From the NCBI RefSeq assembly GCF_010731655.1, contig NZ_AP022619.1:744001-808000 (forward strand): a stretch of 64,000 bases of DNA, given 5' to 3'. This DNA comes from Mycobacterium paraseoulense (GTDB lineage: Bacteria; Actinomycetota; Actinomycetes; Mycobacteriales; Mycobacteriaceae). Of this stretch, positions 1 through 64,000 are shown one piece after another. The translations under genes were made by a program, and so were the position numbers. Positions within the stretch are counted from its first letter, which is position 1. Each line of letters starts with the position of its first letter. The notes beneath the pieces are model-generated. The model was not told where the DNA came from. It ran no database searches and was given only the letters and a program-made list of their open reading frames with translations.

Positions 1-39
1 GGGAAGTGCGCGCGTTATGCGGTTTTGGCCGGCGCCGGG

Positions 40-510
40 CTACCGCGGTGCGTCCGTCCCCTGGGGAGGCCGGTGCATGAACGCGCTGGCCGCCCGCAGC
101 ACGCCGCGAAACGCATAGGCGGCGGTCACCACGGTCAGGATGATCAGCAGGACGAACATCGGCAGCCAGTTGCCCCGGCTGTGGTCGATGTCCCACCAGA
201 TGATGGTGAACAGCACCACACAGAGCACGAGCACGAAGTCCCGCCAGTTCCCCTGGTAGGACAACGCCGCCTTGCGCAGCGCCCGGCTCCGGTCCGCGGT
301 GTCGATCAGGTCGTCGATGCGCTCGTCGATGGTGCGCTGCAGCTCGGCGCGCCTGGCGCCCGCCTCGGCCGGGAGCCGGTCCAGCAGATCCATGTCCTGT
401 TTGATCAGCCCCCGGAAATCCGGGGCGCGGAACTGGCCGGCGGCGACGGCCAGCATCGCGCCACCGAAAACGGGGGCACTATTGAGCGCGATCTGTCCGA
501 GGCCCGTCAT
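40..510 (-). CDS. Small conserved membrane protein, two TM segments
   Basis: A 156-residue protein of unknown function. The N-terminal half is hydrophilic and helical, rich in Arg, Glu and Asp (residues about 40-85), and could form a coiled coil. Two hydrophobic segments follow at about residues 91-107 and 115-133, so it should be an inner-membrane protein with a cytosolic N-terminal domain. It ends in a short Pro/Gly tail. It lies just downstream of the TetR gene on the same strand with a gap of about 40 bases, so the two may be co-transcribed and this may be a target of that regulator. No enzyme motif is visible. Confidence 0.7.
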   Translation of the reverse strand: MTGLGQIALNSAPVFGGAMLAVAAGQFRAPDFRGLIKQDMDLLDRLPAEAGARRAELQRTIDERIDDLIDTADRSRALRKAALSYQGNWRDFVLVLCVVLFTIIWWDIDHSRGNWLPMFVLLIILTVVTAAYAFRGVLRAASAFMHRPPQGTDAPR

Positions 511-551
511 GCCCGCTCCTTGTGGTTGTCGTCAACGTCGTTCGATGACGG

Positions 552-1223
552 TCAGGACGCCTTGGAAGGGCGTCGCCGCGTCCGTGGCGGCTCGGGGCTT
601 TGCAGCGCGTCCATCGCGCGCAGCAGCTGCGGATAGGCGATCGCCGGCCCAAGCCAACGCGTGAGATACCGCCGCAGATCGGCACCGCTGCGCGCGGGAC
701 GCCCCGGGTCGGCGAGGAACGAGTGCAGCACCCGCAGGCTGAATTCGTTCAATTCGTCGAGACCAGCCTCGTCGAAACCGTAGCTCTCCCAATCTATGTC
801 GTAACGGTGCAGCATCGACCGCCCGAACGCCAGCGCGGTGTCCGAGATGATCGAAACCTTCTGACCGCCGCGATGGCGCTGATTGAGCACGAAATCGACC
901 TGGTTGTCCGAGGCCAGCTCTTCGATGGCGAAGGCCATTCCTTCCGTCATCGCCACGACGGGGTCGGTGAAACCGTCGAGGTGGGCGGCCATCCGATCCA
1001 GGAAGCCGTCGGCCGACCGCATCGCGGAAGCCACCAGCAGCGCCTGCGTCCCCGGAAAGTATCGATACACGGTCTGCCGGGTGACTCCGAGCGCCCGCGC
1101 CACGTCGGCGATCCGCATCGCCGACCCGCGTTCCTCGATGATCCTGTCGGCGGCATCGAGGATGCGCTCGATCGCCTCCTCGTCGGAGGCGGGCGTGTTT
1201 CCAGCCCAACCGTGACTGCGCAT
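552..1223 (-). CDS. TetR-family transcriptional regulator
   Basis: A 223-residue regulator with a TetR-type N-terminal helix-turn-helix at about residues 30-65: the stretch DVARALGVTRQTVYRYFPG has the usual TVYRYF recognition helix. The C-terminal ligand-binding domain is family-typical in length and has no recognisable ligand signature. The basic C-terminal tail (PPRTRRRPSKAS) is low-complexity. It is divergent from the amidohydrolase gene at 1401 across about 180 bases, the usual layout for a local repressor, so it may control that gene, itself and the membrane protein downstream. The start is the ATG; no clear Shine-Dalgarno sequence precedes it. Confidence 0.9.
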   Translation of the reverse strand: MRSHGWAGNTPASDEEAIERILDAADRIIEERGSAMRIADVARALGVTRQTVYRYFPGTQALLVASAMRSADGFLDRMAAHLDGFTDPVVAMTEGMAFAIEELASDNQVDFVLNQRHRGGQKVSIISDTALAFGRSMLHRYDIDWESYGFDEAGLDELNEFSLRVLHSFLADPGRPARSGADLRRYLTRWLGPAIAYPQLLRAMDALQSPEPPRTRRRPSKAS

Positions 1224-1352
1224 TTAACGAGTGGCAAACCCGTAGTCGGTGAACCCCACAGCTGGATCATAGCGTCTGGTGGACCGTGATCGTCGCTGGT
1301 TAACGCCGCGCGGCGGCCCCGAAGAGCATGGCCAGACACTTCGGAAAGTATG

Positions 1353-1358
1353 TATGAT
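1353..1358 (+). promoter_or_regulatory. Candidate -10 hexamer for the amidohydrolase gene
   Basis: TATGAT is a good mycobacterial -10 (TANNNT). It would place transcription start near 1365, upstream of the TTG start at 1401. This argues against starting the amidohydrolase at the ATG at 1350, which lies upstream of this promoter. No convincing -35 is seen. Confidence 0.4.
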
Positions 1359-1400
1359 CACTGCGGATACCGGGGCGTCCGGCGGCAGAAGGGCCGAACA

Positions 1401-3188
1401 TTGCAGTACGACACCGTGATCGCGAACGGACGCTGGTTCGACGGGACGGGCGCGCCGTCGGCGCGCAGAAACCTCGGGCTGCGCGACGGCCGGGTCGCCA
1501 CCATCAGCCCGGAACCGCTCGACACGGCGGGCGCCGACGTCATCGACGCGACGGGCCAGTGGGTGATCCCCGGCATCATCGACATCCACACCCATTACGA
1601 CGTCGAGATCCTCTGCGAGCCCGAGCTTTCCGAATCGTTACGGCACGGCGTGACGACAGTGCTGCTGGGATCGTGTTCGTTGTCCACCGTCTATCTGGAC
1701 AACGTGGACGCCGGCGACATCTTCGGCCGGGTCGAAGCGATTCCCCGGCGCCATGTCATCGAGCACCTGGACGCGGCGCGCTCGTGGACCAATCCCGCGG
1801 AGTATGCCGCCGCACTGGACCGGCGGAACCTGGGTCCCAACGTCGCGGCCTTCATCGGCCACTCGGACATGCGCGCCGCGACGATGGGGCTGGACCGGGC
1901 GACGCGCAAGGACGTCCGGCCGTCGGCGGTGGAACTGGCGCGGATGGAGTCGATGCTGAACGAGGCGCTCGACGAAGGTTTCGTCGGGATGTCTTCGCAG
2001 CAACTGCTATTCGACAAGCTCGACGGCGAGGTCTGCCGGTCGCGCACGCTGCCGTCGACCTACGCCGGACCGCGCGAACTGCGCCGGCTCAACGCTATCT
2101 TGCGGCGCCGCAACAAGATTCTGCAGTCGGGACCGGACATCAAGAATCCGCTGTCGGTGGTGTCGCAGCTGGCGACGTCGCTCGGGTTCGGCCGCCCCCG
2201 GTTGAAGACCAGCCTGCTCTCGGCGGCCGACATCAAGGCCATACCGCCGGTGATTCACCTCATGGACTCCCTTGCCCGGGTGGTGAAAGCCCTCGGCGGC
2301 GACTTCCGCTGGCAGCATCTGCCGGTGCCGTTCGAGGTCTACGCCGACGGCATCTCGCTGGTGGTGTTCGAGGAGTTCGGCGCAGGCGCGGCGGCGCTGC
2401 ACCTGCAGGGCGAGCTGGAGCGCAACGAGCTCATGCGCGACGAGGACTACCGCCGGTGGTTTCGTGAGGACTACGACAAGAAGTTCGGTCCGCGGGTCTG
2501 GCACCGTGACTTCTTCGACGCCGAGATCGTGGCCTGTCCCGACCCGTCGGTGGTGGGAAAGTCGTTCGGCCAGGTGGGGCTGGACCGCGGCGGGCTGCAC
2601 CCGGTCGACGCGTTCCTCGACCTGGTGGTCCAGCACGGTGAACAGCTGCGCTGGCGCACCACGATCTCCAACCATCGCCCGCAGGTACTCAAGAAGCTGG
2701 CGCAGAGCGAAACCGTCCAGATGGGCTTCTCGGACGCCGGTGCACACCTGCGCAACATGGCGTTCTACAACTCCGGGCTGCGTCTGCTGCGCCACGTGCA
2801 CGAGGCGCAGAGGCGCGGCGACCCGTTCATGTCGGTCGAGCGCGCCGTCCACCGGCTCACCGGCGAGCTCGGGGCGTGGTACGGAATCGAGGCGGGCACC
2901 CTGCGCGAAGGGGATCGCGCCGACGTCGTCGTGATCAATCCGGACAAGCTCGACGGCTCGCTGGATCGCTATGCCGAACATCCGGTGGCGTCCTACGGTG
3001 GGTTGTCCCGGATGGTCAACCGCAACGACGACACCGTCACCGCCGTGCTCGTGGCGGGGCGGTTCGCGTTCGGTGCGGGCCAGGCCGCACCGACGTTGGG
3101 CAGGCAGAAGTTCGGGCGGTTCCTGCGGGCGGGCCAGCCGTCGAGGAGCATGACGACGGTGGCCCAGCCCGCGGCCGGGTCCTGCTAA
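1401..3188 (+). CDS. Amidohydrolase, D-aminoacylase / N-acyl-D-amino-acid deacylase type
   Basis: A 595-residue metal-dependent amidohydrolase. The N-terminal beta-sandwich strands (YDTVIANGRWFDGTG) are followed by the metal-binding motif DIHTHYD and the typical GVTTVLLGSCSLS stretch. Further family landmarks are ISNHRPQ (about residue 427), FSDAGAH (about 445) and the C-terminal GTLREGDRADVVVINPDKLD. Such enzymes hydrolyse N-acyl-D-amino acids or related cyclic amides in the cytosol; the substrate here is not known. The TTG start was chosen because AGAAGGG lies 8-10 bases upstream and homology begins at once. An in-frame ATG at 1350 would add 17 residues without family similarity and precede the likely promoter. 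It is divergent from the TetR gene. Confidence 0.85.
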   Translation: MQYDTVIANGRWFDGTGAPSARRNLGLRDGRVATISPEPLDTAGADVIDATGQWVIPGIIDIHTHYDVEILCEPELSESLRHGVTTVLLGSCSLSTVYLDNVDAGDIFGRVEAIPRRHVIEHLDAARSWTNPAEYAAALDRRNLGPNVAAFIGHSDMRAATMGLDRATRKDVRPSAVELARMESMLNEALDEGFVGMSSQQLLFDKLDGEVCRSRTLPSTYAGPRELRRLNAILRRRNKILQSGPDIKNPLSVVSQLATSLGFGRPRLKTSLLSAADIKAIPPVIHLMDSLARVVKALGGDFRWQHLPVPFEVYADGISLVVFEEFGAGAAALHLQGELERNELMRDEDYRRWFREDYDKKFGPRVWHRDFFDAEIVACPDPSVVGKSFGQVGLDRGGLHPVDAFLDLVVQHGEQLRWRTTISNHRPQVLKKLAQSETVQMGFSDAGAHLRNMAFYNSGLRLLRHVHEAQRRGDPFMSVERAVHRLTGELGAWYGIEAGTLREGDRADVVVINPDKLDGSLDRYAEHPVASYGGLSRMVNRNDDTVTAVLVAGRFAFGAGQAAPTLGRQKFGRFLRAGQPSRSMTTVAQPAAGSC

Positions 3189-3221
3189 CACTGTTGGGCT
3201 AATGCGTTGCGCCGCCGCGGT

Positions 3222-3785
3222 TCACGCGACGGTGGCGCCGAGAATCAGGTTGACCGCCGCGTCGAGTTGCCCCTCGATCTCGTCGAAGCTGACGAACCGG
3301 GCGGTCATCAGGGCGCCGGAGAAGGTCATCTGCAGCGTGGATTTCACGGCGCGGGGCCAACCGGGGCCCAGGGCGGCGCCGATGCGGGTGGCGACCTCGT
3401 GGCCGATCTGCTCGCGAATCGGCGCGACGGCCGGGTCGTCGGCCATCAGGGCCGCGCCGCACGCGGCGGTCAGCTCCGGCTCGTCGGCGACCACGACGGC
3501 CATGTCGCGCAGCGTCGCGCTGACCCGCGCCTCGGTCGTGTCATTGACGTCGGTGTGCAACGGCAGTTCGCGGAGGAACCGCAGGTATACCGCGGCCACC
3601 AGCGCGCTCTTCGACGGAAAGTAGGTGTAGGCGCTCGCCGGTGACACTCCGGCGCGGGTCGCCACCGAGCGCATCGTCAGATTCGCGTACGACGACTCGC
3701 GTAGCTCCTCGAGGCCGGCATCGAGGACCTTGCGGATCGTCTGACCCGGCCGGCGATCCGACCGGCGAACCGCATCGTTAGACAC
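3222..3785 (-). CDS. TetR-family regulator, probably leaderless
   Basis: A 187-residue TetR protein. The helix-turn-helix at about residues 30-65 reads MRSVATRAGVSPASAYTYFP, followed by a helical effector domain. The GTG at 3785 is preferred: on the minus strand TACACT (3797-3792) lies exactly six bases upstream, the spacing expected for a leaderless mRNA starting at the G. The frame stays open to 3965, but that extension is Arg/Ser-rich and crosses the divergent promoter and methyltransferase start. It is divergent from the methyltransferase at 3850 with only 64 bases between the starts, so it probably controls both genes. Confidence 0.85.
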   Translation of the reverse strand: MSNDAVRRSDRRPGQTIRKVLDAGLEELRESSYANLTMRSVATRAGVSPASAYTYFPSKSALVAAVYLRFLRELPLHTDVNDTTEARVSATLRDMAVVVADEPELTAACGAALMADDPAVAPIREQIGHEVATRIGAALGPGWPRAVKSTLQMTFSGALMTARFVSFDEIEGQLDAAVNLILGATVA

Positions 3786-3849
3786 CCGCCCAGTGTAGGA
3801 AGGCGCTGAAATCACCAACAACTTCCTTCGGGGTTCTAGAGTTGCGGCT
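3786..3849. promoter_or_regulatory. Compact divergent promoter with two leaderless start sites
   Basis: The 64-base spacer has a -10 on each strand. TACACT on the minus strand (3797-3792) is six bases from the TetR GTG, and TAGAGT on the plus strand (3837-3842) is seven bases from the methyltransferase GTG at 3850. Neither gene has a Shine-Dalgarno sequence. Both probably produce leaderless transcripts with overlapping -35 regions, where a TetR dimer could block both. Confidence 0.45.
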
Positions 3850-4410
3850 GTGGCCGAGGCGGACCGGCGGCACTGGGACGAGCGGTACCGGACCATGGCG
3901 CCTCCGTCGGTGGACGCGGTGGGACCGCCCGAGTTCCTGGCGGCCCGTGCGGAGGTGCTCCCCACTGCGGGAAGGGCTCTCGACCTCGCGTGCGGGCCCG
4001 GACTCGCGGCGGTCTGGCTGGCGGGGCGGGGGCTCCAGGTGGAGGGATTCGACGTATCCCCGGTGGCGGTGGGCCGGGCGCGCGACCTGTCTCAGCGCGT
4101 GGGGGTGAGCGATCGGTGCCGCTTCGCGGTCGTCGACCTCGATGACGGGCTGCCGGCCGGGCCGCCCGCCGACGTCATCCTCTGCCATCGATTCCGGGAC
4201 CGTCGCCTCGACCGCGCGATCATCGAACGCCTGGCGCCCGGGGGGCTGCTGGCGATCGCCGTGCTGAGCGAAGTCGGGGCCGCCCCGGGGCCGTTTCGCG
4301 CGGCCGCCGGTGAGCTACCCGCGGCGTTCGCCGAACTCGATCTGCTGGCCGCCGGCGAGGGTGCGGGGCAGGCCTGGCTGCTGGCGCGCGCCGGACGCGA
4401 ACGCCGCTGA
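3850..4410 (+). CDS. Class I SAM-dependent methyltransferase, small
   Basis: A 186-residue Rossmann-fold methyltransferase. The N-terminal HWDERYRTM is typical of the TehB/thiopurine-like small methyltransferases. SAM-binding motif I is LDLACGPGLAAVWLA (about residues 44-58), followed by the acidic FDVSP of motif II and DLDDGLP. The substrate is not evident. The C-terminus is short and Ala-rich, so this is a minimal catalytic domain. The GTG start fits a leaderless transcript (TAGAGT seven bases upstream). It is divergent from a TetR gene that probably regulates it, which suggests a detoxification or stress role (inference). Confidence 0.75.
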   Translation: MAEADRRHWDERYRTMAPPSVDAVGPPEFLAARAEVLPTAGRALDLACGPGLAAVWLAGRGLQVEGFDVSPVAVGRARDLSQRVGVSDRCRFAVVDLDDGLPAGPPADVILCHRFRDRRLDRAIIERLAPGGLLAIAVLSEVGAAPGPFRAAAGELPAAFAELDLLAAGEGAGQAWLLARAGRERR

Positions 4411-4487
4411 CCGGCAAGCACTTTCGCCGCGCGGACCACACCGCAGCGGAATCGCCGATGACGGTGCCATTTTGGCTCCCGGCCGGG

Positions 4488-4493
4488 TAATGT
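4488..4493 (+). promoter_or_regulatory. -10 hexamer for a leaderless enoyl-CoA hydratase transcript
   Basis: TAATGT ends seven bases before the ATG at 4501, matching the TANNNT-N7-start geometry of leaderless mycobacterial genes. No Shine-Dalgarno sequence lies in the intervening bases. Confidence 0.4.
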
Positions 4494-4500
4494 CACGCAG

Positions 4501-5346
4501 ATGGAGCGGCGCGTCCTCGAAGCGGTCATCTACGAGCGCGAACCGCCGATCGCGCGGATCATCCTGAACCGGGTCGACAAGGCCAACACCAAGGATGCGG
4601 TCCTGGTCACCGAAGTCGACGAATGCCTGCACGAGGCCGACCGGGACAAGGAGATCAAGGTCGTCATCCTCAAGGCCAACGGAAAAGGGTTCTGCGGCGG
4701 GCACGTGGCTCGCTGGGGTCCCGACGAAAATCCGTATCCGGACTTCGGCGAGACCTTCGAGGACCTGTACAAGGGCACCGCCGACCTGTTCCTGTGGCCG
4801 ACGCTGTATCTGTGGGAATTCCCCAAACCGACCATCTCGGCGATCCACGGCTACTGCATGGGCGGCGGGATCTACCTCGGCCTGCTGACCGACTTCTGTG
4901 TGGCGTCCGACGACGCGTATTTCCAGATGCCGCTTGCCCAGAGCCTCGGCGAGCCCGGCGGCCACACGATGATCGAGCCGTGGTTGCTGATGAACTGGCA
5001 TCGCACGATGGACTGGCTGCTGCTGGCCCCCACCCTGTCCGCGCAGCAAGCCCTCGACTGGGGGCTGCTCAACAGGGTGGTGCCGCGCGAAGACCTCGAA
5101 GGCGTCGTCGAGGAGATGGCCCACAAAATCGCCCAGATCCCGTTGACCACGCTGATGGCGGTGAAGAACAACGTGAAGCGCGCGTGGGAGCTGATGGGCA
5201 TGCGGGTGCACCTGCAAGTCAGCCACATCCTGACCAACATGGTCGGCGCCGCCTCCGACGTCCAGGCGCGCCGCGCCCAGCTGAAGGAATCGGGCATGAA
5301 GCCGCGGGAGTTCGTCGGCCGCGACGACACGGACGCCGGCGGCTAG
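4501..5346 (+). CDS. Enoyl-CoA hydratase/isomerase (crotonase) family protein
   Basis: A 281-residue crotonase-fold protein. The oxyanion-hole segments are KANGKGFCGGH (about residues 58-68) and IHGYCMGGGIYLGLLTDF (about 115-132). Crotonases act on acyl-CoA thioesters (hydration, isomerisation, C-C cleavage). The usual catalytic Glu pair is not clearly present in the second loop (PLAQSLGEPGGH), so the exact reaction is uncertain. It closely resembles the hydratase at 9984-10856 in the facing operon: both share the LKANGKGFC, PTxxxHGYCxGGG and KRAWELMGMRVH blocks, so they are paralogues. Its stop overlaps the stop of the convergent FAD oxidoreductase by four bases. Confidence 0.85.
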   Translation: MERRVLEAVIYEREPPIARIILNRVDKANTKDAVLVTEVDECLHEADRDKEIKVVILKANGKGFCGGHVARWGPDENPYPDFGETFEDLYKGTADLFLWPTLYLWEFPKPTISAIHGYCMGGGIYLGLLTDFCVASDDAYFQMPLAQSLGEPGGHTMIEPWLLMNWHRTMDWLLLAPTLSAQQALDWGLLNRVVPREDLEGVVEEMAHKIAQIPLTTLMAVKNNVKRAWELMGMRVHLQVSHILTNMVGAASDVQARRAQLKESGMKPREFVGRDDTDAGG

Positions 5347-7040
5347 CGGCCCGGATCGCCGGCAACCCTGCGGCCGGCGGCGTGGCGGGCGGCGACGTAG
5401 CCGAACACCATTGTGTAGGCGATGCTTCCACCCGCGCCCAGGTAATTCCGGCCCATCACCGTCGCCGTGATGTTCCCCGTCGCGTAGAGTCCGTCGATCA
5501 CGCAGTCGTCCTCGTCGATGACCTGCGCGTGCTCGTTGGTGATCACCCCGCCGCACGTCCCGACGTCGGCCGGAACGACTTTGGTGGCGTAGTACGGCGA
5601 CCGCTCGAGCGGACCGAGCGCGGCGTTGGGGCGGTACCCGGGGTCCCCGAGGCAGTCGTTGTACGCCGACTGCCCGCGCCCGAAGTCCGGGTCGAGGCCC
5701 TTGGCCGCAAAACCGTTGAACCGCTTGATCGTCTGCTCGAGCGCGTCGGCCGGAACGCCCATCTGGCGCGCCAGGTCAGCGATGGTCTCGCCCCGCACGA
5801 CCGCGCCCTTCGTGATGAGTTCTTCGGGGAGGCGACGCCTCTTGAACGGGTTGGCCCCCGAAACGTATCGGCTGATGTAGCCCTCGTCGAACACCATCCA
5901 GCAGGGCACGGCCTTGTTCGCATACATCGCCTTGCCGACCTCGACGTACGAGTTGGACTCGTTGCAGAACCGCCGGCCCGTTCCGTCGACGTAGATGGCC
6001 CCGGGCCGCTGCCGGCCGCTGCCCAGCGCCTTCGCCGCGTCACCACCGTCGGCGATGAAAACCGATGGCAGCCACCAGGCCTCGTCCATCAGGTCGGTCT
6101 TGGCCCCCAGCCGGATCGCGGTCTGCAGCACCTCGCCGGTGTCGCCGGCGTTGGCGATCGACCAGAGCCCCTCGTTGGGCTGCTCGCCGCTGTAGCGGCG
6201 GCGCATGTCCGCGTTGCGGCTGAAGCCGCCCGCGGCGAGCAGGACGCCCTTGCGGGCCTCGACATTCAGGGCGGTGCCGCTACGCGACACCCGCGCGCCG
6301 ACGACACGGCCGTCCTCGACGATCAGGTCTTCGACTGCGGCGCCGGTCCAGATCGGTGGTTCGCCGCGCAGATCGATGAGCACCTTGAGCATCTGGCCGA
6401 TCAGTGATGCGCCGTTGGTGAGGATCTCGCGGCGGCGGAGCCGGGCGGCCCTGGTGCGCGCGAACACCCGCACGGCCACGGCGAAGGCCCGCGGTGACCG
6501 GTTGAAGTACTGCACCGACCGCAGCTCGTTGGTTTTCAGGACGAATCCGCCGTAGGCCTTGGCCATCGAGGGCTGAACCTTGTCGCGCCAGCTGCCCAGC
6601 GCGGCCGCATCGTATGGCACGCACTCGATCGCGCGGCCGGCCTCGTTGCCGCCCTTGTGATTCGGGTAGTAGTCGCTCCAGCCGGGGCACCGCACAAACC
6701 GGACACCCTTGCGGGTCAGGAAGGTGATCATTTCGTAGCCCGCGGAGAGGAACATCTCGCGCCGCGCCGGCGACGACGCCGCGCCGATGTCACCGACGAC
6801 GTCGTCGAAGTATGCCAGACCGTCCTCGTGCGAGTCCGGCACGCCGGCGGCGCGCATCAGCGGGTTGTTCGGCAGCCACACCATGCCACCGGAAAGCCCG
6901 GTGGAACCGCCCACCAGGGGCTGCTTCTCGATCACCAGGGGGTCGATCCCGGAGTCGAGCGCCGCCAGGGCCGCGACCATGCCGCCGCCGCCGCTGCCTG
7001 CGATGAGCAGATCGACCGAGCGGTCCCATCGGGTGGTCAT
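5343..7040 (-). CDS. FAD-dependent oxidoreductase, 3-ketosteroid dehydrogenase-like
   Basis: A 565-residue flavoprotein of the fumarate reductase / 3-oxosteroid 1-dehydrogenase family. It has an N-terminal FAD-binding Rossmann motif (LLIAGSGGGGMVAALAA, residues about 10-26), the GGSTGLSGGMVWLPNN signature, and the C-terminal GLYATGNITATVMGRNYLGA block shared with KstD enzymes. The family inserts a double bond next to a ketone and passes electrons via FAD. The true substrate may be steroidal or another cyclic ketone (inference). The start is the ATG at 7040, which overlaps the Rieske gene stop as ATGA (translational coupling). A longer open frame continues upstream but runs through the Rieske gene. 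It is the last gene of the eight-gene operon. Confidence 0.88.
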   Translation of the reverse strand: MTTRWDRSVDLLIAGSGGGGMVAALAALDSGIDPLVIEKQPLVGGSTGLSGGMVWLPNNPLMRAAGVPDSHEDGLAYFDDVVGDIGAASSPARREMFLSAGYEMITFLTRKGVRFVRCPGWSDYYPNHKGGNEAGRAIECVPYDAAALGSWRDKVQPSMAKAYGGFVLKTNELRSVQYFNRSPRAFAVAVRVFARTRAARLRRREILTNGASLIGQMLKVLIDLRGEPPIWTGAAVEDLIVEDGRVVGARVSRSGTALNVEARKGVLLAAGGFSRNADMRRRYSGEQPNEGLWSIANAGDTGEVLQTAIRLGAKTDLMDEAWWLPSVFIADGGDAAKALGSGRQRPGAIYVDGTGRRFCNESNSYVEVGKAMYANKAVPCWMVFDEGYISRYVSGANPFKRRRLPEELITKGAVVRGETIADLARQMGVPADALEQTIKRFNGFAAKGLDPDFGRGQSAYNDCLGDPGYRPNAALGPLERSPYYATKVVPADVGTCGGVITNEHAQVIDEDDCVIDGLYATGNITATVMGRNYLGAGGSIAYTMVFGYVAARHAAGRRVAGDPGR

Positions 7041-8422
7041 CGTGGCCCCGCGCTGAAACCCAGGTCGGCGACCGGCACGTCGATGGTGGTGTTGGTCTTC
7101 TGGATCCCGGGCACCAGCTCGTCGTACGGCAGGCCGGCGAGGAATCCGTCGACGACACGTTCGAAATTGGAGATCAGCCCCTCGATCTGGTCGGACAATC
7201 GCATGTAGGCAAACCCCTTGGAGTGCAACCCCTTTTGCTGCCTGGGCAGGTTGGAGAAGTCTTGGGCGGGGATCGGCGGCCAGCGCGGGTCGTCGGGCGC
7301 CATCGGCTCGGGGGGCTGGGGCCTGCCCGCCGAGAGGTCGTCGGGTAGCCGGGTGAGCGACCAGATCTCGAACAGCGTGTCCTCGGGCCCGAGCGGACGG
7401 ATCCGGTACGACGACGCGCTGCTGTAGGTGGGCAGGATGAAGTAGTGCGGAAAGCAGAACCCGATCGCGTCGGTGATGCCGCGGCGGACCAGGTCGTTGA
7501 GGTCGGGCATATCGCTGCCCCTCGCCCGATGCCAGGCGACGACGGCATCGTTGAGCGCGGTGCGCCACGCGCCCGCCGCCCCGGCCGGGTCGGCCGGCAG
7601 CTCGATGTGCTGCAGCCCCTCGGCGATCCGGATGTCGTTGTCGTGGGTCATGCCGCCCATTCCCGTGCCGAGCGTGCGCATGAAGTACAGGCTGCTCGCG
7701 ATGACCGGATGCACCGGGGATTTCACCGCCCCGCCGCTCTGCGCGGACGGCATCAACTGCGGATGAGTCTGGGGGACGTGGTATCCCTCCATGAACGCCT
7801 CCGTCGCCAGCTTCCAATTGACCGGCAACCGGCACGACTGCCACCACTCGACCCGCAGCGATTCCACCTTCCACGCGTCATAGATCGACGCGAAGGGCTC
7901 CAGGCAGTCGCGCAGCGCGGGGGCGCCGTCGTCGAGGTTGATCCACGCGCAGCCTCCCCAGGTCTCACACCGGACCGAAACCAGCTGCAAATCCGGCGGA
8001 TCCAGGTTCTCCTGGGCGAACACCTCGGGTCGTAACACGAAGGTGCTGCGTCCGTCGATGCCCCAGCACCAGCCGTGGAAGGGGCAGACGAAGGTCCGCC
8101 GAGATCCGCTGCCCTCCACCAGCTTCACCCCGCGATGGCGGCACGCATTGTGGTAGGCCCGCACGGTGTCGGCGTCGACGCGCACCACGATGATCGACTG
8201 ATCCAGGATTTCGTACTCGACGAAGTCGCCCGCCTTGGGGATCTCCTCGAGCCGGCAGGCCATCTGCCAGACGCGCGGCCAGAAGGTCTCGGCCTCGAGC
8301 GCGTAGAACTCGGCGTCGTAGTAGCGCTGCTTGGGAATGCGATCGGCGGTCTGCACCGCCCACGGCACCGGCAGCGGTGTCCAGTTCACCGCGCCTGTCA
8401 CTGGATCTGTCTTGGCAGCCAT
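7037..8422 (-). CDS. Rieske [2Fe-2S] non-haem iron oxygenase, alpha subunit
   Basis: A 461-residue aromatic-ring-hydroxylating-type oxygenase. The Rieske domain has ligands Cys94, His96, Cys113 and His116 (CRHRG and CPFHGWCW). The catalytic domain has the mononuclear iron site in EAFMEGYHVPQTH, His215 and His220. Such enzymes hydroxylate or dihydroxylate ring compounds using O2 and electrons from a separate reductase. No reductase or beta subunit is encoded here, as for KshA-type monooxygenases, which use a reductase encoded elsewhere. The ATG start has GGGATGG upstream. It lies 20 bases after the acyl-CoA synthetase gene and couples by ATGA to the KstD-like gene, suggesting consecutive oxygenation and dehydrogenation steps. 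Confidence 0.9.
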   Translation of the reverse strand: MAAKTDPVTGAVNWTPLPVPWAVQTADRIPKQRYYDAEFYALEAETFWPRVWQMACRLEEIPKAGDFVEYEILDQSIIVVRVDADTVRAYHNACRHRGVKLVEGSGSRRTFVCPFHGWCWGIDGRSTFVLRPEVFAQENLDPPDLQLVSVRCETWGGCAWINLDDGAPALRDCLEPFASIYDAWKVESLRVEWWQSCRLPVNWKLATEAFMEGYHVPQTHPQLMPSAQSGGAVKSPVHPVIASSLYFMRTLGTGMGGMTHDNDIRIAEGLQHIELPADPAGAAGAWRTALNDAVVAWHRARGSDMPDLNDLVRRGITDAIGFCFPHYFILPTYSSASSYRIRPLGPEDTLFEIWSLTRLPDDLSAGRPQPPEPMAPDDPRWPPIPAQDFSNLPRQQKGLHSKGFAYMRLSDQIEGLISNFERVVDGFLAGLPYDELVPGIQKTNTTIDVPVADLGFSAGPR

Positions 8423-8442
8423 CTCGCCATCCCTCGTTCGGT

Positions 8443-9975
8443 TCACACGATCCGCGATGCCCGGCCCTGCCAGTACCGTTCGCGCATGCGTCTCTTGTAC
8501 AGCTTCCCGTTCGGGTCTCGGGGCAGTTCCGGGACGAATTCGACGGTGCGCGGGCACTTGTAACCCGCCACGTGTGCGCGGCAGTACTCGATGAGCTCGG
8601 CCTCGAGGCCGGGGCCGGGTGTGACGCCGTCGACCGGTTGCACGACGGCCTTGACCTCCTCGCCGAACTCGTGGTTGGGGACGCCGAATACGGCCGCGTC
8701 GACGAGTTTGGGATGCATGATGAGGAGATTTTCGACTTCCTGCGGGTAGATGTTCACCCCGCCGGAGACGATCATGAACGTGGACCGGTCGGTGAGGTAG
8801 AGGTACCCGTCCTCGTCGACGTAGCCCATGTCGCCCAGGGTGCGCCAGCCGCGGTCGTTGGACACCGACGCGGTCTTGGCGGGGTCCTTGAAGTACTCGA
8901 AATCCGGTCCGCCCTCGAAGAAGAGCTCGCCTGCGTGGCCGGCGGGAAGCTCGACGCCGTCGTCCCCGATGACGTGCACCGGCGACATGGGTTTGCCGAC
9001 CGAACCGGGATGGGCGAGCCATTCGTCGGGGCCGATCGTGGTGCCCGCGAATCCCTCGGTGCCACCGTAGTATTCGTGAATGATGGGTCCGAACCACTTC
9101 ATCATCTGGTGCTTGACGTCGACCGGACAGGGTGCGGCCGCGTGGATGACGCACCGCAGGCTCGAGACGTCGTAACGTTTCCGGACTTCCCTGGGCAGCT
9201 TCAGCATCCGCACGAACATGGTGGGCACGAACTGGGCGTGCGTCACCCGGTGGGTCTCGATCAGCCGCAGCACGGTCTCGGCGTCGAACCTGCGCATGAG
9301 GATGGCCGCCGCCCCCACCCGGTTGACCGCCATGGTGTAGTTCACCCCGGCGGCGTGGTAGAGCGGCGCGGGGGAGAGGTACACGCTGTCCCGGCCCATC
9401 CCGTACTTGTGGGTCAGCGCGAGCTCCAAGACCCCTTGAGCCCATGAGCCGTTGCCGTCGGTCGGGAGGGGCCGGCGGACGGCCTTGGGCCGCCCCGTGG
9501 TGCCCGACGAGTACAGCATCTCCGACCCGTCCGACATCGGCGGCGCGCCACCGGCGGTCGCCGCCGCATCCTCGTACGCGCTCCAGCCCGCCAGGGGTCC
9601 CCCCACCGCGAGGTGGACGGTGACGGCCGCGTTGGCCGCGCGCACGTGGGCGGCAAGTTCGGGCATGGTGGCGTCGACGACCACCGCCCGCGCGTCGGAG
9701 TCGTCGATCACGTAGGCGACCTCGTCCGGGGTGAAGTGGGTGTTGACCGCGGTGTAGTAGAGACCGGAAAGCTGACAGGCCCAGGTGATTTCGAGGAACT
9801 CGGGCCGGTTCGGCAAGATCAGTGCCACACCGTCGCCCCGGCGCAGCCCGGCGGCGTGCAGCGCGGCGGCGACCCGTTGGCTCCTCTCGTACAGTTCGCC
9901 GAAGGAAATCACGCCGCCGTCGGCAAGCAGTGCCGGCGATTGTGCGGCCACGATCGCGTGATCGGCGATGTTCAC
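8443..9975 (-). CDS. Acyl-CoA synthetase (AMP-dependent, FadD-type)
   Basis: A 510-residue ANL-superfamily ligase. The P-loop-like motif is LYSSGTTGRPKAV (about residues 158-170). The adenylate motif is YYGGTEGF, the hinge is TGD-like (WRTLGDMGYVDEDGYLYLTDR), and the A10 motif ends in a Lys (LPRDPNGKLYKRR). It activates a carboxylic acid to its acyl-CoA via an acyl-AMP; the acid is not known. The GTG at 9975 is used because the upstream stop of the enoyl-CoA hydratase gene is only eight bases away and family homology begins there. In this operon it probably activates a side chain or ring-cleavage product for CoA-dependent degradation by the hydratase and CoA-transferase. Confidence 0.88.
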   Translation of the reverse strand: MNIADHAIVAAQSPALLADGGVISFGELYERSQRVAAALHAAGLRRGDGVALILPNRPEFLEITWACQLSGLYYTAVNTHFTPDEVAYVIDDSDARAVVVDATMPELAAHVRAANAAVTVHLAVGGPLAGWSAYEDAAATAGGAPPMSDGSEMLYSSGTTGRPKAVRRPLPTDGNGSWAQGVLELALTHKYGMGRDSVYLSPAPLYHAAGVNYTMAVNRVGAAAILMRRFDAETVLRLIETHRVTHAQFVPTMFVRMLKLPREVRKRYDVSSLRCVIHAAAPCPVDVKHQMMKWFGPIIHEYYGGTEGFAGTTIGPDEWLAHPGSVGKPMSPVHVIGDDGVELPAGHAGELFFEGGPDFEYFKDPAKTASVSNDRGWRTLGDMGYVDEDGYLYLTDRSTFMIVSGGVNIYPQEVENLLIMHPKLVDAAVFGVPNHEFGEEVKAVVQPVDGVTPGPGLEAELIEYCRAHVAGYKCPRTVEFVPELPRDPNGKLYKRRMRERYWQGRASRIV

Positions 9976-9983
9976 CAGCAGGC

Positions 9984-10856
9984 CTAAGTGGCTGCGGCGC
10001 CGTCGGTCTGGGCGGCGGCCGCGGCCTGGCGCCGGGCGTGCTCGGACGGCAGCACCTTGTCCTTGAACACGGTCTGAATCAACTGCTGGACATCCTTGCT
10101 GATCGAGGCCAGCGCGACGAGGTCGTTCGAGCTCTGCCAGTGCACCCGCATGCCCATCAGCTCCCAGGCCCGCTTCAGGTTGGCCTTGGTGAGCATCAAT
10201 GTCGTCAACGGGGCCTGGGCAATGTGGCGGGCGATGGCGTCCACCCGGTCGTCGAGATCCTCCCGCTTGACCACCTCGTTGACGAGGCCGACCTCCAGCG
10301 CCTTCTTGGCGTCGATCACCTCCGCGGTGAACAGGTAGTAGGCGGCGCGACGCCAATTCATGAACACCCAAGGCTCGATGGAACATTCACCGGATGGCAT
10401 GCCGAACCCCTGCAGGGGCGGGTACGAGAAATAGGCGTCCTCGGAGGCGATGACGATGTCGGTGGTCAGCCCCATGTGCGTACCGCCGCCCACGCAGTAG
10501 CCGTGCACCTGCGCGATGGTGGGTTTCGAGAACTCCCACAGGTTCAGGGTCGGCTTGACGAACAGGTCCGACTGCGCCTTCCACGGGTGGCCCGTCACCA
10601 TGGCGTTCTCCACAAACGACGGATAGTCGACGGCGTTGTTGCCGATCGCGTGCCCCGAGCAGAAGCCCTTACCGTTGGCCTTGAGCACCAGCACCTTGAT
10701 GTCGTAGTCGCGGTCCGCGTCCAGCAGCGCGGCGTCCACCTCTTCGGCCAGCTTCTGGTCCTGGGCGTTCGCCTTTTCGGGCCAGTTCAGCGTGATGCGG
10801 GCGATGGGCCCCTCTTTCTGGTAGATGATTCTCTCGCGAGTCTCGTTGAGATCCAT
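9984..10856 (-). CDS. Enoyl-CoA hydratase/isomerase family protein
   Basis: A 290-residue crotonase. The oxyanion-hole motifs are KANGKGFCSGH and VHGYCVGGGTHMGLTTD. The C-terminus is Ala/Gln-rich. It resembles the 4501-5346 protein throughout, including KRAWELMGMRVH, and both have long inserts after the first oxyanion loop. The two probably act on the same or successive CoA intermediates. It sits between the lipoyl-domain and acyl-CoA synthetase genes in the minus-strand operon with very short gaps (8-15 bases). An AGGAAAGGTGAG-type Shine-Dalgarno sequence lies just upstream of the ATG. Confidence 0.88.
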   Translation of the reverse strand: MDLNETRERIIYQKEGPIARITLNWPEKANAQDQKLAEEVDAALLDADRDYDIKVLVLKANGKGFCSGHAIGNNAVDYPSFVENAMVTGHPWKAQSDLFVKPTLNLWEFSKPTIAQVHGYCVGGGTHMGLTTDIVIASEDAYFSYPPLQGFGMPSGECSIEPWVFMNWRRAAYYLFTAEVIDAKKALEVGLVNEVVKREDLDDRVDAIARHIAQAPLTTLMLTKANLKRAWELMGMRVHWQSSNDLVALASISKDVQQLIQTVFKDKVLPSEHARRQAAAAAQTDGAAAT

Positions 10857-10871
10857 AAGTGCTCACCTTTC

Positions 10872-11108
10872 CTAAGAAGTGATGACGCCGATTTCGGCGC
10901 CGATGTCGTAGGTGGTCCCGACCTGGCCCGTCCACTGCACGGTGCCCGACGCTCCGGCTTCGATTTCCTGTTCCACCTTCTCGGTGGCGATGACGTAGAT
11001 CGGCGTGCCGGCTTCCACGTGCTGGCCGGCGTCGACGAGCAGGCCGGTGAGCTCGGCCTCCGACACGGCCACCGAGACGCGCGGGATGCGAATGACGAAG
11101 TCAGCCAT
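10872..11108 (-). CDS. Stand-alone lipoyl/biotinyl carrier domain
   Basis: A 78-residue protein consisting only of a biotinyl/lipoyl-type domain. The modified lysine should be Lys44 in ATEKVEQEIEA, which aligns with the xDKA turn of lipoyl domains. The conserved Gly turns (DAGQHVEAGTPI and GASGTV) flank it. It would carry lipoate or biotin as a swinging arm for the E1-like enzyme encoded next to it. No E2 acyltransferase catalytic domain or E3 gene is present in the operon. It overlaps the E1beta stop by eight bases (translational coupling), which supports joint function. Confidence 0.85.
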   Translation of the reverse strand: MADFVIRIPRVSVAVSEAELTGLLVDAGQHVEAGTPIYVIATEKVEQEIEAGASGTVQWTGQVGTTYDIGAEIGVITS

Positions 11109-12111
11109 GCACCCTCGCCCCCGCGCCGGTTTCCTCGAGGGTCCGCCGCGCGGCCGCGACGATCCGCGCCGGCGAGGGGTAGACCTGCGCCTCGAGCGCC
11201 GCCGCGGCCGGGTTGGGGACGAACCGGGCGGCCACCCGCTCGACGGGAGCGGCCAGCTCGGAGAACAACTCCGAGTGCAGGATCGCGGCGATCTCGGCTC
11301 CGGGCCCGGCGAATTGCACCGCGTCGTGAACGACGACCGCCCGGCGGGTACGGCGGGCGGAGCCGATGATGGTCTCGACGTCGAGTGGCACCAGGGTGCG
11401 CAGATCGACGACCTCGGCACTCACCCCCTGGTCCTGCAGCGTGGCCGCGGCGGTGAGCGCGTCGTGCACGCAGCGTCCGTAGCCGATCAGGCTGACGTCG
11501 GTGCCGGGCCGCTTGATGTCGGCCTGCCCCAACGGGATCGAGAACCCGGGATCCACGGGGACGGGACCCTTCCTGCCCTGCAGCCGGATCGTTTCGACGA
11601 ACAGGCAGGGATCGGGGTCGAAGATCGCCGCCGTCAGCAGACCCTTCCCGTCGCGCGGTGTGGACGGCACGATCACCTTCATGCCCGGGATGTGCATGAA
11701 CCACGCCTCCAGGCTCTGGGAATGCGTTGCCCCGGTGGCCAGCCCGGCGTAGACCTGCGTGCGAATGGTGAGCGGCGCCGTGGTGCGTCCGGCGGTCATG
11801 AACCTCAGCTTGGCCGCGTTGTTGATCAGCTGGTCGGCGGCGATGCCGATGAAATCCATGATCATGATCTCGGCCACCGGCAGCAGGCCGTCGATGGCGG
11901 CGCCGATGGCCGCCCCGACGATCGCCGCCTCCGAGATCGGCGTGTCCAGGACGCGGTCGTGACCGTACTTCGTGGAGAGGCCGGCCGTCGGCCCGGACGC
12001 GCCGGGATCGGCGATGTCCTCACCCAGCAGGAACACCCTGTCATCGGCGGCAAGCGCCTGATCCAGCGCGAGGTTGAGCGCCTCGCGCATCGTCATCTCT
12101 TGTTCTTGCAT
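11101..12111 (-). CDS. 2-oxoacid dehydrogenase-like E1 beta subunit (transketolase family)
   Basis: A 336-residue E1-beta-type protein with the pyrimidine-binding transketolase domain. Landmarks are MREALNLALDQAL, LLGEDIADPG (catalytic Glu region), TPISEAAIVGAAIGAA, DFIGIAADQLINNAAK and the C-terminal DLRTLVPLD and HDAVQFAGPGAEIAA blocks. With E1alpha it would form a TPP-dependent decarboxylase or C-C-cleaving enzyme of the pyruvate, branched-chain or acetoin dehydrogenase group. The ATG start is two bases past the E1alpha stop. It overlaps the lipoyl-domain gene. Confidence 0.9.
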   Translation of the reverse strand: MQEQEMTMREALNLALDQALAADDRVFLLGEDIADPGASGPTAGLSTKYGHDRVLDTPISEAAIVGAAIGAAIDGLLPVAEIMIMDFIGIAADQLINNAAKLRFMTAGRTTAPLTIRTQVYAGLATGATHSQSLEAWFMHIPGMKVIVPSTPRDGKGLLTAAIFDPDPCLFVETIRLQGRKGPVPVDPGFSIPLGQADIKRPGTDVSLIGYGRCVHDALTAAATLQDQGVSAEVVDLRTLVPLDVETIIGSARRTRRAVVVHDAVQFAGPGAEIAAILHSELFSELAAPVERVAARFVPNPAAAALEAQVYPSPARIVAAARRTLEETGAGARVHG

Positions 12112-12113
12112 GC

Positions 12114-13094
12114 TCACACCGGGAACTTGATGGGGGCCGCGTACACGTCGGAGTCCAGCTCGTCGATCGACGGGGTATCCGCGCCCATCACGGTGCGCAG
12201 CGCCGCTTCGACCGCCGCCACCGCCTCGTCGTCGATGCGGTCGAGTTCGTCCCCCGCGCAGATGCCGGATTCGGCGAGGTGGTTGCGGAACCGGGGGACC
12301 GGGTCGGCGTCCATCGCGGCGGCCAGCTGCTCCTTGGGGATGTAGGCCATCCGGTCGCCGAAGTAGTGGCCCCGGAACCGGAACGTCACGCATTCGATGA
12401 ACGTGGGGCCCTCGCCGGCACGGGCCCGTCGCAGCGCGTCGTCGAGCGCCGACTTGACCGCCGGCGGGTCGTTCCCGTCGACGCGCACTCCCGGCATGCC
12501 GTAGCCCGCCGCCCGGTCGGCGACGTGTTCGAGCTTCATCGTGTCGGCGGTCGGCGTCATCTCGGCGTACAGGTTGTTCTGGCAGACGAAGACCACCGGC
12601 AGGTCCCACAGCGCGGCCATGTTCGCCGCCTCGTGGAAGGACCCGGTGTTGGTGGCGCCGTCGCCGAAGCTGACCACCGTGACGCGATCGGAGCGCTTGC
12701 GTTTGGCGGCCATGGCCAGTCCCACCGCCACCGGCGGACCGGCCCCGACGATCCCGGTCGAAAGCATCACGCCCCTATCGGGATTGGCGATGTGCATGGT
12801 GCCGCCCTTGCCGCGACTCGCGCCCACGGTGCGGCCCATCATCTCGCCGTAGATCTCTTCCAGCGGGACGCCTTTGCCGATGAGGTCGTGCAGGCCGCGG
12901 TAGGTGGTCACCAACTGGTCGTCGGCCCGCAGGGCGACGCCCATCGCCGCGGCGATGGCCTCCTGGCCGCGCGAGGGCCAGTACACGCACATGAACTCGC
13001 CGGTGCCAATGCCTTTGGACAGCCGGTCGTCGGCCGCCTTCATGAGCACCATCAGCTCGTACAGGCGGCGCTTGACGTCCGGGCCGTCGTTCAT
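12114..13094 (-). CDS. 2-oxoacid dehydrogenase-like E1 alpha subunit (TPP-binding)
   Basis: A 326-residue E1-alpha-type protein. The TPP/Mg motif is GDGATNTGSFHEAANMAALW ending in CQNN (the GDG-X(n)-NN signature), preceded by SRGKGGTMHIA and STGIVGAGPPVAVGLA. The family is that of pyruvate or acetoin dehydrogenase E1alpha. Because no E2 core or E3 lies nearby and the partner is a free lipoyl domain, it may instead cleave a diketone or 2-oxo acid from ring degradation (inference). It starts four bases after the SDR stop. Confidence 0.9.
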   Translation of the reverse strand: MNDGPDVKRRLYELMVLMKAADDRLSKGIGTGEFMCVYWPSRGQEAIAAAMGVALRADDQLVTTYRGLHDLIGKGVPLEEIYGEMMGRTVGASRGKGGTMHIANPDRGVMLSTGIVGAGPPVAVGLAMAAKRKRSDRVTVVSFGDGATNTGSFHEAANMAALWDLPVVFVCQNNLYAEMTPTADTMKLEHVADRAAGYGMPGVRVDGNDPPAVKSALDDALRRARAGEGPTFIECVTFRFRGHYFGDRMAYIPKEQLAAAMDADPVPRFRNHLAESGICAGDELDRIDDEAVAAVEAALRTVMGADTPSIDELDSDVYAAPIKFPV

Positions 13095-13098
13095 GCGA

Positions 13099-13962
13099 TC
13101 ACGCACCCGACCACGGCTTGACCTTGAGGAAGCCGCCACCGTCGACGCGGAGCTGTTGCCCGGTGATATAGCGCGCCGCGTCGGAGGCGAGGAAGAGCAC
13201 CGCCTCGCTGATGTCCTCGGGTTCGACGTAGGGGATCGGCATCGCCTGCACGAGCGGGAAGACGGGTTCGGCATCCTCGCGGGTCGGATCCTTCAGGTCC
13301 GGGCGAAAGGCCCGATACATCGGCGGGCTGTGCAGCATGTCGGTGTTGACGTTGGTGGGGTGCACCGCGTTCATCCGGATGGAGAACCGGGCGAGCGCCA
13401 GGGCGAAATCGTTGACGTAGTGCGCGGCAGCCAGTTTCGCGAAGGCATACCCGGCCCCGCCGGGGCCGCCGTCGATGCCCGTGGTGTTCATCGAGGACAT
13501 GAACGCGGCGTTGGAGCCGATCACGATGATCGACGCGCCGGCGTGCAGATGCTTGAGGCTCGCGTGCACCAGGTTCAGCACGCCGACCAGGTCCACGTCC
13601 ACGGCGTCGGCGAAAGCCTGCGGCGGCAGGCCCGCGGTGAGCGGGCAGATGCCGGCGTTGGCGACGACGACGTCGAGATGCCCCAACTCGGCGACGCCCT
13701 CGTCGATCGCCGCCGACAGCGCCGCGCGGTCGCGGACGTCGGCGACGGCGGTGAACGCCCGCTGCCCCTCCTTCTCCACCAGCCGGGCCGTCTCGTCCAG
13801 GTCCTCCCGCCGGGCCAGGGGATACTCGTTGGTCTCGATGTCGGCGCACAGGTCCACCGCGATGATGTCCGCCCCTTCGGCGGCCAGCAGTCGCGCGTGC
13901 GAACGGCCCTGACCACGCGCGGCGCCGCTGATGACGGCCACCTTGCCCGTTACCCTGCCCAT
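13099..13962 (-). CDS. Short-chain dehydrogenase/reductase, mycofactocin-coupled type
   Basis: A 287-residue SDR. The NAD-binding motif is GAARGQGRSHARLLA (residues about 13-27), followed by NAG and an active site YAFAK. It carries the extra loop DLCADIETNEYPLARREDLD and VVVANAGIC that mark mycofactocin-coupled SDRs, whose NAD cofactor is held tightly and re-oxidised by the peptide-derived redox carrier mycofactocin. That assignment rests on recalled family features. It probably oxidises an alcohol intermediate or substrate. The ATG at 13962 has GGAGGAC eight bases upstream. It is the first gene of the operon. Confidence 0.88.
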   Translation of the reverse strand: MGRVTGKVAVISGAARGQGRSHARLLAAEGADIIAVDLCADIETNEYPLARREDLDETARLVEKEGQRAFTAVADVRDRAALSAAIDEGVAELGHLDVVVANAGICPLTAGLPPQAFADAVDVDLVGVLNLVHASLKHLHAGASIIVIGSNAAFMSSMNTTGIDGGPGGAGYAFAKLAAAHYVNDFALALARFSIRMNAVHPTNVNTDMLHSPPMYRAFRPDLKDPTREDAEPVFPLVQAMPIPYVEPEDISEAVLFLASDAARYITGQQLRVDGGGFLKVKPWSGA

Positions 13963-14184
13963 CGCCCGTCCTCCGTCCGTGTATTCAGCTCGGGAATGAA
14001 GCGGCCGGGCCGCCGTCGTGCGTAGGGCGCGCGGTGACGGATGTCGGAATCGGGCCGACGGTCGCACTCCATCGCATCTCTTCCAGGAAAACTGCGCTGA
14101 CCTGCAGCTGGGCTACCACTACGCCCTAGACTAGCTAGAATATCTAAAATAGCAAGGAATGGCGGGGCGACCGAGGGAGTGGCG
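13963..14184. promoter_or_regulatory. AT-rich divergent promoter between SDR operon and CoA-transferase
   Basis: This 222-base spacer contains an AT-rich patch at 14121-14150 that stands out from the GC-rich surroundings. It has the 8-base palindrome CTAGCTAG (14131-14138), the near-palindrome TAGAATATCTA (about 14136-14146) and TAAAAT (14145-14150) as a plausible plus-strand -10. It should hold the promoters of both the minus-strand operon and the CoA-transferase, and probably an operator. Which regulator binds is unknown. Confidence 0.45.
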
Positions 14185-15417
14185 ATGTCCGGCGTGCGCG
14201 GTGGTGTCCTCGCAGGGGTGCGGGTGGTCGAGTTGGCCTCGTGGACTTACGTGCCCTCGGCCGGTGCGGCGCTGGCGGACTGGGGCGCCGACGTGATCAA
14301 GGTGGAAGGGGTCGCCTCGGGTGACCCGGGGCGCGCGTTGGTGGTCGGCGGGTTCACCCGGCAGGCGGCCCGCCCGGACGCCGACTTCATCCTCGAGTTG
14401 GGCAACCGCGGTAAGCGCAGCATCGCCATCGACATCAAATCCGACACCGGTCGCGACCTGTTCGGCCGCCTGTTGGCCAGTGCCGATGTGTTGCTTACCA
14501 ATTGGCTGCCGGGCGCGCTCGAACGGGCCCGGCTGACGGTGGACGACATCCGCTCGTTCAACCCGAAAATCATCATCGCGCGCGGCACCGGGCTGGGAGT
14601 GCGGGGTCCGGACCGCGACCGCGGCGGGTTCGACGCGGCGACGTACCTCGCGCGGGGCGGCGTCGCCTACACGCTCACGCCGTTCGGCACCGATACGCCC
14701 GCCGTGCAGGGTCCGGGCTTCGGCGACCTGCAAGCCGGGGCGACGCTCGCCGGGGGAGTGTGCGCCGCGCTGTTTCATCGCGAACGCACCGGTGAGCCGA
14801 CGATCGTCGACTCCTCGCTGCTGGCCCAGGCGATGTGGGCGATCGCGCCGTCCATCTCGGCGGCCGACTTCTTCGACATCGACGGGATACCCGGCGCACC
14901 GCCCGGATTGGCCATCAATCCGCTCGTCAACAGGTACCAGACCCGCGACGGCCGGTGGATCCAGCTGGTCTTCCTGCAACCCGACAAGTTCTGGGCGGGT
15001 TTCTGCACACGCATGGGCCTGGCCGAGCTGGCCACCGATGAGCGATTCGTGCCGTCGGGCAACCTGATCGCCAACGCCGCGGTGGCCACCGAGATCCTGA
15101 CCGACGTTTTCGCCCGGCACGACCTCGCCCACTGGCAGAAGGCACTCGAAGACGAACCCGGCGTGTGGGGTGCTCTGGCGACGCCGCGGGAGACCCTCAA
15201 CGATCCGCAGGTCGAACCCAACGGATACGTGGTGACCAACGTCGACGACCATGGCGAGAAGTACCGGATCGTCGCCGCGCCCGTGCAGTTCGACGAGACT
15301 CCGCCGGCGCCCGCGCGTGCGCCGGAACACGGCCAGCACACGGAGGAGATCCTGCTGGAACTCGACGTCGACTGGGACGACATCGCCAGGGCGAAGGACC
15401 TCAAGGCGATTCTGTAG
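14185..15417 (+). CDS. CaiB/BaiF family (family III) CoA-transferase
   Basis: A 410-residue family III CoA-transferase. Typical segments are GVRVVELASWTYVPSAGAALADWGADVIKVE, LELGNRGKRSIAIDIKS and the Asp-containing FDAATYLARGG, expected to carry the catalytic Asp that forms the acyl anhydride. It moves CoA from a donor thioester to an acid. The ATG at 14185 is chosen because GAGGGA (14173-14178) is optimally spaced; a GTG at 14179 directly abuts it. It is divergent from the eight-gene operon and shares its control region, so it probably supplies or recycles a CoA ester in the same pathway. Confidence 0.88.
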   Translation: MSGVRGGVLAGVRVVELASWTYVPSAGAALADWGADVIKVEGVASGDPGRALVVGGFTRQAARPDADFILELGNRGKRSIAIDIKSDTGRDLFGRLLASADVLLTNWLPGALERARLTVDDIRSFNPKIIIARGTGLGVRGPDRDRGGFDAATYLARGGVAYTLTPFGTDTPAVQGPGFGDLQAGATLAGGVCAALFHRERTGEPTIVDSSLLAQAMWAIAPSISAADFFDIDGIPGAPPGLAINPLVNRYQTRDGRWIQLVFLQPDKFWAGFCTRMGLAELATDERFVPSGNLIANAAVATEILTDVFARHDLAHWQKALEDEPGVWGALATPRETLNDPQVEPNGYVVTNVDDHGEKYRIVAAPVQFDETPPAPARAPEHGQHTEEILLELDVDWDDIARAKDLKAIL

Positions 15418-15451
15418 GGGCCCGGGGGGCAGTCGACCAAAGCCGTCATCT

Positions 15452-15471
15452 GTGGGGACCAAAGTCATCGA
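15452..15471 (+). promoter_or_regulatory. DosR-box-like sequence upstream of the WS/DGAT gene
   Basis: GTGGGGACCAAAGTCATCGA matches 15 of 20 positions of the DosR (DevR) consensus TTSGGGACTWWAGTCCCSAA. A weaker related copy (GACCAAAGCCGTCAT) lies at about 15435-15449. A 9-base inverted repeat GGCAGTCGA/TCGACTGCC also brackets the two. DosR activates hypoxia genes, including the M. tuberculosis triacylglycerol synthase tgs1. The site is 63 bases from the start codon. Confidence 0.45.
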
Positions 15472-15533
15472 CTGCCGAGAACCCGATGACCTGGGGCGCC
15501 GGCAGTCGTACGTTCAGTGCGAGGAGCACAGAC

Positions 15534-16898
15534 ATGACTGCATTTATGCGCGCCAGTGACGCATTCACCTGGGCAATGGAAAGCGACCCACGGCTGCGAT
15601 CGACCGTGGTCAGTGTCGTCCTGCTGGACCGATCCCCGGACTGGGACGAAGTCCGCAAACGATTCGACCTGATCAGCCGCAAACTGCCCATGTTCAGGCA
15701 GCGCGTGGTGCAGTCACCGCCACCGGCCCCGCCGCGGTGGGAGCATTACCGGGATTTCGACCTGGACTACCACCTGCGGCGAGCATCCATCTCCGGTCCC
15801 GGGACCCTCGACGACGTGCTCGAGATGGCACGAGTGGCCGAGATGCAGGATTTCGATCGGGCCCGCGCCCTGTGGGAAGCGACGTTCATCGACGGCCTGG
15901 AAAACGATGGCGCCGCGTTGATCTGCAAGTTCCATCACGCGCTCACCGACGGGGTCGGCGGGGTCCAGATCGCGATGCACCTGTTCGATCTGTCCGAAGA
16001 TCTCTACCCCATCGAACCGATGCCGCCGGAGCCGGAGGTCGCGGGGCCGGCGCTGCTGGGCGGTTACCGCGATGCCGCGCGCTACGACGCCGGCCTGCTC
16101 AACACCGCCCTGGCGGGCGCGGCCTCCCGGGTGCCCCGGTTGATGTACGAGGGCGTGCGGCGTCCCGTCGCCACCCTCCGGTCCGCGGCGACCACCGCGG
16201 CATCGGTCTACCGGACCGTCCGGCCGATAAGCCGGCCCGGTTCGCCGCTGGCAACCGACCGCGGCCTGATCCGCCGTCTCGGGGTGCATCAGGTGCCGAC
16301 GCGTCCGCTTCGCGAAGCCGCCCACCGCTGCGGTGGGGCGCTGAACGACGCCTTCGTCGCCGGCGTCGCGGGTGGATTGCGCCTTTACCACGAAAAGCAC
16401 GGCGTGGCGGTGGGTGACCTGCACATCACGATGCCGATCAGCCTGCGCACCCAGGAGGACGGCATCGGCGGGAACCGGATCACACTGATGCGCTTCGACG
16501 TGCCCGTCGGCGAGGTCGACCCGGCAAAGCGAATCGCGGCGATACGGCAGCGCACCTCGGCGGTGCGCCACGAAAAATCGCTGCCCTACACGCAATTGAT
16601 CGCCGGCGTCCTCAATCTCGCGCCCCGGTGGTACATCGGATCCGTCCTGCGCCACGTCGATTTCGTGGCCAGCGATGTGCCCGGTGTGCCGGTGCCCGTT
16701 TTTCTCGGCGGCGCCGCGGTTCGCGCACAATACGCTTTCGGTCCCACCATCGGTTCGGCCGTCAACGTCACACTGCTCACCTACGTGGACACCTGCGGGC
16801 TCGGCATGAACATCGACACCACCGCCATCCCCGATTACGACGTCTTCCACGACGCCATCGCCGCTGGCTTCGACGAAATACTGGCTTTGGCAACGTAA
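15534..16898 (+). CDS. WS/DGAT acyltransferase (wax ester / triacylglycerol synthase)
   Basis: A 454-residue member of the bifunctional wax ester synthase / diacylglycerol acyltransferase family. The catalytic HHxxxDG motif is HHALTDG at residues 134-140. The family block [16 protein letters not shown] and the C-terminal SDVPGVPVPVFLGG are present. It makes neutral lipid (triacylglycerol or wax ester) from acyl-CoA at the membrane or lipid-droplet surface. The ATG at 15534 has GAGGAGC upstream; another ATG at 15486 is in frame but has no homology. The gene may be induced under hypoxia through the DosR-like boxes upstream. Confidence 0.9.
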   Translation: MTAFMRASDAFTWAMESDPRLRSTVVSVVLLDRSPDWDEVRKRFDLISRKLPMFRQRVVQSPPPAPPRWEHYRDFDLDYHLRRASISGPGTLDDVLEMARVAEMQDFDRARALWEATFIDGLENDGAALICKFHHALTDGVGGVQIAMHLFDLSEDLYPIEPMPPEPEVAGPALLGGYRDAARYDAGLLNTALAGAASRVPRLMYEGVRRPVATLRSAATTAASVYRTVRPISRPGSPLATDRGLIRRLGVHQVPTRPLREAAHRCGGALNDAFVAGVAGGLRLYHEKHGVAVGDLHITMPISLRTQEDGIGGNRITLMRFDVPVGEVDPAKRIAAIRQRTSAVRHEKSLPYTQLIAGVLNLAPRWYIGSVLRHVDFVASDVPGVPVPVFLGGAAVRAQYAFGPTIGSAVNVTLLTYVDTCGLGMNIDTTAIPDYDVFHDAIAAGFDEILALAT

Positions 16899-17142
16899 TT
16901 CGCAGTGGTGGGGCTCCGGCGCGGATCGCAATGGTACGGGAGTTCTTGGTTAGCAGCAGATTCCGAAACGGTCACGGGGAGGTATCAATCACGGCGGCGC
17001 TCTGGCACAACGCGGTGAAGCGACAAATCATGACACAGGGCGCCTTTGAGGTTTGCGGCCGCGACGACGCGTAGCGCAGGAATTCCTCGTCCGCTATGAG
17101 CCTTGGCGGATTCACGACGGCGCTGCAGGAGGTATCCACAGC

Positions 17143-17430
17143 ATGACGACGAACTGGGTCCCCGCCCAGACTTCGTGTGGCCCGCATTCCGGTCGCATCC
17201 TCGACACCGCTCGGGGCATTCTCATCGGACTTCGCCGGTGCCCGTCCGAAGCCGCGCTGGACGAATTGCACAGCGCGGCCCTGCGGCACAAGGTGCCGGT
17301 GTTCGCGATGGCCTGGGCGCTGGTACACCTGGCCGGCGACGGCGAGAAGACACCGAGTTTCACCGATGCGCAATCCGCGGCCCGGCACGAATGGGGCCCG
17401 CTGTTCTCCTCCGCCGCAGTGCCCTGTTGA
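17143..17430 (+). CDS. Small ANTAR-domain-like protein
   Basis: A 95-residue protein. Residues about 20-68 (ILDTARGILIGLRRCPSEAA... continuing to the Val/Leu-rich helix before AGD) fit the three-helix ANTAR RNA-binding fold, with an AxGILxxxxxCxxxxA pattern. ANTAR proteins bind paired hairpins in mRNA leaders and act as antiterminators. No receiver or GAF sensor domain is attached, so it would have to be controlled by abundance or a partner. GCAGGAGG lies ten bases before the ATG. The match is by pattern only and moderate. Confidence 0.6.
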   Translation: MTTNWVPAQTSCGPHSGRILDTARGILIGLRRCPSEAALDELHSAALRHKVPVFAMAWALVHLAGDGEKTPSFTDAQSAARHEWGPLFSSAAVPC

Positions 17431-17445
17431 GCGGACCCCAAGACG

Positions 17446-17488
17446 TTGGGACGGCCGAGCTTTCGAGGGGTAACCCGGCCGTCTCCAA
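17446..17488. terminator. Inverted repeat between convergent genes
   Basis: TTGGGACGGCCG (17446-17457) pairs with CGGCCGTCTCCAA (17476-17488) with one bulged base and an 18-base loop. It lies between the ANTAR gene and the convergent iclR gene, where a bidirectional terminator is expected. There is no U-tract, as is common in mycobacteria. Confidence 0.4.
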
Positions 17489-17530
17489 CTTCGCCCTGAC
17501 CAATGCGGGTGCGCGCTCGGTCCGCTGACG

Positions 17531-18277
17531 CTAGCGCGCCCAGGCCGGCGATTCGGCCGCGGCGCGCAGCGCGGTGACGATGCGCTGTTCCTTCTCCAGG
17601 AAGCGCTCCGTCGGTGCCGGCACCGAGATCGCAACCACGTTGTCACCCACGGCGCGGCGGGCGATCGCGGCCGCCGAAATTCCCGGCGTATGTTCATCGC
17701 GGTCGAAAGCCACTCCGGTGCACCGGATCTCGGCAACCTCGGCGCGAAGCCGGTCGGCGACATCGGGATCGCCGCGGGAGATCACCGCCTCGGCCTCGGC
17801 ATCGCCGAGGGCCGCGAGGGCCGCTTTTCCGTTGGCCGTCGACTCGATCGGGAACCGGACGCCGACGGCGGAGACGGCGCGCAGGCGATGCGATGATTCG
17901 ATCTGGTCGACGAACCACATGCGCTGGCCCCGCAATATCGAGAGGTCGACGGTCTCCCCGTCGGTCGCGCGCGCCACCCGTTCGATGGTTGGCCGAAAGA
18001 TCGCCGAGACGTGCGCGCCGTCGGAATTGCCGAAACCCAGCAACCGGTCACCCAGGGAAATCCGGCCCTGCGGATCCACGCTGGCCAGCCCCACCTCGAC
18101 CAGGCCCACGAGCAGCCGGCGAGCCGTCGACTTGGCCAGGCCGAGCCGCTCCCCGAGGTCGACCAGCCGTAACCGCCCGGGTTCGGCGGCGATCTCGTCC
18201 AACGCGGCGGCGGCGCGGCGTAACACCTGGATGCCTTCGTCGCGACCAGGCGAAGAATTTCCCCCCGTATTGGGCAC
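17531..18277 (-). CDS. IclR-family transcriptional regulator, probably leaderless
   Basis: A 248-residue IclR protein. The N-terminal winged helix-turn-helix (DLGERLGLAKSTARRLLVGL) is followed by the effector domain with FIESTANGKAALA-like and GVAFDRDEHTPGISAAAIA blocks, both hallmarks of the family. The GTG at 18277 is chosen because minus-strand TATAGT ends six bases upstream, the geometry of a leaderless mRNA. An upstream ATG at 18310 would put the promoter palindrome inside the gene. It is divergent from the FAD oxidase/PhlG-like pair, which it very probably controls in response to an aromatic or polyketide-like ligand (inference). Confidence 0.88.
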   Translation of the reverse strand: MPNTGGNSSPGRDEGIQVLRRAAAALDEIAAEPGRLRLVDLGERLGLAKSTARRLLVGLVEVGLASVDPQGRISLGDRLLGFGNSDGAHVSAIFRPTIERVARATDGETVDLSILRGQRMWFVDQIESSHRLRAVSAVGVRFPIESTANGKAALAALGDAEAEAVISRGDPDVADRLRAEVAEIRCTGVAFDRDEHTPGISAAAIARRAVGDNVVAISVPAPTERFLEKEQRIVTALRAAAESPAWAR

Positions 18278-18282
18278 AAGTC

Positions 18283-18292
18283 CACTATAGTG
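18283..18292. promoter_or_regulatory. Palindromic bidirectional -10, CACTATAGTG
   Basis: A perfect 10-base palindrome that contains TATAGT on both strands. On the minus strand it sits six bases before the iclR GTG. On the plus strand it would start transcription near 18298 for the FAD oxidase gene. The next bases (TTCCGCATCGCGAA) form an imperfect repeat that could be the IclR operator. Confidence 0.5.
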
Positions 18293-18342
18293 TTCCGCAT
18301 CGCGAATCACAAAGAACCGAAATGTGGATCAGAGGAGTCCAA

Positions 18343-19683
18343 ATGAGCGCGCTACCGGCCGGGCGGCACTTTTTCCGCGGCGATGACGGTTACGAGGCCG
18401 CCCGCCGCGACACCGTGTGGCATCAACGAGTCCCCGAGCGCTACCCCGAGGTGATTGTTCAAGCCATCGATGCCGACGACATCATTGCGGGAATCCGCTA
18501 TGCCAAGGCCAACGGGCATAAAGTCAGCATCGTCTCGGGTGGGCACAGCTTCGCGGCCAACCATCTCCGCGACGGCGCGGTGCTGCTCGACGTCAGCCGC
18601 CTCGACCACGCCACGATCGACGCCGAGCACAAGACGGCCGTCGCCGGTCCCGGCAAAGGCGGCAGCCTGCTCATGGCCGACCTCGAGGCGCAGGGTTTGT
18701 TCTTCCCCGGTGGCCACTGCAAGGGCGTCTGCCTTGGCGGCTACCTGCTGCAGGGCGGCTACGGCTGGAACAGCCGCATCTATGGCCCGGCGTGCGAAAG
18801 CGTCGTCGCGCTCGACGTCATCACCGCCGACGGTGAGCAGATCCACTGCGACGCCGACAATCACCCCGACCTCTACTTTGCTGCGCGCGGGGCGGGGCCC
18901 GGCTTTTTCGGTGTGGTGACGTCGTATTACCTGAAGCTGTACCCGCGCCCCGCCGCCTGCGGCACGAGCGTGTACGTCTACCCGTGGGACGTCGCCGACG
19001 AGGTTTACACCTGGGCCCGAAGTATCAGCGCCGAGGTGGACCGCCGCGTCGAGATGCAGGCCATCGCGACCCGCAGTGCCCCCGAAATGGGTATCGACGG
19101 CCCGGCCATCATTTTCGCGTCGCCGGCGTTCGCCAACACCGAGGCGGAAGCGCAAGAGGCCCTTGCCATATTCGGCAGCTGCCCGGTCGTGGACAAGGCG
19201 TTGCTCGCGGTCCCATATATGCCGAGCGATCTGCCAACCTGGTACACCGCCGTGATGACCCACTACCTGGACGACCACCGCTACACGGCGGACAACATGT
19301 GGACCTCGGCGTCGGCGGAGGAACTGCTGCCGGGCATCCGCAACATTCTCGACACGATGCCGCCCGCGCCCTCCCACTTCCTGTGGCTGAACTGGGGCCC
19401 GTCACCGGCGCGCCAGGACATGGCCTACAGCATCGAAGACGAGATCTACCTCGCCCTCTACGGCTCCTGGAAGGACGCCGCCGACGACGCCAAGTACCGC
19501 GACTGGTCGGGCTCCAACATGGCCGCGATGTCGAGCCTCGCCACCGGGATCCAGCTCGCCGACGAGAACCTCGGCCAGCGTCCGGCGAGGTTCGCCACCG
19601 ACGAGGCGATGGAACGCCTCGACAAGGCCCGCGCCGTCTATGACCCCGATGGCCTTTTCAACGCCTGGGCGGGACGACTCTGA
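18343..19683 (+). CDS. FAD-linked oxidase, berberine-bridge enzyme-like
   Basis: A 446-residue VAO/BBE-family oxidase. FAD would be bound covalently through His68 (SGGHSFA) and Cys126 (GGHCKGVCLGG, aligning with the 6-S-cysteinyl site), followed by LQGGYGWNSRIYG. The C-terminal BBE segment (YDPDGLFNAWAGRL) is the usual closing motif. Such enzymes oxidise alcohols, sugars or phenolic ring systems and give H2O2. Start ATG 18343 has AGAGGAG five bases upstream. Its stop overlaps the start of the PhlG-like gene (TGATG), so the two products are made together and probably act in sequence. Confidence 0.88.
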   Translation: MSALPAGRHFFRGDDGYEAARRDTVWHQRVPERYPEVIVQAIDADDIIAGIRYAKANGHKVSIVSGGHSFAANHLRDGAVLLDVSRLDHATIDAEHKTAVAGPGKGGSLLMADLEAQGLFFPGGHCKGVCLGGYLLQGGYGWNSRIYGPACESVVALDVITADGEQIHCDADNHPDLYFAARGAGPGFFGVVTSYYLKLYPRPAACGTSVYVYPWDVADEVYTWARSISAEVDRRVEMQAIATRSAPEMGIDGPAIIFASPAFANTEAEAQEALAIFGSCPVVDKALLAVPYMPSDLPTWYTAVMTHYLDDHRYTADNMWTSASAEELLPGIRNILDTMPPAPSHFLWLNWGPSPARQDMAYSIEDEIYLALYGSWKDAADDAKYRDWSGSNMAAMSSLATGIQLADENLGQRPARFATDEAMERLDKARAVYDPDGLFNAWAGRL

Positions 19684-20492
19684 TGGCGAACGACCTGTAC
19701 CTCGGCTACCGCGATGACGACGCGAACACGCCGTTCGGCAAGTTCTTCACACCCGAGATGGCGCCGCTGCCACGCCACGTCGTCGAAGCGCTGGAACACG
19801 GGCCGCAGGGCGCGATGGCGCTGCTGGCGTTCGACGACGCCGCGCGCGTCGCCGACGACGGATACCAGCAGACCGAGAACGGCTACGGCGTGCTCGACGA
19901 CGGCGGCTATCAGGTGTCGGTACGCACCGACATGCCGGGGGTCACCCCGGCCATGTGGTCCTGGTGGTTCGGCTGGCATGGCTGCGACACCCGCCGTTAC
20001 AAGCTGTGGCATCCGCGGGCTCATCTGCGCGCCGCGTGGAAGGACGGCGACGACGCCGGCCGCCTCGGCGCCCAACGCTACATCGGCCGCTCCTCGTTGA
20101 TCAGCGAGTACATCGGCTCGACGATGCTCAATGGCGCAATCCAATTCGTCGATCCGGCGAGGATGGGCTGCCCACCCGACAGCGGCGACGCGGTGGCTAT
20201 CTGCGCCCGGCTGGGATCCAGCGAGGCCCCGGTAGACGTCGGATGGTTCGTTCACCACGTCCGGTCGACCGCCAACGGGGCCGAGATGCGGTCGCGGTTC
20301 TGGATGGGCGGTCGGCACATCGAGGTGCGCAACGTTCCCGGCGTCGCGTCACGGGCGGTGCGCCCGATCGCGACGCGGGTGCTGGGCGACGCGCAGACCA
20401 GCGCTCGCAACCTGATGGTGCATTGTGCCCAGGAGATGAATCACCTGGCCGCCTTCCTGCCGGCGCTCCACGACGCCTTCGGCCACGAATAG
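19683..20492 (+). CDS. DAPG hydrolase (PhlG)-like C-C hydrolase
   Basis: A 269-residue protein matching the 2,4-diacetylphloroglucinol hydrolase family. Landmarks are TDMPGVTPAMWSWWFGWHG, RYKLWHPRAHLRAAW and the C-terminal CAQEMNHLAAFLPALH. The His and Glu residues in these blocks are the expected Zn ligands. PhlG removes an acetyl group from an acylated phloroglucinol by C-C hydrolysis. Mycobacteria are not known to make DAPG, so the role may be detoxification of a competitor's polyketide or cleavage of another acylphenol (inference). It is translationally coupled to the FAD oxidase (TGATG). Confidence 0.8.
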   Translation: MANDLYLGYRDDDANTPFGKFFTPEMAPLPRHVVEALEHGPQGAMALLAFDDAARVADDGYQQTENGYGVLDDGGYQVSVRTDMPGVTPAMWSWWFGWHGCDTRRYKLWHPRAHLRAAWKDGDDAGRLGAQRYIGRSSLISEYIGSTMLNGAIQFVDPARMGCPPDSGDAVAICARLGSSEAPVDVGWFVHHVRSTANGAEMRSRFWMGGRHIEVRNVPGVASRAVRPIATRVLGDAQTSARNLMVHCAQEMNHLAAFLPALHDAFGHE

Positions 20493-20513
20493 GCACCCGG
20501 GGGCGGCAAGAGG

Positions 20514-22283
20514 TCAAGCGGGCGGCAGCTGCCGCGGGCCCGCGGGCGAATCGAGTTGGGCCGGTCCGTCCCGCCTGCTCAATTCCGGATCGTGTCGGCG
20601 CTGCGACGCGCCCAGCGACGGGGCTTGTGGCTCTTGGCCGCCCGAGCGCCCCCGGGCCACGGCGGTGTGCTCTACGCGCGACGAGTTGACGAATCCTGGT
20701 GCGGGGGAAGGGGATTCACCGGCCGCGGCGGCGGGATGGGTGTGCCGCTCGCCGGCGTCGGAGCTTTCGGAGTCCGTGGTGATCCTGTGCGTGCGCCGCA
20801 GGGCGAAGGTGATCTCCTCGACCTCTTCGAAGACGTGACGCGCGGTGCGCAGCGGCGCGGTCGTGGTGTCGAGCACCCGCGCCACGAACGGCGGCACCAG
20901 CGGGCGAACCCACCGCGCCGCGGCCTTGGTGGCATCGGGAATCGAGGGAATGAGCGACGCGCCACGGTCTTCGCGCGGCGCGACCTCGCGTTGGACGGGC
21001 GCGGGCAGGTTCTCGGCAACCGGGGCCTGCGCCGGGCCGGGCAGGCCGAGGAGCGCCCGGCTGGCGGCCTCCGCTTCGGCGGCGATCGGCAGGTAGACGT
21101 CCTCGGCGGCCGGCTGGAAAGCGCGTTGCGGTGGCGCGGGGAGCGGTGGCTCGAAGGCCTCCTCGATTCGCCGGCGTTGCTGCTCGCGGTCGATCTCGGT
21201 CTGGGCCTCGATCGCCATCCGGGCCTGGGTGAGTTGGTGCTCGGCCCACATGATCTCGGCCTCGCGGCGGACCTCGGCCCGTTTGATCGCGATCGCGGTG
21301 TCGGCCTCGAGTTCCGCGCGTTCGCGCTGGGCGCGGGCCGCCGCATGGCGATCGTGGGTGGTCTCTGGGCGCCACCGCCCGAGGATCAAGGGCAGCAGGT
21401 AGAGCAGCACGCAGAACGCGATCGTCGTGAGCCGCAACGTGAGCGCCCCGACGTCGGCGGAGGTGAGGTCGTTGAGGGCGACCCAGCGCGCGCCGAGGCC
21501 ACGATCGGCGCCGGCGACCACGCCGTGGCGCGCCTCGTCGAGCGCTTGCTGCTCGCGGGAGATCTGGGCGTCCAACTCGGGCGCTCGCCGGTCGCGGGCC
21601 GCCAGCGCATTGTCCAGTTCGCGCTGGGCATCCGCCAGAAGCTCGTTGGCCGTTCGTGTTTCGGGTCCCGCACCGGGGACACCGGTGATCCGGGTCTGCG
21701 GGCAGGCGGGGCTGGGATGGTATTCGCAGCGCGCGACGACCAGGGCCTGATCCTGCTGCTGGTGAGCCCGGTCGACGGCGCTGTCGAGCGTGGTGCGCGC
21801 GTCCCTGCTCTGTTGCAGCGACGCCGACGCTTGCGCGACCGCCGGCGCCGAACCGGCGTTGCGCAGGGCGCGTTCGTCGAGGCGGTGATCGATCGAGCCC
21901 GACAGCAGGACGATCGCGGCCAGTTCGCCCACCACGGCGCCGAGCGCCGCGGCGACCACCGCACGCGCTGCGAGCCCGGCCCGGCCCCCGTTGAACCCGG
22001 CGGCGGTGGCGCGGGTGACCGCGCCGACCAGCAGGCCGAACACCAGGGTCAGCGGCAGGACGGAAAGGAGCGACCAGCGAGTCGACTCGCTCACGGCCAG
22101 GGTCGCGACGAGCCAGGCCAGCACCGCCCCGAACAACACCACCGCGCCGACCGCGGTTTGCACGGCGTGACCGGAGCGTTCGCGGCGCTCAGCCGGCTCT
22201 CGCCGTTGCCCGCCGCCAAGCCAGTTGAGCAGGCTCGCGGGCGACATCTGCGAGCCCCGCTCGGTGACTTTCTGGGCGCACAT
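20514..22283 (-). CDS. DUF4407 family membrane protein
   Basis: A 589-residue protein with four predicted TM segments: about residues 39-58, 66-85, 95-115 and, after a long loop, about 285-304. The 160-residue loop between TM3 and TM4 contains two cysteines (RCEYHPSPACPQ) and a helical, coiled-coil-like stretch. This is the DUF4407 layout. The C-terminal half is a highly charged helix (RAELEADTAIAIKRAEVRRE...) followed by a Pro-rich disordered tail. Function unknown. ATG 22283 is preferred because GGGAGG lies nine bases upstream; an ATG at 22367 lacks one. It is convergent with the PhlG-like gene. Confidence 0.8.
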   Translation of the reverse strand: MCAQKVTERGSQMSPASLLNWLGGGQRREPAERRERSGHAVQTAVGAVVLFGAVLAWLVATLAVSESTRWSLLSVLPLTLVFGLLVGAVTRATAAGFNGGRAGLAARAVVAAALGAVVGELAAIVLLSGSIDHRLDERALRNAGSAPAVAQASASLQQSRDARTTLDSAVDRAHQQQDQALVVARCEYHPSPACPQTRITGVPGAGPETRTANELLADAQRELDNALAARDRRAPELDAQISREQQALDEARHGVVAGADRGLGARWVALNDLTSADVGALTLRLTTIAFCVLLYLLPLILGRWRPETTHDRHAAARAQRERAELEADTAIAIKRAEVRREAEIMWAEHQLTQARMAIEAQTEIDREQQRRRIEEAFEPPLPAPPQRAFQPAAEDVYLPIAAEAEAASRALLGLPGPAQAPVAENLPAPVQREVAPREDRGASLIPSIPDATKAAARWVRPLVPPFVARVLDTTTAPLRTARHVFEEVEEITFALRRTHRITTDSESSDAGERHTHPAAAAGESPSPAPGFVNSSRVEHTAVARGRSGGQEPQAPSLGASQRRHDPELSRRDGPAQLDSPAGPRQLPPA

Positions 22284-22477
22284 CGAAAACACCTCCCAAA
22301 TCGACAAGCCTCCCAGGCCACCCCCCGTCGCATCGAATCGAAACCCCGCGCGTGTGGCGTGCTTCACAACGCGACCGGATCGCCGGCAAACCTGCGGGCG
22401 AGCCTGGGGCCCCGATTTCCGGCGACGCGTGCAGATCAGCGACGGTTCCGGCGGCCGTCATGAGACGGTATAAGCCT

Positions 22478-23035
22478 ATGGAGACTCACGATTATGTCAC
22501 CTACGAAGAGTTCGGCCGCCGATTCTTCGAGGTCGCTGTCACCCCCGAGCGTGTCGCCGCCGCATTCGCCGACATCGCCGGCAACGAGTTCGCCATGGAG
22601 CCCATAGCGCAGGGGCCCGGCGGGATCGCCAAGGTCAGCGCCAACGTCAAGATCCACGAACCGAAAGTCACGCGCCGCATCGGTGACAGCATCACGTTCG
22701 TCATCCACATCCCCCTGTCGATCGACCTGCTGCTCGACCTGCGGCTCGACAAGCAGCGGTTCGTCGTCTCGGGGGACATTGCGTTGCGGGCCACGGCGCG
22801 AGCCGCCGAGCCGCTGCTGCTGATCGTCGACGTCGCGAAACCACGGCCCTCCGACATCACCGTGAACGTGTCATCGAAGTCCTTCCGCGGCGAGGTGTTG
22901 CGCATTCTGGCCGGCGTCGACGGGGAGATCCGCCGATTCGTCGCCCAGTACGTCGCCGAGGAGATCGACGCGCCGCAGTCCCAATCCGCCCAGGTGATCG
23001 ACGTGGCGCACCAGCTGGCGCAGGCGTGGCCCTGA
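22478..23035 (+). CDS. Conserved hypothetical protein, lipid-binding-like fold possible
   Basis: A 185-residue soluble protein I do not recognise firmly. It alternates beta-like segments (GGIAKVSANVKIHEPKV, ITFVIHIPLSIDLLLDLRLD) with a C-terminal amphipathic helix. No signal peptide, TM segment or catalytic motif is seen. The two-strand pattern resembles actinobacterial small ligand-binding proteins. It lies about 110 bases upstream of a START/SRPBCC-fold gene on the same strand, which may be functionally linked. Start ATG 22478 is used; ATG 22460 is an alternative. Confidence 0.6.
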   Translation: METHDYVTYEEFGRRFFEVAVTPERVAAAFADIAGNEFAMEPIAQGPGGIAKVSANVKIHEPKVTRRIGDSITFVIHIPLSIDLLLDLRLDKQRFVVSGDIALRATARAAEPLLLIVDVAKPRPSDITVNVSSKSFRGEVLRILAGVDGEIRRFVAQYVAEEIDAPQSQSAQVIDVAHQLAQAWP

Positions 23036-23146
23036 CGCCCCGGCGCTGACGCGTAGCTGCGGCCATCCCCGGGTACCCCATGAATTGTCGTGCGCGGGCC
23101 GCAACGGCGCCGACCGCGATCATCGTCTGGGGAGGAGCGAGAAGAC

Positions 23147-23575
23147 TTGGCACGAGTAGATGTTTCGGTGACGTCGCAGGTAGCGCCGGAGGCCGCGTGG
23201 AAGCTGGCGTCCGACCTGAGCCGATTCGACGAATGGATGACCATTTTCGCGGGCTGGCGCGGAACCGTCCCGGAGACGATCGAGGAGGGCACCTGCGTCT
23301 CGTCGTGCGTGAAAGTCAAGGGGTTCCGCAATGTCATCCACTGGACGGTCACCCGCTACGACGAGCCGAAAGCGATTGAGCTGCAAGGCCGCGGCCGCGG
23401 CGGGATACGCCTCGGGGTGGCGATGACGGTGACGGACAACGATCCCGGCACCGACTTTCATCTCACCGCGGACATCAGGGGCGGGTTGCTCAGCGGCCCG
23501 ATCGGGGGGCTGGTCGCCCGCGTGCTCCGCTCCGATGTGGAGAAGTCGGTGCGCAACCTCGTCGCGCTGCAATAA
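23147..23575 (+). CDS. SRPBCC (polyketide cyclase/START-like) family protein
   Basis: A 142-residue protein with the SRPBCC pattern: an N-terminal strand (ARVDVSVTSQVAPEAAWKLASDLSRFDEWM), central strands and the C-terminal helix (GLVARVLRSDVEKSVRNLVALQ). Such folds bind hydrophobic ligands in a cavity. In mycobacteria they are common near membrane-lipid or stress genes. The TTG start at 23147 has GGAGGAG nine bases upstream. It ends four bases before a convergent small membrane protein gene. Confidence 0.75.
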   Translation: MARVDVSVTSQVAPEAAWKLASDLSRFDEWMTIFAGWRGTVPETIEEGTCVSSCVKVKGFRNVIHWTVTRYDEPKAIELQGRGRGGIRLGVAMTVTDNDPGTDFHLTADIRGGLLSGPIGGLVARVLRSDVEKSVRNLVALQ

Positions 23576-23579
23576 GCCC

Positions 23580-23852
23580 CTACCGCGCCGCCGGGTGGCC
23601 GATCGGCCACCCCCGTTCCTCCTGGCGAATCCGCCTGCCGTCCATGGCAAGCCAGGCCAGGCCGGCCCCGAATCCGAGCAGGGCGACGATCGCGGCGGCC
23701 ACGCCCGCGCCGGCGTCTCCGAGCGCGAATGTCGCCACGCATACCACGAACGCCAGGGCGGCAGCCCCGACGAAGACCAGCCCGGACGTGCGCCCGACGT
23801 CCCGCGCCGATTCACGGCGATTCGTCCGATCATGATCTGGGCTATACTTCAT
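23580..23852 (-). CDS. Small two-TM membrane protein
   Basis: A 90-residue protein. The basic N-terminus (KYSPDHDRTNRRESARDVGRT) precedes two hydrophobic helices (about residues 25-43 and 48-67) and a short charged C-terminus (DGRRIRQEERGWPIGHPAAR). Function unknown. GGAGGAG lies nine bases before the ATG, which strongly supports this start. It is downstream of the sulfite-oxidase-like gene on the same strand with a gap of 97 bases. Confidence 0.65.
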   Translation of the reverse strand: MKYSPDHDRTNRRESARDVGRTSGLVFVGAAALAFVVCVATFALGDAGAGVAAAIVALLGFGAGLAWLAMDGRRIRQEERGWPIGHPAAR

Positions 23853-23949
23853 CGGGGCGTCTCCTCCGGTCAATTCCTTTGGGCCGCTTGGTGGAGCTAC
23901 CCGGAATGCCGTCGGAACAAACGACGAGGCGTCGAGGCCGGCGGTTCGA

Positions 23950-25761
23950 CTACAGCGTCTGGTGTCGCCCGAAGTACTTGTGGTCCTCGCTGTAACCGCC
24001 GTAGCCGCTGCCGATGTCGCGGTAGTCGGCAACGAACTCGATCCCCTTGATCCACTTGACGAGTTTGAAGCCGTGCTGCAATTCGTTGCGCAGCCGCAGC
24101 GGCTTGCCGTGCATGTAGGGGAGGGGCTGATCGTTCATGTTGTAGGCGAGCATCGTCATGTGATGGTCCATTTGCCCGATGTGGTGGGCGTTGTAATAGA
24201 TGCCGCCCGTCGCGCCCAGACCCATCGAATAGAACACCACCCACTTGGCCTCGGGCCGCGGCTTGACGATGTCCATGATCGTCTTCATCTGCACGCCACC
24301 CCATTTGGCGACGCCCGACCAGGCCTGGATGCAGAAGTGCTGGCTGATCTGCTCGTGGTAGGGCAGCGCCTTCAGGTCGTCGAGTGAGAACTCCATCGGG
24401 TGTTCGACGAGACCGTAAACCTTGAGCCGCCAGTCGCGGAAGTCGTTCTGCTCGAGTTCCTTGTACTCCACGGTCTCCGGCAGCCGGCCGTTGCGCCAGT
24501 GGTGCGGTGAGATGTCCTTCTCGGTGAACGCGCCGGGCTTGGGGTCGAGCTGTTCGAGTATCCGCTGGAACGGGCCGACCAGCGCGTAGCCGACCCGCTG
24601 AATCACGCGCGGATGGCGAATGGTGAACGGAGTGGCCCAGACCCACGCGATCGCCGTCAGCACCATGGCCGCGGCGAAGATCCCGAAGCCCACCCAGCTG
24701 TTGTCGTCGCGGGAGGCGAACATGTGGTTGAGGTTTCGCAGCGCGCTGGTCGTCAGCACCATGGTGACGTGGACGAGGATGAAGAACAGGAAATAGACCA
24801 GCACCACGAAGTGCAGCGACCGCGCGTGCTGGATGCTCAGCCGCTTGCTGAGCCAGTGAACGCGCTGCGACAGGGCGGGCGACATGCCCAGCCCGGTGAT
24901 CAACGCCGCGGGCGCGGCGATGAAAACCGTGGTGAAGTAAGACAACAACTGCAGGCCGTTGTAGGCGACCCAGCCGTTGTCGGTCGGCCAGTCCAGCGAC
25001 AGATACTGAACCGCCACCGACGCCGCGTTGGGAAAGACGTCCCAGCTGGTCGGCACGATGTGCCGCCACTGTCCCGTGGCGAACAGCAGCACGTAGAAGA
25101 CCGCGCCGTTCACCAGCCAGAGGACATCTACGCCGAGGTGCCACCACCGGGCCAACCCGATGGAGTGCCGGAAGCCGGGCAACCCGAATTGTGGTGGCAG
25201 CGCGACGGTGTCGGCGTTGGCGGTCCACAGCTCGTCGTCCGGCACCGGGGGGCCGACCCGCAGCCACTCGTCCTTGCCGGGGGTGGCGTTGCGGCTGAAG
25301 TAGAGCCGGGGATGGTCGCACAGGATCTGGATCCCCGTCCTGATGATGAACATCATCATGAACAGGTTGAAGAAGTGCGTCCAACCGATCCAGGCCGGTA
25401 GGCCGGGGGTGACACCGGAGCTGTCCGTCCCGGGGTAGCGCTGGATGAACGACTGCACGGCCGGCATGTTGTGCAGGCCTTTGCCGACGGCCACCCCGAC
25501 GATCAGCAGAGCAAAGCCGATGGGGATCAGCCAGAGCAGGTTGAACCACCGGTCACGTCCGATACGCAGCTTCGGGGCGGTGGCCCGCCGGCTGAGATCG
25601 AAGCCGCCACCGTAGGTCTCGACGTCGATGACGTCTTCGGCGGTGTGAATCTCGCTGCGGTAATCCGGGGGGGTCTCCAGCGGCGTGCCCACTGCCAGTG
25701 TCGATACGTTGCCGCTCGGCCTCGCCTGTGCGGCCGTGGGCTCCGCGGGATTGACGCTCAT
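23950..25761 (-). CDS. Molybdopterin (sulfite-oxidase-type) enzyme fused to a multi-TM b-type domain
   Basis: A 603-residue fusion. The N-terminal part has about five TM segments. Several His residues sit near membrane boundaries (WTHFF, RWWHLG, HARSLHFV, VHVTMV), which fits a Ni/Fe-hydrogenase or cytochrome b561-like domain. The C-terminal part (from about residue 420) is an oxidoreductase molybdopterin-binding domain: WRLKVYGLVEHP, LPYHEQISQHFCIQAWSG with the Cys that should ligand molybdenum, and VVFYSMGLGATGG. It would pass electrons from a substrate to the membrane. ATG 25761 is used; a GTG at 25785 is also possible. No twin-arginine signal is seen. Confidence 0.8.
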   Translation of the reverse strand: MSVNPAEPTAAQARPSGNVSTLAVGTPLETPPDYRSEIHTAEDVIDVETYGGGFDLSRRATAPKLRIGRDRWFNLLWLIPIGFALLIVGVAVGKGLHNMPAVQSFIQRYPGTDSSGVTPGLPAWIGWTHFFNLFMMMFIIRTGIQILCDHPRLYFSRNATPGKDEWLRVGPPVPDDELWTANADTVALPPQFGLPGFRHSIGLARWWHLGVDVLWLVNGAVFYVLLFATGQWRHIVPTSWDVFPNAASVAVQYLSLDWPTDNGWVAYNGLQLLSYFTTVFIAAPAALITGLGMSPALSQRVHWLSKRLSIQHARSLHFVVLVYFLFFILVHVTMVLTTSALRNLNHMFASRDDNSWVGFGIFAAAMVLTAIAWVWATPFTIRHPRVIQRVGYALVGPFQRILEQLDPKPGAFTEKDISPHHWRNGRLPETVEYKELEQNDFRDWRLKVYGLVEHPMEFSLDDLKALPYHEQISQHFCIQAWSGVAKWGGVQMKTIMDIVKPRPEAKWVVFYSMGLGATGGIYYNAHHIGQMDHHMTMLAYNMNDQPLPYMHGKPLRLRNELQHGFKLVKWIKGIEFVADYRDIGSGYGGYSEDHKYFGRHQTL

Positions 25762-26030
25762 GGTCCGATGTTCGGTGTTCGTCACGCGGCCGAAAATACA
25801 CGGATCGACTTGTATAAATTGGACACGATCAGGAAGAAATGCACCGTCCGCGGCCTCGCCGGACCCCACGAGCGCCGCCCTCGGCGCGGGATGGGCGAAT
25901 TCCGCCCCGGCCGGCGCGGTGATAGCCGCAACTGCTCAACGAACCGTGCATTCTCGCCGCAGATTCGGTTCATGAGCGGTCGCTGTGAATTTGCGCAAAG
26001 TCTTCTGCCAGCGGGCTAGGCCGGGCCCTG

Positions 26031-26492
26031 TCAGCGCACCCGGCGGACCGCACGGGTCTCAATCGCGTTGATGGTCAGCGCCCGCCGGCCGATCCGCCAG
26101 CGGTCGGTCAGTTCGTACTCGTCGTCGTAGCGCAGGTGCCAGACCACGTCGACGAGTTCGTCGCCGCGTCGGTCCCAGTGGTGGGCGATGCATGCGATAC
26201 GGCCGCGGGCCGCGGCCGGCCGGGCGCCCCGGTCGTAGACCTCGCCGACGATGGCGTGCTCGGTGCGGGCGAGGGCCGCGACGGTGGCGACCGCGGCGGC
26301 GATGGCCGCTCGGCCGTGATGCGCGTGGATCGGCTCGAGCACCTGGGGCGGTTCGGGCACCGCGAGCACCGCGGTTTCGGTGAATAGCGCAGCGACATCA
26401 TCGAATTGACGCTCATCGGTGTAGGCCGCGTATCGGTGCACCAAATCGCTCAGGGCGGATCGGTGGTCGGTTGGCGGGGCCATCGGGGTCAC
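26031..26492 (-). CDS. SnoaL-like / NTF2-fold protein
   Basis: A 153-residue NTF2-fold protein. The opening helix and strands (HRSALSDLVHRYAAYTDERQFDDVAALF) and the C-terminal strand pair (DDEYELTDRWRIGRRALTI) match the SnoaL-like polyketide cyclase / nuclear transport factor 2 superfamily, often isomerases or small-molecule binders. The GTG at 26492 overlaps the stop of the LLM gene as GTGA, which favours this start over ATG 26483 and implies coupled translation. It probably acts with that oxidoreductase. Confidence 0.8.
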   Translation of the reverse strand: MTPMAPPTDHRSALSDLVHRYAAYTDERQFDDVAALFTETAVLAVPEPPQVLEPIHAHHGRAAIAAAVATVAALARTEHAIVGEVYDRGARPAAARGRIACIAHHWDRRGDELVDVVWHLRYDDEYELTDRWRIGRRALTINAIETRAVRRVR

Positions 26493-27370
26493 GCGATCAG
26501 CGACAAGCGTTGCGCACACGCCGACAGCATGTCCTGGGCCTGCCCGATGTCGGCGGTCGCCGGCATGGCCAACACAAGCCGGTCGGCACCCTGCTCGATC
26601 AGGCCGCCGGCACGCTCGGCATCGATCTTGTCGACCGCATGGCCCAGTGACACTTCGAGATTCGCCGGGTCGCGACCCGACGACGCCGCCTCGTCACGCA
26701 TGAGCGCGACCAGCGACGCCAGGCGGGTCCCCGCCACGCCGAGCGGTTGCAAGCCGTCGCCGAGGCGTCCCGCCCGGCGCGCCGCCGCTGGGCTGTGCCC
26801 GCCGATATGAATCGGGAGGCGTTCGCCGGCAACGGGTTTGGGGTAGCACATGACGTTGTCGAAGTTGAAGAACTCACCGTGGTAGCCGGCCCCCTGCGGC
26901 TGGTCCGCCCACAGCGCCCGCAGGACGGCCAACTGCTCGTCGGCGCGCCTGCCGCGGTTCTCGAAATCGGCGCCGCACGCCTCGAGCTCCTCCTTGAGCC
27001 ACCCCACGCCCACGCACAGCCGCAGGCGTCCACCCGACAACGCGTCCACGGTGGCGGCGCGCTTGGCGAGGACCACCGGATGGTGGTTGGGCAGCACCAA
27101 CACGCCGGTGGCCAGTCCGAGGGTGGTGGTGTGGCCGGCCAGAAAGGCCAGCAGATCGAGCGGGTCGGGGATGGGGCAGTCGGCCGCCAGTCCGACGCGT
27201 CCGGAACTGTCATACGGATAGACGCTGTCGTAGCGGGTGGCCAGCACCGTGTGCTCGACGACGACGATCGACTCGAAACCGCACCGTTCCAGGTGGCGGG
27301 CGAAGGCCGCCATCCATTCTGGATTCGCGGTGACACCGTCGGCGACCGGGGCCACCACTGAGACCTTCAT
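26489..27370 (-). CDS. LLM-class F420-dependent oxidoreductase
   Basis: A 293-residue luciferase-like TIM-barrel protein. Family blocks are FESIVVVEHTV, LDLLAFLAGHTTTLGLATGVLVLPNHHPVVLAKRAATVDALSGGR, CVGVGWLKEELEA and IHIGGHSPAAARRAGRLGDG. These define the F420-dependent branch common in mycobacteria, which transfers hydride from F420H2. The substrate is not known. It begins four bases after malQ and is coupled to a SnoaL-like gene. Confidence 0.9.
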   Translation of the reverse strand: MKVSVVAPVADGVTANPEWMAAFARHLERCGFESIVVVEHTVLATRYDSVYPYDSSGRVGLAADCPIPDPLDLLAFLAGHTTTLGLATGVLVLPNHHPVVLAKRAATVDALSGGRLRLCVGVGWLKEELEACGADFENRGRRADEQLAVLRALWADQPQGAGYHGEFFNFDNVMCYPKPVAGERLPIHIGGHSPAAARRAGRLGDGLQPLGVAGTRLASLVALMRDEAASSGRDPANLEVSLGHAVDKIDAERAGGLIEQGADRLVLAMPATADIGQAQDMLSACAQRLSLIA

Positions 27371-27374
27371 GGCC

Positions 27375-29537
27375 TCAGAAGCTAACAGGCTCGCTTTCGA
27401 CGGCCGCGGGCGCGATCGCCCGGCGCACCGCCTCGGCCAGTGTGGCCGCCCGAGCATCGGTGAACACGTCCTCGAGCAGCATCGGGCGCCCGTCGGGGCC
27501 GGTCAGCGGTACCCGCCAGTTCGGATATTCGTCGGTGGTTCCCGGCTGATTCTGGGTCCGCCGGTCACCCACCGCGTCGGTCAGGGCCACACCCACCAGC
27601 CGCGACGGCGTCCGCCCGAGATACCTGTACAGGGCGAGCACGACGCTTTCCGCGTCGTCCTCGGCGTCGCCTAGCAAACCCACCCGCCTGAGTTCGGCCA
27701 TCCAGGCCGCGAGTTCGGCCCGGCCCGAGGCGAGCTCGTCCTCGGGCGGGCGGGTCAGCAAACCGAGGGATTCGCGCAGCCGCACGTGGTCGCCCGCCAG
27801 GTAGCCGGCTGTCGGCGGCAGGTCGTGGGTGGTCACCGAGGACAGGCAGTACTCGCGCCAGCGCTCGGCCGGCAGTGGGCCGCCGGAGCCGTCGCGGTCC
27901 AGCTCGAACCACAGGATCGAGGTGCCGAGCAGGCCGCGCAACAGCAGGTAGTCGCGGACCCATGGCTCGACGGTGCCGAGGTCCTCGCCCACGACGAGCG
28001 CCCCGGCGCGGTGCGCTTCCAGGGCAACGATGCCGATCATCGCTTCGTGGTCGTAACGCACGTAGGTGCCGTGGGTGGGCGGCGCTCCGTCCGGGATCCA
28101 CCACAGCCGGAACAGCCCGATGATGTGGTCGATGCGCACGCCGCCGGCATGCCGCAGCACCGCGCGGATCAACGCGCGAAAGGGGCGATACTCCTGCGCG
28201 TCCAGCCGATCCGGCCGCCACGGCGGCTGCGACCAGTCCTGGCCGAGCTGATTGAACTCGTCGGGCGGCGCGCCGGCGGTGACGCCCAGCGCCAACACAT
28301 CCTGCAGGGCCCACGCGTCGGCGCCGTTGGGATGGACGCCGACCGCGAGGTCGTGCATCACGCCCAGCGCCATTCCGGCCCGGACCGCCCGCGACTGCGC
28401 CGCGGCGAGCTGCTCGTCGAGTTGCCATTGCAGCCAGCGATGGAAATCGACCGCCTCCGAATGCTGCTCGACGAAGGCGGCCACCCCGGCGGCGTGGGGA
28501 TGCTGTAGCGATTCCGGCCAGGAGTGCCAGTCGTCGCCGTACTTCTCGGCCAGCGCGCACCAGGTGGCGAAGTCGTCGAGCGCGCCGCCTTCACGGGCCC
28601 GGAAGGCTTCGTAGGACAACTGGCGACCCGACGTCCGCGGCACCCGGTGCAGTAGCTCGAGCGCGGCCCGCTTCGCCGCCCACGAGCCGTCGCGGTCGAT
28701 CGCGTCGAGTCGGGCGGCTTTGTGTTGTACGTCGGAACGCAGGCGCCGCACCCGGCTGCGCTTGGGCAGCTCGGCGAACTCGGGAATCGCCTCGACATGC
28801 AGATAGATCGGGTTGATGAAGCGCCGCGAGGTCGGCAGGTAGGGCGAGGGCTCCATCGGGCACGTCGGCGCGGCGGCGTGCAGGGGATTGACCAACACGT
28901 AGTCGGCGCCGTGCCGCGACGCCGACCATACCGCCAGGTCCGTCAGGTCCGTCAGATCGCCGACCCCCCACGACTGTCTTGAGCGCACGCTGTACAACTG
29001 GGCGGCCAGCCCCCAGGCCCGGCGGGCGCCGAGCCGCTCGGGGAGTCCGAGCCAATCCGGCGTCACGATCAACGCGGTGCTCGTCTCACCATCGGCCGAA
29101 CGCAGATGCACCCGGTGGTACCCCAGCGGCAGGTCGGGCGGCAGCACGAAGCTGGCTTCGCCGACCCAGCGCCCGTCCAAGTCGAACGGCGGCGTGAAGT
29201 TGTCGACCTGCTGGATCCCGCCGCGTTGCGTGCCGTCCTCGAGCTGCAACCAGACCTCGGCGGGATCACCGTGGGTCACGTGCACCCAGAACCGCGTCTG
29301 CTCACCGGTGCGACCGACGATGGTCGCGGGCAACCGGCGCGCCCAGTGCGACCGCAGCTTCGCGACCAGCGCCACGTTGCGCTCCTGCTCGGTGCCGCCC
29401 GCCACGCCGAGGGCGGCCAGCACCGCCACCAAGGTGGACGCCGGGACCTGCACCCGCCGCCCGGTCCAGTCCTCGTACTCGGTCGCAATGCCGTATCGCC
29501 CGGCAAGTTCGACCAGCGACGGCGCGAGCTCACTCAT
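27375..29537 (-). CDS. malQ: 4-alpha-glucanotransferase (amylomaltase, GH77)
   Basis: A 720-residue GH77 enzyme that transfers alpha-1,4-glucan chains between maltodextrins in cytosolic glycogen/maltose metabolism. Visible GH77 landmarks are WGVGDLTDL, RIDHIIGLFRLWW, VVGEDLGTVEP and SVTTHDLPPTAGYLAGDH, which carry the nucleophile region, the Glu region and the transition-state stabiliser. The ATG at 29537 is chosen because the M. tuberculosis protein starts at the equivalent MxELAPSLVEL; two further ATGs lie just upstream. Its position next to eccB5 matches the M. tuberculosis ESX-5 left boundary. Confidence 0.93.
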   Translation of the reverse strand: MSELAPSLVELAGRYGIATEYEDWTGRRVQVPASTLVAVLAALGVAGGTEQERNVALVAKLRSHWARRLPATIVGRTGEQTRFWVHVTHGDPAEVWLQLEDGTQRGGIQQVDNFTPPFDLDGRWVGEASFVLPPDLPLGYHRVHLRSADGETSTALIVTPDWLGLPERLGARRAWGLAAQLYSVRSRQSWGVGDLTDLTDLAVWSASRHGADYVLVNPLHAAAPTCPMEPSPYLPTSRRFINPIYLHVEAIPEFAELPKRSRVRRLRSDVQHKAARLDAIDRDGSWAAKRAALELLHRVPRTSGRQLSYEAFRAREGGALDDFATWCALAEKYGDDWHSWPESLQHPHAAGVAAFVEQHSEAVDFHRWLQWQLDEQLAAAQSRAVRAGMALGVMHDLAVGVHPNGADAWALQDVLALGVTAGAPPDEFNQLGQDWSQPPWRPDRLDAQEYRPFRALIRAVLRHAGGVRIDHIIGLFRLWWIPDGAPPTHGTYVRYDHEAMIGIVALEAHRAGALVVGEDLGTVEPWVRDYLLLRGLLGTSILWFELDRDGSGGPLPAERWREYCLSSVTTHDLPPTAGYLAGDHVRLRESLGLLTRPPEDELASGRAELAAWMAELRRVGLLGDAEDDAESVVLALYRYLGRTPSRLVGVALTDAVGDRRTQNQPGTTDEYPNWRVPLTGPDGRPMLLEDVFTDARAATLAEAVRRAIAPAAVESEPVSF

Positions 29538-29967
29538 ACCGCTCATCTTGCTGCCAGAATTCACCGTCCGACCAATCGGGGAGAGGCGGCGACTCGGCGC
29601 GCGGCGCCCCGCCCGTTTTGCTGGCCGGTGGCGCCCGTTCGGTTCGCCGAGGGCGCACGCTCAACAGGACGAGCCGGCCATTCGCCATTACGATGCCCTG
29701 AGGAGACATCAGGAGTCCGGGCGGGGATCGGCGGGGGAATCCGAAAGTGCCAGTTCAACGGCGCCTGGCGCGGTGCGGACGTCGGCGCGATCCGGCGAGC
29801 CGCCGACGACCGGACACCTGCGGATAAACGGATGTGGCAGCGAACGCCGTCGGCGCCGCGTGGCGAGGCCCCTATTGGTGCCTTACGGTTGTCGATGTAA
29901 TTCGCGCTGGATCACGTATTCAAGAGACAATATCCAGGCCTTCTAGCAGACCGGACGGTGAAATAAC
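29538..29967. other. Intergenic region malQ - eccB5, ESX-5 left edge
   Basis: About 430 bases between divergent genes with no convincing gene. It should hold the malQ and eccB5 promoters. AT content rises in the last 80 bases before eccB5 (about 29880-29966). I see no clear operator palindrome. Confidence 0.5.
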
Positions 29968-31485
29968 GTGGCGGAAGAGAGTCGCGGGCAACGCGGGTCG
30001 GGGTATGGCCTCGGGCTGTCGACCCGGACCCAGGTAACCGGTTACCAGTTCCTCGCCCGCCGCACGGCGATGGCGCTCACCCGGTGGCGCGTCCGCATGG
30101 AGGTCGAGCCGGGCCGGCGGCAGACGCTGGCCGTGGTGGCCTCGGTGTCGGCGGCGATGGTGATCTGCCTCGGCGCCTTGCTGTGGTCGTTCATCAGCCC
30201 CTCCGGCCAGATCAACGAGTCGCCGATCATCGCCGACCGGGACTCCGGCGCGCTGTACGTCCGCGTCGGCGACAGGTTGTACCCGGCGCTGAACCTGGCC
30301 TCGGCACGCCTGATCACCGGCCGGCCGGACAATCCGCACCTGGTCCGGTCCAGCCAGATCGCCACCCTGCCGCGCGGCCCGATGGTGGGCATCCCGGGCG
30401 CACCGTCGAACTTCCACACCACCAGTCCGTCCACGTCGTCGTGGCTGGTGTGTGACACCGTCGCCACCTCGACCGGAGTCGGCGCGCCGTCCGGGGTGAC
30501 CGTGACCGTCATCGACGGGAATCCCGACCTGAGCAACCACCGCCGCGTGCTGAGCGGGTCGGACGCCGTGGTCCTGAGCTACGGCGGGGACGCGTGGGTG
30601 ATCCGCGAGGGACGCCGGTCTCGGATCGACGCGACGAACCGATCGGTGCTGCTGCCGCTGGGCCTGACGCCAGAGCAGGTCGGCCAGGCGAAGCCGATGA
30701 GCCGCGCCCTGTTCGACGCCTTGCCGGTTGGCCCGGAACTGACCGTGCCGCAGGTGCAGAACGCCGGAGCCGCCGCGTCGTTCCCCGGCGCCCCCGGCCC
30801 GATCGGCACGGTGATCGTCACGCCGCAAATCAGTGGGCCGCAACAGTATTCGCTGGTGCTGGCCGACGGCGTGCAGACGCTGCCGCCGTTGGTGGCCCAG
30901 ATCCTGCAGAACGCCGGGCCGGGCAACACCAAACCGGTCACGGTGGAACCGTCCGCGCTGGCGAAGATGCCGGTGGTCAACAAGCTGGACCTGTCCTCTT
31001 ACCCGGATGCCCCGCTCAACGTGTCGGACATCCGCGAGAACCCGGCGACGTGCTGGTGGTGGCAGAAGACGGCCGGTGAGAACCGGGCCCGTATCCAGGT
31101 CGTGTCGGGCGCGACCATCCCGGTCGCGGCCAAGGACGAGAACAAGGTCGTGTCGCTGGTCAAGGCCGACACGAGCGGTCGCGAAGCCGACCAGGTCTTC
31201 TTCGGGCCCGACTACGGCAACTTCGTGGCCGTCACCGGCAACGATCCCGGCGCCAAGACGATGGAATCGCTGTGGTGGCTGACCGATGCCGGCGCCCGGT
31301 TCGGGGTCGACGACACCCGCGACGTCCGGGAGGCGCTGGGATTGAAGACGAAACCGAGCCTGGCGCCATGGGTGGCGCTGCGGTTGCTCCCGCAAGGTCC
31401 GACCTTGTCGCGGGCGGACGCGCTCGTGGAGCACGACACCTTACCGATGGATATGTCCCCAGCAGGATTGGCGGTACCAAAGTGA
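29968..31485 (+). CDS. eccB5: ESX-5 core component EccB5
   Basis: A 505-residue type VII secretion core protein. A cytosolic N-terminus (TRTQVTGYQFLARRTAMALTRWRVRM) precedes one TM helix at about residues 53-75, then a large periplasmic domain of R1-R4 repeats. Paired cysteines (C161 region SWLVCDTV and TCWWW) suggest a disulfide. EccB5 is the periplasmic-side part of the EccBCDE membrane complex that exports PE, PPE and Esx substrates. The GTG start matches the M. tuberculosis protein. Its stop overlaps the eccC5 start (GTGA). Confidence 0.97.
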   Translation: MAEESRGQRGSGYGLGLSTRTQVTGYQFLARRTAMALTRWRVRMEVEPGRRQTLAVVASVSAAMVICLGALLWSFISPSGQINESPIIADRDSGALYVRVGDRLYPALNLASARLITGRPDNPHLVRSSQIATLPRGPMVGIPGAPSNFHTTSPSTSSWLVCDTVATSTGVGAPSGVTVTVIDGNPDLSNHRRVLSGSDAVVLSYGGDAWVIREGRRSRIDATNRSVLLPLGLTPEQVGQAKPMSRALFDALPVGPELTVPQVQNAGAAASFPGAPGPIGTVIVTPQISGPQQYSLVLADGVQTLPPLVAQILQNAGPGNTKPVTVEPSALAKMPVVNKLDLSSYPDAPLNVSDIRENPATCWWWQKTAGENRARIQVVSGATIPVAAKDENKVVSLVKADTSGREADQVFFGPDYGNFVAVTGNDPGAKTMESLWWLTDAGARFGVDDTRDVREALGLKTKPSLAPWVALRLLPQGPTLSRADALVEHDTLPMDMSPAGLAVPK

Positions 31486-34400
31486 AACGCGGGTTTGCCC
31501 GGCCGACGCCGGAGAAGCCTCCGGTCATCAAGCCGGAGAACATCGTCCTGCCCACGCCCCTGAGCATTCCGCCGCCGGAGGGCAAGCCCTGGTGGCTGAT
31601 CGTCGTCGGTGTCGTGGTGGTCGGCCTGCTGATCGGCATGGTCGCCATGACGTTCGCCAGCGGCTCCCACGTCTTCGGGGGCGCCGGCTCGATCTTCCCG
31701 ATCTTCATGATCGGCGGCGTCGCCATGATGATGTTCGGCGGACGGTTCGGCGGGCAGCAGCAGATGAGCCGGCCCAAGCTGGACTCGATGCGCGCCCAGT
31801 TCATGCTGATGCTGGACATGCTGCGCGAGACCGCCCACGAGTCGGCCGACAGCATGGACGCCAACTACCGGTGGTTCCACCCGGCGCCCACCACGCTGGC
31901 CGCCGCGGTGGGAACCCCGCGGATGTGGGAACGCAAGCCCGACGGCAAGGACCTCAACTTCGGTGTGGTGCGAGTCGGCGTCGGCATGACGCGTCCCGAG
32001 GTGACCTGGGGTGAGCCCCAGAACATGCCGACCGACATCGAGCTCGAGCCGGTGACCGGTAAGGCGCTGCAGGAGTTCGGTCGCTACCAGAGCGTCGTCT
32101 ACAACCTGCCCAAGATGATCTCGCTGCTCGTCGAACCGTGGTACGCGCTCGACGGGGACCGGGAGCAGGTCCTGGGCCTGATGCGCGCGATCATCTGCCA
32201 GCTGGCGTTCTCGCACGGGCCCGACCACGTGCAGATGGTCGTCGTCACCTCGGACCTCGATGAGTGGGACTGGGTGAAGTGGCTGCCGCACTTCGGTGAC
32301 CCGCGGCGCCAGGACGCCGCCGGCAACGCGCGGATGGTCTACAGCTCGGTGCGCGAGTTCGCCGCCGAGCAGGCCGAATTGTTCTCCGGCCGTGGATCTT
32401 TCACGCCCCGGCACGCGAGTTCGTCGGCGCAGACCCCGACGCCGCACACGGTGATCGTCGCCGACGTCGTCGACCCTCAATGGGAATTCGTGATCAGCGC
32501 CGAAGGCATCGACGGAGTGACCTTCTTCGACCTGACGGGCTCCTCGATGTGGACGTCGGTCCCCGAGCGCACCTTGCGATTCGACGACAAGGGCGTGATC
32601 GAGGCGCTGCCCCGAGACCGCGACACCTGGATGGTGATCGACGAGAAGCCGTGGTTCTTCGCTCTGACCGACCACATCAGCGTCGCGGAGGCCGAAGAGT
32701 TCGCCCAGGCGCTGGCGCACTGGCGGCTCGCCGAGGCCTACGAAGAGATCGGTCAGCGGGTGGCCCACATCGGCGCCCGAGACATCTTGACCTACTACGG
32801 AATTGACGACCCGGGCCGCATCGACTTCCAGGCGCTCTGGGGCGCCCGCACCGACACGATGGGGCGGTCGCGGCTGCGGGCGCCGTTCGGGAATCGCTCC
32901 GACAACGGCGAGTTGCTGTTCTTGGACATGAAGTCACTGGACGAGGGCGGTGACGGTCCGCACGGCGTCATGTCCGGAACGACGGGTTCGGGTAAATCCA
33001 CCCTCGTGCGGACCGTGATCGAGTCGCTGATGCTCAGCCACCCGCCCGAGGAGCTGCAATTCGTCCTGGCCGACCTCAAGGGTGGATCGGCGGTCAAGCC
33101 GTTCGCCGGGGTCCCGCACGTGTCGCGGATCATCACCGACCTGGAAGAGGACCAGGCGCTGATGGAGCGCTTCCTGGACGCCCTGTGGGGCGAGATCGCC
33201 CGGCGCAAGGCGATCTGCGACAGCGCCGGTGTCGACGACGCCAAGGAGTACAACTCGGTCCGGCTCAGGATGCAGGCCCGCGGCCAGGACATGCCGCCGC
33301 TGCCGATGCTCGTGGTGGTCATCGACGAGTTCTACGAATGGTTCCGCATCATGCCGACCGCGGTCGACGTGCTCGACTCGATCGGCCGGCAGGGCCGCGC
33401 CTACTGGATCCACCTGATGATGGCGTCCCAGACCATCGAGAGCCGCGCCGAAAAGCTCATGGAGAACATGGGTTACCGGCTGGTGCTGAAGGCACGCACC
33501 GCCGGTGCGGCGCAGGCGGCGGGTGTGCCGAACGCGGTGAACCTGCCGGCGCAGGCGGGTCTGGGCTACTTCCGCCGCAGCCTGGAGGACATCGTCCGGT
33601 TCCAGGCGGAATTCCTGTGGCGGGACTACTTCCCCCGCGGGCTGACCGATGACGGCGAAGACGCCCCGGCGTTGGTGCACAGCATCGATTACGTTCGCCC
33701 GCAGCTGTTCACCAACTCGTTCACCCCGCTCGAGGTCAGCGTGGGCGGACCGGAGCTCACCCCGGCGGCCATCACGAACGGCGAGGCGCTCGAGGCCGAT
33801 GAGGCGGGCGACGACGACATCGAGGGCATCAGGGTTCCGAAGGTCGGCACGGTCATCATCGATCAGCTGCGCAAGATCGACTTCGAGCCGTACCGGTTGT
33901 GGCAGCCGCCGCTGAACCAGCCGGTTCCCATCGACGAATTGGTCGAACGATTCCTTGGCCACCCGTGGCAGGAGGACTACGGCACGGCGCGCGACCTAGT
34001 GTTCCCGATCGGGATCATCGACCGGCCGTTCAAGCACGACCAGCCACCGTGGACCGTCGACACGTCCGGGCCGGGCGCCAACGTCCTGATCCTGGGCGCC
34101 GGCGGCTCGGGCAAGACGACGGCACTGCAGACGCTCATCTGCTCGGCAGCGCTGACCCACACGCCCGAGCAGGTCCAGTTCTACTGCCTGGCCTACAGCA
34201 GCACCGCGTTGACCACGGTCGCCCGGTTGCCGCACGTGGGTGAGGTCGCCGGCCCGACCGACCCGTACGGCGTGCGCCGGACGGTGGCCGAGCTGCTGGC
34301 GCTGGTGCGTCAGCGCAAGAGCACGTTCCTCGAGTACGGCATCGCCTCGATGGAGGTCTTCCGCCGGCGCAAGTTCGGCGGCGAGCCGGGCCCCGTCCCC

Positions 34401-35645
34401 AACGACGGGTTCGGCGACGTCTACCTGGTGGTCGACAACTACCGGGCGCTGGCCGAAGAGAACGAGGTGCTGATCGAGCAGGTGAACCTGATCATCAACC
34501 AGGGCCCGTCTTTCGGGGTCCACGTGGTGGTCACGGCCGATCGCGAATCGGAGCTGCGGCCGCCGGTGCGCAGCGGGTTCGGATCCCGGGTCGAGCTGCG
34601 GCTGGCCGCCGTGGAGGACGCCAAACTGGTGCGGTCCCGGTTCGCTAAGGAGGTTCCGGTCAAGCCGGGCCGCGGCATGGTCGCGGTCAACTACGTCCGC
34701 CTCGATTCCGACCCGCAGGCCGGTCTGCACACGCTGGTGGCCCGCCCCGCGCTCGGCACCACACCGGGCTACGTGTTCGAGTCCGACAGCGTCATCGACG
34801 CGGTCAGTCGCCTCACGACCGGGCAGGCCCCGCCGGTGCGGCGCCTGCCCGCCCGGTTCGACGTGGCGCAGCTGCGGGAGCTGGCGGCGCAAGACACCCG
34901 CCAAGGGGTCGGCGCGGGCGGAATCGCTTGGGCCATCTCCGAATTGGACCTGTCGCCGGTCTACCTCAATTTCGCCGAGAACGCGCACCTGATGGTGACG
35001 GGCCGACGGGAATGTGGGCGGACCACCACGCTGGCCACCATCATGTCCGAGATCGGCCGGCTGTATGCACCGGGAGCGAGCAGCGCACCGCCGCCGCCTG
35101 CCGGCCAGCCGTCGGCACAGGTGTGGCTGGTGGACCCACGACGCCAGCTGCTGACCGCACTGGGTTCGGACTATGTCGAGAAGTTCGCCTACAACCTCGA
35201 CGGCGTCCAGGCGATGATGGGCGAGCTCGCGGCGGTCCTGGCCGGGCGCGAACCACCGCCCGGTCTGTCCGCCGAAGAGTTGTTGTCGCGGTCGTGGTGG
35301 AGCGGCCCGGAGATCTTCCTGATCGTCGACGACATCCAGCAACTGCCGGCAGGATTCGATTCGCCGCTGCACAAGGCCGCGCCATGGGTGACTAGGGCAG
35401 CCGACGTCGGGTTGCACGTGATCGTCACGCGCACGTTCGGTGGTTGGTCGTCCGCGGGCAGCGACCCGATGCTGCGGGCGCTGGCCCAGGCGAACGCGCC
35501 GCTGCTGGTGATGGACGCCGACCCGGACGAGGGCTTCATCCGCGGCAAGATGAAGGGTGGCCCGCTGCCCCGCGGCCGAGGGCTGCTGATGGCCGAGGAC
35601 ACCGGTGTGTTCGTCCAGGTCGCGGCGACCGAATTGCGGAAATAG
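31482..35645 (+). CDS. eccC5: ESX-5 FtsK/SpoIIIE-type ATPase EccC5
   Basis: A 1387-residue motor ATPase, full-length and unsplit. Two TM helices (about residues 36-58 and 63-80) precede a DUF/stalk domain and three ATPase domains. Walker A 1 is GTTGSGKST near residue 499 with the Walker B VVVIDE. Walker A 2 is GAGGSGKTT at 872-880. The third is degenerate, GRRECGRTT at 1174-1182, with Arg in place of the key Lys. Such degeneracy is usual in EccC C-terminal domains, which bind substrate. The GTG start overlaps the eccB5 stop by four bases. M. tuberculosis EccC5 is nearly the same length. Confidence 0.97.
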   Translation: MKRGFARPTPEKPPVIKPENIVLPTPLSIPPPEGKPWWLIVVGVVVVGLLIGMVAMTFASGSHVFGGAGSIFPIFMIGGVAMMMFGGRFGGQQQMSRPKLDSMRAQFMLMLDMLRETAHESADSMDANYRWFHPAPTTLAAAVGTPRMWERKPDGKDLNFGVVRVGVGMTRPEVTWGEPQNMPTDIELEPVTGKALQEFGRYQSVVYNLPKMISLLVEPWYALDGDREQVLGLMRAIICQLAFSHGPDHVQMVVVTSDLDEWDWVKWLPHFGDPRRQDAAGNARMVYSSVREFAAEQAELFSGRGSFTPRHASSSAQTPTPHTVIVADVVDPQWEFVISAEGIDGVTFFDLTGSSMWTSVPERTLRFDDKGVIEALPRDRDTWMVIDEKPWFFALTDHISVAEAEEFAQALAHWRLAEAYEEIGQRVAHIGARDILTYYGIDDPGRIDFQALWGARTDTMGRSRLRAPFGNRSDNGELLFLDMKSLDEGGDGPHGVMSGTTGSGKSTLVRTVIESLMLSHPPEELQFVLADLKGGSAVKPFAGVPHVSRIITDLEEDQALMERFLDALWGEIARRKAICDSAGVDDAKEYNSVRLRMQARGQDMPPLPMLVVVIDEFYEWFRIMPTAVDVLDSIGRQGRAYWIHLMMASQTIESRAEKLMENMGYRLVLKARTAGAAQAAGVPNAVNLPAQAGLGYFRRSLEDIVRFQAEFLWRDYFPRGLTDDGEDAPALVHSIDYVRPQLFTNSFTPLEVSVGGPELTPAAITNGEALEADEAGDDDIEGIRVPKVGTVIIDQLRKIDFEPYRLWQPPLNQPVPIDELVERFLGHPWQEDYGTARDLVFPIGIIDRPFKHDQPPWTVDTSGPGANVLILGAGGSGKTTALQTLICSAALTHTPEQVQFYCLAYSSTALTTVARLPHVGEVAGPTDPYGVRRTVAELLALVRQRKSTFLEYGIASMEVFRRRKFGGEPGPVPNDGFGDVYLVVDNYRALAEENEVLIEQVNLIINQGPSFGVHVVVTADRESELRPPVRSGFGSRVELRLAAVEDAKLVRSRFAKEVPVKPGRGMVAVNYVRLDSDPQAGLHTLVARPALGTTPGYVFESDSVIDAVSRLTTGQAPPVRRLPARFDVAQLRELAAQDTRQGVGAGGIAWAISELDLSPVYLNFAENAHLMVTGRRECGRTTTLATIMSEIGRLYAPGASSAPPPPAGQPSAQVWLVDPRRQLLTALGSDYVEKFAYNLDGVQAMMGELAAVLAGREPPPGLSAEELLSRSWWSGPEIFLIVDDIQQLPAGFDSPLHKAAPWVTRAADVGLHVIVTRTFGGWSSAGSDPMLRALAQANAPLLVMDADPDEGFIRGKMKGGPLPRGRGLLMAEDTGVFVQVAATELRK

Positions 35646-35654
35646 GTTTGCCGG

Positions 35655-36880
<1,226 letters not shown>

Positions 36881-36884
36881 CTAG

Positions 36885-37241
<357 letters not shown>

Positions 37242-37706
37242 CGGCGTGCGCGATAGGCAAACCACCGATGAACAACCGGTTGCCGGACATGAACGCCAGT
37301 CGACGGGGAGTGAACATTGGCTGGCCTGGAATGAACAGTTGGCTTCGCGTATCGGCGCACCCGCGGTAACAAACTAATCTCATTGGCGAGCGACAGTTCG
37401 GCTATACGCGAGCTGTCGCTCGGTTGCTGACAACGGGGATCAATCGAGGCTTAAGGGTGCACGTTGTTCCTGACCGGACGTCCGAATCGGGTGGCTGCAG
37501 GCCACATTTGGGCGCCGCGTCCGGGATATGCAGGATGCACCGGCGAGCCCGTCGGCCGGGGTGGCGGACCGCGAGGTCTGGGTCGATGATTCCCGAGGTC
37601 AGGGGCCCGGGGGGTGGCGTTTGCTTACGAAGCCGTGACTACGGCCACCACTGATTCCGATGCGACGGTCGAGATTGCAGAGATCGCGACCAACTGAGGA
37701 GAACAG
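37242..37706. other. Intergenic leader upstream of the first PPE gene
   Basis: 465 bases without a credible gene. It should contain the promoter of the PPE/PE cluster and holds the inverted repeat at 37387-37422. TAACAAACTAAT at about 37368-37379 is AT-rich and could be part of a promoter. GAGGA lies just before the GTG start at 37707. Confidence 0.5.
37387..37422. promoter_or_regulatory. Perfect 10-base inverted repeat in the PPE leader
   Basis: CGAGCGACAG (37387-37396) and CTGTCGCTCG (37413-37422) are exact reverse complements separated by 16 bases. It lies about 285 bases before the first PPE gene and 145 bases after the ferredoxin gene. It could be a terminator for the ferredoxin or an operator or attenuator for the PPE cluster. 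Confidence 0.45.
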
Positions 37707-38951
37707 GTGTTTGACTTCGGGGCGTTACCGCCGGAGATTAACTCCGGTCGGATGTATGCGGGTCCGGGCTCGGGGCCGATGATGGTCGCGGCGGCCGCCT
37801 GGGATGTGCTTGCGGCCGAATTGGGTACGGCGGCAAGCGGTTACAACTCGATCATCGACGAGTTGACCAACGGGCCCTGGGTGGGCCCGGCTTCGACGTC
37901 GATGGTGGCGGCCGTCACGCCCTACGTGAGCTGGCTGACGACGATCGCCGGTCAGGCCGAGGAGACCGCCGGTCAGGCGCGTGCGGCCGCGGCCGCCTTC
38001 GAGGCCGCGTTCGCGATGACGGTCCCGCCGCCGGTGATCGCGGCCAACAGGGTGTTGCTGGCGACGCTGATCGCGACCAACTTCTTCGGGCAGAACACGC
38101 CGGCCATCGCGGCCACCGAGGCCCAGTACATGGAGATGTGGGCGCAGGACGCCGGGGCGATGTATGCCTACGCGGCGTCGTCGATGACCGCGTCGCAGAT
38201 GGCGCCGTTCGCGGCGCCGCCGCAGACCACCACGCCGGACGGCGAGGCCCAACAGTTCGCCGCCGTCTCGCAGGCCAGCACGCAGCAGGCCGGCAATACC
38301 GCGCAGACCGCCGCCAACACGTCGTCGCAGCTCGCGACGCCGCAGCTGTTGTCGGCCACCACGTCGCAAACGACGCAGCAACTCACGACCGCGGCCACGG
38401 CACCGACCACGACCGGTACCTCGCTGCAGGACATTTTGCCTACCCCGAATACCTGGTGGTGGAAGCTTGGTCCCGGTGATTACACCGCGATCATCAAGCA
38501 GACGCTGCAGGCGTACTTCGGGGTGGGGATCGGTAACTTCGGCTGGTCGATAGGCCAGCAGTTGACCTTCGGTCCCGGTGGTGGGACCGCGGGTGCCGGC
38601 GGTGCCTGGTTCCCGACCCCGCAGTTCGCCCAGTTGGGCCTGGGCAACCTTGGCAACCTGGGCCACACCGCCGGTGCGGTGACCGCTGGTGCCGGACAGG
38701 CCGCTCAGGTTGGGGGGTTGTCGGTGCCCCAGCAATGGGCCACGCTGGCCTCCACGGTGAGTCCGGCCGAGGCCGCCGAGGCGGAGGGCGCCCCGATCCA
38801 GACCGTGTCGGCCAGCAACCCACCGGGCAACGCCCTGCTGCGCGGCATGCCGACCGGGGCGGTGGGCCGTCGGGCCGGCGCCGCCGCCGGCTATTCGCAC
38901 AAATACGGCTTCCGCTACAGCGTCCTGACCCGCCCACCATCGGCCGGATAG
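37707..38951 (+). CDS. PPE protein, SVP subfamily (copy A)
   Basis: A 414-residue PPE protein. The N-terminal PPE domain ([20 protein letters not shown]; helix-turn WVG at residues 58-60; about 180 residues) is followed by a Thr/Gln/Ala-rich linker and a Gly-rich region with the SVP motif GGLSVPQQW (about 336-344). PPE proteins pair with PE partners and are exported through ESX-5 to the cell surface with EspG5 as chaperone. By position it corresponds to PPE25. GTG start, Shine-Dalgarno GAGGA. It is repeated almost identically at 41107-42351. Confidence 0.93.
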
Positions 38952-39118
38952 GGAACGTCCAAGTGAACGGAAGTTGTCCAGTAATGAACAGTCGGCACTA
39001 GGGAGGCAAGGCACCGCGTGACCCATCTAATCTCACGAGTAGGCCAAGCCCCCGGTGGGCCCGAAGGCAAACGGATAATCGAGAGCCGGCGAGCCGGGAA
39101 AGTAGGGAGGGACTTCAG

Positions 39119-39418
39119 ATGTCTTTTGTGACGACGCAGCCGGAGGCGCTGTCCGCGGCGGCGGGCAGCCTGCAGAGCATCGGCTCGGCGCTCAACGCTC
39201 AGAACGCAGCCGCTGCGGCCCCCACCACGGGTGTGGTCCCGGCCGCGGCCGACGAAGTGTCAGCGCTGACAGCGGCGCAGTTCGCCGCGCATGCCCAGAT
39301 GTACCAAGCCGTCAGCGCTCAGGCGGCGGCGATCCACGAAATGTTCGTAAACACCCTCAGCATGAGCTCGGGGTCGTATGCCGTGACTGAGGCGGCCAAC
39401 GCGGCCGCGACGGGTTAA
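39119..39418 (+). CDS. PE18: PE protein, PE18-like
   Basis: A 99-residue PE-only protein. It starts [20 protein letters not shown] and carries the type VII secretion signal YxxxE as Tyr87-Glu91 (YAVTE). Its two helices pair with a PPE helix bundle for export through ESX-5. It lies nine bases before the next PPE start, with which it should form the heterodimer. AGGGAGGG lies upstream of the ATG. It is 90% similar to the PE19-like protein at 44337. Confidence 0.93.
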
Positions 39419-39429
39419 AGGAGTCAATG

Positions 39430-40647
39430 ATGTTGGATTTCGGGGCGTTACCGCCGGAGGTCAACTCGGCGAGGATTTATGCCGGTCCGGGGTCGGGGTC
39501 GTTGATGACCGCGGCGTCGGCGTGGAATGCGCTGGCGGCGGAGCTGAACTCGGCGGCGCTGAGCTACGACAAGATCATCACGGCGCTCAGCAGCGAGGAG
39601 TGGATGGGCCCGGCGTCGGCGGCGATGGCCGCCGCGGTGCAGCCGTACGTGACCTGGATGACGACGACGGCCGCCCAGGCCGAGCAGGCGGCCACCCAGG
39701 CGCAGGCGGCCGCGGCCGCTTATGAGGCGGCGCTGGCCGCCACGGTGCCGCCGCCGCTGGTCGCGGCCAACCGAGCGCAAACCATGCAGCTGATCCAGAC
39801 CAACGTGCTGGGCCAAAACACCCCGGCCATCACGCAGCTAGAAGCGCAGTACGGCGAGATGTGGGCCCAGGACGCCGGCGCGATGTACAGCTATGCGGGC
39901 CAGTCGGCGACGGCGACCAAGGTGACACCGTTCAGCGCGTCACCCCAGATCGCCAGCCCGTCGTCTCAGGCCACCCAGGGCGCGGCCGTCACCAACGCGA
40001 CGACCAACAGCACGGCCAGCAACACCGCGTCCGCGCTGTCCAAGGTGGTCACCACGACGCCCAACACGCTGCAGACCGCGGCGACGCCGGCCGCGTCGGG
40101 GCCGCCCCCGGCAACGTACAGCGAACTGTGGTATCTGCTGACCGGGCAGACCGCGTTCCCGACCAGCCTGGGGGCCGCCGTCAACGGCTACAGCCCGTTC
40201 GCCAGCTTGTTCTACAACACCGAGGGTCTGCCGTACTTCAGTGTCGGTATGGGCAACTTCGGTGTGCAGATGGCCAAGACCCTGGGCGTGATCGGCGGCG
40301 CGGCCCCGGCGGCGGCCAAGGCCCTGCCCGGCCTGGGCGGGCTGGGTGGCCTGCTCGGCGGTGGTGCCGGCGCGGTGCACCCGGCGGCGGCCATCGGCGG
40401 TGCGGCCTCCATCGGCGGCAAGCTGTCGGTGCCGGTGGCCTGGACCGGCGCCCCGGGGCTTCCGGCCATGACCCACTCGGCCATCCCGGTCAGCGCCATC
40501 AGCGCCGCACCCGAGGGGGCCGGGGGACCGGGCAACCTGCTCGGCGGCATGCCCCTGGCCGGGGTGGGCAGCGGCACCCACGCCGGTGCCGGACCCCGAT
40601 ACGGGTTCCGCCCCACCGTCATGGCCCGCCCCCCCTTCGCCGGATAG
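39430..40647 (+). CDS. PPE protein, SVP subfamily (copy B)
   Basis: A 405-residue PPE protein. The PPE domain begins [22 protein letters not shown]; the linker is Ser/Thr/Ala-rich. The C-terminal part is Gly-rich ([14 protein letters not shown]) and has GKLSVPVAW as SVP motif. By position it corresponds to PPE26. ATG 39430 is the equivalent of the copy B' start; an ATG directly before it (39427) is also possible. AAAGGAG lies 6 bases upstream. It shares a transcription unit with the PE gene and is nearly identical to 42697-43914. Confidence 0.93.
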
Positions 40648-40654
40648 CCGTCCA

Positions 40655-40718
40655 CAGCACGCCAAAGACGCTTTAGCGCGCGAAAAGTGCCGCGCTGAAG
40701 CGTCTTTGGCGTGTGCTG
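40655..40718. repeat. Long imperfect hairpin after PPE copy B
   Basis: The left arm (40655-40680, starting CAGCACGCCAAAGACGCTTT) pairs with the right arm (40691-40718) apart from a two-base insertion and one mismatch, around a 10-base loop. It lies seven bases downstream of the PPE stop and is a strong terminator-like structure without a U-tract, or a small palindromic repeat element. Confidence 0.55.
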
Positions 40719-41079
40719 CCGGACGGGACTCGCCGGCGCGGATCTTGCGCGCCCGCTGAGCGGGCCGTTGCCGTGGTGAGGTTTTCTGCGGCCGGATTTT
40801 TATCGGGTCCGCAGGGATGATCCGCGCGTAGATGCGCGGCCCGCCGGGCATGAGTGGTCCGGCTGGCGCCGGGTTTCCGCAGGTGGTCGCATGGGTTCTC
40901 GACGCGACCGACCGCCGGTGTGCATTCGTGCCCGCGCCGCGACGCCGGCCGCGCAGCCCATAAACCATCCGCGCGGTCCGCTAGCGGACAGCGCCGAGGC
41001 ATCGCGGCAACTTAGCCTTCGCAACATGCAAGCAATCGCTTGACCGTCATTCGACGAAGACCAGTTGCGGGGAAAACAG

Positions 41080-41106
41080 ATGCCGTTCGAACCGGGCGTT
41101 TCGTAG
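41080..41106 (+). CDS. Possible 8-codon upstream ORF before PPE copy A'
   Basis: ATG at 41080 begins an 8-residue reading frame (MPFEPGVS) whose TAG stop directly abuts the GTG start of the PPE gene (TAGGTG). GGGGAAAACAG lies upstream as a Shine-Dalgarno sequence. Copy A' has no good Shine-Dalgarno sequence of its own, so its translation may depend on re-initiation. Speculative. Confidence 0.3.
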   Translation: MPFEPGVS

Positions 41107-42351
41107 GTGTTTGACTTCGGGGCGTTACCGCCGGAGATTAACTCCGGTCGGATGTATGCGGGTCCGGGCTCGGGGCCGATGATGGTCGCGGCGGCCGCCT
41201 GGGATGTGCTTGCGGCCGAATTGGGTACGGCGGCAAGCGGTTACAACTCGATCATCGACGAGTTGACCAACGGGCCCTGGGTGGGCCCGGCTTCGACGTC
41301 GATGATCGCGGCCGTCACGCCCTACGTGAGCTGGCTGACGACGATCGCCGGTCAGGCCGAGAAGACCGCCGGTCAAGCGCGTGCGGCCGCGGCCGCCTTC
41401 GAGGCCGCGTTCGCGATGACGGTCCCGCCGCCGGTGATCGCGGCCAACAGGGTGTTGCTGGCGACGCTGATCGCGACCAACTTCTTCGGGCAGAACACGC
41501 CGGCCATCGCGGCCACCGAGGCCCAGTACATGGAGATGTGGGCGCAGGACGCCGGGGCGATGTATGCCTACGCGGCGTCGTCGATGACCGCGTCGCAGAT
41601 GGCGCCGTTCGCGGCGCCGCCGCAGACCACCACGCCGGACGGCGAGGCCCAACAGTTCGCCGCCGTCTCGCAGGCCAGCACGCAGCAGGCCGGCAATACC
41701 GCGCAGACCGCCGCCAACACGTCGTCGCAGCTCGCGACGCCGCAGCTGTTGTCGGCCACCACGTCGCAAACGACGCAGCAACTCACGACCGCGGCCACGG
41801 CACCGACCACGACCGGCACCTCGCTGCAGGACATTTTGCCTACCCCGAATACCTGGTGGTGGAAGCTTGGTCCCGGTGATTACACCGCGATCATCAAGCA
41901 GACGCTGCAGGCGTACTTCGGGGTGGGGATCGGAAACTTCGGCTGGTCGATAGGCCAGCAGTTGACCTTCGGTCCCGGTGGTGGGACCGCGGGTGCCGGC
42001 GGTGCCTGGTTCCCGACCCCGCAGTTCGCCCAGTTGGGCCTGGGCAACCTTGGCAACCTGGGCCACACCGCCGGTGCGGTGACCGCTGGTGCCGGACAGG
42101 CCGCTCAGGTTGGGGGGTTGTCGGTGCCCCAGCAATGGGCCACGCTGGCCTCCACGGTGAGTCCGGCCGAGGCCGCCGAGGCGGAGGGCGCCCCGATCCA
42201 GACCGTGTCGGCCAGCAACCCACCGGGCAACGCCCTGCTGCGCGGCATGCCGACCGGGGCGGTGGGCCGTCGGGCCGGCGCCGCCGCCGGCTATTCGCAC
42301 AAATACGGCTTCCGCTACAGCGTCCTGACCCGCCCACCATCGGCCGGATAG
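41107..42351 (+). CDS. PPE protein, SVP subfamily (copy A', duplicate of copy A)
   Basis: A 414-residue PPE protein with only two residue changes from copy A seen by eye (Val to Ile near residue 68 and Glu to Lys near 80). About six nucleotide differences exist over 1245 bases. Domain layout and SVP motif are as for copy A. No PE gene follows; the next gene is PPE copy B'. The homology to copy A begins at the GTG and ends at the stop codon. Confidence 0.92.
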
Positions 42352-42696
42352 CAGCGCTGATGACCACCCGCCGTTCGCTTTATCCGCGACAGGATTTTTT
42401 CCCGGGCGCTTTACGCCCCGGCCGCGCTGAGCCAGCGGCAGCGAGGCTCGCGCTTCGCTCGGTGACGCCGCTGGGAGATCGCCACGCGTGTCTTGTTCCA
42501 GCTCATGGCCCGCAAGCGACCCGTCGCCCAACATCTGCCCAATTCTCCGCGACCGGAGCGCGGCAACCAGCCGAGCGACGCTCGCGCCCGGTCACAGCCG
42601 TGACCACCGAATTCACGGGCGGGCGGCCGATCACATTCGCACTACCGTCAGTGGCTACTCGAAGCCAAGCGGCCACAACGGGTTAAGGGGTATTCG
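42352..42696. other. Spacer between PPE copies A' and B' with a possible PE-gene remnant
   Basis: 345 bases with GC-rich hairpins around 42400-42475. Its last 30 bases resemble the end of a PE gene: the stretch ending GCGGCCACAACGGGTTAA (42669-42686) matches the PE18 gene end (GCGGCCGCGACGGGTTAA) in 16 of 18 bases. The upstream remainder of a PE reading frame is not recognisable. Confidence 0.4.
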
Positions 42697-43914
42697 GTGT
42701 TGGATTTTGGGGCGATTCCGCCGGAGGTCAATTCGGCGAGGATTTATGCCGGTCCGGGGTCGGGGTCGTTGATGACCGCGGCGTCGGCGTGGAATGCGCT
42801 GGCGGCGGAGCTGAACTCGGCGGCGCTGAGCTACGACAAGATCATCACGGCGCTCAGCAGCGAGGAGTGGATGGGCCCGGCGTCGGCGGCGATGGCCGCC
42901 GCGGTGCAGCCGTACGTGACCTGGATGACGACGACGGCCGCCCAGGCCGAGCAGGCGGCCACCCAGGCGCAGGCGGCCGCGGCCGCTTATGAGGCGGCGC
43001 TGGCCGCCACGGTGCCGCCGCCGCTGGTCGCGGCCAACCGAGCGCAAACCATGCAGCTGATCCAGACCAACGTGCTGGGCCAAAACACCCCGGCCATCAC
43101 GCAGCTAGAAGCGCAGTACGGCGAGATGTGGGCCCAGGACGCCGGCGCGATGTACAGCTATGCGGGCCAGTCGGCGACGGCGACCAAGGTGACACCGTTC
43201 AGCGCGTCACCCCAGATCGCCAGCCCGTCGTCTCAGGCCACCCAGGGCGCGGCCGTCACCAACGCGACGACCAACAGCACGGCCAGCAACACCGCGTCCG
43301 CGCTGTCCAAGGTGGTCACCACGACGCCCAACACGCTGCAGACCGCGGCGACGCCGGCCGCGTCGGGGCCGCCCCCGGCAACGTACAGCGAACTGTGGTA
43401 TCTGCTGACCGGGCAGACCGCGTTCCCGACCAGCCTGGGGGCCGCCGTCAACGGCTACAGCCCGTTCGCCAGCTTGTTCTACAGCACCGAGGGTCTGCCG
43501 TACTTCAGTGTCGGTATGGGCAACTTCGGTGTGCAGATGGCCAAGACCCTGGGCGTGATCGGCGGCGCGGCCCCGGCGGCGGCCAAGGCCCTGCCCGGCC
43601 TGGGCGGGCTGGGTGGCCTGCTCGGCGGTGGTGCCGGCGCGGTGCACCCGGCGGCGGCCATCGGCGGTGCGGCCTCCATCGGCGGCAAGCTGTCGGTGCC
43701 GGTGGCCTGGACCGGCGCCCCGGGGCTTCCGGCCATGACCCACTCGGCCATCCCGGTCAGCGCCATCAGCGCCGCACCCGAGGGGGCCGGGGGACCGGGC
43801 AACCTGCTCGGCGGCATGCCCCTGGCCGGGGTGGGCAGCGGCACCCACGCCGGTGCCGGACCCCGATACGGGTTCCGCCCCACCGTCATGGCCCGCCCCC
43901 CCTTCGCCGGATAG
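42697..43914 (+). CDS. PPE protein, SVP subfamily (copy B', duplicate of copy B)
   Basis: A 405-residue PPE protein nearly identical to copy B. The only residue differences seen are Leu to Ile in the FGAxPPE motif and Asn to Ser near residue 260 (FYSTEG). The first 40 bases differ at several third positions, after which only one change is visible. It has a GTG start with AAGGGG nine bases upstream. By position it corresponds to PPE27, but in sequence it is a copy of copy B. Confidence 0.92.
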
Positions 43915-44336
43915 CCCCGACCGACGGCTCGCCAGGATGACCTAGGGGTTAACAGAGAGGGTCGGACACGGGTCGGCGCTCCGCAGTTCCGGGCCCGCCG
44001 CGATCAGCCGTGGGGCCATCGCGGGTGGGCCGTCCACCCGTTGCTAGCGGATCGTCGGGACATAATGGCAAACAGATTTTTAAGGGGCTTGCCCTGCGGC
44101 AGCGCCCCGGCCGACGTCGACCAGGTTCTTTACCCACCGACTCCGTCACAGTTTGCTGTGACGGAGCTGAAAGGGAGGCGGTCCGGGCCGGACGCTGTTA
44201 CTGTGGCGTTACTAAAAATGAATTCGTCGTACCGTCACGTGAACAGTTGCAAACAGGCGGCTTCCGAAAGAGCTTCGCAGGCCGCGGTCATCTACTCTCT
44301 GCAGAGTCGGGGATTGAACTTAGGAGGGAATCAGGC
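43915..44336. other. Leader upstream of the PE19-like gene
   Basis: 422 bases without a credible gene. The AT-rich stretch at about 44060-44080 could hold a promoter (TTTTTAAGG). A perfect hairpin lies at 44141-44166. It should drive PE19 and perhaps esxM-esxN, which are strongly expressed in related species. Confidence 0.5.
44141..44166. promoter_or_regulatory. Perfect 11-base-pair hairpin in the PE19 leader
   Basis: CTCCGTCACAG (44141-44151), loop TTTG, CTGTGACGGAG (44156-44166). The stem is exact with a 4-base loop. It lies 170 bases upstream of the PE19 start and is followed by purine-rich sequence rather than a U-tract. It could be a leader attenuator, an mRNA-stabilising 5' hairpin or an operator. 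Confidence 0.5.
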
Positions 44337-44636
44337 ATGTCTTTCGTGACCACACAGCCGGAGGCGTTGGCTGCGGCGGCCGGAAACCTGCAGGCCATTG
44401 GCTCAACGCTGAGCGCTCAGAACGCGGCTGCCGCCGCCCCCACGACCGGGGTGGTTCCGGCTGCGGCCGACGAGGTGTCGGCGCTGACGGCGGCGCAGTT
44501 CGCGGCGCACGCGCAGATGTACCAGGCGGTCAGCGCTCAGGCCGCCGCCATTCACGAGGCGTTCGTGAACACTCTGTCGATGAGCTCGGGCTCCTACGCT
44601 GCGACCGAGGCAGCCAACGCAGCTGCTGCGGGCTGA
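44337..44636 (+). CDS. PE19: PE protein, PE19-like
   Basis: A 99-residue PE-only protein with the secretion signal YxxxE at Tyr87-Glu91 (YAATE). It is about 90% identical to the PE at 39119. ATG 44337 has AGGAGGG nine bases upstream. An upstream open extension to 44010 is not supported by homology. It is the last PE before esxM, the position of PE19 in M. tuberculosis. With no PPE right after it, its partner may be either upstream PPE. Confidence 0.93.
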   Translation: MSFVTTQPEALAAAAGNLQAIGSTLSAQNAAAAAPTTGVVPAAADEVSALTAAQFAAHAQMYQAVSAQAAAIHEAFVNTLSMSSGSYAATEAANAAAAG

Positions 44637-44927
44637 TCGGACCGGCGGTTGGATGGTTTGGGGACGGACGTCATCGACGTGGTCTTCCGCCGCCTGACCG
44701 CCCAGCTACCGATGATCTCGGGGGCTGACGGCCGGACAACTCAAACGCCGGGGTTCGGGTTTGACGTCCGTCTCACCGTGTTACAGCGACCGGTGGCCGC
44801 CGGCTGACGGGAAGGGGGGATCATCCTTTTGTATTCGGCTCGGCGGTTCGCCAGCGCGTAACCGGTCCGGCCATCGTCGTAACCACATCAAGTATCTGAG
44901 TACTCACGTATTAAGGAGACAGCCAGC

Positions 44928-45224
44928 ATGGCAACACGTTTTATGACTGACCCGCACGAGATGCGGGCGATGGCGGGTCGCTTCGAGGTGCACGCCCAGA
45001 CGGTTGAGGACGAGGCCCGCAAGATGTGGGCGTCGTCGATGAACATCGCCGGCTCGGGCTGGAGCGGTCAGGCGCAGGCGACCTCGTACGACACCATGGG
45101 TCAGGTCAACCAGGCCTTCCGCAACATCGTCAACATGCTCCACGGGGTGCGCGACGGGCTGATCCGCGACGCCAACAACTACGAGCAGCAAGAGCAGGCC
45201 TCGCAGCAAATCCTCGGCAGCTAG
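44928..45224 (+). CDS. esxM: ESX-5 WXG100 substrate EsxM (QILSS subfamily)
   Basis: A 98-residue ESAT-6-like protein of the CFP-10 side. The WSG turn is at GWSGQAQ, and the C-terminal signal is YEQQE (Tyr85-Glu89). The end QQILGS corresponds to QILSS with a Gly for a Ser. It forms a 1:1 helical-hairpin heterodimer with EsxN and is exported by ESX-5. AAGGAG lies upstream of the ATG. The protein is full-length, without an internal stop. Confidence 0.96.
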
Positions 45225-45274
45225 CGCTAAAAACCGCGACTGCGTACCATTCCAGACATTAGGAGAACACCGTT

Positions 45275-45559
45275 ATGACAATCAATTACCAGTTCGGCGA
45301 TGTCGACGCCCACGGTGCCTTGATCCGCGCCCAGGCCGCGTCTTTGGAGGCTGAGCACCAGGCCATCGTTCGCGATGTGCTTGCTGCGGGTGACTTCTGG
45401 GGCGGCGCCGGTTCGGTGGCCTGCCAGGAGTTCATCACCCAGTTGGGTCGCAACTTCCAGGTGATCTACGAGCAGGCCAACGCCCACGGGCAGAAGGTGC
45501 AAAGTGCCGGCAGCAACATGGCCAGCACCGACAGCGCCGTTGGGTCCAGCTGGGCCTAA
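45275..45559 (+). CDS. esxN: ESX-5 WXG100 substrate EsxN (Mtb9.9 subfamily)
   Basis: A 94-residue ESAT-6-like protein. It begins TINYQFGDVDAHGALIRAQA and has the WGG turn in DFWGGAGSVA. It is the partner of EsxM, 50 bases downstream, and among the most abundant ESX-5 products in related species. AGGAG lies upstream of the ATG. The gene is followed by a strong hairpin, so it may be the end of a highly transcribed unit. Confidence 0.96.
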   Translation: MTINYQFGDVDAHGALIRAQAASLEAEHQAIVRDVLAAGDFWGGAGSVACQEFITQLGRNFQVIYEQANAHGQKVQSAGSNMASTDSAVGSSWA

Positions 45560-45572
45560 CCCCAACTTCAGG

Positions 45573-45607
45573 CGCGGCAGCACACCACACACCGGTGTGC
45601 TGCCGCG
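45573..45607. terminator. Perfect 14-base-pair hairpin between esxN and espG5
   Basis: CGCGGCAGCACACC (45573-45586) and GGTGTGCTGCCGCG (45594-45607) are exact reverse complements around a 7-base loop. It lies 13 bases after the esxN stop and 39 before espG5. No U-tract follows. It can stop or attenuate transcription, or stabilise the esx mRNA 3' end. Confidence 0.65.
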
Positions 45608-45646
45608 TCCTGCGGTTACCGTGCACTTTGAACCCTTGAGGTAGTG

Positions 45647-46549
45647 ATGGACCAACAGACCGCCCGCACCGACATCACCGTTAACGTCGACGGTTTCTGG
45701 ATGCTCCAGGCTCTTCTGGACATCCGGCACGTCGCGCCGGAGTTGCGCTGCCGGCCATTTGTTTCTACCGACTCGAGCGACTGGCTCAACGAGCATCCCG
45801 GCATGGCGGTGATGCGCGAGCAGGGCATCGTCGAAAACGACCAGGTGAATGAACATGTGGCCGCTCGGATGAGGGTGCTCGCCGCGCCGGACCTCGAGGT
45901 CATCGCCCTGCTGTCGCGGGGCAAGCTGCTCTACGGCGTGGTCGACGACGAAAATCAACCACCCGGTTCGCGCGACATACCCGACAACGAGTTCCGCGTG
46001 GTGCTCGCGCGTCGTGGTCAGCACTGGGTGTCGGCGGTGCGGGTCGGCAGCGACATCACCGTCGATGACGTCGCCATCGCCGACAGCGCATCGATCGCGT
46101 CCCTGGTCTTGGACGCGCTGGAGTCGATACACCACGCCGAACCCGCGGCGATCAATGCGGTGAACGTGCCGCTGGAGGAGATGCTGGAAGCGACGAAGTC
46201 GTGGCAGGAGTCGGGCTTCAACGTGTTTTCCGGCGGTGACCTGCGGCGCATGGGCATCAGCGCCGCCACCGTGGCCGCGCTGGGACAGGCCCTCTCGGAT
46301 CCGGCTGCCGAGGTCGCGGTGTACGCGCGTCAATACCGGGACGACGCGAAGGGGCCCAGCGCCTCGGTGCTGTCGCTCAAAGACGGTTCCGGTGGTCGCA
46401 TCGCCCTCTACCAGCAGGCGCGGACGGCCGGGTCGGGCGAGGCCTGGCTGGCCATCTGCCCGGCGACCCCCCAGTTGGTGCAGGTGGGCGTCAAGACCGT
46501 GCTGGACACGCTTCCCTACGGCGAGTGGAAAACCCACAGCAGGGTCTGA
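45647..46549 (+). CDS. espG5: ESX-5 PE/PPE chaperone EspG5
   Basis: A 300-residue cytosolic EspG-family chaperone that binds the helical tip of PPE proteins and keeps PE-PPE dimers soluble for ESX-5. It is highly similar in memory to M. tuberculosis EspG5 (DITVNVDGFWMLQALLDIRHVAPEL, KSWQESGFNVFSGGDLRRMG). ATG 45647 is used; a GTG directly upstream in frame is possible. It lies just downstream of the esxN hairpin. Confidence 0.96.
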   Translation: MDQQTARTDITVNVDGFWMLQALLDIRHVAPELRCRPFVSTDSSDWLNEHPGMAVMREQGIVENDQVNEHVAARMRVLAAPDLEVIALLSRGKLLYGVVDDENQPPGSRDIPDNEFRVVLARRGQHWVSAVRVGSDITVDDVAIADSASIASLVLDALESIHHAEPAAINAVNVPLEEMLEATKSWQESGFNVFSGGDLRRMGISAATVAALGQALSDPAAEVAVYARQYRDDAKGPSASVLSLKDGSGGRIALYQQARTAGSGEAWLAICPATPQLVQVGVKTVLDTLPYGEWKTHSRV

Positions 46550-46685
46550 CATTCGACGAAACATAAAGTTCACCAATGTCTTTGCACTCAACATGCGGTT
46601 GAGAAGCCAACACGGCATACTTCTCTAAGAGATTCAGCAAATCTCTAACCACTGTCACGACAGGTTTAATCGCAAGGCGGGGTAG

Positions 46686-46817
46686 ATGGAATTCGGAATA
46701 GTCGAGCTGCACTTTCCCGGGGGCCGCAGCCCCTCGGAAGGCGGGCCGGCGCACACCCTCGCCCGGCTGGCGGCGCGGGGTTACACGTTCACGACGGTAA
46801 GGGGTTCAGGGCGATGA
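46686..46817 (+). CDS. Possible 43-residue small ORF coupled to eccD5
   Basis: ATG at 46686 opens a 43-codon frame (begins MEFGIVELHFPGGRSPSEGG) whose TGA overlaps the eccD5 ATG as ATGA. AAGGCGGGG lies nine bases upstream. The predicted peptide has no signal or TM segment and no family I can name. Its start/stop arrangement would couple its translation to eccD5. The espG5-eccD5 gap otherwise has no gene. Confidence 0.4.
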   Translation: MEFGIVELHFPGGRSPSEGGPAHTLARLAARGYTFTTVRGSGR

Positions 46818-48325
46818 CTGCGGTTGTTGAAGCGCTACAGCCTGACGTTGAGGGGATTTCGCAGCCTCGGGCGGTCGTGGTCGGCGTCATGGCCGGGGCG
46901 GGCGTACAGATCGGCGTCCTGCTGGACGCCAACGCCCCCGTCTCGGTGATGACCGAGCCGCTGCTGAAGGTGGTGAACAGCCGCCTCAGGGAACTCGGCG
47001 AGACCCCGCTGGAGGCCACGGGCCGCGGCAGGTGGGCGCTCTGCCTCGTCGACGGCAGCCCCTTGCGGGCCACCCAGTCCCTGACCGACCAGGAGGTCTA
47101 CGACGGCGACCGGCTGTGGATCCGGTTCATCCAGGACACCGAGCATCGCTCACAGGTCATCGAGCACATCTCCACCGCCGTCGCGGCGGACCTGAGCAAG
47201 CGGTTCGCCGCGATCGACCCCGCCGTCGCGGTGCAGGTCGGCGCGTCGATGGTGGCCGCGGGCGTCACCGCCGCCTCAGGCTTGCTGCTCTGGTACCGGT
47301 GGCACCACAACTCCTGGATGCCGACGGCGTACTCCGCGGTGATCGCCGCGGTGGTGCTGGGCGTTGCGCTGATGCTGCTGATGCGGGCGCGCACCGACCA
47401 GGATCGCCGCATCGCCGACATCATGCTGCTGAGCGGCCTGGCGCCCCTCACGGTCGCCGCCGCGGCGGCTCCGCCCGGGGGCGTCGGTTCCCCGCATGCG
47501 GTGTTGGGCTTCGGCGTGCTCACCATCGCCGCGATGCTCGCCGTGCGTTTCACCGGCCGCCGGTTGGGGCTCTACACCGCGCTCATCACCGTCAGCGTGG
47601 TCACCGCGCTTGCGGCGTTGGCGCGCATGGTCGCGATGACCAGCGCCGTGACGCTGTTGACCAGCGTCGTCCTCCTGTGCGTGCTCGTCTATCACACCGC
47701 TCCGGCGCTCTCGCGCCGGTTGGCCGGCATCCGTCTGCCGGTGTTCCCCTCGGCGACCAGCCGGTGGGTGTTCGAGGCCCGGCCCGACCTGCCCACCACC
47801 GTGGTTCGCTCCGACGGTGGACCCCCGGTCCTCGAGGGGCCCGCGTCCGTGCGCGACGTCCTGGTGCAGGCCGAGCGCGCCCGCTCCTTCTTGACGGGCC
47901 TGCTGATCGGGCTGGGCGTGCTGATGGTCGTCTCGTTGACGGCGTTGTCGGACCCCCACACCGGCCAGCGCTGGCTGCCGCTGCTGCTGGCCGGCTTCAG
48001 CGCCGGGTTCCTGATGTTGCGCGGACGCTCCTACGTCGACCGCTGGCAGGCGATCACCCTGGCCGTCACCGCCGTGCTCATCGTCGGTGCGGTGGTGGCG
48101 CGGTACGCACTCGTGTTGCAGTCGCCCCTGGCGGTGTCCATCTGCGCGGCGATCCTGGTTCTGCTGCCGGCGGCCGGCCTGACGTCCGCGGCCGTGGTGC
48201 CCAACACGATCTACAGCCCGCTGTTCCGCAAGTTCGTGGAATGGATCGAATACCTCTGCCTGATGCCGATCTTCCCGCTGGCATTGTGGTTGATGAATGT
48301 CTATGCAGCTATCCGCTACCGGTAG
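46814..48325 (+). CDS. eccD5: ESX-5 membrane component EccD5
   Basis: A 503-residue protein. The N-terminal ubiquitin-like domain (about residues 20-115) is followed by about 11 TM helices that form the membrane vestibule of the EccBCDE complex. The conserved linker segment is IRLPVFPSATSRWVFEARPDLPTT. The C-terminus ([31 protein letters not shown]) is nearly identical to M. tuberculosis from memory. Its 3' end overlaps the mycP5 start, so the two are co-translated. Confidence 0.97.
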   Translation: MTAVVEALQPDVEGISQPRAVVVGVMAGAGVQIGVLLDANAPVSVMTEPLLKVVNSRLRELGETPLEATGRGRWALCLVDGSPLRATQSLTDQEVYDGDRLWIRFIQDTEHRSQVIEHISTAVAADLSKRFAAIDPAVAVQVGASMVAAGVTAASGLLLWYRWHHNSWMPTAYSAVIAAVVLGVALMLLMRARTDQDRRIADIMLLSGLAPLTVAAAAAPPGGVGSPHAVLGFGVLTIAAMLAVRFTGRRLGLYTALITVSVVTALAALARMVAMTSAVTLLTSVVLLCVLVYHTAPALSRRLAGIRLPVFPSATSRWVFEARPDLPTTVVRSDGGPPVLEGPASVRDVLVQAERARSFLTGLLIGLGVLMVVSLTALSDPHTGQRWLPLLLAGFSAGFLMLRGRSYVDRWQAITLAVTAVLIVGAVVARYALVLQSPLAVSICAAILVLLPAAGLTSAAVVPNTIYSPLFRKFVEWIEYLCLMPIFPLALWLMNVYAAIRYR

Positions 48326-50147
48326 TAGCAAGGTGTGGCGAGGGCGCGCATCCGCTGCGGCCCTCGCCGCAGTCTTGCTCGCCTCAGGAGCATTGGCCGG
48401 CTTGCCGCCCGCCTATGCGATTTCGCCGCCGACGATCGACCCGGGCGCGGTCCCGCCCGACGGTCCGCCCGGGCCGCCGGCGCCGATGAAACAGAACTCG
48501 TACTGCACCGAGGTCGGGGTGCTGCCGGGCACGGACTTCCGGTTGCAGCCCAAGTACATGGACATGCTGAACCTGCAGGAGGCATGGCAGTTCGGCCGTG
48601 GTGCCGGCGTGAAGGTGGCCGTCATCGACACCGGCGTGAGCCCGCACCCGCGGTTTCCCCACCTGATCCCCGGCGGTGACTATGTCATGGGCGGTGACGG
48701 GCTGTCGGACTGTGACGCGCACGGCACCATCGTCGCGTCGATGATCGGCGCCGCCCCGGCCAACGGCGCGGGGCTGCCACCGGCCGCGCCCCGACGGCCG
48801 GTCACCATTCCCACCACCGAACCGCCACCGAAAGCGCCGCCACCCCAGACGGTGACGCTGTCGCCCCTGCCACAGACCGTGACGATGGTTCCGCCGACCG
48901 AGGAGCCGCCGCCGGGACCCTTCGGGCTGCCGCCAGCGGCCCCACCGCCGCCGCCGCAACCGGCGGGTCCGCCGCCGGGACCACCGCAGGGCGGGGCTCA
49001 ACCGGCGCAGCCCGGCGGGCAGGCTCCGGCGGGCAACCGCGCGGGCGGCACGGTGACGATCCCAAGCTATGCCGGCGGCGGCCACGTGGTCCGGGTTGAC
49101 AACCCGCGCCCACTCGACCCACCGCCGCCCCCGCCCCCTCCGCCGCCGGCTCCTGCGGCCGGTCCCGACGCGTTCAGCGGCATCGCGCCGGACGTCGACA
49201 TCATCGCGATCCGCCAGTCGAGCCAGGCGTTCGGCCTCAAGGACGCCTACACCGGCGACGAGGACCCGCAGACCCGGGCGAAGATCGACGACGTTCAGAC
49301 GATGGCGCGGGCGATCGTCCACGCCGCCGACATGGGCGCGCAGGTGATCAACATCTCGGATGTGACCTGCATGAGCGCACGCAACATCATCGACCAGCGC
49401 GCGCTGGGCGCCGCGGTGCGCTACGCGGCCGTCGACAAGAACGCCGTCATCGTGGCCGCGGCGGGGGACACGAACAAGAAGGACTGCAAGCAGAACCCGC
49501 CGCATGATCCGTTGCAGCCCAACGACCCTCGCAACTGGAGCTCGGTCACCACCGTCGTGACGCCGTCCTGGTTCAGCGACTACGTGCTGACGGTGGGGGC
49601 GGTCGACGAAGACGGCCGGCCGTTGACCCAGGGCAACCAGGGCCAGGCCTCGACGAGCGTGGCCGGTCCATGGGTGGGCATCGCCGCACCGGGCACCGAC
49701 GTGGTCGGGCTATCGCCGCGGGACGACGGCGTCATCAACGCGATCGACGGGCCGGACAACACGCTGCTGGTTCCGTCGGGCACCAGCTTCTCGGCCGCGA
49801 TCGTGTCCGGCGTCGCCGCGCTCGTTCGCGCCAAGTTCCCCCAGCTGTCGGCATACCAGGTCATCAACCGGTTGACCCGCACCGCGCGCGCACCCGCGCG
49901 CGGCGTGGACAACCAGATCGGCCACGGCATCGTCGACCCGGTGGCGGCGCTGACGTGGGACGTGCCCGAGGGGCCGTTGAAGCCGCCACAGCAGCTTTCG
50001 GCGCCACTCAACATTCCGAAGCCGGCCCCGCCCCGGGATATGGTGCCGGTGTGGGTGGCCGCCGGGGGCTTGCTCGGGGCGCTATTGATCGGTGGGGGCG
50101 TGTTTGGTACGGCGATGCTGATGAAGCGATCGCGGAAGCAGCAATGA
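48303..50147 (+). CDS. mycP5: ESX-5 mycosin MycP5 (subtilisin-type protease)
   Basis: A 614-residue membrane-anchored serine protease. The signal peptide ([20 protein letters not shown]) leads to the catalytic triad Asp109 (VAVIDTG), His140 (CDAHGT) and Ser497 (GTSFSA). The C-terminal TM helix ([20 protein letters not shown]) ends in a basic tail. Between His140 and the next core segment lies a long Pro/Gly-rich loop (about residues 158-285), longer than in M. tuberculosis MycP5. Mycosins are needed to stabilise the ESX membrane complex. ATG 48303 matches the M. tuberculosis start; an ATG at 48297 is also in frame. It overlaps eccD5. Confidence 0.96.
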
Positions 50148-50166
50148 GGGCGGAGCAGCAACGGTC

Positions 50167-51363
50167 ATGAAAGCTCAGCGCAGAATCGGGTTGTCGTTGT
50201 CGTGGCCACGGGTCACGGCGGTGTTCCTGGTCGACATCGCGATCCTGGTGGTGGCCAGCCACTGCCCGGAGTCGTGGCAGGGCACCTATCGCATCGCGTT
50301 CTGGGTGGGTGTCGGCCTCGCGGCGTTGATCGCGCTCTTGTCGTTGGTCACCTACCACGGCATCACGGTGACGTCCGGTTTGGGGACTTGGCTGTGGGAC
50401 TGGTCCGCCGATCCGGGCACCGCCCTGGGCGCGGGCTGCACGCCGGCGCTGGACTACCAGCGCCGATTCGGCCGCGACAAGGTCGGCGTGCGCGAGTACG
50501 AGGGCCAGCTGGTGTCGGTGATCGCCGTCAACGGCGGCGAAGACGACCCGGCCTCGCGGCACCGACACCGCACATCGCCGCCCACCCTACTGGTGCAGGC
50601 GGTGGCTGATGGGTTGCGGCAGTTCGACATTCACCTCGACGACATCGACATCGTGTCGGTCAAGGTGCGCCGTGGCGGCAACGCCGCCGAGTTGTCCAAG
50701 CTCGACGACTGGGGCCCCGAGGAGTGGGAGGTCGCCAACGGTGAGCCCACCTCGTACGTCCGCCGGACGTGGCTGGTGTTGCGGATGAACCCGCAGCGCA
50801 ACATCGCCGCGGTCGCGGTCCGTGATTCGCTGGCCTCGACGTTGGTGGCGGCCACCGAGCGGCTTGCCCAGGATCTCGACGGACTCACTTGCGCCGCAAG
50901 GCCGTTGACCGCCGAGCAGCTGGCCGAGGTCGACCGCGCGGTGCTGGCAGACCTGGAGCCGACCTGGAGCCGGCCCGGCTGGCGCCACCTCAAGCATTTC
51001 AACGGCTTCACCACCAGCTTCTGGGTGACGCCCGCCGACATCACCACCGACACGCTCGACGAGCTGTGGCAGGCCGACACGGTCGCCACCGTGCTCACCA
51101 TCCGGCTCACCGCGCGCGCGGGCCGGCCGCAGGTTTCGGCCTGGGTGCGCTACCACACCGAGAAGCGGCTGCCCCGCGACGTGTCGGCCGGCCTCAACCG
51201 CCTCACCGGGCGCCAGCTGGCCGCGGTCCGCGCCAGCCTGCCCGCCCCGGCACCACGCGCCCCGCTTGTCGTGCCGAGTCGCGGACTGCGTGACGACGAC
51301 GACTTAGTGCTGTCGGTCGATCAGCTGCGAGGGAGCCCGGCCGGCGTGCCCGTAGCGCAATGA
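50167..51363 (+). CDS. eccE5: ESX-5 membrane component EccE5
   Basis: A 398-residue protein with two N-terminal TM helices (about residues 14-32 and 40-62) and a cytosolic C-terminal domain ([32 protein letters not shown]). EccE sits at the periphery of the EccBCDE complex. It starts 19 bases after mycP5. Its TGA overlaps the eccA5 ATG (ATGA). Confidence 0.95.
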
Positions 51364-53192
51364 CGCGGCCGCAATCGACCGCTGAGGGCGCCCGCAACGC
51401 GATGGTCGCGGGCCTGTTGGCATCCGGGATATCGGTCAACGGGCTGCAACCGAGTCACAACCCGCAGGTGGCGTCGCAGATGTTCACGACGGCCAGCAAC
51501 CTGGACCCCGGGATGTGCGACGCCTGGCTGGCACGGTTGCTGGCGGGGGAGCGGAGCATCGAGGTGCTCGCCGGCGCCTGGGCATCGATCCGGACGTTCG
51601 GGTGGGAGACCCGCCGGCTCGGGGTCACCGATGTGCACTTCCGTCCCCAGGTCTCCGACGGCTTGTTCCTGCAGCTGGCGGTCACCAGTGTCGAGTCACT
51701 CGCGTGTGCGTACGCGGCCGTTCTCGCGGAGGCCAAGCGCTACGAGGAGGCCTCCGAGCTGCTCGACGGGATCGAACCCCGCCAGGCGTTCGAGCAGGAG
51801 CTGGTGGACTACGTGCGGGGTGTGCTGTATTTCCGCACCGGCCGGTGGCCGGATGTGCTCAATCAGTTCCCGGAGGGCAAGGTCTGGCGTCAGCCCGAGC
51901 TGAAGGCCGCCGGCGCGGCGATGGCAACCACCGCGCTGGCTTCGCTCGGCGTCTTCGAGGAGGCGATCCGGCGCGGCCAGGACGCGATCGAAGGAGACCG
52001 CGTCCCGGGCGCGGCCAACATCGCCCTGTACACCCAGGGGATGTGCTTGCGGCATCTCGGCCGCGAGGACGAGGCCGTCGAACTTTTGCGCCGGGTGTAT
52101 TCGCGCGATCCGAAGTTCAGCCCGGCCCGTGAGGCGCTGGACAACCCGAACTATCGACTGGTCTTGACCGACCCGGAAACCATCGAGGCGCGCACGGATC
52201 CGTGGGACGCGGACAGCGCGCCGACCCGGGCGGAGACGGAGGCCGCCCGCCACGCCGAGGAGGCCGCAAGATACCTCGCCGAGGGTGACGCCGAGCTCAA
52301 CGCGATGCTGGGCATGGAGCGGGCCAAGCGGGAAATCAAGCTCATCAAGGCGACGACGAAGGTGAACCTGGCGCGCGCCAAGATGGGCCTGCCGGTGCCG
52401 GTGACGTCTCGCCACACCCTGCTCTTGGGACCGCCCGGCACCGGAAAGACGTCGGTGGCGCGGGCCTTCAGCAAGCAGCTGTGCGGCTTGACGGTGCTGC
52501 GCAAGCCGGTGGTGGTGGAAACCAGCCGCACCAAGCTGCTGGGCCGATACATGGCGGACGCGGAGAAGAACACCGAGGAGATGCTCGAGGAAGCTCTGGG
52601 CGGGGCCGTCTTCTTCGACGAGATGCACACGTTGCACGAGAAGGGTTACCAGCAAGGTGATCCCTACGGCAACGCGATCATCAATACATTGCTGTTGTAC
52701 ATGGAGAACCATCGCGACGAACTCGTGGTCTTCGGCGCGGGGTACGCCAAGGCGATGGAGAAGATGCTCGACGTGAATCAGGGTCTGCGGCGGCGTTTTT
52801 CGACCGTCATCGAGTTCTTCAGTTACACACCGGACGAGCTGGTCGCCTTGACCCGGTTGATGGGCCAGGAAAACGAGGACGTCATCACCGAGGAAGCCGC
52901 CCACTCGCTCTTGCCCTCGTACACCAGGTTTTATCTCGACGAGAGCTACTCCGAGGACGGGGACCTGATCCGCGGCATCGATACGCTGGGCAACGCCGGT
53001 TTCGTGCGCAATGTGGTGGAGAAGGCCCGCGATCATCGCAGCTTCCGGCTGGACGACGAGGACCTCGATGCGGTGCTCGCCAGCGACGTCACCGAGTTCA
53101 GCGAACGCCAGCTCTTGCGGTTCAAGGAGCTGACCCACGAGGATCTCGCCGAGGGCCTGAGCGCCGCGGTCGCCGAGAATAAGACGACGTAA
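51360..53192 (+). CDS. eccA5: ESX-5 cytosolic AAA+ ATPase EccA5
   Basis: A 610-residue AAA+ protein of the CbbX/EccA family. The N-terminal TPR-like domain (about residues 1-280) is followed by the AAA domain with Walker [10 protein letters not shown] at 357-365, Walker [11 protein letters not shown] and the arginine-finger segment NQGLRRRF. EccA5 is thought to release EspG from PE/PPE substrates before export. The length equals that of M. tuberculosis. It ends the core ESX-5 operon, which is continuous from espG5. Confidence 0.96.
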
Positions 53193-54174
53193 ACCGGCGC
53201 CCGATCGCGCCGGGGAGTGCGTCGGGAAATCGGACGTTCGGCAACGTCATATCGCGCGTCGCGAGGTCGCCGTGGCTCCCGAAAGGCTGGGCTGAACAGC
53301 GGAAATGGGCCTCCCAGGAAACTGTCAGCAGCTAATCAGCGGCGCGGCCGTGTAGTCCGTTTACCCTTCGTGTTGGTGAACAGCAGCGAAACGACATGGC
53401 AACGGGCCATCAACTCGGCGACGGGCACTCGCCCGCCGCCGGTTGCGCCCGCGTTGCGCCAGGAGTCCGACACCTAGGGGTGGTGGGCCTCGACGGCCGC
53501 AACGTGCACCGACAGCGCGGTCGGTTACCCAGGGCCTGGATGTGGCTTGAGGCCCGGGCGACACTAACAATTCGGCCGACAGGCCCGCGATGAGATTGCG
53601 CACTTAAGCCGCCCACGTTTTGTAGTGAGGCATCGGCTCATTTCGCTATTTCGCGATATACCAATTAGGAGGTTTTTGAGCGGGTAATCCCGTCGTCCTC
53701 TTCATTGAAATCGAACCTGGGAAATCGGCACGAGCGCCGATCCCGTTAATTGGGATCTCTAAGTTCAACGCTTTACGAATTTCGTTCTGAAGCGTTGCCA
53801 AGTGCTGCGCGCAACCCGCGTTAGCTGGTTCGATACCCGACTATCGACATTGCCAGAATTGCAGAGTTCTCACACCATGCGGGGAGGCTGTGACATTCGT
53901 TTTTTACACCGCGTTACCCGACAGGAAACGTCGAACGAATACGTTGCGGTGACGCTGACTTATATTCGTGAAGCGGTCGGACGAACGGGCCGAATACCAA
54001 TCTGTGTGGGGTTTTCAGTGAGGAAGGTAATGGCGTGTTGTCTGACGTGTGTGAAATAAGCTCATGGCTTCAATAGCGGATTTGATGCATTTCATTAGAA
54101 CCATGGCGCGGATGCGGCCAGGGCCGCAAAGCCGCACCTACCATGGCGGCCACTTAGGGGACCGGAGGTAGTAC
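53193..54174. other. Long intergenic region of lower GC between eccA5 and the PPE pair
   Basis: About 980 bases. The first 400 bases are GC-rich with no supported gene. The section from about 53640 to 54100 is clearly AT-richer than the rest of the window, with runs such as GATATACCAATTAGG. A small frame of 85 codons at 53802-54059 lacks family similarity and a Shine-Dalgarno sequence. M. tuberculosis has lppT in this interval; no lipobox is seen here. It probably holds the promoter of the PPE pair, perhaps under Lsr2-like silencing. Confidence 0.5.
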
Positions 54175-55443
54175 ATGCTGGATTTCGGGGCGCTTCCGCC
54201 GGAGATCAACTCGGGGCGGATGTACGTCGGTGCGGGGTCGGGTCCGCTGTTGGCCGCCGCGGCGGCGTGGGACGAGTTGGCCGCGGAGTTGCAGGCCGCC
54301 GGAGCGTCGTACAGCTCGGCGGTCGAAGCGCTGGCTACGGGACCGTGGACGGGAGCGTCGTCGATAGCGATGGCTGCCGCCGCGGCACCGTACGTGGCGT
54401 GGATGAACGCCACCGGCGCTCAGGCCGAAGCGACCGGCGCCCAGGCCAAGCTGGCCGCGGGCGCCTATGAGGCGGCGTTCGCGGCCACGGTGCCGCCGCC
54501 GGTGATCGCGGCCAATCGGGCGCTGCTGGCCACCTTGATCGCCACGAACATCCTCGGCCAGAACACCCCGGCGATCGCCGCCACCGAAGCCCAATACATG
54601 GAGATGTGGGCGCAGGACGCCGCCGCGATGTACGGCTACGCGGCCTCGTCGGCGACCGCGTCGCAGCTCGCCCCATTCGCCGAGCCGCCGCAGACCACCA
54701 ACCAGTCGGCCGCACCGATGCAGGCGGCCGCGGTCACCCAGTCCAGTGCGCAGTCCAGCTCGAACACCGCCGCGCAGCTGTCGCAGCTGAGCACCACGTT
54801 GCAACCGGCACTGCAAACCGTGAACAGCGCCGGCACAACGACGACCGCGGCGTCCAGCCCGTCGCTCACGGTGCCACCTGCAATAACCAACTGGAACACC
54901 TTCTGGTCGGCCGTCACCGGCGTGTACTCGCCGCAGTCGTGGAGCACCATTCCCGGCGGTCCGTTCCTGTCGTTCGGGCAGGCGTACGCGTGGGGCCAGA
55001 ACGGACAGAGCGCCGCGGCCTATTTGTCCGGCCCGAAGGCGATCAGCGGCGCGCTCGCCCCGCTGACCAGCGGTCCCAGTGCGGTGAAGCCCATGCTCAG
55101 CTCCGCGGTCGGCGGCCAGGTATCGGGGTCCATGGGTAAAGCGGCCCTGGTCGGGAGCATGTCAGTGCCCGAGGGCTGGACGGAAGCGGCCCCGGCAATG
55201 CGGACGATCGCGCAAGTGATACCCACCAACTTCGCCGCCGCGCCCGCCGCCACGCTGGCCGGCGAGGAGGGGATGTTCAGCCAGATGGGACTGTCCAGCT
55301 TGTTGGGACGCGCCGTCGCCAGCAGCGCAACCCACTCGGTGGGCGCCACTGCCGCCAAGGCCGCCGGTTCGCTGGGCGGTGTCGTCGCCGAGGCTGACCC
55401 GGCCGCGGCCACGATCATCGTTATCCCGTGCATCGAGGAGTGA
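54175..55443 (+). CDS. PPE protein, SVP subfamily (PPE28 position)
   Basis: A 422-residue PPE protein. PPE domain [20 protein letters not shown], the WTG turn, a Ser/Thr/Gln linker (about residues 180-240) and the SVP motif GSMSVPEGW (about 322-330). The unusual C-terminus [13 protein letters not shown] is hydrophobic and has a Cys near the end. It is probably an ESX-5 substrate. GGAGGTAG lies upstream of the ATG. It lacks the PE-PPE esterase domain present in M. tuberculosis Rv1800. Confidence 0.92.
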
Positions 55444-55508
55444 CGCCGATGACCGCCACGCTCAGCCACCCAGCACCGTCCGCCCACGCGCCCGAGTAGG
55501 GAGACAGC

Positions 55509-56918
55509 ATGTTTTACGGAGCCTTTCCGCCGGAGTTCAATTCAGGCCGGATGTACAGCGGCCCGGGAGCCGAGTCGCTGGTCGCCGCGGCTACGGCTTG
55601 GGAGAACTTGGCCGCCGACCTGCAGTCCACGGCGTCCGCCTATTCGTCGGTGATCTCAAGCCTGAGCACTGGGCCCTGGGTTGGCCCGTCGTCGCTCGCC
55701 ATGGCGTCCGCGGCGGCACCCTATGTGGCCTGGTTACAGCAAACCGCGGCCCAGGCCGCCCAAACCGCGACCCTGGCCACGGAGGCCGCCTCCGCGTATG
55801 AGACCGCCTTCGCCGCGCACGTGCCGCCGCCCGTGATCGCGGCCAACCGCGCGCTGCTGGCGCAGCTGGTGGCGACCAACCTGTTCGGGCAGAACACCGC
55901 GGCGATCGCGGCCAACGAGGCCGAGTACGGCGATATGTGGGCCCAGGACGCGACGGCGATGGACACCTACTTCGCCTCCTCGGCGACCACGTCCAACAGC
56001 TTGCAGCAGTTCAGCCCGGCTCCCCAGACGACCAACGAATCGGCGGCGCCGATGCAGGCGGCCGCGCTGACCCAGACCGCCAACACCGCGGCCGGCAACG
56101 TGACGAAGAGCGTCGCGGGAACGGCCAACCTGGCGAGCACCGCCACCGGTGCCACTGGGCCGCTGGCCTGGCTCGCCGACCTCGGCACCGCCTACCAGAC
56201 GTTCTGGACGAACCTGTTGAACACGATCCCGGGCGGGGCGAACTTCTATACGGCCATGTACAACGCCGTCAAGGTGCCCCTCGGCCTCACGACGACGTTC
56301 AATGACATCGGCCTGCTCATCAACTTCCCCGTGTCGCAGTGGCTCAAATTCGCTCCGCCCGTCGCCTACGGCGCGCTGCCGAAGGACGCGCTTGGGGCCG
56401 GGCTCGGGGCGTTGGGCTTCAGCCGGGGAACACTCTTCGACGCGCTCAGCCCGACGGCGGGCTTCGCCCGCGGCACGCTGGTGGGGTCGTTGACCGTTCC
56501 ACCCAGCTGGGCGTCGGCCACCCCGGCCATCAGGACCGTTGCCGCCGCGCTGTCGGCCGCCGGGCCCGAGGCGGTGCCCGCCGCCGCGCTCGGTGAGGGC
56601 AGCCTGTTCAGTTCGATGGGGATGGCGGGGATGCTCGGAAGCGCGCTCGGCGCCGGAGGACCCACCGTGGTCGGCGCCGGTGTGCGCAACCGGATGAAAC
56701 CGATCAAGGACCTCAAAGACCCACAATCGCCCGAACAGCTCAAGCGTCTGGTCGCGCAGATATCGGAGAAACCGGAAACGGTGCAGCACCACAACGTCGA
56801 CCAGGAAGGCCTCGACGCCCTGCTAGAGCAGCTGGCGAAGAAACCCGGCATCCACGCTGTGCACCTGAAAAAGGGCGACAAGTCCAAAGTCTTGCCTGCC
56901 GATGCCCAGTTGGGTTGA
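55509..56918 (+). CDS. PPE protein with a charged C-terminal tail (PPE29 position)
   Basis: A 469-residue PPE protein. PPE domain FYGAFPPEFNSGRMYSGPG, WVG turn, a mid region with SVP-like GSLTVPPSW (about 329-337). The last 75 residues are unlike PPE tails: Lys/Glu/Asp/Gln-rich with heptad-like Leu (KDLKDPQSPEQLKRLVAQIS and HHNVDQEGLDALLEQLAKK). It starts 65 bases after the previous PPE with AGGGAGACAG upstream. Confidence 0.92.
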   Translation: MFYGAFPPEFNSGRMYSGPGAESLVAAATAWENLAADLQSTASAYSSVISSLSTGPWVGPSSLAMASAAAPYVAWLQQTAAQAAQTATLATEAASAYETAFAAHVPPPVIAANRALLAQLVATNLFGQNTAAIAANEAEYGDMWAQDATAMDTYFASSATTSNSLQQFSPAPQTTNESAAPMQAAALTQTANTAAGNVTKSVAGTANLASTATGATGPLAWLADLGTAYQTFWTNLLNTIPGGANFYTAMYNAVKVPLGLTTTFNDIGLLINFPVSQWLKFAPPVAYGALPKDALGAGLGALGFSRGTLFDALSPTAGFARGTLVGSLTVPPSWASATPAIRTVAAALSAAGPEAVPAAALGEGSLFSSMGMAGMLGSALGAGGPTVVGAGVRNRMKPIKDLKDPQSPEQLKRLVAQISEKPETVQHHNVDQEGLDALLEQLAKKPGIHAVHLKKGDKSKVLPADAQLG

Positions 56919-57009
56919 GTGCCAACGTGATTCGTCGTCTACCAGGAAAACGCCCGGCGGCAGATGTGGGTAAGGCATCTTCCCGTCGCCAAGAGAAAGG
57001 TGAGTAGAA

Positions 57010-57333
57010 ATGAAACGGCTGCTAGCGCTATTGGCTGTCCCCGCCGTCATCGGCCTGGCCGCACCGGCGTACGCCGGTCCTCCGCCCGTACCCGACGGTG
57101 ACGACGGGGCCTTCCTGTCCGCCCTGCACCAGGCCGGCTTCACCTTCGCCAATCCGGAGGCGGCGGTTGGGGCGGGCCGGGCGGTGTGTTCGTGCCTGAA
57201 CAACGGCGAATCTGGCCTGGAGCTGGTGCACGACGTGAAGACACACAACCCGGGAATGGACATGGAGATGGCCTCCAACTTCGCGATGCTTTCCGCGAAA
57301 TACTATTGCCCGCACCAACTCAGCAAAGCGTGA
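57010..57333 (+). CDS. Secreted DUF732 protein
   Basis: A 107-residue protein with a Sec signal peptide (KRLLALLAVPAVIGLAAPAYA, cut after about residue 22) and a DUF732 domain. Its Cys pair (CSCLNN and YYCPHQL) marks the small exported DUF732 family of mycobacteria. Function unknown. AGAAAGGTGAG lies upstream of the ATG. A related protein follows at 57416, so this is a tandem pair. Confidence 0.85.
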   Translation: MKRLLALLAVPAVIGLAAPAYAGPPPVPDGDDGAFLSALHQAGFTFANPEAAVGAGRAVCSCLNNGESGLELVHDVKTHNPGMDMEMASNFAMLSAKYYCPHQLSKA

Positions 57334-57415
57334 TCGGGGCGGAACGATCCTCGTATTACGTTGGCCCGTAGGGCATTACGTCAAGTGACGCCCGCGCTGC
57401 GATCGGCAGCGCAAC

Positions 57416-57754
57416 ATGAGACAATCACCGGTTATGAGGCTGCTACCGGCGTTGATCGGCTTTTCGGCCGTGCTCGCGCTTGCCGCCCCCGCGGGCGCTG
57501 ACCCGGATGCCGCGGGCGTCGACGAGGCGAGCTTTCTGGCGTCGCTGCGCAGCGCGGGCATCACCTACAAGACGCCGGAGGCGGCGGTCCAGTTCGCCCA
57601 GGCGGTGTGCACCGCCATGGGCAATGGCGAGTACGGCCCCCAGATGGTCAACGATTTGAAGGGCCAAAACCCCGGGCTCACCACGGACCACGCCGCGTCG
57701 TTTCTGGCGATCGCCGCGAAGTTTTACTGTCCCCAGCAACTCAACAGGAGCTAG
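57416..57754 (+). CDS. Secreted DUF732 protein, Rv1810-like
   Basis: A 112-residue exported protein with a signal peptide (MRLLPALIGFSAVLALAAPAGA) and a DUF732 domain with the same Cys pair (VCTAMGNGEYG and YCPQQLNRS). By position and family it corresponds to Rv1810, upstream of mgtC. ATG 57416 or 57434; the second gives a more typical signal peptide. It resembles the upstream paralogue mainly in the last 90 residues. Confidence 0.82.
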   Translation: MRQSPVMRLLPALIGFSAVLALAAPAGADPDAAGVDEASFLASLRSAGITYKTPEAAVQFAQAVCTAMGNGEYGPQMVNDLKGQNPGLTTDHAASFLAIAAKFYCPQQLNRS

Positions 57755-57899
57755 CTGGGCGCCGCCCCCACATCCTCCGGTTGCCCGCAGGTTGCGCGCG
57801 CGTGGCCGCATCGCATCCGGTTCCGATGGGGTGCACCCGTTGTTTACCTGTGCATGGTTAGCTCCGGGCTGCTGTGCCGGCCCGGGGGAAGGAGTGCCG

Positions 57900-58616
57900 A
57901 TGGACACGTTGAGTGTCGCCGATTTCGCGCTCCGACTGGCCGTCGGGGTGGGTTGTGGGGCCCTCATCGGCCTGGAGCGGCAATGGCGGGCGCGGCGGGC
58001 CGGCCTGCGCACCAACGCGCTGGTCGCCGGCGGCGCGACGCTGTTCGTGCTGTACGCCGCCGCCACCACGGACACCAGCCCCACGCGGGTCGCGTCGTAC
58101 GTGGTGTCCGGTATCGGCTTCCTCGGCGGTGGCGTGATCCTGCGCGAAGGGGTGAACGTCCGCGGCCTCAATACCGCCGCCACCCTGTGGTGCTCGGCGG
58201 CGATCGGTGTCCTGGCCGCATCCGGACATCTGGTCTTCGCGCTGATCGGCACCGGGACCGTCATCGCCATTCACGTGCTCGGGCGCCCGCTGGGCCGGTT
58301 GATCGACCGCGACAACACCGGCGACGAAGACGAAAGTCTGCGGCCCTACCTGGTCCAGGTGATCTCGCGGCCGAAACACGAGAAGTACGCGCGCGCCCAG
58401 ATCATCCAGCACGCGAGCGGCAACGACATCACGCTCCGCGGCATCCATACCGGGCAGGCCGGCGACGACGAGATCATGTTGACCGCGCACCTGCTCATGG
58501 ACGGGGACGCTCCTGCCCGGCTGGAGCGGTTGGTGGCGGAGCTGTCCCTGCAACCGGGAGTCCGGGCGGTGCAGTGGTACGCGGGCGACGAATCTCAGCA
58601 GGACGGGCGTCGCTAG
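57900..58616 (+). CDS. mgtC: MgtC-family membrane virulence factor
   Basis: A 238-residue MgtC protein. Four to five TM helices occupy the first 140 residues (FALRLAVGVGCGALIGLERQWR, VSGIGFLGGGVILREG, NTAATLWCSAAIGVLAASG) and a soluble ACT-like C-terminal domain follows (about 150-235). MgtC proteins support growth in macrophages and low magnesium. AAGGAG lies eight bases upstream of the ATG. I saw no M-box-like structure in the 145-base upstream gap. Confidence 0.93.
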   Translation: MDTLSVADFALRLAVGVGCGALIGLERQWRARRAGLRTNALVAGGATLFVLYAAATTDTSPTRVASYVVSGIGFLGGGVILREGVNVRGLNTAATLWCSAAIGVLAASGHLVFALIGTGTVIAIHVLGRPLGRLIDRDNTGDEDESLRPYLVQVISRPKHEKYARAQIIQHASGNDITLRGIHTGQAGDDEIMLTAHLLMDGDAPARLERLVAELSLQPGVRAVQWYAGDESQQDGRR

Positions 58617-58658
58617 GGACCAAGGCGACCCAACCGTCCGGTTGGTCGTCGTATTCTT

Positions 58659-59597
58659 ATGCCTGTGAGTACGCTTTCAGGCTTCGTGTCGGCGCTGCCC
58701 CCGCAGCTGAGGGACCCGGTGCTGCTCGCCGTTCCGTTCTTCTTGTTGCTGTTGACCCTGGAATGGACCGCGGCCCGCAAGCTGGAAAGCATCGTCGAGC
58801 GCGAACGCCCCGTCTCGGGCGCGTACCTCACCCGCGACTCGCTGGCCAGCATCTCAATGGGACTGGTTTCGGTGGGCACCACCGCCGCGTGGAAGACGCT
58901 GGCCCTGTTCGGCTACGCCGCGATCTACGCCTACGTGGCGCCCTGGCACCTCTCGGCGACCCATTGGTACACGTGGGTCATCGCGCTCCTCGGTGTCGAC
59001 CTGCTGTATTACGCGTACCACCGGATCGCGCACCGCGTCCGGTTGATCTGGGCGACGCACCAGGCCCATCACTCCAGCGAATACTTCAACTTCGCCACCG
59101 CACTGCGCCAGAAGTGGAACAACAGCGGCGAGATCCTGATGTGGGTTCCCTTGCCGCTGGTGGGGATCCCGCCCTGGATGGTGTTCTTCAGTTTCTCCGT
59201 CAGCCTGATCTACCAGTTCTGGGTGCACACCGAGCGGATCGGCAAGCTGCCCCGGCCATTCGAATTCGTCTTCAACACCCCGTCGCACCATCGGGTGCAC
59301 CACGGGATGGACCAGATCTACCTCGACAAGAACTACGGCGGCATCCTCATCGTCTGGGACCGGCTTTTCGGCAGCTTCCAGGCCGAGCTGTTCCGCCCGC
59401 ATTACGGCCTGACCAAGCGGGTGGACACGTTCAACATCTGGAAGCTACAGACGCGCGAGTACGTCGCCATCGCGCACGACTGGCGTTCGGCGACCAGCCT
59501 GCGCGATCGCCTGGGCTACGTCTTCGGCCCGCCGGGCTGGGCGCCGCGCGGCGCGAGCCACACCGAGTCGGCCGTCCAGCTCGCGACGTCGCCGTAA
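58659..59597 (+). CDS. erg3: Sterol desaturase / fatty acid hydroxylase family protein, Erg3-like
   Basis: A 312-residue di-iron membrane enzyme. Its three His boxes are HRIAH, HQAHH and HHRVHH, in four TM segments. Such enzymes desaturate or hydroxylate sterols or fatty acids; the sterol-5-desaturase name is historical and the mycobacterial substrate is not known. It lies 43 bases after mgtC, as in M. tuberculosis. TATTCT (58652-58657) is seven bases before a GTG at 58665, so a leaderless start two codons inside is possible. Confidence 0.9.
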
Positions 59598-59691
59598 CGC
59601 CGGCCCCGGGCGCCGCGAAGACTTCTGCGTAACCGAAAGTCACGCCGTAATCTCAAATCGGTCGAGATTTGGCCCCGACGGATCGGAGTTC

Positions 59692-60375
59692 ATGGTGCGT
59701 CGCCTGGCAATGCGCGCATTCATCGCGTCGGTCACCGTCGCCGCGCTAGCGCAGTGGCTGCCGCTTGCGCCGGCGGAAGCGGACCCGGTCGTGGTCTATC
59801 CGGGCATGGAGATTCATCAAGGCAACCGCGTCTGCACGCTGGGCTACGTGGACCCCGGCCTGAAGATCGCGTTCACCGCGGGGCACTGCCGTGGTGGTGA
59901 GGGGGTCGTCACCGACCGGGGCGGGGCGGTCATCGGCCGCCTGGCGGCCTTCCGGGACAACACGCCCAGCGGGACGACGGTGGCCACCGACCAGTTGATC
60001 ACCGACTACGAGGCGATCGTGCTGGACAACGGCGTCATGGCGAACAACGTCCTGCCTGGCGGCCGTCAACTGATCTCGAATCCGGCGGCGGCACTCGCCC
60101 CGGGCCAGGCGATCTGCCATTTCGGCGTGAGCACCGGCGAGACCTGCGGGACGGTGGAAAGCGTGAACAACGGCTGGTTCACCATGTCGCACGGCGTGCA
60201 GAGCCACAACGGTGACTCCGGCGGGCCCGTGTACCTGCCGTCCAGCGCCGGTCCCGGGCTACTCGTCGGGATCTTCAACAGTGTCTGGGGGGATTTTCCG
60301 GCCGCGGTGTCGTGGCGGGCGACGTCCGAAGAGGTCCGGGAGGACCTCGGGGTGGCGCGAGGCGGCGCCCGCTAG
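59692..60375 (+). CDS. Secreted trypsin-like serine protease, Rv1815-like
   Basis: A 227-residue exported protein. Signal peptide (about residues 1-31, ending AEA) and a chymotrypsin-fold domain: His in FTAGHC, a plausible Asp in [10 protein letters not shown] and Ser in [11 protein letters not shown]. Four Cys residues could make two disulfides. Substrate unknown. CGGAG lies upstream of the ATG. It follows erg3, in the order seen in M. tuberculosis. Confidence 0.88.
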
Positions 60376-60380
60376 GTGAG

Positions 60381-60836
60381 TCAGCGGGGCGCGTCCGCCT
60401 CGGCGAGTGCGAACACCGGGATCGTGGGGGCCGCGGCGCGGAACTGCTCGTCGGAGCTGTCCGGGGTCAGCCCCGCGACGTAGTCCTTGACCTGCCAGTA
60501 CCACCGGTCCAGATAGCGCCGCAGCAGCTCCGGTTTGGCTGCGTCGGCCACCTCGCTGACCCGGGCGCGCCGCCTGCGCCAGCGGGGGCCCGTCTCGACG
60601 ACGCCCGCGGCCCTGACGTTGCGCGCCCACTGGGTGTTGCCGCGTGGTGAGACCAGGTAGTCCACGCCGTCCACGGTGAGCAGGTTGATCACCACCGCCC
60701 GCGGTTTTCCGCTCTTGCGCCCGCGGACCCGCAGCGCGCGCGTCCCGGCGATGCTGACCCCCATCTCGGCCAGCCAGCGAATCACCGCGTTGGCGGCCCG
60801 CGCGGCCCGGTTCGGCTCGTCGTATCGCGTCGACAT
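60381..60836 (-). CDS. Deazaflavin (F420)-dependent nitroreductase-family protein
   Basis: A 151-residue protein of the Ddn/DUF385 family (split beta-barrel). Landmarks are LRVRGRKSGKPRAVVINLLTVDGVDYLVSPRG, NTQWARNVRAAG and a C-terminal helix. The family uses F420 to reduce quinones or nitro compounds near the membrane. ATG 60836 has GAGAGGAC nine bases upstream. It converges with the protease gene (5-base gap) and is divergent from the TetR gene, which may regulate it. Confidence 0.88.
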   Translation of the reverse strand: MSTRYDEPNRAARAANAVIRWLAEMGVSIAGTRALRVRGRKSGKPRAVVINLLTVDGVDYLVSPRGNTQWARNVRAAGVVETGPRWRRRRARVSEVADAAKPELLRRYLDRWYWQVKDYVAGLTPDSSDEQFRAAAPTIPVFALAEADAPR

Positions 60837-60948
60837 GTCCCGTCCTCTCTCGCAAGCATCCGAGAGCACCGCTCTCTTAGATCGGCACGCTGCCACAGTC
60901 CTGGCCAGAAAGCAAGAGCGGTGATCTCGGTCATGTCAGACTGACCGG

Positions 60949-61632
60949 GTGGGCAAACGCCGGGAAACGCGGGAGCAGATCGAGGCGCGCATCATCGAGC
61001 TGGGCCGCCGGCAACTGGTCGATCGCGGGGCGGCCGGGTTGTCCGTGCGTGCGATCGCCCGGGATCTCGGCATGGTGTCGTCGGCCGTGTACCGGTACGT
61101 GTCCAGCCGGGACGAGCTGCTGACCTTGCTGCTGGTCGACGCCTACTCCGACCTGGCCGACGCCGTGGACCGCGCCCGCGAAGCGGTCGGGGAGCTGTGG
61201 AGTGACGACGTCGTCGCCATTGCCCGGGCGGCGCGACGCTGGGCCGTCGCTCACCCGGCCCGGTGGGCCCTGCTCTACGGCAGCCCCGTCCCCGGGTATC
61301 ACGCGCCGCCCGAGCGCACCGTGGGCGTTGGGACCCGGGTCGTGGCGGCCTTCTTCGACGCCGTGGCGTCCGGGATCGCCACCGGAGACATCAGGCTGAC
61401 GGATGCCGTTGCGCCCCAACCGATGTCGTCGGACTTTGACCGGATTCGCCAGGAGTTCGGGTTTCCCGGCGATGACCAGGTGGTCACGAAGTGCTTCCTG
61501 CTCTGGGCCGGCGTGCTGGGCGCGATCAGTCTCGAGGTGTTCGGGCAATACGGCACCGACACTCTCACCGACCCGGAGGCGGTGTTCGACGCGCAGCTTC
61601 GGCTGCTGGTGGACGTGCTGGGCCGGCATTGA
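60949..61632 (+). CDS. TetR-family regulator, Rv1816-like
   Basis: A 227-residue TetR regulator. Helix-turn-helix LSVRAIARDLGMVSSAVYRYV at about residues 30-50, followed by the WHG-type C-terminal ligand domain (RRWAVAHPARWALLYGSPVPGY), found in TetR members that bind hydrophobic ligands. GTG start. It is flanked by a nitroreductase gene on the other strand and a VOC/flavoprotein operon downstream. The palindrome at 61651-61664 lies 19 bases past its stop and may be its operator. Confidence 0.9.
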   Translation: MGKRRETREQIEARIIELGRRQLVDRGAAGLSVRAIARDLGMVSSAVYRYVSSRDELLTLLLVDAYSDLADAVDRAREAVGELWSDDVVAIARAARRWAVAHPARWALLYGSPVPGYHAPPERTVGVGTRVVAAFFDAVASGIATGDIRLTDAVAPQPMSSDFDRIRQEFGFPGDDQVVTKCFLLWAGVLGAISLEVFGQYGTDTLTDPEAVFDAQLRLLVDVLGRH

Positions 61633-61650
61633 GCGTCGCGGGCCACAAAT

Positions 61651-61664
61651 TAGAACATGTTCAG
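61651..61664. promoter_or_regulatory. KstR-like palindrome TAGAACATGTTCAG
   Basis: The core GAACATGTTC (61653-61662) is a perfect 10-base palindrome. The site fits the KstR motif TNNAACNNGTTNNA at all but the last fixed position. It lies 90 bases upstream of the VOC gene. It could bind KstR, the cholesterol-catabolism repressor, or the adjacent TetR. Confidence 0.5.
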
Positions 61665-61739
61665 CCAGCTGTGGCGTGACCGCGGCGGCTCGTCATGGCA
61701 AAGATTTCCCGGGCCTTTCTGGAGGCCGAGCCACTGGAC

Positions 61740-61745
61740 TATCCT
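61740..61745 (+). promoter_or_regulatory. -10 hexamer TATCCT for the VOC operon
   Basis: TATCCT ends eight bases before the ATG at 61754, with no Shine-Dalgarno sequence between, so a leaderless or very short leader is expected. The KstR-like palindrome lies about 75 bases upstream of this hexamer. Confidence 0.35.
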
Positions 61746-61753
61746 GCGAGACG

Positions 61754-62254
61754 ATGACCCTTCCCGTTGAATCGCCGACCCAGATCGCGTGGGTTACCCC
61801 CGACCTCGATGCCACCGAAACCGCTCTCACCGGCTTGTTAGGTGTGCGGAAATGGGTCCGGATACCCGACGTGCACTTTGCTCCGGATTCGTGCAGCTAC
61901 CGTGGCAAGCCGGCCGATTTCGTCGCCAGCATCTCGCTGAGCTACCTCGGCGACATGCAGTTGGAACTGATCCAACCGGTCCGAGGCGAGAACATCTATA
62001 GTGACTTTTTGCGTGAATCCGGGCCCGGTCTGCACCACATCTGCATGGAGACGGAAAGCCCCGAACAATTGGAGGCGGCGTTGGCGGGGGCCGTGGAATC
62101 CGGGGCGACGGTGGTACAGCAAGGCGTGATGCCCGGAGGGATCCGATTCGCCTATGTGTCGGCGCCGCAGGCGGCCGTGCCGTTTGTGGAGATCGCCTAC
62201 ATCGCGCCCGAGATGAGGGCGTTCTACGACTACATCAAAAGGGAGCAGCGGTGA
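61754..62254 (+). CDS. VOC-family (glyoxalase/dioxygenase fold) protein
   Basis: A 166-residue vicinal-oxygen-chelate protein. It opens with QIAWVTPDLDATETALTGLLG, and has LELIQPVRGENIYSDFL and GLHHICMETESPEQL, with His and Glu residues in the positions of VOC metal ligands. Similar to methylmalonyl-CoA epimerase or small dioxygenase-like proteins. The reaction is not assigned. It is followed by a small overlapping frame and a KstD-like gene, so it may help process a ketone or diketone. Confidence 0.85.
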   Translation: MTLPVESPTQIAWVTPDLDATETALTGLLGVRKWVRIPDVHFAPDSCSYRGKPADFVASISLSYLGDMQLELIQPVRGENIYSDFLRESGPGLHHICMETESPEQLEAALAGAVESGATVVQQGVMPGGIRFAYVSAPQAAVPFVEIAYIAPEMRAFYDYIKREQR

Positions 62255-62388
62255 GCCGCGCCAGCGACGACGCACTGGGAGCACCCCGGCAGACGGTGGC
62301 GCGCCTCCCGCTTGCGGGGGACGGCCAGGGGGACGCGGTGATGTCGGGTTACCACCCGCTTGCGCGGGGAGAGGAGTGGCGCACATGA
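62251..62388 (+). CDS. Possible 45-residue small ORF bridging VOC and flavoprotein genes
   Basis: A GTG overlapping the VOC stop (GTGA) opens 45 codons (begins MSRASDDALGAPRQTVARLP) that end in TGA overlapping the flavoprotein ATG (ATGA). No family is recognised. It may be a real peptide or only a coupling device. Two copies of CCCGCTTGCG (62308-62317 and 62357-62366), each followed by a G-rich run, lie in it. It has no Shine-Dalgarno sequence of its own. Confidence 0.35.
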   Translation: MSRASDDALGAPRQTVARLPLAGDGQGDAVMSGYHPLARGEEWRT

Positions 62389-63848
62389 GCACGGAAATAC
62401 CTGCAACGGTCAGCGCGGACGACGTCACATCGTGGTCCGATGACGTCGACGTGGTGGTGATCGGCTTCGGCATCGCGGGTGGCTGCGCCGCCGTCAGCGC
62501 GGCGGCCGCCGGCGCGCGGGTGCTGGTGCTGGAGCGCGCCGCGGCGGCGGGCGGCACCACGTCGCTGGCCGGGGGGCACTTCTACCTGGGTGGGGGAACG
62601 GCGGTTCAGCAGGCCACCGGTCACCCCGATTCGCCCGAAGAGATGTACAAATACCTGGTCGCCGTGTCCCGGCAGCCCGACCACGACAAGATTCGGGCCT
62701 ACTGTGAGGGCAGCGTCGAGCATTTCGATTGGCTGGAAGACCTGGGTTTCCAATTCGAGCGCAGCTACTTCCCGGGCAAAGCGGTCATCCAGCCCAACAC
62801 CGAGGGCCTGATGTTCACCGGCAACGAGAAGGTGTGGCCCTTCCTGGAGCAGGCGGTGCCTGCCCCGCGTGGCCACAAGGTGCCGGTGCCCGGGGATACC
62901 GGCGGCGCCAGCATGGTGATCGATCTGCTGCTCAAGCGCGCCGCGACCCTGGGCGTGCAGATTCGGTACGAGACGGGCGCCTCCGAGCTCATCGTGGACG
63001 GGTCGGGCGCGGTCACCGGCGTCATGTGGAAACGGTTCTCCGAAACCGGTGCGGTCAAGGCGAAGTCGGTGATCATCGCTGCGGGGGGATTCGTGATGAA
63101 CCCGGAGATGGTTGCCGAGTACACCCCGAAGCTGGCCGAGAAACCGTTCGTGCTCGGCAACACCTACGACGACGGCCTGGGCATCCGGATGGGCGTATCG
63201 GCGGGCGGCGCCACCGAGCACATGGATCAGATTTTCATCACGGCCCCGCCGTACCCGCCATCGATCCTGTTGACGGGGATCATCGTGAACAAGCTCGGAC
63301 AGCGCTTCGTTGCCGAGGATTCGTATCATTCGCGGACTTCCGGGTTCATCATGGACCAGCCGGACAGCGCGGCGTTCCTCATCGTCGACGAGGCGCACCT
63401 GGAACACCCCAAGATGCCGCTCGTCCCCCTGATCGACGGATGGGAGACCGTCCCGGAAATGGAAGCAGCGCTTGGCATTCCGGAGGGCAACCTGGTGGCG
63501 ACGCTGGACCGGTACAACGCCAACGCCGCCCGCGGCGAGGATCCCGACTTTCACAAGCAGCCCGAATTCCTTGCGGCACAAGACCAGGGGCCGTGGGGCG
63601 CGTTCGACATGTCGCTGGGTAAGGCGATGTACGCCGGTTTCACCATCGGCGGGCTCGCCACGTCCGTGGACGGCGAGGTGCTGCGTCAGGACGGGACCGT
63701 CGTGCCCGGCTTGTACGCCGCCGGGGCCTGCGCGTCCAACATCGCCCAGGATGGCAAGGGTTACGCCAGCGGCACACAGTTGGGGGAAGGCTCGTTCTTC
63801 GGGCGCCGCGCCGGTGCGAGCGCGGCCCGAAGGGCCGGGCGAGGGTAG
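62385..63848 (+). CDS. FAD-binding dehydrogenase, KstD/fumarate reductase family, Rv1817-like
   Basis: A 487-residue flavoprotein. FAD motif VVVIGFGIAGGCAAVSAAAAG (about residues 23-43), then GGTTSLAGGHFYLGGGTAVQ, and the C-terminal GLYAAGACASNIAQDGKGYA. It belongs to the 3-ketosteroid dehydrogenase / urocanate or fumarate reductase-like family. The GAGAGGAG Shine-Dalgarno sequence is eight bases upstream of the ATG. By position it corresponds to Rv1817. The end of the gene is part of a 26-base direct repeat. Confidence 0.9.
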   Translation: MSTEIPATVSADDVTSWSDDVDVVVIGFGIAGGCAAVSAAAAGARVLVLERAAAAGGTTSLAGGHFYLGGGTAVQQATGHPDSPEEMYKYLVAVSRQPDHDKIRAYCEGSVEHFDWLEDLGFQFERSYFPGKAVIQPNTEGLMFTGNEKVWPFLEQAVPAPRGHKVPVPGDTGGASMVIDLLLKRAATLGVQIRYETGASELIVDGSGAVTGVMWKRFSETGAVKAKSVIIAAGGFVMNPEMVAEYTPKLAEKPFVLGNTYDDGLGIRMGVSAGGATEHMDQIFITAPPYPPSILLTGIIVNKLGQRFVAEDSYHSRTSGFIMDQPDSAAFLIVDEAHLEHPKMPLVPLIDGWETVPEMEAALGIPEGNLVATLDRYNANAARGEDPDFHKQPEFLAAQDQGPWGAFDMSLGKAMYAGFTIGGLATSVDGEVLRQDGTVVPGLYAAGACASNIAQDGKGYASGTQLGEGSFFGRRAGASAARRAGRG

Positions 63849-63889
63849 GCGCGCTCAAACCCTGCGCCGGTGCGAGCGCGGCCCGAAGG
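63808..63889. repeat. 26-base perfect direct repeat at the flavoprotein 3' end
   Basis: GCGCCGGTGCGAGCGCGGCC followed by CGAAGG occurs at 63808-63833, inside the gene, and at 63864-63889, after the stop, 56 bases apart. The second copy lies in the convergent intergenic region. It looks like a recent local duplication or slippage product. Confidence 0.6.
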
Positions 63890-63891
63890 CG

Positions 63892-64000
63892 CTAGACCCG
63901 CGCGGGTTCCTTCTCCTCCTGCACCGGGCCCAGCCGCCAGGGGCCGCCGCCGAGCAATTGCAGCTCTTGTTCGTGGTGCTGCTCGACGGTGGGCCGGTGA
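63892..64000 (-). CDS. C-terminal end of an ABC transporter, BacA/SbmA type (partial)
   Basis: The minus strand is open from the window end to a TAG at 63892-63894 and encodes [20 protein letters not shown] followed by [15 protein letters not shown]. The HRxTxxxxH start resembles the end of the ATPase domain of ABC transporters of the Rv1819c/BacA family, which lies at this position in M. tuberculosis. Only about 35 residues are visible. Confidence 0.55.

Follow-up and report, generated by a model that had tools for sequence, protein, structure and literature searches.

How two pairs of PPE genes in a single locus came to be almost identical over their coding regions, between unrelated flanks, is the question raised by the window (the whole 64,000-nucleotide stretch analysed here). 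The host is a slow-growing Mycobacterium near M. seoulense/scrofulaceum, and the genes lie in its ESX-5 locus in the order A, PE, B, A', B', PE, esx, esx, espG5 (Table 1). Gene conversion, which would recently have overwritten the older duplicates A' and B' in the lineage of the window over the gene body only, is very probably the explanation.

Gene order and extent of identity

The four PPE genes were flanked by cyp143/ferredoxin on one side and by PE-esx-esx-espG5 on the other, as in ESX-5 PPE25/PPE26-type genes (names by synteny). All four proteins (A, B, A' and B') displayed the N-terminal PPE domain (PF00823) and the C-terminal PPE-SVP domain (PF12484) above cut-off. A PE gene was found between A and B and none between A' and B'. 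Two tRNA-Met calls made by ARAGORN inside B and B' were rejected as RNA genes, with no Rfam match at gathering threshold between 35600 and 46700.

Table 1. Features of the ESX-5 cassette in the window (L121, L051 and L050 are sister loci; ".", no strand)
Feature	Position	Strand	Basis or remark
cyp143-like cytochrome P450 gene (name presumed from synteny), left border of cassette	35681..36853	-	ORF; adjoins cassette in many relatives
Small ORF, presumably ferredoxin-like by synteny	37047..37241	+	Start uncertain; listed ORF from 36954
Spacer upstream of A	37242..37706	.	97.6% identity with same position in L121
A, PPE25-like, PPE-SVP type; putative donor of A'	37707..38951	+	PF00823 + PF12484; trees, AU test
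PE gene, PE18-like, between A and B	39119..39418	+	PF00934
B, PPE26-like, PPE-SVP type; putative donor of B'	39430..40647	+	PF00823 + PF12484; trees, AU test
Long predicted hairpin directly 3' of B	40648..40730	.	Folding prediction
Spacer B-A'	40648..41106	.	Aligns with same spacer in L121, L050, L051
A', second PPE25-like copy; probable whole-length conversion from A	41107..42351	+	Alignment, spacers, trees, AU test
Spacer A'-B'	42352..42696	.	Last ~130 bases match same place in L121, L050
B', second PPE26-like copy; probable conversion from B except first bases	42697..43914	+	Alignment, trees, AU test
Likely remnant of old B'	42697..42717	+	Bases found in some sister second-position copies
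Spacer B'-PE	43915..44336	.	91.5% identity with same position in L121
PE gene, PE19-like	44337..44636	+	PF00934
WXG100 gene, which we take to be esxM-like	44928..45224	+	PF06013
WXG100 gene, which we take to be esxN-like	45275..45559	+	PF06013
espG5-like gene (presumed from synteny); anchor for fetching relatives	45644..46549	+	Synteny

The coordinates that the preliminary description gave for the four copies were exact, as was its estimate by eye of about six differences between A and A': base-by-base alignment displayed 6 mismatches over 1245 bases without gaps (99.5%), at gene bases 199, 201, 256, 270, 711 and 828. B and B' were as close (6 mismatches over 1218 bases, 99.5%), at gene bases 1, 12, 19, 21, 36 and 788. 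The near-identity reported earlier for this second pair stood, while its tally (about five differences, four of them in the first 40 bases) had to be corrected to six, with five inside the first 36. Mismatches in A (6/1245) and in B beyond base 36 (1/1182) did not differ significantly (Fisher p 0.13), a result compatible with a single conversion event as well as with two.

Identity between A and A' started two bases before the start codon and ended at the last base of the stop codon, with unrelated flanks on both sides. Between B and B' it ended within 2 bases of the stop codon, and about 34 bases upstream were weakly similar in a gapped alignment, so that the absence of detectable similarity claimed for the spacers, which held for A/A', was slightly overstated for B/B'. 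The leader sequences do differ, in agreement with that part of the earlier view that conversion would keep two identical proteins, putatively at the surface, under different leaders. A whole-genome search with A as the only query returned a next-best match of 76% over 520 bases; the likeness of A and A' is therefore not due to chance, and a donor elsewhere in the genome was rejected for the A/A' pair on the same match. Of 81 within-genome pairs, 56 lost detectable homology between the two positions close to the start codon and 71 lost it close to the stop codon. For the most part, then, the gene ends limit the identity because that is where the two positions usually cease to be recognisably homologous.

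Sister loci and direction of copying

Loci with more than 8 kb upstream of espG5 were retained (89, window included); 5 duplicate loci were merged and 70 had countable PPE genes, those shorter than about 850 or longer than about 1400 bases being excluded from counts. Later counts refer to 63 loci, the ones after L154 (espG5 identity below 90%) being left out. The comparison was made at the species level, with the window as the assembly of one isolate, and the compared loci include repeats of the same species. Because many contigs stop roughly 70-300 bases upstream of espG5, by spacing in the esx genes, contig ends near espG5 were discarded as a sign of identical PPE copies.

The A-B-A'-B' arrangement is old. 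It was found in 28 of the 63 loci, in two of which (L150 and L153) cyp143 and ferredoxin lie between the pairs, and the whole cassette was present in three sister loci (L121, L051 and L050). In these, A1 and A2 shared 77.5 to 79.7% identity and B1 and B2 88.1 to 90.2%, with the 3' parts of B and B' 98-100% alike. Judging from such identities, conversion is episodic, the A copies of the sisters having drifted to 78-80% while the B copies are still alike in their 3' stretch. Five loci that lack the PE between A and B were considered as possible products of deletion, another outcome of such recombination. In one of them (L083) the A-B spacer matched the A2-B2 spacer of L131 at 81% over 58 bases, and the outer flanks matched up_A1 and the B2 downstream flank of L131; spacers of the other four (L090, L097, L128 and L130) did not discriminate between deletion and other origins.

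Spacer flanks of the window copies were independent between pairs and orthologous by position to those of the sister loci, and the spacers of the A/B and A'/B' pairs were not duplicated with the genes. The B-A' spacer aligned with that of L121 (76.5% over 468 bases), of L050 (71.5% over 456 bases) and of L051 (in two pieces). Since the spacers of A' and B' align with same-position sister spacers, the second pair is not freshly duplicated, and its gene bodies were very probably overwritten. Folding of four loci (window, L121, L051 and L050) predicted a hairpin of the same shape after B1 in each and after B2/B' in none.

Within this conserved frame, A' was 94% identical to A1 of L121 and 73% to its A2, and B' was 93% identical to B1 of L051 and 86% to its B2. 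In trees, A' fell with A within the clade of upstream copies, and B' fell with B. Forcing A' or B' to group with sister second copies was rejected (AU p 3.7e-29 and 1.6e-7, respectively), with groups defined by position and chosen after a first tree had been viewed. For A, 60 columns were strictly diagnostic when gaps were counted; in 56 of these A' carried the position-1 state and in 3 the position-2 state, and A gave identical counts. Copy 1 as donor is well supported for A by these comparisons. It is less well supported for B, with just 1 strict diagnostic column and sister positions that are not clean (B2 of L051 groups with B1 of L121 and of L050), so that direction there is read from sequence similarity, the tree and three likely remnant bases. 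These are the GTG start (base 1), T at 12 and T at 21 of B', each found in some sister second-position copies; base 19 is private and base 36 uninformative, agreeing with sister B1 copies too, which limits the likely remnant to about 21 bases instead of 36 and makes the case slightly less strong.

The earlier proposal of gene conversion between older duplicates was borne out by the four-gene order and spacers common to sisters with diverged copies, and by the grouping of A' and B' with upstream copies. An old duplication in the ESX-5 locus would have doubled a PPE25-like gene (A, A') and a PPE26-like gene (B, B'). Once the lineage of the window had separated from the closest species in the comparison, the upstream copies would have been copied onto the downstream ones by recombination that kept the intervening DNA, that is, gene conversion. 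The tract would run end to end in A', and from somewhere after base 21 to the stop codon in B', which is identical to B from base 37 onwards save at 788. The process may be homologous recombination of the ordinary kind, acting on direct repeats separated by 3.3-3.4 kb, with tracts probably ending at gene ends as homology ends there.

Homogenised segments were also found in other genomes (A in 11 of 36, B in 13 of 35), with the flanks of such pairs inspected in 7 loci other than the window. Among 29 segments of 200 bases or more, which were picked for high identity, 28 were closer within their genome than to any other genome compared; those of L072 and L099 may reflect recent duplication instead of conversion. 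Partial tracts in other species occurred more often in the 3' part, and all 15 discordant genome-family cases from trees (6 for A, 9 for B) leaned 3'. In several clades (L067, L077, L085 and L127, for example), positions 1 and 2 remained apart in trees. A tentative reading, less probable than not, is that the ESX-5 PPE cassette of this mycobacterial group may be a two-compartment module, with outer A and outer flanks stable and inner A' and inner spacers diverging fast between close species. Repeated conversion would hold the C-terminal PPE-SVP half of B/B' identical per species and leave the N-terminal halves variable. From time to time the outer pair would overwrite the inner one completely, the window being one example.

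Competing explanations

Import of the inner region from a different strain or species, in which the two pairs had already become alike, appears improbable. It would account for the B-A' spacer, which was far more diverged than the A-PE spacer (62-76% versus 82-97%, gaps counted) in all six pairwise comparisons among the four loci and, in the three comparisons not involving L050, also more diverged than B'-PE. It would also suit the mismatches between A and A', as at five of the six (199, 201, 270, 711 and 828) A' shares its base with the A1 copy of another sister, a pattern not readily accounted for by mutation alone once conversion had taken place. However, none of 396 genomes matched the inner spacers better than the sisters G357 and G094 at the thresholds used, the best matches to A' and B' in the set were A and B of their own genome, and this route would still require conversion in the donor.

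An assembly artefact, in which one true pair was placed twice or diverged copies were replaced by a consensus, seems quite improbable. A related draft (L048) does have a 4.3 kb gap here, but the 6.09 Mb genome is a single contig, and both positions are anchored by unique spacers with aligned counterparts in the sisters. Five differences cluster at the start of B', which a copy-paste error would not yield, and another single-contig genome (G175, L139) has B1 and B2 at 100%.

A recent tandem copy of the A-PE-B block that later lost its PE and had its spacers replaced would explain two near-identical pairs in the same order, and the A-A-PE-B order of L072 and L099 could have arisen by recent duplication; for the window such a history is very improbable, given second-pair spacers that align with second-pair spacers of sister species and an A-B-A-B order recurring in 28 of the 63 loci. 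Strong purifying selection holding both copies identical since duplication is hardly credible in spite of PPE gene ends conserved across aligned genomes (sliding identities), as each pair displays 6 differences of any kind against about 5% (A) and 22% (A') of aligned bases to the nearest species, and copies under the same constraint in sister loci stand at 78-80%. Gene conversion remains the preferred explanation.

Relation to known systems

In titles, abstract openings and passages of the literature, few of them from subscription papers, no account of conversion of two ESX-5 PPE pairs outside the M. tuberculosis complex was found. PPE38/PPE71 may be regarded as a close published precedent: in the passages considered, these adjacent PPE genes of M. 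tuberculosis, with counterparts in M. marinum, have identical coding regions and upstream likeness to about -35, and are closer within a genome than between species, which is attributed to gene conversion with deletion by recombination as the alternative outcome (PMC2758852). The A and B pairs of the window are likewise closer within the genome than to their orthologues. PPE38/PPE71, however, is a single pair at another locus, described in strains of one complex and M. marinum, whereas in the window two pairs interleave within the ESX-5 cassette, and the comparison spans many genomes rather than strains of one species.

Two reports concern the ESX-5 region itself. Highly homologous 3' ends recombine in ppe25-ppe27 of M. 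tuberculosis, the same genome place and kind of partner, but the outcome described in the passages is deletion by non-allelic recombination, not conversion keeping both copies (PMC12663572). M. riyadhense has the same layout of two ppe25/ppe26 pairs with two PE genes, in a region called variable through duplication and possibly transfer; the passages considered do not mention homogenised copies (PMC11237670).

Repeated gene conversion is also described for the adjacent duplicated pair PE_PGRS17/PE_PGRS18, which differs in belonging to another gene family and in transferring a short 12/40 polymorphism (PMC1762029). Genome-wide conversion in M. tuberculosis is reported for the same gene family as in the window (PMC13061034, PMC13396471, PMC12046097). 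As far as their passages go, conversion papers centre mainly on the very uniform M. tuberculosis complex, whereas the ESX-5 locus displays conversion across species, with divergence sufficient to read recipient, tract ends and 3' lean. At the ESX-5 PPE locus, orthology assigned copy by copy, gene trees and assemblies from short reads are unreliable. Tracts in M. tuberculosis are short, with a reported median of 101 bp (PMC13061034), whereas the 1.2 kb genes of the window were seemingly converted end to end, by one long tract or several merged ones.

Locus layout and extent of identity

The two PPE pairs, PPE25-like A and A' and PPE26-like B and B', lie within the ESX-5 locus of a slow-growing Mycobacterium whose 6.09 Mb genome forms a single contig; the order is cyp143-like gene, small ferredoxin gene, A, PE, B, A', B', PE, two WXG100 genes, espG5 and eccD5. 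Names going past the Pfam family level (cyp143-like, ferredoxin, espG5 and eccD5) are presumed from synteny. Judged by the DNA of espG5 and the eccD5 start, the closest named record was M. nebraskense (94.0%), and other M. scrofulaceum-group genomes reached 91-94%. The closest locus with the entire cassette was L121 (genome G357, one contig; espG5 98%).

Features of the window and of compared loci
Feature	Locus	Positions	Remark
A	window	37707-38951	PPE25-like, first copy
A'	window	41107-42351	PPE25-like, second copy
B	window	39430-40647	PPE26-like, first copy
B'	window	42697-43914	PPE26-like, second copy
Spacer B-A'	window	40648-41106	inner spacer
Spacer A'-B'	window	42352-42696	inner spacer
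Predicted hairpin	window	40648-40730	directly 3' of B; predicted -64 kcal/mol (first 100 bases)
tRNA-Met call (ARAGORN)	window	39663-39759	minus strand, inside B
tRNA-Met call (ARAGORN)	window	42930-43026	minus strand, inside B'
A-B without PE	L083 (M. montefiorense)	5794-8330	
Three tandem cyp143-like genes	L062	1040-4628	adjoin the ESX-5 PPE cassette
Three tandem cyp143-like genes	L132	2579-6153	adjoin the ESX-5 PPE cassette
N run	L048 (M. parascrofulaceum record)	5380-9677	just past first PE to esxN start; spans where B, A', B' and second PE would lie

Six of 1245 bases differed between A and A'. Between B and B' the count was 6 of 1218, with five of the differences falling in the first 36 bases. 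Genome-wide, A had no better match after A' than one of 76% identity over 520 bases. The preliminary description had all copies flanked by dissimilar spacers, which held for A/A', whose flanks were unrelated, but slightly less well for B/B', which displayed weak similarity over about 34 bases upstream. The tRNA-Met calls inside B and B' are most likely false, as no Rfam match was present.

Among 81 within-genome pairs, detectable homology began no more than 15 bases from the start codon in 56, and in 71 it stopped no more than 15 bases from the stop codon. The start-side exceptions were mostly B pairs with somewhat longer upstream homology, and a few of these shared a PE gene upstream. Since a conversion tract cannot easily end past homology, no special device at the gene ends is necessary.

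Age of the duplicates and probable direction of overwriting

Among 63 loci with espG5 identity of at least 90%, the A-B-A-B order occurred in 28 (L150 and L153, two of the 28, have cyp143 and ferredoxin between the pairs), a single A-B in 24, A-B-B-A-B in 5 and other orders in 6. In the sister loci L121, L051 and L050, which carry the whole cassette, the upstream and downstream copies (positions 1 and 2) had diverged, A1 and A2 being 77.5-79.7% and B1 and B2 88.1-90.2% identical. Spacers of the window matched those of L121 at the same positions (ferredoxin-A 97.6%, A-PE 95.8%, B'-PE 91.5%), including the inner ones (B-A' 76.5% over 468 bases; last 131 bases of A'-B' 75.6%). L050 matched at the same places, and so did L051, save for its A'-B' spacer of just 111 bases. 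Searched against 396 genomes (E 1e-20 and 1e-10), the inner spacers found matches limited to their own genome, G357 and G094, with weaker, partial matches in L051, L078 and L056. Taken together, these sequence comparisons indicate that the duplicates are old. The earlier proposal of gene conversion between older duplicates is borne out by the divergence of sister copies, the matching of spacers by position and the grouping of A' and B' with A and B.

The second copies of the window resembled first copies elsewhere: A' was 94% identical to A1 and 73% to A2 of L121, and B' was 93% identical to B1 and 86% to B2 of L051. In trees, A' stood beside A within the position-1 clade, and B' beside B, together with B1 of L051. 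Forcing A' with the second copies of the sisters cost 118 log-likelihood units (AU p 3.7e-29), and forcing B' likewise cost 268 (AU p 1.6e-7). Of 60 strict diagnostic columns for A, 56 carried the position-1 state and 3 the position-2 state in A and A' alike. The second pair thus appears, from its sequence affinities, to have been overwritten by the first. The first 21 bases of B' hold a GTG start and two further bases found in some sister second copies, so that the B tract probably starts within the gene, past base 21; the B/B' difference at base 36 is uninformative because sister B1 and B2 copies mostly carry the B' base.

A long hairpin of the same shape was predicted 3' of B1 in all four loci folded (the window, L121, L051 and L050), and none after B'. 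The one in the window is predicted to be very stable and may be a signal for transcription or processing in the interval between B and A'.

Recurrence and variation among relatives

For A, 11 of 36 genomes had 150-base stretches with at least 98% copy-to-copy identity; for B, 13 of 35 did. Of the 29 segments that reached 200 bases, all preselected for high identity, 28 were closer within their genome than to any other genome in the set, the exception being L140 B1/B3 809-1019; the L072 and L099 segments may be duplications instead. Homogenisation was near-complete in L139 (G175, one contig; B pair 100%, A pair 95.9%), in L101 (M. tilburgii; B pair 100%, A pair 77%) and in L131 (pairs at 92.9% and 95.7%). 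Within L121, L051 and L050, the final 418 bases were 98-100% identical between B1 and B2, against 90-96% of aligned bases for this 3' part of B1 between these species. In gene-part trees, within-genome sister pairs, some with low support (26, 37, 65, 74, 77), rose from 5 of 36 genomes in the 5' part to 11 in the 3' part for A, and from 5 of 35 to 14 for B. All discordant genomes leaned 3' (A 6/6, p 0.03; B 9/9, p 0.004), these p values being rough because genomes are related. In L067, L077, L085, L127 and their kin, positions 1 and 2 remained separate in trees, and conversion is therefore episodic.

Some features fitted less well. At five of the six bases where A' differs from A, A' carries a base that is present in the A1 copy of some other sister (bases 199, 201 and 711: L050 and L048; bases 270 and 828: L051), reflecting either a donor allele unlike the present A, small later exchanges, or homoplasy. 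B held a single strict diagnostic column in all, and B2 of L051 grouped with B1 of L121 and L050, hence the B genes of the sisters are mosaics. When L121, L051 and L050 were compared, A' was 74-80% identical versus 84-89% for A (gaps counted), and spacer B-A' 63-72% versus 83-97% for A-PE; spacer B'-PE, at 71-72% in L050 comparisons, was about as diverged as B-A', and B and B' varied to a similar degree in their 5' halves. Strain-to-strain exchange may contribute to this pattern; no donor was found. Both inner spacers were far less conserved among sisters than the ferredoxin-A and A-PE spacers.

The outer flanks of the L083 arrangement resemble those of A1 and B2 in L131, and its A-B spacer resembles the A2-B2 spacer of L131. 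A deletion through recombination between A1 and A2 is a possible origin, judging from these resemblances.

Function and known systems

At the DNA level, near-identical PPE genes stand behind different leaders. Candidate readings are that identity serves dosage or expression, that it serves a common PPE-SVP half, or that it serves nothing and is a by-product of close direct repeats; we prefer the last, as a judgement rather than a result.

The literature searched yielded no description of a cross-species record of such conversion, of its action on two interleaved pairs or of the 3' lean. M. riyadhense has two ppe25/ppe26 pairs (PMC11237670), and the ESX-5 locus undergoes recurrent ppe25-ppe27 deletion through recombination (PMC12663572). 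PPE38 and PPE71 have identical coding sequences, agree upstream no further than about -35, and show greater similarity within a species than between species (PMC2758852); a genome-wide survey counted 324 conversion events, the median tract length being 101 bp (PMC13061034), and another set gave 172 events in which 28 pe/ppe genes took part (PMC13396471). Because PPE gene conversion is, by these same accounts, already established in M. tuberculosis (PMC2758852, PMC13061034, PMC13396471), the case in the window belongs to a known process.
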